From positions 1 to 21,174 of IMG/VR virus record IMGVR_UViG_3300028025_001087: a stretch of DNA of 21,174 bases; one strand, written 5' to 3'. Every line of letters starts with the position of its first letter. Positions within the stretch are counted from its first letter, which is position 1. Below the pieces are notes generated by a model. The model had not been told where the DNA came from, ran no database searches, and saw only the letters and a list, made by a program, of their open reading frames with translations. This document shows positions 1 through 21,174 of this stretch, piece by piece. Source of the DNA: a virus. The position numbers and the translations under genes are program-made.

Positions 1-533
1 TAAACGGCACTATCACTACTGAAGGTGCAACAACTATCAGTATTGATGGCGGTACTGGTTCTGCAACTGTTACTGTTGGTGACGTATTTACTGTAGCTAA
101 CGTATATTCTGTTAACCCACAAACCCGTGAGTCAACAGGTAGCTTGCAACAGTTCACTGTAACTGCTGCTAATACTGCTGCTGGCGGTGCTTGGACTAAC
201 ATTGCTGTTTCACCAGCTATGTACACATCAAGCAATGCTTTGGCAACTATCAATGCGTTCCCACAAGACGGCGCAGCGGTAACTTTCCTAGGTGCAGCTT
301 CTACTCAGTACGCTCAAAACTTGGTTTACCACAAAGATGCGATCACTTTTGCGACCGCTGACTTGTTGTTACCACAAGGTGTAGACATGGCTTCACGCCA
401 AGTTCACAACGGTATCTCTATGCGTGTTGTACGTCAGTACGACATCAATAATGACCGTTTACCTTGCCGTATCGACGTTCTGTATGGCTTTAGCACAATT
501 CGCCCTGCGATGGCTTGCCGTATTTGGGGTTAA
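1..533 (+). CDS. Major capsid (coat) protein, P22 gp5-like, C-terminal part
   Basis: The reading frame is open from the left edge (first full codon at position 3) to the TAA at 531-533, so the 5' end of the gene lies outside the window. About 176 codons are visible. The segment VNPQTRESTG followed by LQQFTV, and the end of the protein (NGISMRVVRQYDI, then RIDVLYGF and a terminal arginine-rich stretch), match what I know of the P22-type coat protein family, in which this C-terminal part is well conserved. P22 coat is 430 residues, so roughly the last 40% is present. The product would form the icosahedral shell by HK97-fold assembly on a scaffold; scaffold and portal genes would be expected further left. 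A strong terminator hairpin follows directly. Codons before position 144 belong to the gene; the TTG there is internal. Confidence 0.85.
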   Translation, partial: NGTITTEGATTISIDGGTGSATVTVGDVFTVANVYSVNPQTRESTGSLQQFTVTAANTAAGGAWTNIAVSPAMYTSSNALATINAFPQDGAAVTFLGAASTQYAQNLVYHKDAITFATADLLLPQGVDMASRQVHNGISMRVVRQYDINNDRLPCRIDVLYGFSTIRPAMACRIWG

Positions 534-541
534 ACCTAATT

Positions 542-566
542 GCCTCCGCTTCGGCGGGGGCTTTTT
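542..566 (+). terminator. Rho-independent terminator after the coat gene
   Basis: An 8-bp stem (542-549 with 554-561, one G-T wobble) closes on a TTCG tetraloop and is followed at once by five T residues (562-566). This is a textbook intrinsic terminator placed 8 nt after the coat stop codon. The core at 546-559 is identical to the core of the next terminator at 1001-1014. Confidence 0.85.
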
Positions 567-593
567 AAATAAATTTTTTAAGGAATTAATATC

Positions 594-989
594 ATGGCAC
601 TTCCAAATGGTACAGGTGGTTATCAAATTAACAGCGGTAACGTCGGTGAAGCAGTATTGTTTGTACAAGGCGCTCCAACGTCTTTGACTGCTGCTGCAAC
701 GGCAACCGCTGCTCAATTAGCAAACGGTTTGTTTGTATTTAACGGCACTGCTGGCAATTTAACTCTGCCAACCGTAGCTTTGCTTGAAGCTGGTATTTCT
801 AGCGCAACTAAAGTAGACGCTGCATTTGACTTTTTTGTAGTCAATACTGACGGCGCCGATGCAGTTACTTTGGCTGTTGGTACTGGTTGGACAATTGTTG
901 GCGCTGCTGCGGTAGCTCTTTCAACTTCAGCCCATTTCCGCGCCCGTAAAACAGGCGAAGGTTCTTGGACTGCATACCGCATTAGTTAA
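594..989 (+). CDS. Small putative head decoration/structural protein
   Basis: The product has 131 residues and starts at ATG 594 behind an AAGGA ribosome site (579-583). It is rich in Ala, Thr, Gly and Val, has almost no charged residues, and has no signal peptide or membrane segment. The alternating small and hydrophobic residues suggest a beta-rich virion protein. It sits between the coat gene and a head-fibre-like gene, with a terminator on both sides, so it is likely expressed at a level close to the coat gene. Small decoration or cement proteins commonly occupy this place. I recognise no specific family; function is inferred from position and composition only. Confidence 0.6.
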   Translation: MALPNGTGGYQINSGNVGEAVLFVQGAPTSLTAAATATAAQLANGLFVFNGTAGNLTLPTVALLEAGISSATKVDAAFDFFVVNTDGADAVTLAVGTGWTIVGAAAVALSTSAHFRARKTGEGSWTAYRIS

Positions 990-997
990 TGTAATAT

Positions 998-1019
998 GCC
1001 CCGCTTCGGCGGGGTTTTT
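998..1019 (+). terminator. Rho-independent terminator after the 131-aa gene
   Basis: A 7-bp GC-rich stem (998-1004 with 1009-1015, outer pair G-T) with a TTCG loop runs into a T-tract at 1015-1019. It shares an identical 14-nt core with the terminator behind the coat gene. Confidence 0.85.
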
Positions 1020-1033
1020 ATAAAGGAAATATC

Positions 1034-1405
1034 ATGGCTAATACCAAACCTATCGGTGTAGCGTATGAAGATCAGTACCTCAATGGTGCGGTCATTGAAA
1101 ACAGTACCATTACTATTCCTGGTACTACTTTAAATGCCGTTGTCATTGGTAGTTCAGGTGGCACTGCTGGTTTCTATGGCACAACACCAGTAGCTCAAGG
1201 TGCAGCTCTTACTACAGCGCTTACATCTATTACCGCTACAGCACCAGGAACACCTGACTATGCTATTGCTAACTTAACGTCTACAACGCCGTTTGGTTTT
1301 GCTTCAGCAGACGAAGGTCAAACTGTATTGACTGTAATTGCAAACTTGCAAGCTCGCGTAAACCAGTTAGAAACTCGTTTACAAGCTTACGGTTTGTTGG
1401 CTTAA
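1034..1405 (+). CDS. Putative head-fibre or surface protein
   Basis: The product has 123 residues with ATG at 1034 behind AAAGGAAA. The N-terminus reads KPIGVAYEDQYLNGAVI and the middle contains GFYGTTPVAQG. Both resemble small phage proteins I know from beside coat genes, often annotated as head-fibre or capsid-associated proteins. The C-terminus (LTVIANLQARVNQLETRL, about residues 99-117) is a predicted amphipathic helix with heptad-like leucines, suitable for trimerisation. The centre is Ala/Thr-rich. It forms a row with the coat and 131-aa genes, each ended by a TTCG hairpin. The exact role is inferred. Confidence 0.6.
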   Translation: MANTKPIGVAYEDQYLNGAVIENSTITIPGTTLNAVVIGSSGGTAGFYGTTPVAQGAALTTALTSITATAPGTPDYAIANLTSTTPFGFASADEGQTVLTVIANLQARVNQLETRLQAYGLLA

Positions 1406-1407
1406 AT

Positions 1408-1427
1408 ATAGGGGCTTCGGCCCCTAT
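1408..1427 (+). other. TTCG-loop hairpin without T-tract
   Basis: An 8-bp perfect stem (1408-1415 with 1420-1427) closes on TTCG three bases after the stop of the 123-aa gene. The stem flank lacks the run of T residues needed for intrinsic termination (CTAACT follows). It may be an mRNA 3'-end protector, a processing site or a weak attenuator. Confidence 0.7.
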
Positions 1428-1442
1428 CTAACTAAAGAAATT

Positions 1443-1646
1443 ATGCCTATAATTTATCTTAAACATCCTATCCACGGCACTAAAGTTGCTACAATGGAAG
1501 CCGAAGCAGAGCATGACGAAGCACAAGGATGGGAACGCTATGAGTTGGACACGCAACCAGCAATCGTAGAAGAAGTAGTAGAAGAAGTAATTGCGGCTCC
1601 TGTTAATACACTGGAAAAAAGAACACGTCGTAAAACCGCAGAGTAA
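1443..1646 (+). CDS. Small acidic protein of unknown function
   Basis: The product has 67 residues, starts at ATG 1443 and has only a weak upstream ribosome site (AAAGAAA). The N-terminal segment MPIIYLKHPIHGTKVATME is the conserved part of small proteins I have seen in phage head regions next to coat genes. It is followed by a very acidic stretch (EEVVEEV) and a basic tail (KRTRRKTAE). No signal peptide or membrane segment is visible. It lies between the head-surface gene and the gp4-like adaptor, 9 nt before the latter, and is likely cotranslated with it. Function unknown; a minor head or assembly protein is the simplest guess. Confidence 0.6.
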   Translation: MPIIYLKHPIHGTKVATMEAEAEHDEAQGWERYELDTQPAIVEEVVEEVIAAPVNTLEKRTRRKTAE

Positions 1647-1655
1647 GGAGTTGTT

Positions 1656-2369
1656 ATGGCCACTACAGCCGCCGAACAGATTAATGGAGCATTACGCTTA
1701 ATCGGGATGCTCGCCGAAGGCGAAACACCCTCTGCCGCTACTGCACAAGACGCTTTAGCTGCTTTAAATCAAATGATTGACTCTTGGAATACCGAGCGTT
1801 TATCTGTGTTTGCAACGCAAGATCAAGTGTTTTCATGGACACCAAATGCAAGAACAAAGACTTTAGGGCCTACTGGCGACTTTGTTGGAAACCGACCTAT
1901 TTTGGTTGATGATTCCACTTATTTTCGTGATCCATCAAACAACATCTCATATGGCATTAAGCTGATTAACCAACAACAGTACAACGGTATTGCTGTTAAA
2001 ACGGTAACTTCTACTTACCCGCAAGTAATGTGGGTAAACATGGAATTTCCTAATATCACCATGACTGTGTATCCAGTTCCAACCAAAGTGTTGGAATTTC
2101 ATATTGTTTCGGTGACTGAATTGATGGATGTTCCAAGCCTGTCAACTGACATTTATATGCCTCCTGGCTATCTCAGGTGTTTTAAATACAACCTAGCTTG
2201 TGAAATTGCTAATGAGTTTGGTGTAGAGCCACCACCCAATGTGGCTCGTATTGCGATGACTTCTAAGCGCAATCTTAAGAGAATTAATAATCCTGACGAC
2301 ATCATGGCTCTGCCTTACAGCATTGTGGCTACGCGTCAGCGCTTTAACATATTTGCCGGTAACTACTAA
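1656..2369 (+). CDS. Head-to-tail adaptor, P22 gp4-like (packaged DNA stabilisation)
   Basis: The product has 237 residues, with ATG at 1656 behind an AAGGAG site. The N-terminus (INGALRLIGMLAEGETPSA, then QDALAALNQMIDSW) is the helical motif typical of phage head completion proteins of the P22 gp4 family, which form a ring under the portal and close the head after DNA packaging. P22 gp4 is 166 residues; related proteins with extra middle strands reach this length. The distal part contains YMPPGYLRCFKYNLACEI and a helix ending KRNLKRIN, again as in this family. Its stop overlaps the start of the gp10-like gene (TAATG at 2367-2371), so the two are translationally coupled, as expected for partners that assemble in sequence. 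Confidence 0.85.
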   Translation: MATTAAEQINGALRLIGMLAEGETPSAATAQDALAALNQMIDSWNTERLSVFATQDQVFSWTPNARTKTLGPTGDFVGNRPILVDDSTYFRDPSNNISYGIKLINQQQYNGIAVKTVTSTYPQVMWVNMEFPNITMTVYPVPTKVLEFHIVSVTELMDVPSLSTDIYMPPGYLRCFKYNLACEIANEFGVEPPPNVARIAMTSKRNLKRINNPDDIMALPYSIVATRQRFNIFAGNY

Positions 2370-3814
2370 TGCAGACGCCGATTTTAGGCCAAGCTTATGT
2401 TGCCCGTAGCGTAAATGCCGCGGATAACACTATGGTTAACCTATTCCCCGAAGCCATCCCTGAAGGTGGGCAGACAGGGGGTTTTCTTAACCGCGCCCCA
2501 GGCTTACGTCTTTTAGCTACCATAGGAACAGGCCCCATCCGTGGGCTTTGGACGCACTCTACAGGTGGCAACGACGCTTACGTAGTGTCTGGCAATAAGT
2601 TTTACAAGATTGATCTTAATTACAACGCTACTGCATTAGGCACTGTTAGCGGTACTGGCCCTGTATCTATTGCTGATAGCGGTATTCAAATCTTTATCGC
2701 AGCAGGCGCAGATGGCTACGTTTATACTGAATCAACCAACACATTTACCAAAATTACCGACCCTAATTTTGCAGGTGCTACAACCGTTTGCTACATTGAT
2801 GGCTATTTTGCGTTTAACCAACCTGATAGCCAAATTATCTGGGTAACAGAAATTCTTGATGGCACAGTTATTAACCCACTAGCGTTTGCGGCGGCTGAAA
2901 GTTCTCCTGACCAAGTAATAGCCGTTGTTAACAATAACCGTGAGGTTTGGGTGTTTGGACAGGGTACAACCGAGGTTTGGTACGACGCAGCCACTACACC
3001 GTTCCCTTTAGCGCCCATCCAAGGCGCCTACAACGAAATTGGATGCGTAGCCCCCTTCTCTATTGCAAAGCTTGATAACAGCCTGTTTTGGCTTGGTGCT
3101 GACCCCCGTGGCTTTGGTATTGTCTATCGTAACCAAGGATACACAGGCAAACGCGTATCTACCCACGCTGTAGAGTACGCCATTCAAAGTTATGGTGATA
3201 TTACTGACGCAGTAGCCTACACTTATCAGCAAGAAGGCCATGCCTTTTACGTGCTTAACTTCCCTAGCGCTAACGCTACTTGGGTTTACGATGTAGCTAC
3301 AAACGCGTGGCATGAACGGGCAGGCTGGGACAACGGCGCATTTACCCGCCATCGTGGTCAATGTCAGATGAACTTTAATAGTCAAACCATTGTTGGTGAC
3401 TATGAAAACGGCAATATTTATGCTTTTGACCTTGATGTTTACGCTGATAATGGTCAAATTCAAAAATGGGTACGCTCATGGCGCCCTTTGCCGCCCAACC
3501 AAAACAATCTTAAACGTACCGCCCAGCATACCCTTCAGTTGACTTGCGAGTCAGGCGTAGGTATTAATTTAGGTCAAGGGCAAGACCCACAGGTGATGTT
3601 GCGTTGGTCTGATGATGGCGGCCATACGTGGTCTAGCGAACATTGGATTTCAATGGGCAAAATTGGTGAATATGGCTATAGAGCTATATGGCGTCGTCTT
3701 GGCATGACTACTAAGCTGCGTGACCGCATTTACGAAATATCAGGTACAGATCCTAATAAGGTCGTTATTGTGGGTGCTGAACTATTCCTCAGCGGCACAA
3801 ACACAAATGGCTGA
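2369..3814 (+). CDS. Tail hub / DNA stabilisation protein, P22 gp10-like
   Basis: The product has 481 residues (P22 gp10 is 472). The N-terminus has the family pattern of SVNAADNTMVNLFPE followed by GFLNRAPGLRLLATIG. The middle holds repeated beta-propeller-like strands (for example GNKFYKIDLN and RQTI-like WVYDVATNAWHERAG). The C-terminal domain ends with the conserved KLRDRIYEISGTDPNKVVI stretch. In P22, gp10 binds below gp4 and carries the tail needle and tailspikes. Start at 2369 overlaps the previous stop. The 3' end overlaps the following ATG by 8 nt (3807-3814). Gene order gp4-gp10-next fibre is as in P22. Confidence 0.87.
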   Translation: MQTPILGQAYVARSVNAADNTMVNLFPEAIPEGGQTGGFLNRAPGLRLLATIGTGPIRGLWTHSTGGNDAYVVSGNKFYKIDLNYNATALGTVSGTGPVSIADSGIQIFIAAGADGYVYTESTNTFTKITDPNFAGATTVCYIDGYFAFNQPDSQIIWVTEILDGTVINPLAFAAAESSPDQVIAVVNNNREVWVFGQGTTEVWYDAATTPFPLAPIQGAYNEIGCVAPFSIAKLDNSLFWLGADPRGFGIVYRNQGYTGKRVSTHAVEYAIQSYGDITDAVAYTYQQEGHAFYVLNFPSANATWVYDVATNAWHERAGWDNGAFTRHRGQCQMNFNSQTIVGDYENGNIYAFDLDVYADNGQIQKWVRSWRPLPPNQNNLKRTAQHTLQLTCESGVGINLGQGQDPQVMLRWSDDGGHTWSSEHWISMGKIGEYGYRAIWRRLGMTTKLRDRIYEISGTDPNKVVIVGAELFLSGTNTNG

Positions 3815-4373
3815 CATTACCCTAATACCATCGGCTAAAGTACCGCTGGTTTACCCTGACACTAGCACGATGTCAACCGAGTGGTATCGGTTCTTTTGGA
3901 ACATCTATGGCTTTACAGGTACAGGTGTTGTACCTGTATCTAAAGGTGGTACAGGGCTAAACACCATTGGTAACCACCAAATTATTATTGGTAACACCAA
4001 TAACGTATTTGAACCTGCTGCATTATCAAGCGCTAGTATTGCCATTACATACCCCCCTGGCTTTGTTAACTTAGAGTTAGGCACGTCAGGTGTTACGGCA
4101 GGCACATATGGCTCTGCGTCGCAAGTGGGTGTATTTACAGTTAACCAATATGGTGTTTTAACTGCGGCATCTAATACATCAATTGCAATTGATGCAGGTC
4201 AAATTACTAGCGGTACGCTTGTTACAGCTAGAGGCGGTACAGGATTATCAACATTTGGCGCTAATCAACTTTTCTATGCTTCTAATACAAGTACAATTGC
4301 TCAATCAAGCGGATTGACTTTTAACGGCAGTATATTGACTTCTACAGGCGGTATTGGTGGAGGTAACTTTTAA
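3807..4373 (+). CDS. Fibre-like protein in the P22 needle position
   Basis: I place the start at ATG 3807, which overlaps the gp10-like stop; a longer frame from 3720 would lie wholly inside that gene. The 188-residue product starts with a short anchor (STEWYRFFWNIYGFTGTG, residues 23-40) common at the N-termini of virion-bound phage fibre proteins. It then has two GGTGL repeats (47-51 and 143-147) flanking a repeat of the type TAGTYGS...VNQYGVLTAASN (98-123), common in tail fibres. The last 40 residues resemble the middle of the 441-aa fibre encoded at 6697-8022. It ends abruptly in GGIGGGNF with no receptor-binding domain. It may be a needle substitute, an adaptor for a separate tip, or a remnant of a longer fibre. 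Confidence 0.75.
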   Translation: MADITLIPSAKVPLVYPDTSTMSTEWYRFFWNIYGFTGTGVVPVSKGGTGLNTIGNHQIIIGNTNNVFEPAALSSASIAITYPPGFVNLELGTSGVTAGTYGSASQVGVFTVNQYGVLTAASNTSIAIDAGQITSGTLVTARGGTGLSTFGANQLFYASNTSTIAQSSGLTFNGSILTSTGGIGGGNF

Positions 4374-4402
4374 ATGACAAGCATAGCGAAACATAATAGA
4401 AT
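4374..4402 (+). promoter_or_regulatory. Possible sigma70 promoter for the tailspike gene
   Basis: ATGACA (4374-4379, 5 of 6 to TTGACA) is separated by exactly 17 nt from TAGAAT (4397-4402, 5 of 6 to TATAAT). It lies in the only 52-nt gap among the tail genes. Transcription would start near 4409, just before the ribosome site AGGAG (4415-4419). Confidence 0.4.
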
Positions 4403-4425
4403 CAGTTTAAATTTAGGAGCTTTTT

Positions 4426-6684
4426 ATGGCCGTTAACCTTTCCCCTGTTGCTGGCGCTGCCGCACAATTTTTTGATAATAGCGGTCAAGTCTTGACTGGT
4501 GGCAAGCTATACACTTATTTAGCTGGTACAACCACACCTGCGGTTACATACACAACTAACAGCGGTGTCACACCCCACGCTAACCCAATCGTTCTAAACG
4601 CAGCAGGTAGAGTACCCGATAGCGGTGAAATTTGGCTAACAGATAGCATTTCGTACAAATTTGTTCTTAAAGATCAAAACGACGTATTGATTGCTACGTA
4701 TGACAATTTGATAGGTATTAACTCTAATTTTGTAAACTTTACTGGCGAACAAGAAACGCAAACGGCTACACAAGGTCAAACTATCTTTACTTTGACTACA
4801 ATTCAGTACATCCCCGCGACTAACAATTTGCTTGTTTTTGTTAATGGTTCTAAACAAATAATTGGCGATAATTACATTGAAACATCATCAACTGTAGTCA
4901 CTTTTGTTGATGGGCTAAACGTAGGTGATGTAGTTGATTTTTGCACCGCAATACCAATTAATGCAAACGTAACCACGGCGGCTGATGTAGCTTATAACGA
5001 AGGTGATACAGGAGCCGTTACAAGAACTGTAGAGTCAAAACTTCAAGAATTTGTTTCTGTACTAGATTTTGGCGCTGACCCTACAGGTGTGGATGATTGT
5101 ACTGACGCAATTCAAAACGCTACAAATAGCGGTAAACCTGTCTATTTTCCCGCAGGAACATACAAGATTGTAACTGGCGGGATTAGCTACACAGGCACCG
5201 TAGTTTGGTATGGTGAGGGAGCAAAATCCATAATTGAGTCTGATGCGGTCGTAATTACTGTAAATTCAGGCGATAACTCATCTATTGATAATTTATATAT
5301 GCAGAATATTACTGCACCTTGGATTATTACAAGAAACCCTAGCAATTGGGCTACGGTTCCTACAGTAGTTCAGTCTAATGGATTAGGTTATCAACCAACA
5401 GTAAATGATACCGATGTATGGTCAAGCCTTACAACAGAACAGCAAGATCAAAACATTGGCCCACAATTATTATTTCAAGGCAATGCTTCAGGAATTACAG
5501 TAAGCCGTATTTACGGTCGTTTTGTTTCTGTTATTGTTGAAGATGCACAAAACGCGGTAGTCCGCGATTGTAATTTTCAAGCGGGTAAAAACTTTGCTGG
5601 CGGCGTTGTATTTTGGAATATTAACGATCAACAGGGTGAGTATAACCAAGCTATCAATAATAATATTCAATACGCAAGCTATAACGGTATTATTTTTGCA
5701 AGAAACTACGATGGTTTAGCCGAAGGAAATATTTGTACTAGCGTTGGTGAATCTGGAATTAAAACTTATCAAGGCGTTATTGGGGCGACCGACGCTCGTT
5801 GCTATCGTATGCAACTAGTAAATAACAATAGTATGTATGCGTATTACGATGGCTTTGATTTTAGTTCAGATTTTCCTCATACAGGAACTATCGACGCGCG
5901 TCATTTAATTACAAGTAACACTACTTATGGAAATCGTCAAACTGGTTTTTTTGCAGACGGGTTAAATACGCAATTTATTAGTAATCAAGCAAGGTTTACA
6001 GGAAAAACAGGCTTTGCACTATCTTACAATCAATCTTTAATTTCTAATAATTTAGCTTGGGGTTGTAATCAATCTGCAGCCGTTTCAGGCGAACATCAAA
6101 TGTATGTTAACGGAAATGGAAACGCCATTTCTAATAACTATTTAAACCGCGCAGGTGTTACGCAAGGTTATGCTTTATTTGCAACTGGAACAAATCTTGT
6201 AGAAAATAACTACGGGTATGACGGAACTATTTTTCTAGGTAACCCTGGGGCAATTACGGCTCAATATTTAGGAAACATAGATACGACGCTTAAAATTGAA
6301 GGCACTTTTAGCCCTAGATTAATTGTAGGTTCAACTGTGCAGTCTACAAGTTATGCTGTAGGAAACTACACAAGAGTAGGTCATAGAGTGTTTGTTGACG
6401 TTGAGATAGCGTTAAGTGCCTTAACTGGTACTGGGAATCCTCAAATTGATTTTAATGGCGGCGTTCCTATTGCAACTGGTCAAACTAACTACGCAAGCGT
6501 ATTTACAGTACAAGTAAGTAATTGCACTTATACCGGCCAACCAACAGCATATATATTGCCTAACTTTGGGTCTGTATATTTAGGAAGCCAAGGAACCGGC
6601 ACTGCCGTAGGAAATTGGACTGAAGGTAATTTAACTTCTAGTTCTATTATTAGAATTTCTGGTAGCTATGTTGCTAATCAATAA
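4426..6684 (+). CDS. Tailspike with P22-like head-binding domain and beta-helix
   Basis: The product has 752 residues, with ATG 4426 behind AGGAG. Residues ~4-100 (FFDNSGQVLTGGKLYTYLAG, later NPIVLNAAGR) match the head-binding domain of P22-like tailspikes. Residues ~105-178 form a second fibre module (GQTIFTL ... LLVFVNGSKQ ... TVVTFVDG). From about residue 205, KLQEFVSVLDFGADPTG starts a pectate-lyase-3-type right-handed beta-helix that runs to about residue 600 with many NN/SNN turns. A C-terminal beta-rich part (~610-752) probably closes the trimer. Such proteins bind and usually cleave surface polysaccharide; I cannot assign catalytic residues or substrate. It probably attaches to the tail hub. 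Confidence 0.87.
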   Translation: MAVNLSPVAGAAAQFFDNSGQVLTGGKLYTYLAGTTTPAVTYTTNSGVTPHANPIVLNAAGRVPDSGEIWLTDSISYKFVLKDQNDVLIATYDNLIGINSNFVNFTGEQETQTATQGQTIFTLTTIQYIPATNNLLVFVNGSKQIIGDNYIETSSTVVTFVDGLNVGDVVDFCTAIPINANVTTAADVAYNEGDTGAVTRTVESKLQEFVSVLDFGADPTGVDDCTDAIQNATNSGKPVYFPAGTYKIVTGGISYTGTVVWYGEGAKSIIESDAVVITVNSGDNSSIDNLYMQNITAPWIITRNPSNWATVPTVVQSNGLGYQPTVNDTDVWSSLTTEQQDQNIGPQLLFQGNASGITVSRIYGRFVSVIVEDAQNAVVRDCNFQAGKNFAGGVVFWNINDQQGEYNQAINNNIQYASYNGIIFARNYDGLAEGNICTSVGESGIKTYQGVIGATDARCYRMQLVNNNSMYAYYDGFDFSSDFPHTGTIDARHLITSNTTYGNRQTGFFADGLNTQFISNQARFTGKTGFALSYNQSLISNNLAWGCNQSAAVSGEHQMYVNGNGNAISNNYLNRAGVTQGYALFATGTNLVENNYGYDGTIFLGNPGAITAQYLGNIDTTLKIEGTFSPRLIVGSTVQSTSYAVGNYTRVGHRVFVDVEIALSALTGTGNPQIDFNGGVPIATGQTNYASVFTVQVSNCTYTGQPTAYILPNFGSVYLGSQGTGTAVGNWTEGNLTSSSIIRISGSYVANQ

Positions 6685-6696
6685 GGAATTTAGTTA

Positions 6697-8022
6697 ATGG
6701 CTCAGACAAACTTTACGCCTATTCTGCTGTACGCAAGCAGTACGCCTACTAACGTACCCAGCGCGGGTAATTTAACCAATAGCGCCAACGGTTCTGAAAT
6801 TGCCATTAACATAGCGGATAAGAACCTGTTTTTTAAAGACAATACTAACGCTGTCAATACTGTACCTATTCGTCAATCTAGTACTAGCTCTAACGGCTGG
6901 CTATCTAGCACCGATTGGAATACGTTTAATAACAAATCCAATACAAACGGCACCGTTACTTCTGTAGCTGCGTTGACCATTGGTACTACAGGTACAGACC
7001 TTAGTTCTACTGTAGCTAACGGCACTACAACCCCCGTTATTACTTTACAAGTACCAACGGCTTCTGCTACTAATCGCGGCGCGTTATCTAGCGCTGATTG
7101 GTCTACATTTAACAGTAAAGCCCCAGGGGTTACGTTTACATCTAATTATGTGCCGTATGGTCAAGGCACAACAACACTTAATCAATCTTCATCGTTGCAA
7201 TTTAACGGAACCGCGTTAAGTCTTGGTTTAGCTGCTAGTGCTTGGTCAGGGTTTAGCGCAGTACAAATAGGAAACGGATCTTCTTTATGGAGTTCTAGTA
7301 GTGCAGGAGCGCAAGCCGCCTATTACTCTAATAACTTATATTACAACGGCTCAAATCGTATTTACATAGCTACGGGCGCCGCAAGCGAATATGTACAAAG
7401 CAGTGGTATACACTATTGGTACACCGCGGCTTCGGGAAGCGCTGGAGGAACTGTATCTTTATCAGAGTCAATGCGTATTGATTCAAGTCGTAGAGTGCTA
7501 ATTAATGCAACTGCAACTGGGTCGTATTTTGATGGTCAATTAAATGTAGCTGGAAATACTAGCTTAAAAGCAATATCAGGAAGTTCCGCTGTTCCGTTAT
7601 TTGTTTGGAATGATGCAACTTCGGGTAACAATAACTTTGTTGAATTTTTTACCGAAACTTCTGCAACTTCTAGGGGTTCAATTCTTTATAACCGAGGGGC
7701 AGGCGTAGTTGCGTACAATGTAACTTCAGACTATCGCGCCAAAACCATTAATGGTGGTATTGAAAATGCACTTAATGAAGTAAAGTTAATTAAAACGCAT
7801 AAAGCCACAATGAACGGTGCAGACATTAGTATGCCCATGTTTGTTGCTCATGAATTAGCTGAAATTGCTCCATATTGCGTAACTGGTGAAAAAGACGCCG
7901 TTGATGAAAATGGAAACCCTAAATACCAACAAATTGATTCATCTCCATTAATTCCCCTGCTTGTAAAAGCTATTCAAGAACTTAACGCTAAATTTGATGC
8001 TTATGTTGCATCACATCCATAG
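6697..8022 (+). CDS. Tail fibre with C-terminal S74 intramolecular chaperone
   Basis: The product has 441 residues, with ATG 6697 behind AAGGAA. The N-terminus (FTPILLYASSTPTNVPSAGNL, then INIADKNLFFKDN) resembles virion-anchoring ends of phage fibre proteins. Two copies of a repeat with the core LSS(T/A)DW(N/S)TFN(N/S)K lie around residues 68-80 and 128-140, with a GTVTSV strand between them. A beta-rich shaft follows. Residues ~342-441 are a Peptidase_S74 chaperone domain with the cleavage motif S344-D-Y-R, then FVAHELAEIAPYCVTGE and a final helix. In this family the domain drives trimerisation and is removed by self-cleavage at the serine. The domain lacks the usual RLKE (it has RAKT). The receptor-binding region would be just upstream of residue 344. 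Confidence 0.85.
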   Translation: MAQTNFTPILLYASSTPTNVPSAGNLTNSANGSEIAINIADKNLFFKDNTNAVNTVPIRQSSTSSNGWLSSTDWNTFNNKSNTNGTVTSVAALTIGTTGTDLSSTVANGTTTPVITLQVPTASATNRGALSSADWSTFNSKAPGVTFTSNYVPYGQGTTTLNQSSSLQFNGTALSLGLAASAWSGFSAVQIGNGSSLWSSSSAGAQAAYYSNNLYYNGSNRIYIATGAASEYVQSSGIHYWYTAASGSAGGTVSLSESMRIDSSRRVLINATATGSYFDGQLNVAGNTSLKAISGSSAVPLFVWNDATSGNNNFVEFFTETSATSRGSILYNRGAGVVAYNVTSDYRAKTINGGIENALNEVKLIKTHKATMNGADISMPMFVAHELAEIAPYCVTGEKDAVDENGNPKYQQIDSSPLIPLLVKAIQELNAKFDAYVASHP

Positions 8023-8030
8023 GAAATAAA

Positions 8031-9863
8031 ATGACAACGCTTATTCCAAAATTTGATTTAAAAGACGGCGGCGCTACACCAGCGGGCGCCGTTAATAGAC
8101 CAATTAATCAAAAGTTACAAGAAATAATTTCTGTAAAAGATTTTGGTGCGGTTGGCAATGGAGTTACTAACGACGCTGCTGCTATACAAGCAGCTTTAAA
8201 CGCTGTTGTAGCTTTATCTACAGGCGGCGAACTTTTTTTCCCTGACGGTAACTACAATATTGGGTCTGCGTTAACTATTGCCGTACCACAAGATAAATCG
8301 TTAACTTTAACGGGTACTGGCGAAGGTTCTACTGTACTTTCATTTTCAGGAAACACTAATGGAATTGTTGTTACTTTAGGAATACGAGCAGGGTGTATTG
8401 CGTCAAACTTTTCAATTATAAGAACTAACACATCTTCTGCTATAGCTAACACCGCTTTTTCTATTACTGGCGATGCTACTGCCGTTAACGAATCAGTTAG
8501 AGTAAGTAACTTAACTTTTAAAGGAAATACCGCAAGAACAACAGCTTGGTTAACTAACTTAAGATTAGCGGATTTAGGAAAACCTACAGTTGATAGTATT
8601 ACAATAATTTCACCCGATGCTGATGGATCCATTTTAGGCACAGGCATATCAATTTATGGCACTGCATTTTCTGCGTTTACTACAGACGTAAAAATAAGCA
8701 ATATTCAAATTGTTGGGGGTAGATACGGCATTGATATTAGCGGGTATGTTCAAGGTGTTTATTTAACAAATTCTACAATTATTGGAATTCAATATGGCGT
8801 AAATTGGGGCGACCCAGGAAAATTTGGTCAGTTACTTGCAATATCAAACAGTCATATTAACAGCAGAGATAATGGTGTTATAACAAGCGGCGCAACGCAA
8901 GTATTAATTTCTAACAATTTATTTTTAAGATTTACAGATGCGTTTAGCACTTGGTCAGCTATATACCTAATAGACGCTATTACTAGCTCAATTTCAGGCA
9001 ACGTAATTTATGGAAATCTTGTAGCGGGTGAAAATGGAATTTTACTTACAAGCACTTCGGTTGGAACGGGAGAACAACCGTCGTCTGTTATTGGAAATAT
9101 TATTGCAGCTATCGACGGCGCTGGCGTTGCGTTAACGGGCGATACAGTTTTGACCGCCGTTAAATCCAACATTATGAACGGTGTTCTTGGTGGCGGGGTA
9201 GATAATGGATTTAACCCTGATGGAAACTACATATTTGATAACGTAGTTAACCCTAGTGGAAATAATGGAACTAATTTTCAAGAAAGAAGCGGAAGTTTAT
9301 TATTAGGTAATCTTCTTAATGACACTACGGCTCAACTTAATATTAATGGTGCTTCTGGCTACCCATTAGCAACAGGCGTACAATCAACCGCAAGTACTAA
9401 CCAAATTACTTTTTTTAACCCTAACGGCGTTGTTGGATCAATTCAAACATCTGGTTCAGCTACATCTTATGTAACATCTTCTGATTATCGTTTAAAAGAA
9501 AACGTAACCCCAATGACAGGCGCTTTAACTAAAGTAGCCGCGCTTAAGCCTGTTAAGTATGATTGGAAAGTAGACGGTTCTAGCGGTCAAGGATTTATTG
9601 CCCATGAATTGCAAGCAGTTATTCCAGAATGTGTAACTGGTACAAAAGATCAAATTGAAGATATTGGAAATATTAAAGACTCGTTTGGGAATATTGTTCA
9701 ATCTAGTATTCCTGAGCCAAAATTATTAAAAAGTGGGCAAATCTGGGAAAAAACAGGGGATCGACCTAGGTACCAAGGCGTTGATACTTCTTTTTTAGTT
9801 GCTACACTTACCGCAGCTATTCAGGAACTTAAAGCCGAAGTAGACGCATTAAAGGCTAAATAA
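8031..9863 (+). CDS. Second tailspike: beta-helix plus S74 chaperone
   Basis: The product has 610 residues, starting at ATG 8031, eight nt after the previous stop. A short anchor (MTTLIPKFDLKDGG) leads into VNRPINQKLQEIISVKDFGA, the start of a pectate-lyase-3 beta-helix; the same module begins the helix of the 752-aa tailspike. The helix runs to about residue 460 with repeated turns such as ISNNLF and ISGNVIYGN. Residues ~482-610 are a Peptidase_S74 chaperone with S484-D-Y-R-L-K-E-N, then QGFIAHELQAVIPECVTG and a terminal coiled-coil helix (LTAAIQELKAEVDALKAK). The protein is expected to trimerise, self-cleave before or at Ser484, and act as a depolymerase or receptor-binding spike. It lacks the P22-type head-binding domain, so it must dock elsewhere or on another fibre. 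Confidence 0.85.
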   Translation: MTTLIPKFDLKDGGATPAGAVNRPINQKLQEIISVKDFGAVGNGVTNDAAAIQAALNAVVALSTGGELFFPDGNYNIGSALTIAVPQDKSLTLTGTGEGSTVLSFSGNTNGIVVTLGIRAGCIASNFSIIRTNTSSAIANTAFSITGDATAVNESVRVSNLTFKGNTARTTAWLTNLRLADLGKPTVDSITIISPDADGSILGTGISIYGTAFSAFTTDVKISNIQIVGGRYGIDISGYVQGVYLTNSTIIGIQYGVNWGDPGKFGQLLAISNSHINSRDNGVITSGATQVLISNNLFLRFTDAFSTWSAIYLIDAITSSISGNVIYGNLVAGENGILLTSTSVGTGEQPSSVIGNIIAAIDGAGVALTGDTVLTAVKSNIMNGVLGGGVDNGFNPDGNYIFDNVVNPSGNNGTNFQERSGSLLLGNLLNDTTAQLNINGASGYPLATGVQSTASTNQITFFNPNGVVGSIQTSGSATSYVTSSDYRLKENVTPMTGALTKVAALKPVKYDWKVDGSSGQGFIAHELQAVIPECVTGTKDQIEDIGNIKDSFGNIVQSSIPEPKLLKSGQIWEKTGDRPRYQGVDTSFLVATLTAAIQELKAEVDALKAK

Positions 9864-9864
9864 T

Positions 9865-10179
9865 ATGATTCAATACACTTGGAAAATTGAAGCATTAGAC
9901 TGCGTACCTGATGGCAACGTGGTGTCCAACATTCATTGGCGCGTTAGCGCTACTGATGGTACAAACACGGCTGAGGTCTACGGAACGCAGCCGTTAACTT
10001 TTGACGGCGCAAAAGCGTTTATTAACTACGCTGACCTTACAAAAAACACTGTAGTTGGTTGGGTGCAAGAAGCAATGGGTATTGACGCCGTTACTAGACT
10101 GCAAGAAGCGTTAGACAAACAACTTGAAACTTTGGCTAACCCACCTGTAATTACACCACCGTTGCCTTGGGCTGAGTAA
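9865..10179 (+). CDS. Small protein of unknown function beside the fibre genes
   Basis: The product has 104 residues, starts two nt after the spike stop and ends in a TAATG junction with the cupin-SET gene. The N-terminus, YTWKIEALDCVPDGNVVSNIHWRVSATDG, predicts beta strands; the rest (LTKNTVVGWVQEAMGIDAVTRLQEALDKQLE) predicts an amphipathic helix before a proline-rich end (NPPVITPPLPWAE). I recall short proteins with this WKI...V..V.W...A.DG pattern next to phage tail fibre genes, but no function is known to me. There is no signal peptide or membrane segment. It may be a fibre chaperone, a minor tail component or a capping protein; the evidence is position only. Confidence 0.65.
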   Translation: MIQYTWKIEALDCVPDGNVVSNIHWRVSATDGTNTAEVYGTQPLTFDGAKAFINYADLTKNTVVGWVQEAMGIDAVTRLQEALDKQLETLANPPVITPPLPWAE

Positions 10180-11009
10180 TGGAATTAACCGCCTTTACCG
10201 AACAAAAGGTGCAAACGCTTGAGGCTGCTTTTTTAGAGCAACCTCAAGTTGATTGTCCCGTTGTTCATCGGTTTGGCCCAAGCATTTACATCCGTGAAGT
10301 GACAATCTCCGCAGGCACTTTGTCTATTGGGCATCGTCAGACGACAACGCACCTCAACGTCATGTTGGCAGGGCGCGTCATTATGATTAATGAAGATGGC
10401 TCAAAAACTGAGCTAGTAGCACCTACGACGTTTGTTGCAGGCCCCGGGCGCAAGATTGGCTATATCCTTGAAGATATGATCTGGCAAAACATCTACGCTA
10501 CTGACGAAACGGATGTAGAAAAGTTAGAGGCAATGTTTTTAGATAAAAGCCAAACTTGGCAAGAACACCAAAAGAATCAGCAATTGTTGCTGTCTTTTGA
10601 CCATTCGGAAGATGTGGCTGACTATTACGCCGCTATTGCTGACTATGGGTTTGACCACGAAACTGTACAAGGGCAAGTGCAGAACCTTGACGATCAAATT
10701 GACCTGCCACATGGCGGGTACAAGATGATGGTTGCGCCGTCAAAGATTGACGGAAAAGGTGTATTTGCCACAGGAAACATTGACGCAGGTGAAGTTATTG
10801 CGCCTGCTCGCATCGCTGGCAAACGTACGCCAGCCGGAAGATATACGAATCATTCAAAAAACCCCAACGCTAAGATGATTTTGTTGGATAATGGCGATGT
10901 AAACTTGGTAGCTGCTATGCCTATCGTCGGTTGTAAAGGCGGTAATTTGGGTGAAGAAATCACAATTGATTACCGTCAGGCATTAAGCCTAGCAATAAGG
11001 AGAAATTAA
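10179..11009 (+). CDS. Cupin-like plus SET-domain fusion protein
   Basis: The product has 276 residues, translationally coupled to the gene before it. Residues ~25-110 look like a cupin beta-barrel: IREVTISAGTLSIGHRQTTTHLNVMLAGR carries spaced histidines (H52, H58) and a Gly turn, as in metal-binding cupin motif 1, though the usual Glu is not evident. Residues ~120-180 are a helical linker. Residues ~183-268 look like a SET lysine methyltransferase domain: GKGVFAT (192-198) for S-adenosylmethionine binding, GEVI (204-207), the R-x-x-NHS-x-x-PNA signature (221-231), and GEEITIDY with the catalytic-type Tyr265. SET domains methylate protein lysines. No substrate can be named. Its place between spike and ejection genes suggests a virion or host surface protein target, or a scavenged domain used for binding. 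Confidence 0.75.
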   Translation: MELTAFTEQKVQTLEAAFLEQPQVDCPVVHRFGPSIYIREVTISAGTLSIGHRQTTTHLNVMLAGRVIMINEDGSKTELVAPTTFVAGPGRKIGYILEDMIWQNIYATDETDVEKLEAMFLDKSQTWQEHQKNQQLLLSFDHSEDVADYYAAIADYGFDHETVQGQVQNLDDQIDLPHGGYKMMVAPSKIDGKGVFATGNIDAGEVIAPARIAGKRTPAGRYTNHSKNPNAKMILLDNGDVNLVAAMPIVGCKGGNLGEEITIDYRQALSLAIRRN

Positions 11010-11010
11010 T

Positions 11011-11784
11011 ATGTCTGGAGTCGCAACAGCCATTGTAGGCGGTGCCGTAATCGGGGGTGTTTTAACATCCCAAGCTTCCAAAAGCGCCGCACAAACACAA
11101 GCAAACGCAGCCGATAGAGCAACCGCAGCGCAACAAGAAGCGCTTGCTCAACAAATGGAGTTGCAAAAGCCGTTTACAGAAGCGGGTACAACCGCTGTAA
11201 ATCAGCTTTCTGCCATGACTCAGCCTGGCGGCGCAGCTACTAAAGAGTTTGCTTATGGGCCGTTTGCTTATCAAGCTGACCCTGGCTACGCATTTAGGCT
11301 TAAAGAAGGTATGAACGCTATGAACGCTACGGCGGCGGCTAGAGGTGGTTTAATCTCTGGTAACGCCCTTAAAGCAGGTCAAATGTACGGTCAAGAGATG
11401 GGTTCGCAAGAATACGGCAACGCGTTTAATCGTTACCTACAGAACTACGCCAACGCGCAAAACACGTTCCAATTGAATCGTAACAACTTGTTAGATCCAT
11501 TGAAATTCTTGACCAACATTGGTCAAGCAGGCGCAAGTAACCAAGCAGCTAACGTAGGTTCTTTTGGTAGCTCACAAGCGGCTAATACAATCGGCGCTGC
11601 TAACGCTACCGCCGCAGGTCAAGTTGGCTCTGCTAACGCTATTAGCAACGCTATTGGTCAAGGTATTGGTGGTTATCAAATGAATCAATTAATTAATCGT
11701 TCTGCATATAACACTGCGCCTTCAACATCTACCGTTTCTAGCCCCGCGCCCGTTTATGATTACAGTACACCTTATCAGCCTTAA
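11011..11784 (+). CDS. Ejection protein, P22 gp7-like position
   Basis: The product has 257 residues (P22 gp7 is 229), with ATG 11011 behind AGGAGA. It begins with a Gly/Ala hydrophobic stretch (AIVGGAVIGGVL, residues 7-18), followed by a Gln/Ala-rich helix (KSAAQTQANAADRATAAQQE). The middle contains a conserved-looking Gly/Tyr segment (DPGYAFRLKEGMNAMN, then RGGLISG). The C-terminal half is an Ala/Asn/Gly-rich repeat of the type N(V/T)G(S/A)...QAAN. These features are typical of phage internal virion proteins that leave the capsid with the DNA and help form a channel through the host envelope. It is the first of three such genes in a row. Confidence 0.75.
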   Translation: MSGVATAIVGGAVIGGVLTSQASKSAAQTQANAADRATAAQQEALAQQMELQKPFTEAGTTAVNQLSAMTQPGGAATKEFAYGPFAYQADPGYAFRLKEGMNAMNATAAARGGLISGNALKAGQMYGQEMGSQEYGNAFNRYLQNYANAQNTFQLNRNNLLDPLKFLTNIGQAGASNQAANVGSFGSSQAANTIGAANATAAGQVGSANAISNAIGQGIGGYQMNQLINRSAYNTAPSTSTVSSPAPVYDYSTPYQP

Positions 11785-11793
11785 GGAATAAAT

Positions 11794-12969
11794 ATGCCAA
11801 TCGACGCAAACATCCCCCTCCAGGTTAAGCCTTTCAATATACAACTGCCCGTTAATCAATTAGCGGCGGTTAGCGAAGCCATGAAAATTGGTGAAATGAA
11901 CCGTGGTATTGAAACGCAAAACAAACTGCGTGAGCTTTATTCTCAAGGCGTTGATGTAAGTACACCTGAAGGGTTTAATAAATTAGCTTCAGTTGACCCT
12001 TCGTCTGCCATAAAGTTAAGGAGAGATGCGCTAGAAGGCGTTAAACTTCAAGGTGATATTAAAAAAACAGGTGTTGAAACTAAAATTAAAGAACTAGAAG
12101 TTCAACGCGAACAGTTTGGCAATTTGGTATTTAACCCATCTAACGCTAACGTAACGGCGCATATTGAAGATAGCGTATTAAAAGGCAATATGCCCGCTGC
12201 TCAAGCGCAACAATTGCTTGCTCAAGTAATGCCAATGAACGCAGATCAGCGTAAACAATTTTTTACCGATATGGCTGTTAAAGCCGAAACCCGTTTCCAA
12301 GGCGATATTACTAAACGTGGACAAGATATTAGCGCGTCTACAACCATGCGTGGTCAAAACCTTACAGATGCTAGAGCGCGTGAAGGTCAAGCGTTGCAGT
12401 ACGGCCCAGATGTAGTAGCTAACACTGTCACGGATGCCGCAGGTAACGTAACTCAATTTAACCGTCAAGGTCAAGTAATTGGTAAACCTGGCGCTGTTGG
12501 TAAACCAAGCGCTACGTTTGAGAAAACGGCTGCGTTGCAAAAACAACAAGGTAAAGACCTTAGCTTGGCTATTACTGAACTTACAGAAGCTACTAAAGAT
12601 GGTGGTTTGATTGATAAATCCACAGGTAGCGGCGCTGGTCGTCTTGTAGACGTTGCGGCTGGTTTTGCTGGTCAAGCTACACCGGGCGCTATTGCTATTG
12701 CTAAACTTAAACCAATTGCTGATATTGCGCTTAAGATGGTACCGCGCTTTGAAGGCCCACAGTCTGATAAAGATACCGCGTCTTACAAAGAAGCTGCTGG
12801 TCAATTGGCTGATGCGTCCTTGCCTACTGAGATACGTAAACAAGCAGGTAGAGAAGTGTTACGCTTAATGAAGGCACGTAAAGGTCAATTTGTTAATGAA
12901 GCGATGGCAGCAGAAGGTATTGGCGCAGGTACACCTGCGTTGCCTCCTGGTTTTACTCCAGATAAATAA
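11794..12969 (+). CDS. Ejection/internal virion protein, P22 gp20-like position
   Basis: The product has 391 residues (P22 gp20 is 471), with ATG 11794 behind TTAAGGAA. It is mainly helical and rich in Gln, Ala and Lys: an N-terminal helix (NQLAAVSEAMKIGEMNRGIETQNKL), a long coiled-coil-like section (~70-115), a segment with VTDAAGNVTQFNRQGQVIG (~209-227) as seen in other phage DNA-transfer proteins, and a C-terminal helical part with VPRFEGPQSDKD and a GREVLRLM helix. No signal peptide or true membrane segment is visible. It is the middle of three putative ejection genes. The link to gp20 is by order and composition, not by clear sequence identity. Confidence 0.7.
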   Translation: MPIDANIPLQVKPFNIQLPVNQLAAVSEAMKIGEMNRGIETQNKLRELYSQGVDVSTPEGFNKLASVDPSSAIKLRRDALEGVKLQGDIKKTGVETKIKELEVQREQFGNLVFNPSNANVTAHIEDSVLKGNMPAAQAQQLLAQVMPMNADQRKQFFTDMAVKAETRFQGDITKRGQDISASTTMRGQNLTDARAREGQALQYGPDVVANTVTDAAGNVTQFNRQGQVIGKPGAVGKPSATFEKTAALQKQQGKDLSLAITELTEATKDGGLIDKSTGSGAGRLVDVAAGFAGQATPGAIAIAKLKPIADIALKMVPRFEGPQSDKDTASYKEAAGQLADASLPTEIRKQAGREVLRLMKARKGQFVNEAMAAEGIGAGTPALPPGFTPDK

Positions 12970-12977
12970 GGGTCGCT

Positions 12978-14927
12978 ATGGCACTTCAAACCGCTACTAA
13001 TCCCCAAACAGGGGAGCGCGTTGCCTTAGTTGGTGATTCTTGGCAACCTATTACTCAATCAGCCACCAATAAAGAAGGTGTTAAAGCCTATTTAATTGGT
13101 GATAAATGGTTGACTGACACACCTGCTGAACCTGAAACCCGTGCTAACGTCGGTGCTGAAGTTCCAGCGTGGGGTAAAGAAAACCCACGTTTGTACGAAG
13201 GTTTGGTAAAAGCCCGTCAAATGGCTGGCCCTACTGTTGAAATGCTTGGTGGTGTTGGCGGCGGCGTACTTGGTACGGCTGCTGGCGCTGTAGCGTCCCC
13301 AACCGTTGTTATCAACCCTGTAACAGGCGGTGTGGCTGGATCAGCCCTTGGCTATGCTACAGCTAAAGAATTGCTTAATAAGGCTGACGTAGCCCTTGGG
13401 TTAGCGCCTAGCGAAACAGGTAGTCAAGCTGCGGGTCGTGCAGCAAAGAACGTCGCTGAAGGCGCTGCTTTTGAAGTAGCAGGCGGCGTTGCGGGGAAAG
13501 TTGTTAACAAACTAGTCGACGCTGGTACCGCTGTTATGGGTAAAGTGGCTGATATTAACCAGTTGCCTAAACAATTAGCAGCCAAAATTGCTCGTAAATC
13601 ATTTGAAACACCGACAAACGTCGCTGCTGGGCGTAATGCGCTACAAGAAGCCGTTAAAGCTGGCGATGACGTAACGGCTCAACAAGCGCTTGCACAAGGC
13701 AAAGTAGTCGCCCCAGGCGCGCAGGCCGTACTTCAAAAAACTATTTCTAGGACATCTCCTGCTGTACAGGAAACTAAAGCGCTGGCTGATGAAGCTGCAC
13801 GTATGTCTACTATTAAAGATGTTACGCCAGATCTTAGCGCTGCTATTACTGTGCGTAGAGATGCAGCTAAACCATTTTATGAAGCTGCTGATAAAGCGAT
13901 CGTGCCTTTGGACAAAGACGTATCTGCCGTATTAACCCGTATGCCTGAAGGCACTTTGGCTGCTGCGGCCAACATTGCCAAGATGGAAGGTCGTCCATTT
14001 ATTATGGGTCAAAAGTCCGCAGGCAAAATGATGGAAATGCCTGGTCAATTTGACCAATTTGGTAAACCAGTTATGGTTCCTGTAGAAAGCAAACTACCAG
14101 AATTAACTGGTGAGTCTATGCACTACATCAAACGCGCCTTATCAGATATTGCGTATGGATCACCTGTTACAGGTGTTGGTCGCGATACGCAAATAGCTGC
14201 TCGTACCCTTTTGGATGACTACACCAAAGTATTTGAAGCTAAAGTACCTGAGTACGCTCAAGCTAGGGCGGTATTCTCTGACTTATCTGCGCCTGTAAAC
14301 CAAGCGCAAGTCCTTAAAGAGATGGCGTCTGTGTTGGAGAAACCAGGCGGCGGCGAGCGTATTGGCCCATTCCTTAACGTATTAGGCCGTGGCGAAACCG
14401 CTATGCTTAAACGTGCAGGTGGCAAAGGCGCTCCGCGTTACGAAGCTTTGTCTGAGGTATTGACACCTGAGCAATTGCAAACCGTGCGCGGTGTAGCAGA
14501 TCAGTTGGCTACCGAAGCGTCAATTGGCAAACAGATCTCTGCTGGTCAACAGTTGGCTACTAAGCTACTTAAAGATGAGTTGCCAAACTATCGTTTACCA
14601 AATATCTTTAATGTGATTGCTACTACCGCTAACAAAATGCTTGATGTATTAGGTCTTAAAGTTGGTGAAAAAACTATTAAAGAACTTTCTAAAGCAGGTG
14701 AAACTGCCCAATCATTTGATGAATTGCTTGCGTTGTTACCAGGGCAAGACCGCGTTAAAGTTCTAAAAGCTATGAGTGATCCTGATACTTGGGCTAAAAT
14801 CAACACCGTAGCTAAGAACCCCGCGGTGTCAAAAGCTTTAATGGGTGTTTCTGCTGATGTACCTGAGATGCCAGCCAATGCGCTTGCGCCCCAACAACCA
14901 CAGAATCAAAATGCGCTTGCGAGGTAG
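12978..14927 (+). CDS. Large ejection/internal virion protein, P22 gp16-like position
   Basis: The product has 649 residues (P22 gp16 is 609), with ATG 12978 behind AAGGG. The N-terminus carries two short copies of a repeat, ALVGDSWQPIT and AYLIGDKWLTD (residues ~16-26 and ~37-47). Residues ~83-128 form a Gly/Ala hydrophobic segment (MLGGVGGGVLGTAAGAV ... GGVAGSALGYATAKELL) able to insert in membranes. The rest is helical, Ala/Lys-rich, and ends with a Gln/Asn/Pro tail. A Gly-rich hydrophobic hairpin and long helices are common in phage proteins that pass into the envelope with the DNA. Such segments also occur in pilot proteins fused to murein hydrolases, but I see no hydrolase motif here. 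Confidence 0.72.
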   Translation: MALQTATNPQTGERVALVGDSWQPITQSATNKEGVKAYLIGDKWLTDTPAEPETRANVGAEVPAWGKENPRLYEGLVKARQMAGPTVEMLGGVGGGVLGTAAGAVASPTVVINPVTGGVAGSALGYATAKELLNKADVALGLAPSETGSQAAGRAAKNVAEGAAFEVAGGVAGKVVNKLVDAGTAVMGKVADINQLPKQLAAKIARKSFETPTNVAAGRNALQEAVKAGDDVTAQQALAQGKVVAPGAQAVLQKTISRTSPAVQETKALADEAARMSTIKDVTPDLSAAITVRRDAAKPFYEAADKAIVPLDKDVSAVLTRMPEGTLAAAANIAKMEGRPFIMGQKSAGKMMEMPGQFDQFGKPVMVPVESKLPELTGESMHYIKRALSDIAYGSPVTGVGRDTQIAARTLLDDYTKVFEAKVPEYAQARAVFSDLSAPVNQAQVLKEMASVLEKPGGGERIGPFLNVLGRGETAMLKRAGGKGAPRYEALSEVLTPEQLQTVRGVADQLATEASIGKQISAGQQLATKLLKDELPNYRLPNIFNVIATTANKMLDVLGLKVGEKTIKELSKAGETAQSFDELLALLPGQDRVKVLKAMSDPDTWAKINTVAKNPAVSKALMGVSADVPEMPANALAPQQPQNQNALAR

Positions 14928-14929
14928 AA

Positions 14930-15163
14930 ATGGATTGGCAGATTTTGATAAATATAGGCGGTGCCGCCGCCCTATCTAGCCTTGGATGGTTTGCCCGTCA
15001 GATATGGGACTCAGTGCAACAATTAAAAGATGACGTGAAGCAGATTGAGATTGATCTGCCTACGCATTACATCAAAAAAGACGAAATCAAAGAGCGCTTT
15101 GATCGTATTGAGATGTTGCTTGATAGACTTTATGAAAAACTTGAGCAAAAGGCAGATAAATGA
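14930..15163 (+). CDS. Membrane-anchored coiled-coil protein of the lysis region
   Basis: The product has 77 residues, with ATG 14930 two nt after the previous stop, behind GAGG. Residues ~5-25 form one hydrophobic segment (ILINIGGAAALSSLGWF). The remainder is a charged helix with heptad spacing (QQLKDDVKQIEIDL, then IKERFDRIEMLLDRLYEKLEQKADK), split by LPTHYIKKDE. Small proteins with this layout are frequent just upstream of phage holins. One possibility is a holin regulator; another is an i-spanin-like protein, whose usual form is an N-terminal anchor plus periplasmic coiled coil, although 77 residues is short. The gene overlaps the next one through ATGA (15160-15163). Confidence 0.7.
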   Translation: MDWQILINIGGAAALSSLGWFARQIWDSVQQLKDDVKQIEIDLPTHYIKKDEIKERFDRIEMLLDRLYEKLEQKADK

Positions 15164-15522
15164 GCGAACCTACTTATATTGAAACCGCTAAAGAAGTCGC
15201 TGGTAAAGCCATCGGGCGCCACGGCTTAATCTATATCACCATCATTGTAGCTATGGGTGTAGGCGCGTCTATCGTGCTTGACGAAGGCAAGATGGCGGCT
15301 GTTATGGGTTTGTTAGGCGCATCACTCACGGCTCTTATATCTATGTTAAATGGCGTGGCTGGTGCTAATCCTAAGCAAGACAAACCTGAATTTGAGATTA
15401 TGAAAGAGCTTATTGCCCGTTTAGACGGCATGGCTGACCGTGATCCTATGTCAGTTCAAGTCGAAGGCGATAAAGTTACTGTTCGCAAAGGCGATAACGA
15501 AACTACCGTTGGGAGAAACTAA
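15160..15522 (+). CDS. Two-transmembrane holin candidate
   Basis: The product has 120 residues. Two hydrophobic segments, GLIYITIIVAMGVGASIVL (~23-41) and MAAVMGLLGASLTALISML (~45-63), are joined by a short turn with charges (DEGK). The C-terminal half is soluble and charged (EFEIMKELIARLDGMADRD and a beta-like SVQVEGDKVTVRKGDNETTV). A small protein with a two-segment hairpin directly before an endolysin is a usual holin or antiholin form. Start ATG 15160 overlaps the previous stop, and its own stop overlaps the next start (TAATG, 15520-15524), so three membrane proteins are translated as one coupled block. Confidence 0.65.
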   Translation: MSEPTYIETAKEVAGKAIGRHGLIYITIIVAMGVGASIVLDEGKMAAVMGLLGASLTALISMLNGVAGANPKQDKPEFEIMKELIARLDGMADRDPMSVQVEGDKVTVRKGDNETTVGRN

Positions 15523-15953
15523 TGTTTCCACTAGGCGCAATACTTGATGTAGGAATGAAGCTTGTAGACAAGTTCTTTCCTAATCCTGAAGATAAAGCAA
15601 AAGCCCAGTTAGAGCTATTGCAAATGCAACAGAATGGCGAACTAGCGCAAATTAACGCTGATATTGCAGAGCAACAAGAGCTTACCAAGCGTCAGCAAGC
15701 AGACATGATGAGCGATTCTTGGCTATCCAAGAACATTCGCCCAATGACGCTAATCTTTATTCTTGGCGGTTACTTTGTATTCGCCATGATGAGCGCATTT
15801 GATTTAGACACCAACAAAGCCTATGTAGAATTGCTTGGGCAGTGGGGTATGCTAATTATGTCGTTCTATTTTGGTGGTCGTACCCTTGAAAAGATCATGG
15901 ATATGAAAGCTAAAGAAAAAGTAACAGAGGCGGAAATCAAAGATGCAAAGTAA
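15522..15953 (+). CDS. Holin of the 3TM / GTA-holin type
   Basis: The product has 143 residues. An N-terminal amphipathic part (GAILDVGMKLVDKFFPNPEDK) leads to a Gln-rich coiled coil (~30-62), then the segment DSWLSKNIRP just before the first clear membrane span (TLIFILGGYFVFAMMSAF, ~75-92). A second span (LLGQWGMLIMSFYFGGRTLEKI) follows near 104-125, and the protein ends in a charged tail. The SWLSKNIRP-membrane-FGGRTLEK layout is what I know of the three-TM holin family first described for gene transfer agents. It would open the inner membrane to release the endolysin. The last 11 nt overlap the endolysin start. Confidence 0.75.
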   Translation: MFPLGAILDVGMKLVDKFFPNPEDKAKAQLELLQMQQNGELAQINADIAEQQELTKRQQADMMSDSWLSKNIRPMTLIFILGGYFVFAMMSAFDLDTNKAYVELLGQWGMLIMSFYFGGRTLEKIMDMKAKEKVTEAEIKDAK

Positions 15954-16479
15954 TTTTGAAGTTTGTTTAGCCAAGCTATTAGTCCACGAAGGTGGCTACG
16001 TTAATCATCCGGCTGATCCAGGGGGCGAAACCAACCTTGGCGTTACTAAGCGTGTATGGCAAGAGTGGGTAGGGCATGATGTTTCTGAAAAAGAAATGCG
16101 TAACCTAACGCCTACAATGGTAGCGCCGCTATACAAAAGGAAATACTGGGATGCTTGCCGCGCTGATGAGCTTATATCTGGTCTTGACTATTGCGTTTTT
16201 GACGTCGCTGTTAACTCGGGTGTCGGGCGGGCGATCAAGCTGTTGCAGTCTAGTGTTGGGGCTACTCCAGATGGCGGTTACGGTAGTATTACTGCTGCAT
16301 TAGTCCGAGAAGCAGAAAAAGACCCAACAAGACTGATTGAGCTATTTTCCGCTAAACGGCTAGAGTTCCTAGAGTCCCTCAAGGCTTTCCCTACCTTTGG
16401 TAAAGGTTGGAGCCGTAGAGTTGCTGAGGTTAAGACTGACTCTCTGGCAATGGTTCCTCAAGATACTTCTCAAGCCTAG
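15943..16479 (+). CDS. Endolysin, GH108 muramidase with peptidoglycan-binding domain
   Basis: The product has 178 residues. The N-terminal domain contains LLVHEGGYVNHPADPGG and ETNLGVTKRVW, the signature of glycoside hydrolase family 108; Glu16 in HEGGY is the expected catalytic acid. A C-terminal domain from about residue 90 (GRAIKLLQSSVGATPDGGYG ... FSAKRLEFLESL ... FGKGWSRRV) matches the peptidoglycan-binding module usual for this family. It would cleave the glycan strands of murein. There is no signal peptide or anchor, so it depends on the preceding holin. The last ~16 codons (16430-16479) overlap a convergent gene on the other strand; they lie beyond the conserved domain. Confidence 0.9.
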   Translation: MQSNFEVCLAKLLVHEGGYVNHPADPGGETNLGVTKRVWQEWVGHDVSEKEMRNLTPTMVAPLYKRKYWDACRADELISGLDYCVFDVAVNSGVGRAIKLLQSSVGATPDGGYGSITAALVREAEKDPTRLIELFSAKRLEFLESLKAFPTFGKGWSRRVAEVKTDSLAMVPQDTSQA

Positions 16480-16639
16480 CAATCCGTTGGTTCTCAAAGC
16501 TGCATAGCGTAGCGTAATACTCAGCGTGGGTCTTGTTTTCAAGATAGCTACGCTTGGCGTTTTCTAGCTCCCTAGTAGCTAATTCTTTTGCTTTTGGTGG
16601 GTGAGTTATGGCTACCCAAATGCGTCTAATAAAGTTCAT
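16430..16639 (-). CDS. Small helical protein, last gene of the leftward operon
   Basis: I place the start at ATG 16639 because a strong GGGAG site (16646-16650) lies 6 nt upstream and the previous gene ends 2 nt before. Longer readings of this frame run through the repeat gene and are not credible. The 69-residue product begins with a basic, proline-containing segment (MNFIRRIWVAITHPPKAKEL) and then forms one charged helix (ELENAKRSYLENKTHAEYYATLCSFENQRIARLEKYLEE). Small phage proteins with this pattern, an (E/A)EYA-like motif and a final RI.RLE, are common and have no known function to me. The 3' end overlaps the endolysin gene tail to tail by 50 nt. Confidence 0.7.
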   Translation of the reverse strand: MNFIRRIWVAITHPPKAKELATRELENAKRSYLENKTHAEYYATLCSFENQRIARLEKYLEEPLPESQS

Positions 16640-16641
16640 GT

Positions 16642-16965
16642 TTATCTCCCAAAGATTGAGTCGTACATCGGTGTTAATGACGGCATAGGCGTGTTGTAGC
16701 TTGGCATTACCATTGGTGCTGTTGGCGACATTACAGTGCCTACAGACTGCCCTTGTGGGCCATAGACATAGGTTGTATTGCCTGACTGCATAGCGGTGCC
16801 TTGTGACTGACCTTGTGGGCCATAGAAGTATTGCGTATTGCCTGACTGCTGAACCGTGCCTAGGCTTTGCCCTTGAGCGCCGTATAGGTAAGTTGTCTGC
16901 GCTTCTGTTGCGCCGCAAAAAAAGCCAAGGGTAAAAGCGATTGCTACTAAGAAAAGTTCTTTCAT
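16642..16965 (-). CDS. Exported protein with three 20-residue repeats
   Basis: The product has 107 residues, with ATG 16965 behind AGGAGA. Residues 1-23 form a signal peptide (MKELFLVAIAFTLGFFCG, with likely cleavage after ATEA). The mature part is three tandem repeats of about 20 residues with the core Y-x-Y-G-(P/A)-Q-G-Q-S-x-G-T, spaced by SGNT linkers (the DNA period is 60 bp). The tail is Pro/Met/Ser-rich and ends in MYDSIFGR. The Cys in LGFFC does not fit a good lipobox. The protein is probably periplasmic or surface-exposed in the infected host. Similar Y.YG..G.S repeats occur in small phage-encoded exported proteins of unknown role. Its start overlaps the 49-aa gene by ATGA. Confidence 0.75.
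   Translation of the reverse strand: MKELFLVAIAFTLGFFCGATEAQTTYLYGAQGQSLGTVQQSGNTQYFYGPQGQSQGTAMQSGNTTYVYGPQGQSVGTVMSPTAPMVMPSYNTPMPSLTPMYDSIFGR
16741..16900 (-). repeat. 60-bp tandem repeat inside the exported-protein gene
   Basis: Three units begin near 16741, 16801 and 16861; the first two are nearly identical (ccttgtgggccataga, ttgcctgactgc shared at the same offsets), while the third is diverged and incomplete. The period is a multiple of three and keeps the frame. Confidence 0.85.
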
Positions 16966-17111
16966 TTTTGTTTCTCCTGGGTGATTACTTCACGATAAGC
17001 CTTAATTGCGTCCTTAACGTCCTGGCGCAACGCTTGCATTTCTACATACATTTCTTCTGCCAATTTAGCCAAGTTCTCATGGCTCCATGACCTAAAATCA
17101 GGTGGCGTCAT
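16962..17111 (-). CDS. Tiny helical protein (49 aa)
   Basis: The frame runs from ATG 17111 to TGA 16962, giving 49 residues beginning MTPPDFRSWSHENLAKLAEE and ending EVITQEKQK. Both ends make ATGA overlaps, with the 64-aa gene upstream and the exported repeat gene downstream, which is the strongest evidence that it is real. It is almost entirely an amphipathic charged helix with heptad-like leucines and valines. The ribosome site is poor, so translation is probably coupled to the gene before it. Function unknown. Confidence 0.7.
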   Translation of the reverse strand: MTPPDFRSWSHENLAKLAEEMYVEMQALRQDVKDAIKAYREVITQEKQK

Positions 17112-17302
17112 GGTTTTACCGCCAAACTCATTAGCTCAATACGCTCACGGGATACCCGCAAGACGTTGTATCGCTGATGTAAGCGTTGCAATACAGACGC
17201 CCGCTTTTCGTTAACCTTCTCCAAATCAAGCAGAGCTAACACTTCTTCCTCGCTCATCATAGAAAGTTGATTATTTAAGGCTCGCCAACTTAGCTTCTTC
17301 AT
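17108..17302 (-). CDS. Small protein of the leftward operon (64 aa)
   Basis: ATG 17302 is preceded by AAGGAAAGGA. The product (MKKLSWRALNNQLSMMSEEE...VLALLDLEK) is helical, with an acidic N-terminal half and a basic C-terminal half (NEKRASVLQRLHQRYNVLRVSRERIEL). It has no membrane segment or recognised motif. The pattern of two short helices could be a DNA-binding or protein-binding hairpin. It overlaps the 57-aa gene by 32 nt and the 49-aa gene by ATGA. Function unknown. Confidence 0.7.
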   Translation of the reverse strand: MKKLSWRALNNQLSMMSEEEVLALLDLEKVNEKRASVLQRLHQRYNVLRVSRERIELMSLAVKP

Positions 17303-17444
17303 TCTTAATCCTTTCCTTCAAAGCTTTGATTTCTTCAACCACTTTGGTTAAATTACGCGCAGCCGAGCCATAGTTGCGTACACGGATGACGCTCTCAGCC
17401 TGCTTTAGCTTTAGCTTTGCTTTTAGCTGCATTATTCTTTTCAC
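17271..17444 (-). CDS. Small basic coiled-coil protein (57 aa)
   Basis: The frame runs from GTG 17444 to TAA 17271. I prefer the GTG because AAAGG lies 7 nt before it; an in-frame ATG at 17432 would give 53 residues but has no clear ribosome site. The product is strongly basic at the start (KRIMQLKAKLKLKQAE) and then a charged helix (NLTKVVEEIKALKERIKNEEAKLASLK), probably a coiled coil. It overlaps the genes on both sides (50 and 32 nt), all in different frames. The Lys/Leu-rich N-terminus could bind nucleic acid. Function unknown. Confidence 0.6.
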   Translation of the reverse strand: MKRIMQLKAKLKLKQAESVIRVRNYGSAARNLTKVVEEIKALKERIKNEEAKLASLK

Positions 17445-17559
17445 TTTGTAACCTTTCTATTTCTTTAATTAAATCCCGAATCATTAACTCGATATTGGTG
17501 CTTGGCGCGTATTCGGCGATGTCGTCAGCCAACTTCTTTGCTTCATCTAATAACTTCAT
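17395..17559 (-). CDS. Small helical protein directly after the helicase (54 aa)
   Basis: The frame runs from ATG 17559 to TGA 17395, and the start overlaps the helicase stop as ATGA. The ribosome site GAGGAG lies inside the end of the helicase gene. The product, MKLLDEAKKLADDIAEYAPS then an IRDLIKEIERLQSEK helix, ends in a Lys/Ala tail (AAKSKAKAKAG). It looks like two helices with an unstructured basic end. It is probably made in step with the helicase and could be a partner, but this is inference. Confidence 0.7.
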   Translation of the reverse strand: MKLLDEAKKLADDIAEYAPSTNIELMIRDLIKEIERLQSEKNNAAKSKAKAKAG

Positions 17560-18890
17560 TTCAACTCCTCTAATGCAATGTCTGAAATAGCCCGTTTATC
17601 CTTCAGGGCGTCCCAAATCCTCAAGTCAATCGTTTTATTGGTTAACAAGAGGTAAACCCATACATCATGCTTCTGACCGCTGCGGTGCAAGCGGCCTACT
17701 GTTTGCTCGTACAACTCAAGGCTCCAAGGCAAGGATACAAAAACCATCTTGCTACCGCCGTGCTGAAGGTTTAACCCATGCCCGGCTGACTTGGGATGGA
17801 TCAACAGCAGTTCAATCTTGCCATCATTCCAACGCTCAATAGCCTTGTCATCGTTGATTGTCTGTGCGTTAGGATACCGACGCTTAAGTTCAGCCAATTC
17901 TTCAATAAAGTTGTAAACAATGATGGTATTGGCGTGTTGGTTTTCCTCAAGCAATTCGTCTAACAGGTCAAACTTGTGGGTGCTAAACCATATGGGCGTC
18001 TTGGTCACGTTCATGCGCCCAGGGCGGTTAGACGCGGTTGTAACCGTTTCGTAGATCCAACCGCCTGCCATCTGTTGTAGCTTGCCTGTAACTACACCTG
18101 CGTTAACTGCGGTGATCTGCACGTCCTTAAACTCAAGAACAAAATCCTTCTTCATTTTCTCGTATGGGGCGCGGTCTGCCAAGTCACACTTCATCTCAAC
18201 GGTATGGCATGGCGGTAGCTTGTCTGCGTATTCGCCAGCCTCTAATACAAATGTTGCAGGTTTGATGCGTTCCATGACTTTTCCTAATGAGCCAACCCTA
18301 GGCTCCCATTCGCCAAAGTCCTTATTGACTAGGACGAAATACTGCTGCATGAACGCGCCTTTGGCACGTCCAAGTAAGTCTTGATTAACAATCTTGCATT
18401 GACCGAATACATCTTCTAAACCATTAGATGTAAACGATCCTGTCAAACCCCAACGAATGTTGATCTTGTCTACGACCTTAGCCAATGCTTTAAAGCGCTT
18501 GCCTGATGGGTTCTTAAGCTTGGTTAGCTCGTCAAACACAATGCCATCAAAATTTAATTCTTGTTCTGACAACCATTGAATGTTGTCGTAATTAGTAACC
18601 ACTACGGGAAAACCCGAATGTAAAGCTTGGGCGCGTTGCACTGGTGTACCAACGGCTACAGCTAACTGCATATCAGTAGCCCACTTCGGTTGCTCTATAG
18701 GCCACACGTCAGTACAGACACGCTTAGGGGCCAGCACAAGCCACCGCTTAACAAAGCCATAGCGCAGCATATCTTGCATGGCTGTTAGCGTTAGCGCCGT
18801 CTTTCCCGCGCCCACAGGGGCAAGGATCATGGCACGATCGTTCTCATACAAGAAATCGGCTGCCTTTTCCTGATAATCACGTAGCTTCAA
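17556..18890 (-). CDS. SNF2-family DNA helicase/translocase
   Basis: I place the start at TTG 18890, giving 444 residues: GGAGG (18898-18902) lies 7 nt before it and the TTG overlaps the previous stop (TTGA). An in-frame TTG five codons earlier would contain the ribosome site. Motifs: Q-type LRDYQEKA at the N-terminus, Walker A PVGAGKT (25-31), LVLAPKRV (Ia), FDELTK for Walker B (~119-124; DELT replaces the usual DEAH), GLTGSFTSNG (III), then in the second RecA-like domain HPKSAGHGLNLQHGG (V) and QTVGRLHRSGQ (VI, ~396-406). This is a compact phage SNF2 protein with no extra domain. It probably moves along duplex DNA in replication or recombination, with the adjacent VRR-NUC and DUF3268-like proteins. 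Confidence 0.9.
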   Translation of the reverse strand: MKLRDYQEKAADFLYENDRAMILAPVGAGKTALTLTAMQDMLRYGFVKRWLVLAPKRVCTDVWPIEQPKWATDMQLAVAVGTPVQRAQALHSGFPVVVTNYDNIQWLSEQELNFDGIVFDELTKLKNPSGKRFKALAKVVDKINIRWGLTGSFTSNGLEDVFGQCKIVNQDLLGRAKGAFMQQYFVLVNKDFGEWEPRVGSLGKVMERIKPATFVLEAGEYADKLPPCHTVEMKCDLADRAPYEKMKKDFVLEFKDVQITAVNAGVVTGKLQQMAGGWIYETVTTASNRPGRMNVTKTPIWFSTHKFDLLDELLEENQHANTIIVYNFIEELAELKRRYPNAQTINDDKAIERWNDGKIELLLIHPKSAGHGLNLQHGGSKMVFVSLPWSLELYEQTVGRLHRSGQKHDVWVYLLLTNKTIDLRIWDALKDKRAISDIALEELK

Positions 18891-19168
18891 AATTGATCCT
18901 CCCAAGCTAAACCATGTGGATTGCCATTTTCATCTTCAGATAGCCAATCAAGTAACGTATGACATTGCGCTTTAGTAAATAAAGCAATATGGGCTTTTTT
19001 AGTAGGTAAACCCATAACTTCAGCTAATAATTGATACGCTTCAGTCCTGGTGTAGCCTTCTTCTTGCCAAAGTTTGTCAAACGCAGTGTGGGTATAGGTA
19101 CGCAAAGACTTTAAATCGTCTTGACGAAACGTACCTTGTAACTGCTTCATTTGTTGTTGTAAGTTCAT
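18887..19168 (-). CDS. DUF3268-like small protein without zinc finger
   Basis: The product has 93 residues, with ATG 19168 overlapping the VRR-NUC stop (ATGA). The core, RTYTHTAFDKLWQEEGYTRT then EAYQLLAEVMGLPTKKAHIA and LFTKAQCHTLLDWL (residues ~23-76), resembles the C-terminal half of DUF3268 (zinc-finger-containing) proteins of phages, where a pattern of R...H..(L/F)D.LW....R.EAY..LA...G.....HI..F....C occurs. The N-terminal CxxC zinc-binding part of that family is absent: the chain starts with a short Gln-rich helix (NLQQQMKQLQGTF). The family sits with SNF2 helicase and VRR-NUC genes in many phages, as here. Function is unknown but probably linked to DNA metabolism. Confidence 0.7.
   Translation of the reverse strand: MNLQQQMKQLQGTFRQDDLKSLRTYTHTAFDKLWQEEGYTRTEAYQLLAEVMGLPTKKAHIALFTKAQCHTLLDWLSEDENGNPHGLAWEDQF
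18898..18902 (-). promoter_or_regulatory. Ribosome site fixing the helicase TTG start
   Basis: GGAGG on the minus strand is spaced 7 nt from TTG 18890-18888. It lies inside the coding end of the DUF3268-like gene. Confidence 0.75.
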
Positions 19169-19461
19169 AAGTCAGCAATCCATTGCATAATTTGTTCTTT
19201 TGTCCACAAGCAAGCATATTTCTGCTTTAGCGACCACATTTCTTCCGCAAATACATCTTGCATAGGCGATAACACGCCTCCTTTAGGACGCTTGATCTCG
19301 ATAAACCACGTATCGCCATTAGGCAAACAAGCAATTCGATCAGCAACGCCGCGCTGGCTGATAGACTTGAATTTATAAGTCTTGCCGCCAATTGAGGCAA
19401 CCGCCCAAACAAAGTATTTTTCAATCTCTGCTTCTCTTTCAGGTTTATTTTGTGTTTTCAT
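19165..19461 (-). CDS. VRR-NUC domain nuclease
   Basis: I place the start at ATG 19461 (98 residues, MKTQNKPEREAEIEKYFVWA). The open frame continues upstream to 19560, but that part reads through the divergent gene and its ribosome site. The protein has the compact VRR-NUC (PD-(D/E)XK) pattern: helix with E10/E12, KFKSISQRGVADRI with Asp41, the strand FIEIKRP with Glu55 and Lys57, then LSPMQ with Gln68. These fit the metal-binding and catalytic places of stand-alone phage VRR-NUC proteins, which cut branched DNA. It is the first gene of the leftward operon. No ribosome site precedes the ATG, and a possible -10 ends 7 nt before it, so the mRNA may be leaderless. Confidence 0.85.
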   Translation of the reverse strand: MKTQNKPEREAEIEKYFVWAVASIGGKTYKFKSISQRGVADRIACLPNGDTWFIEIKRPKGGVLSPMQDVFAEEMWSLKQKYACLWTKEQIMQWIADL

Positions 19462-19468
19462 GTTAAAA

Positions 19469-19498
19469 AGTTTAGCACAAATAAAAAAGCTGTGGTAA
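19469..19498 (-). promoter_or_regulatory. Possible leftward promoter (VRR-NUC operon)
   Basis: On the minus strand, TTACCA (19498-19493, 4 of 6) lies 18 nt before TAAACT (19474-19469, 4 of 6) with an extended TGC. The expected transcript start falls at about 19462-19461, the A of the VRR-NUC ATG. It mirrors the rightward promoter and overlaps it completely. Confidence 0.35.
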
Positions 19499-19501
19499 AG
19501 T
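19472..19501 (+). promoter_or_regulatory. Possible rightward promoter (HNH operon)
   Basis: TTAGCA (19472-19477, 4 of 6) lies 18 nt before TAAAGT (19496-19501, 4 of 6), which carries an extended -10 TGG directly upstream. Expected start near 19508 would give a leader of about 23 nt ending in the strong AGGAGAG site of the HNH gene. Confidence 0.35.
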
Positions 19502-19517
19502 TTAATCTCAGTCAGGT

Positions 19518-19527
19518 AAAGGAGAGT
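19518..19527 (+). promoter_or_regulatory. Ribosome site fixing the HNH TTG start
   Basis: AAAGGAGAGT includes GGAG (19521-19524), 6 nt before TTG 19531. No comparable site precedes any upstream start in the frame. Confidence 0.75.
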
Positions 19528-19530
19528 AAA

Positions 19531-20121
19531 TTGAAAACTTGTAGTAGATGCAAAATTCAAAAATCAACACAGTTGTTTTATAGCAACAGCAAAAGCAAAG
19601 ATGGCTACGCAACTCAATGTAAAGATTGCCACCGCGTAGTAGCTAAGCAATCTATAGCTGCTAAAAGACTTAAGCTAGGGGCTAACTTTTTTAGTAAAGA
19701 AAACCGTAAAGCCCATTCTCAAATGGTTGCTAAAAATATTATTGCAAAACGTAACAACGATCCGTTATTTAAATTAGCTGATAACACTCGAAAACTTATC
19801 TATGTTTGCTTGAGGTCTAAAAACATTACTAAAACAAGTAAAACAACACAAATACTTGGGTGTGACTTTGAGTTTTTACAACTTTATTTAGAAATGCAAT
19901 TTGCGCCTGATATGTCTTGGGATAATTTTGGTGAATGGCATTTAGACCATAAAACGCCTATCAGCACCGCAAAAACTGTACAAGAAGTGTATGAGCTAAA
20001 TCATTACACCAATCTTCAACCTTTATGGGGTGGCTACAATATCTTGAAAAAGGATATGATGCCAAACCAATGGGCGCAGTACATTAAATTAAACAACATT
20101 AACCTAGGAATAAGACCATGA
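19531..20121 (+). CDS. HNH endonuclease with N-terminal zinc ribbon
   Basis: The product has 196 residues from TTG 19531. The open frame extends left to 19450, but that would cross the promoter region. The N-terminus is a zinc ribbon with Cys4, Cys7, Cys30 and Cys33 (KTCSRCK ... CKDCHR), common at the start of phage HNH proteins. The nuclease domain has WHLDHKTPIS (Asp139, His140), then NHYTNLQPLWGGYN (Asn161, Asn170) and KKD, the HNH metal-finger signature. It is probably a free-standing homing-type endonuclease, but a role in packaging or host DNA cleavage is not excluded. It is the first gene of the rightward operon and overlaps the Cas4-like gene by ATGA. Codon use is more A-rich than in the Cas4-like gene, which fits an invader. 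Confidence 0.85.
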   Translation: MKTCSRCKIQKSTQLFYSNSKSKDGYATQCKDCHRVVAKQSIAAKRLKLGANFFSKENRKAHSQMVAKNIIAKRNNDPLFKLADNTRKLIYVCLRSKNITKTSKTTQILGCDFEFLQLYLEMQFAPDMSWDNFGEWHLDHKTPISTAKTVQEVYELNHYTNLQPLWGGYNILKKDMMPNQWAQYIKLNNINLGIRP

Positions 20122-21174
20122 GCGAATTAACTAAACACTCCAACGTAGTGGGCGGTTCTACTGCCAAACGTGTTATTGGTTGCCCTGGCTCTGTAGCCTT
20201 GTGCGCCAAGATGCCACCTAAGCCATCTAGCAAATACGCTGACGAAGGCACCCTTCTTCATAACGTCATGGATCTTATCCTGACCACCAACCAAACCCCT
20301 GAGTCATTTGCGGGTATGGAATACGAAGGTATTAAGTTAACCCAAGAGCTAATAGACGAGAAGGTTTACCCTGCGCTTAGAGCTTTGGATGACATTGACC
20401 CTAACAAGGAAATGGAATATGCAACAGAAACTAGAGTTGGGTTTGGCGATTTTCTCCCTGGCGTGTTTGGTTCTACTGATCTTCTTGGTCGGATTGGTAA
20501 ACGTGCTTTCATTCTTGATTGGAAGTTTGGTTCAGGTGTCCCAGTTCCTGCTGACGATAATCCTCAACTGATGTTCTACGCGGCTGCGGCCATGCGTACC
20601 CCTGAAGTCCAATGGGTATTCGATGAGTGCGATGAGATCGAGTGCATCATCGTGCAACCCCCATCTGTAAAGCGTTGGGTTACAACAACCAAGCGTATTA
20701 AAGCCTTTGAGCAAGAACTAGCGATGGCGGTCAAGATCAGTCAAATGCCTGACGCGCCATTAAACGCAGGCGATCATTGCCGTTGGTGTGCCGCCAAGCC
20801 TACTTGCCCTAAGATGACAGGTCTTGCTGACCGCGCCCTGCACGCGCAGTTAGATACATTAGATGTAGCGCAGATTGCTGAATACCTTAAAAAAGCCGAT
20901 ATGCTTGAGCAATGGATTACCGACGTACGTGGGTTAGCGCACCAAGTGTTAGATGCGGGTAAACCCGTGCCAGGCTTTAAGTTGGTTGCCAAACGCGCTA
21001 TTCGCCAATGGGTTGATGAAAAAGAAGCTACTCATTGGCTTGATGGCAAAGGTCTTGAACCAAATCAGATATATGAAAGAAAAATAATTTCACCCGCAGT
21101 TGCAGAAAAGTTATTGAAAAAGAATAAGATATCTCTTTCACAAGACTTAGTAGTAGCAGTAAGCAGTGGTAGTA
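20118..21174 (+). CDS. Cas4-like PD-(D/E)XK nuclease, DUF2800-type, cut by window end
   Basis: The frame runs from ATG 20118 (ATGA overlap with the HNH gene) to the right edge without a stop; 352 residues are visible. The N-terminus, TAKRVIGCPGSVALC then SSKYADEGTLLHNVMD, is the opening motif of DUF2800-type phage nucleases (R...CPGS; AxEGT..H). The middle has TDLLGRIGKRAFILDWKFGSG, with Asp134 and Lys136 of the PD-(D/E)XK core, and PQLMFYAAA as motif IV. Cys221, Cys224 and Cys230 (CRWCAAKPTC), with Cys22, can hold a 4Fe-4S cluster as in Cas4/AddB-like nucleases. It probably acts as an exonuclease in phage recombination or replication. In related phages a single-strand-binding protein and a DNA polymerase usually follow, presumably beyond the edge here. 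Confidence 0.87.
   Translation, partial: MSELTKHSNVVGGSTAKRVIGCPGSVALCAKMPPKPSSKYADEGTLLHNVMDLILTTNQTPESFAGMEYEGIKLTQELIDEKVYPALRALDDIDPNKEMEYATETRVGFGDFLPGVFGSTDLLGRIGKRAFILDWKFGSGVPVPADDNPQLMFYAAAAMRTPEVQWVFDECDEIECIIVQPPSVKRWVTTTKRIKAFEQELAMAVKISQMPDAPLNAGDHCRWCAAKPTCPKMTGLADRALHAQLDTLDVAQIAEYLKKADMLEQWITDVRGLAHQVLDAGKPVPGFKLVAKRAIRQWVDEKEATHWLDGKGLEPNQIYERKIISPAVAEKLLKKNKISLSQDLVVAVSSGS

Follow-up and report, generated by a model that had tools for sequence, protein, structure and literature searches.

The question raised by this locus is what a protein that joins a cupin-like barrel to a SET domain does among the virion genes of a phage. The window, which is the whole stretch of 21,174 nucleotides that was analysed, is, judged by its genes, part of a P22-like podovirus. 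It comprises the end of the P22 coat protein gene, an adaptor, a head-closure gene, a P22-type tailspike, and an S74 fibre gene, followed by a small DUF7936 gene, the cupin-SET gene, three ejection-type genes, a holin, and an endolysin. To our knowledge, the loading of podovirus ejection proteins into the head and the upkeep of their competence are poorly understood, and we know of no settled function for the small genes just 5′ of the ejection genes, such as gene 14 of P22 and gene 13 of T7.

Two other genes of the window are of separate interest. A 217-amino-acid gene of unassigned function (3720-4373) begins inside the head-closure gene, lies between the head-closure and spike genes, and is retained in several relatives. 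An SNF2/helicase-type gene on the minus strand (17556-18905) matches residues 695-1135 only of a phage helicase family of 1881 positions, and is possibly a split gene or a shortened version.

Two domains in one reading frame

The cupin-SET gene (10179..11009, plus strand, as are all features of the window described below) is a single ORF of 276 amino acids. It matches over its full length (3e-94) phrog_34170, a family of unassigned function that already contains the cupin-SET architecture, with no annotation of function, slot, or SET domain. The AlphaFold (AF2) model of the protein (20 sequences) has a mean pLDDT of 88.8 and a pTM of 0.85, and comprises a cupin barrel at residues ~23-110 and a SET fold at residues 179-265. 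A preliminary description of this DNA had recognized the fusion from H52, H58, and three SET landmarks, which lie at residues 192-198 (GKGVFAT), 221-231 (RYTNHSKNPNA), and 258-265 (GEEITIDY). The ORF, the Pfam SET match, and the model all agree with this observation, which is thus confirmed. The structure prediction and fold search that it had proposed recovered both folds, and at the level of the overall fold the predicted model is neither lacking SET nor a plain virion beta-structure, outcomes of the kind it had named as contrary to the fusion.

The cupin (double-stranded beta-helix) domain covers residues ~20-110 (10236..10508), the only part of the protein covered by phrog_12032 and phrog_24280. 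The modelled barrel aligns with the cupins HP0902 (Z 9.6) and PpnP (Z 9.5) in VIA-align. The cupin-SET protein has no Pfam cupin match, and a sequence search for solved relatives of the cupin part gave matches at chance level only. Metal-site motifs 1 and 2 (HxH...E and the second-motif histidine) were not found; the only candidate site histidines are H52 and H58 with H-x5-H spacing, the second-motif histidine is absent, and the PH1 cupin has glutamine at the H52 position. The modelled N-terminal part is therefore described as a cupin fold with an incomplete metal site, and not as a metal cupin. It is followed by a linker at residues 113-178 (10515..10712), which is helical in the AlphaFold model, and whose second half (DYxxxLxxxG...DD) moves together with the SET module in the module alignment.

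The SET domain occupies residues 179-265 (10713..10973). The protein matches Pfam SET (PF00856) with 27.3 bits and an E-value of 5.1e-6, above the curated cut-off of 22.4 bits, and all 13 SET modules of the module alignment match the same family (best 3.5e-10). A profile of the C-terminal part matches 36 SET sequences of solved structure in the PDB, with a best E-value of 1.4e-7. The modelled SET part aligns with the solved structures of EZH2, MLL1, and vSET at Z 9.0-10.0, and the vSET alignment (Z 9.0) has an rmsd of 2.0 over 80 residues with 34% identity. Motif I, G192-K-G194 (10752..10760), is invariant in alignments of relatives; motif III is N224-H225 (10848..10853); and the motif IV tyrosine Y265 (10971..10973), aligned to GEELTYDY of MLL1, corresponds to the catalytic tyrosine of SET enzymes. 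Conservation was scored by motif counts, as MAFFT columns were distorted by cut fragments. Among 112 SET sequences the NH pair is present in 111, with the last one masked by N, and the final tyrosine motif is present in at least 110. The GxG is near-invariant, with three PH1-like members missing one of its glycines. The gene is under purifying selection, with dN/dS of 0-0.13 in the SET part (compared with five relatives) and 0.07-0.17 in the cupin.

The phage domain shares the fold of MLL1 and of vSET from virus PBCV-1 (Z 9.0-9.3, and 11.4 for a stand-alone module), and the motifs GxG, RFxNHSxxPN, and GEExTxDY. In contrast, it lacks the SET-I or motif II segment and the post-SET region, has ~87 residues against the 105-119 of vSET, and is joined to a cupin in podoviruses. 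In the profile alignment the GE-V-I strand is separated from RTxxGR[YF]xNH by only 7 residues, compared with 41 in MLL1. The signature ARIxxxRTxxGR[YF]xNH takes the place of SET-I and of its motif II tyrosine, which complete the substrate channel in SET lysine methyltransferases. Because both are absent, catalysis by the cupin-SET protein is not assured. Sequence and model indicate a real, unusually small SET-fold domain with conserved SAM-site motifs; it is filed here as a SET-fold domain, and membership of the lysine methyltransferase class, which cannot be assumed, is only putative.

Stand-alone SETs of bacteria and archaea and the mini-SET of Pelagibacter phage Kolga are also small, but have no cupin and lie outside an ejection block. 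The Kolga protein (L135:4965-5273) has 102 amino acids with RTxxGxFxNHS and GEELT motifs, and no cupin gene is adjacent to it. A literature search for phage SET proteins in an ejection block found none among the papers searched.

The slot in front of the first ejection gene

The first ejection gene (11011..11784), which encodes a gp7-type protein of 257 amino acids, matches phrog_598 'DNA ejection' at 5e-29. It begins 1 nt past the cupin-SET stop codon, and its AAGGAG ribosome-binding site (10997..11002) lies within the end of the cupin-SET gene. It is followed by a second ejection-type gene at the gp20 position (11794..12969), assigned by position with a weak match to phrog_33352, and by a third at the gp16 position (12978..14927), assigned by position and with no family match. 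The virion context that had been described for the gene is borne out: the cupin-SET gene lies downstream of coat, head-closure, and spike genes of P22 type and directly upstream of the ejection gene.

On the other side, the DUF7936 gene (9865..10179; PF25590, 7e-30) overlaps the cupin-SET start with its stop by 1 nt. The preliminary description had proposed translational coupling to a small fibre-side protein. The overlap is real here, but it is not conserved, DUF7936 adjoins cupin-SET in only 3 of ~127 loci, and a functional weight for it is unsupported. The DUF7936 gene, of unassigned function, lies near virion genes in some relatives.

Relatives of the cupin-SET protein are encoded in at least 476 IMG/VR stretches. 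In nearly all loci the gene 3′ of the cupin gene is an ejection gene of the gp7/T7-gp14 type, with an intergenic spacing of -28 to +9 nt, and the same slot is used in several named phages, both P22-like and T7-like. A survey of the fusion beside fibre genes had been suggested. The fusion is found in many short-tailed phages of water bacteria; its constant neighbour is the downstream ejection gene, whereas the upstream neighbour differs among relatives. Rhodoferax phage P26218, among the nearest isolated relatives (~53% identity over the whole protein), has its cupin-SET gene immediately 5′ of ejection-type genes. The original paper on this phage mentions neither a SET domain nor a methyltransferase (PMC4657236). 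A frame-broken copy of the gene occurs in an otherwise similar contig (L064:325-1161), and is a sequencing error or a pseudogene.

Cupin relatives without SET are common in phages of Vibrio, Shewanella, Alteromonas, Sphaerotilus, Variovorax, and Dickeya, and in uncultured podoviruses. With few exceptions their genes lie directly 5′ of the first ejection gene, whose product starts with a sequence of the form M[ST]W.VA..VGG. One exception is the cupin-only gene of Alteromonas phage H4/4, which is flanked by the RNA polymerase gene and the portal gene. No SET was found elsewhere in 13 records that have none next to the cupin, some of these records being fragments. The comparison indicates that the cupin is the conserved protein of the slot and that the SET domain is an optional, portable module.

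P22 gp14 (DUF2824) and T7 gp13 (PF11090) share the position directly 5′ of the first ejection or internal virion protein. No sequence relation to them was found, as the cupin-SET protein and its cupin-only relatives match neither DUF2824 nor PF11090. T7 gene 13 (L128:3308-3724) and its counterparts in L137-L139 and L141 have a conserved N..H[IL]R.LK..GA that resembles GNAT motif B, and the three best solved-structure matches of a T7 gp13 profile are acetyltransferases with weak E-values of 0.6-0.8. A GNAT assignment was also considered for P22 gp14 and was rejected, as the searches gave it no support.

The portability of the module is seen in its arrangements. The SET domain follows the cupin in 106 distinct loci, and precedes it in one protein in L179, L185, and L176. 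In L213 and L215 it forms a separate gene of 130 amino acids that overlaps the cupin gene by 4 nt (Pfam SET 3.5e-10). Modelled alone, the L213 module has a SET fold (pLDDT 87.6, Z 11.4 to MLL1), and its best Foldseek matches listed are SET enzymes throughout. The union of the same two domains at one place in three arrangements argues that cupin and SET work together. Module gain or loss is seen between L238 and L240, which have near-identical cupins, one with the module and the other without it. In L258, L259, and L261 the SET has been cut away and the leader VTDYELFLAEHGLTEADMASLTDLGHIKTDDKIRLA is retained. This short leader ORF (L258:2998-3130, and likewise in L259 and L261) is identical to the SET-cupin linker and then ends in a stop, and by sequence it is a remnant of the excised module in front of a different cupin.

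The gene just 5′ of the split SET gene (L213:1504-2577, L215:1438-2535) carries the motif FHGSPHKFDAFDMSKIGTGEGAQAYGHGLYFAE, which recalls phage ADP-ribosyltransferase-like domains.

SET status and the third residue of the ejection protein

A new observation is that residue 3 of the first ejection protein goes with SET status. In the window, codon 3 is GGA for glycine (11017..11019). The residue is glycine, alanine, or serine in all 105 readable cupin-SET loci. In the 123 cupin-only loci it is tryptophan (59), valine (38), phenylalanine (13), or one of a few others, and a small residue occurs in five. Of these, L317 and L318 (both Ala3) depart clearly from the pattern, and the start of the ejection protein is doubtful in L199, L242, and L337. 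A scan over 178-209 columns shows residue 3 to be by far the most SET-linked position of the ejection protein, with an accuracy of 0.97. In the SET-cupin and split lineages residue 3 is phenylalanine, as in some cupin-only phages, so the presence of SET alone does not demand a small residue.

The association was also followed on two trees that exclude the trait, the ejection-body tree omitting the first 12 residues. On the cupin tree there are at least 3-4 SET changes, and residue 3 is concordant in all 3 pairs, a sample too small to reach significance. The ejection-body tree has at least nine SET changes on supported branches, and residue 3 is concordant in 9 of 9 pairs for the majority of random pairings, with a median p of 0.0039 and a range of 0.0039-0.0156; these pairs use supported branches only, and single-protein trees of short recombining genes are weak. 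This concordance indicates that the start of the ejection protein goes with SET, and not with its own body.

The association may reflect contact with, or modification of, the ejection N-terminus by the cupin-SET protein. A serious alternative to this functional reading is genetic linkage: the first ejection codons may simply be carried along with the 3′ end of SET, in which case the signal would be silent on the target. Linkage would fit the Phe3 seen in lineages whose SET is not adjacent to the ejection gene, namely the SET-cupin and split ones, and the heavy recombination of ejection-protein bodies relative to SET, with 23 changes on the best tree. However, the signal peaks sharply at residue 3 and shows no smooth decay. 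Among SET-bearing rows, residue 3 also changes at least seven times between glycine, alanine, and serine but never to a bulky residue, and 54 of 55 retain Ser2. Linkage as the source of the residue-3 signal is thus a substantial possibility, if somewhat short of an even chance; it concerns this signal, and does not exclude the other readings.

In all 104 SET-bearing phages read, the first 19 residues of the ejection protein are free of lysine. A lysine target near the N-terminus was therefore rejected. Elsewhere in the ejection protein no conserved lysine was found, with no alignment column above 51% lysine, and overall lysine content is not raised in SET-bearing phages (2.3% against 2.8%). 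If the association is functional, the absence of lysine before residue 20 leaves the alpha-amine as the amine in reach.

The role of the cupin-SET protein

The preferred reading, based on gene position, domain content, and residue 3, is that the cupin-SET protein serves the first ejection protein as a factor for assembly or maturation, probably in a SAM-dependent manner; the chances of this reading are put at about even. The cupin would be the ancestral protein of the slot, produced just before the first ejection protein, and would probably bind the N-terminal region of the latter. The portable mini-SET would have been added to it in many lineages. It would most likely bind S-adenosylmethionine and transfer methyl groups to the first ejection protein or to one of its binding partners, before or while the ejection protein is packaged into the head. 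The Ala3 of L317 and L318, which have no SET in their records, counts against this reading. A search for a virion proteome or an assay of any family member found none. The preliminary description had left the target between a virion and a host protein, late in infection. Its interpretation is partly supported: a virion protein is favoured, but the likeliest partner is the first ejection protein, and not a fibre protein.

The SET fold may also be non-catalytic, with cupin and mini-SET forming a chaperone or docking surface for a hydrophobic ejection N-terminus until packaging. This is possible but rather unlikely. The loss of SET-I, which leaves a stretch of 7 residues from motif I to motif III compared with the 41 of MLL1, would suit such a surface, as would the cupin-only phages, which fill the slot without SET in the records searched, so that the enzyme is not essential there; residue 3 may merely suit one pocket or another. 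Pure binding would not, however, require the NH, the final tyrosine, and the GxG, which are near-invariant down to ~31% identity.

A narrower form of the maturation reading has the mini-SET methylating the N-terminal alpha-amino group of the first ejection protein. It is suggested by the substrate, which after removal of methionine starts with Ser-Gly or Ser-Ala and has its first lysine at position 20 or later, and it is considered unlikely. If true, the slot would hold alternative N-terminal modifying or binding enzymes across podoviruses, SET in these phages and perhaps the acetyltransferase-like gp13 in T7.

A structural role in the virion, as a short tail fibre or adhesin, is quite improbable. 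The gene does lie within the virion block, and relatives of the N-terminal domain are so named in GenBank and in phrog_12032 ('short tail fiber protein') and phrog_24280 ('tail fiber adhesin'), which belong to the same family as the cupin but lack SET. The VvAW1 relative carries a PHA00672 superfamily note. The named relatives are, however, single small cupins in the slot of P22 gene 14 or T7 gene 13, no proteomic support was found, the papers checked are silent on the protein, and an adhesin would be an unusual carrier for a SET module. For the cupin family, 'short tail fibre protein' is probably a misleading name. A host protein as the target of methylation, either in late infection or following injection, has a precedent in bacterial SET effectors that modify host proteins, but it is very improbable here, as position, near-zero spacing, and cosegregation indicate the ejection protein, and the bacterial hosts of these phages are without histone-type chromatin.

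The finding appears real and of more interest than first stated, with an enzymatic activity that is putative. The mini-SETs are the smallest SET domains met in this analysis, and constitute a natural experiment on what a SET domain requires. A SET-like module in this slot suggests that the injection machinery of these podoviruses may be chemically modified, and points to one protein and to one end of it.

Follow-up and report, generated by a model that had tools for sequence, protein, structure and literature searches.

How are two divergent operons of a virus started from a gap of only 69 nt? In the window, by which we mean the whole 21,174-nt stretch of viral DNA analysed here (IMG/VR record IMGVR_UViG_3300028025_001087), the gap at 19462-19530 is the sole place where a leftward and a rightward operon diverge; the other change of strand, at about 16480-16641, is convergent. 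The original prediction for this gap described an inverted repeat whose arms were read as overlapping divergent promoters, and proposed either a switch between the two operons or a dimeric regulator bound to both arms. Here, we have compared the gap with those of related phages. We propose that two overlapping divergent sigma70-type extended -10 promoters are laid out on the same 33 bp, of which the leftward one would give a leaderless mRNA and the rightward one a leadered mRNA; judged by sequence comparison, we give this reading a probability of about 0.75. The probable leaderless start of the leftward operon is a point that the original prediction missed.

MATERIALS AND METHODS

Loci were collected by scanning viral contigs with proteins five times and genome bins once; with the window and the record MW202483 added, the matches listed gave at least 414. 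Eighteen loci were dropped (VRR-NUC was absent from 5, no start was found in 4, and 9 lay too close to an end), as was the duplicate L163. The 395 loci that were kept gave 223 unique upstream sequences, and 12 of these were removed as DUF2800 was not divergent at 30-1000 nt, which left 211 unique loci. The window itself belongs to this set, in which every locus has DUF2800 on the other strand at a distance of 30-1000 nt. Since the loci are related, counts over the 211 are not independent. Promoter thresholds and weights were set by us. The name VRR-NUC was taken from the annotations of the matches of that gene, and the genes of G001, a relative of the window, were found by a simple gene call (about 39 genes).

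RESULTS

The genes on either side of the gap and the elements within it are given in Table 1. Small ORFs follow the SNF2 helicase in the leftward operon. Neither the VRR-NUC-like gene nor the HNH/endonuclease VII-like gene has a Pfam match at 0.01. The VRR-NUC relatives are 80-95% identical (L009 excepted) and use the same ATG. The distance from VRR-NUC to SNF2 differs among relatives, and in G001 a C5 cytosine methylase (PF00145; L416 7270-8406) lies between the two. On the rightward side, the HNH stop overlaps the DUF2800 ATG (20118), and in G001 a nucleotidyltransferase-like gene, DNA polymerase A and primase are found further on. Among the 414 loci in the matches listed, the HNH gene of the window is matched at E 1e-5 or better by its own locus only. 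As DUF2800 begins within 110 nt in 131 of the 211 unique loci, the HNH gene appears to be an addition in the window. The distance from VRR-NUC to DUF2800 is 110-1000 nt in 80 of the 223 unique loci, the window included, suggesting that the rightward operon may have an insertion hot spot at its first position.

Table 1. Genes and predicted promoter elements around the divergent gap (positions in the window)
Feature	Position	Strand	Remarks
SNF2-type helicase gene	17556..18905	-	leftward operon; PF00176 E 3.9e-13 and PF00271
DUF3268 zinc-finger gene	18887..19168	-	leftward operon; PF11672 E 3.4e-17
VRR-NUC-like endonuclease gene	19165..19461	-	first leftward gene, 98 aa; PHROG 93 endonuclease E 1.3e-21; without Shine-Dalgarno
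Predicted leftward transcription start	19461..19462	-	at, or 1 nt before, A of ATG
Leftward extended -10, left arm TGTGCTAAACT	19469..19479	-	hexamer TAAACT 19474-19469; read directly
Rightward -35 place TTAGCA	19472..19477	+	4/6 consensus; 18-nt spacer; overlaps leftward -10
Spacer between arms	19480-19490		11 nt
Rightward extended -10, right arm TGTGGTAAAGT	19491..19501	+	hexamer TAAAGT 19496-19501; read directly
Leftward -35 place TTACCA	19493..19498 (read 19498-19493)	-	4/6 consensus; 18-nt spacer; overlaps rightward -10
Predicted rightward transcription start zone	19506..19511	+	about 7-9 nt past rightward -10
Shine-Dalgarno AAGGAG of rightward leader	19519..19524	+	6 nt before TTG start at 19531
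HNH/endonuclease VII-like gene	19531..20121	+	first rightward gene; PHROG 1035 E 4.2e-24; TTG start
DUF2800 gene (Cas4-like PD-(D/E)XK exonuclease)	20118..21174	+	PF10926 E 1.9e-60 and PF12705; runs past window end

The gap agrees in coordinates and sequence with the original prediction, and the inverted repeat was recovered as described, with 11-nt arms identical at 9 of 11 positions. Each arm, read outward on its own strand, is an extended -10 form, as had been proposed, and matches TRTGnTAnnnT; the arms behave in the same way in the relatives. The left arm ends 7 nt upstream of the VRR-NUC ATG, and with the usual spacing between a -10 box and the first transcribed base, the predicted leftward start falls on the start codon or next to it. 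This start codon is an ATG that has no Shine-Dalgarno sequence in the window. That each arm also supplies the -35 of the opposite promoter stood up in part. The position holds, with 3 bp of each -10 in the window shared with the -35 place of the opposite promoter, but a conserved -35 function does not, as sequence and spacing vary in the relatives: the leftward -35 reads TTACCA, GTACCA, ATAGCA or others, and the rightward -35 is TTGACA, TTTGCA or TGCACA in many relatives of the other layout. As judged from these sequences, an arm has its -35 role by virtue of where it lies and not through a conserved sequence. By our own count, both sites score 8/12 against the consensus over the two hexamers, and a generic consensus scan (at least 9/12 over both hexamers) picks up neither arm.

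The inverted repeat alone is a modest signal. At least one inverted repeat of 11 nt with 9 or more matches arises in 4.8% of 2000 dinucleotide shuffles of the gap, and three such placements, as found in the gap, are reached by 0.65% of the shuffles. The outward-facing pair of TRTGnTAnnnT is a strong signal, being found in 0 of 5000 shuffles. This pattern occurs exactly twice in the whole window, both times at the arms, compared with 8.24 expected; with four genomes pooled, its depletion ranks 3rd of 210 permuted patterns, and its rarity is partly common to look-alikes. The conservation of the arms in related phages, on which the original prediction hung, was borne out: the outward pair is found once in each of 7 of the 10 relatives' contigs (36-43 kb) and is absent from 3, and 89 of the 211 unique loci, the window among them, have the left element, a TRTGnTAnnnT lying exactly 7 nt upstream of the VRR-NUC ATG. 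Further copies of TRTGnTAnnnT, the looser pattern, number 1 in G001 and 4 in G006. A motif repeated across the phage genome was considered and rejected, as TGTGNTANANTTT is found only at the promoter locus, twice in 7 of the 10 contigs and 0 times in the other 3.

A close -10 box is the common arrangement at the VRR-NUC start. The best -10 within 0-40 nt of this start lies at 5-8 nt in 177 of the 211 unique loci (104 at 7 nt, 59 at 6 nt, 13 at 5 nt and 1 at 8 nt, so that 163 of 211 are at 6 or 7 nt), compared with 13.3% expected from mononucleotide shuffles. Counting any passing -10 at 5-8 nt also gives 177/211, versus 12.7% in dinucleotide shuffles; at the DUF2800 start the figure is 2/124. 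By clusters (<70% upstream identity), the near -10 is found at VRR-NUC in 36 of 57. A Shine-Dalgarno 4-mer is present at the VRR-NUC start in 12 of the 211 loci and in 9 of the 57 clusters, and its distribution is uneven: 1/177 with the near -10 versus 11/34 without it (Fisher 4e-9), leaving 23 of the 34 with neither. Several of these 34 exceptions have TATATT about 4 nt before the ATG, which is a poorer fit to a leaderless start. VRR-NUC starts with ATG in 129/131, a count inflated by a start rule that favours ATG over GTG; the two GTG starts (L143 and L413) both have a Shine-Dalgarno sequence. The -10 box 7 nt before the ATG, together with the lack of a ribosome-binding site, suggests that the leftward mRNA is probably leaderless.

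The rightward start is of the other kind. At the extrapolated DUF2800 start, a Shine-Dalgarno 4-mer is found in 92/124. A looser rule, which accepts any nearby in-frame start and is thus less strict than the VRR-NUC count, gives 128/131, the DUF2800 starts with a Shine-Dalgarno sequence being ATG in 91 and GTG in 37.

Comparison of the relatives revealed two layouts. In 76 of the 211 loci, the leftward -10 lies on the rightward -35 place, as in the window, and the predicted starts are mostly 46 bp apart; the size of this class is 76, 77 or 83 by slightly different rules. In another 76 loci the -35 regions overlap, often as TTGACA/TTGTCA, and the predicted starts are mostly 63-65 bp apart. The remaining loci comprise 29 with other layouts and 30 without a leftward call. 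All these counts follow our own scoring, which sought a leftward -10 at 5-8 nt only. In the overlapping -35 layout a further -10, often TATATT, lies between the shared -35 and the ATG, and the window type is about 17 nt shorter there (close pairs, L010 and L102 for example, have gaps of 73 vs 90 nt). What follows TTGTGC is TAAACT in the window type, and AAAACT (11), AAAAGT (11) or AAATCT (2) in the second layout. None of the 24 cases in which TTGTGC stands farther from the ATG (20-60 nt upstream) has TAAACT directly after it, suggesting that the window-type -10 arises when there is no downstream -10; TAAACT looks like what would be expected of a -10 that has taken its place while keeping its distance from the ATG. 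When the two classes of layout (A and B, assigned by a related rule) are placed on FastTree trees and support values are ignored, the class changes at least 9 times for DUF2800 and 12 times for VRR-NUC. Such repeated changes would fit an exchange of the gap or repeated conversion.

The two arms do not change together. The 77 window-type loci hold 24 distinct combinations of arms and spacing, where TG and TA.ACT on the left and A7 and T11 on the right are fixed by selection. For a looser test we took the 89 loci that have the left element at 7 nt from the ATG, and made no base of the right arm compulsory; in 72 of the 89, a full TRTGnTAnnnT faces the other way within 16 nt. The commonest left arm (69 loci), which is that of the window, pairs with 13 different right arms. 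The differences among right arms lie mainly in the second base (G/A), in n and within the -10; where TGTG has become TATG, or TAAAGT has become TACAGT or TATAGT, the -10 is retained and the left arm shows no matching change. Identity within pairs is not above re-pairing (p 0.20 for the 24 distinct pairs, p 0.19 for 31 in the looser test), so that no covariation of the arms beyond re-pairing was found in the relatives, although the test is of low power, the left arm having been chosen by pattern and being variable at few positions. The arm spacer is 11 nt in most loci, 6 nt in 8 and 1 nt in L313, both extended -10s being retained, and spacers of 12, 10 and 9 nt are also found. L371 (1380-1530) and L313 are natural variants with the arms 5 or 10 nt closer, and would serve as test cases for the overlap of promoters. 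One left arm with many right arms, and a variable spacing, argue that the arms are not read as a unit.

Two structural explanations were considered. An RNA hairpin or other structured RNA was rejected, as the predicted start of each transcript lies outside the arms and Rfam gave 0 matches in 19300-19700. N4-type promoters are hairpins of single-stranded DNA. The gap does fold as DNA (z -4.3), but the loop is 11 nt and the pairing of the arms is not kept.

We also observed that the strong -10 core TAnAAT is rare in coding sequence when compared with synonymous-codon shuffles. It occurs 29 times in the window vs 55.4 expected, and in the relatives the observed and expected counts are 19/51.0 (G001), 27/70.2 (G006) and 64/108.1 (G008); the distant MW202483 is without this depletion (70/68.7). 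Control hexamers of the same composition are mostly not depleted. Against dinucleotide as well as synonymous-codon shuffles, both TAnAAT and TATAAT are strongly depleted in the window and in L415-L420, which are G001, G006 and G008, but not in MW202483. The phage group thus seems to avoid stray host promoters, a theme on which we found nothing on point in the open-licence literature. With the window, G001, G006 and G008 pooled, the palindromic 6-mers TGCGCA, TCATGA, CCATGG, CTGCAG and TGATCA are among the most depleted hexamers, and the non-palindromic GAAGAC/GTCTTC was seen 0 times vs 39.7 expected. It is as if restriction sites were avoided.

As to the relatives themselves, freshwater phages share the promoter layout of the window or, as far as their sequences tell, a close variant of it. 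The nearest named record among the matches listed is MW202483, a podovirus record from Manatee Spring with 53% VRR-NUC identity, whose gap is 63 nt and has no clear leftward -10. Bacterial genome bins gave 15 matches, of which 8 (in 7 different bins) have betaproteobacterial names; the 7 others include Armatimonadetes, Mucilaginibacter and Verrucomicrobia. The 8 of 15 suggest that the host is probably betaproteobacterial, with the usual doubt over viral contigs in bins.

DISCUSSION

The arrangement that we propose would work as follows. The right arm would start the transcript of the rightward HNH/DUF2800 (replication) operon, whose leader would carry the Shine-Dalgarno sequence. The left arm would start the VRR-NUC/zinc finger/SNF2 transcript at, or about 1 nt from, the VRR-NUC ATG, so that this mRNA would be leaderless. 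As each promoter occupies the core of the other, the sigma70-type polymerase presumed to read them could use one direction at a time, as the original prediction supposed. The cores overlap in the window and in the relatives, simultaneous binding of polymerase is implausible, and both layouts would lead to one polymerase at a time. With such exclusive use, the two operons, both of which are needed, would be expressed in a set ratio; a regulated switch is not implied.

Could the sequence have another meaning? That a chance inverted repeat in an A/T-rich gap was mistaken for a pair of promoters is very improbable: shuffling does produce repeats of similar quality, but never the outward pair of extended -10 forms, and conservation in the relatives refutes this explanation. 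An operator, on which a dimeric regulator represses or activates both operons, is better matched to the symmetric arms, whose centres, in the common form, lie 22 bp apart. The gap as a single DNA strand folds better than 200 shuffles, and the distant MW202483 has a gene annotated as helix-turn-helix. However, the right arm changes while the left stays, the spacing is not fixed, and no helix-turn-helix family was found in 14 distinct G001 proteins (10 scanned against Pfam, 10 against PHROGs), several of which had no match or matched families of unknown function. We therefore consider a dimeric operator unlikely, and this part of the original prediction was not upheld. The likeness of the arms would come from their both being extended -10 boxes and not from recognition by a dimeric protein.

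It is also conceivable that only the rightward promoter is real, VRR-NUC being read from elsewhere and the left arm being kept as a conserved -35 region. In the other layout the same place is indeed a shared -35 region (TTGTGC/TTGTCA), so that the conservation of the left arm has a second reason. Nevertheless, we find this improbable, as it leaves unexplained why a -10 stands 6-7 nt before the ATG in two sequence settings and why the Shine-Dalgarno sequence is missing at VRR-NUC, and a further leftward promoter, with a leader, would hardly fit into the gap. Also improbable is a true switch, in which firing one way shuts off the other direction at a chosen time of infection. The overlapping cores would allow it, and in pLS20 overlapping divergent promoters of unequal strength form part of a switch (PMC4207663). 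Yet that report ties the switching to different activities plus a regulator, whereas the two sites of the window are equal against the consensus, and no regulator was seen among the 14 G001 proteins scanned, of about 39 genes. Moreover, five tested bidirectional promoters of E. coli were without competition at basal activity, although they can compete once one side is strengthened or activated (PMC12825309). Overlap alone is insufficient, and the switch between the operons is unsupported; mutual exclusion of polymerase by the overlap of two promoters is likely.

The lambda PRM and PR promoters are divergent, separate and furnished with repressor operators. Like them, the promoters of the window are divergent phage promoters with one leaderless mRNA and one leadered, here predicted; unlike them, the cores overlap, and the genes are those of a nuclease and a replication operon. 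The leaderless mRNA of lambda is that of cI (PMC9031893). Closer in geometry are the bidirectional promoters described by Warman, Grainger and colleagues (PMC10268837 and PMC12825309), which have starts 7-25 bp apart and a reciprocal overlap of -10 and start. The likeness lies in a pseudo-symmetric, overlapping core that polymerase would read either way but never both. The predicted starts in the window are about 46 bp apart, unlike the 7-25 bp of those promoters, and the -10 overlaps the opposite -35 place. As in pLS20 Pc/Pr, divergent core promoters coincide between two transcription units, but the unequal strengths, the regulator Rco and the DNA looping given for pLS20 (PMC4207663) were not seen here. 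For the leaderless start, a TANNNT box adjoining the ORF is established leaderless-gene logic in Deinococcus-Thermus (PMC12340547). The VRR-NUC start resembles it in having a -10 a few bases before the start codon and no ribosome-binding site; it differs in that one phage gene is concerned, whose promoter shares its DNA with a divergent one, and in that the hosts are presumed to be betaproteobacterial. In the open-licence literature we found no paper on this promoter region, nor on the theme of leaderless and divergent extended -10 promoters. The kinds of component are known separately, and it is their combination, together with two layouts in one phage family, that is new.

The locus provides a natural series for how two promoters share bases, with 152 unique variants by our scoring, two layouts and small apparent steps between them, and also for the question of what could bind a promoter to a start codon. 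If the mRNA that heads a phage operon is leaderless and conserved, it would help to test in which circumstances leaderless translation is of advantage during infection. More tentatively, it is possible that this widespread freshwater podovirus-like family reads its replication and nuclease/helicase operons from a two-faced promoter in which the leaderless start has been kept while the layout flipped repeatedly between a shared -35 and a -10 that doubles as the opposite -35, and in which competition for polymerase and leaderless translation would together fix the ratio and timing of the two operons.
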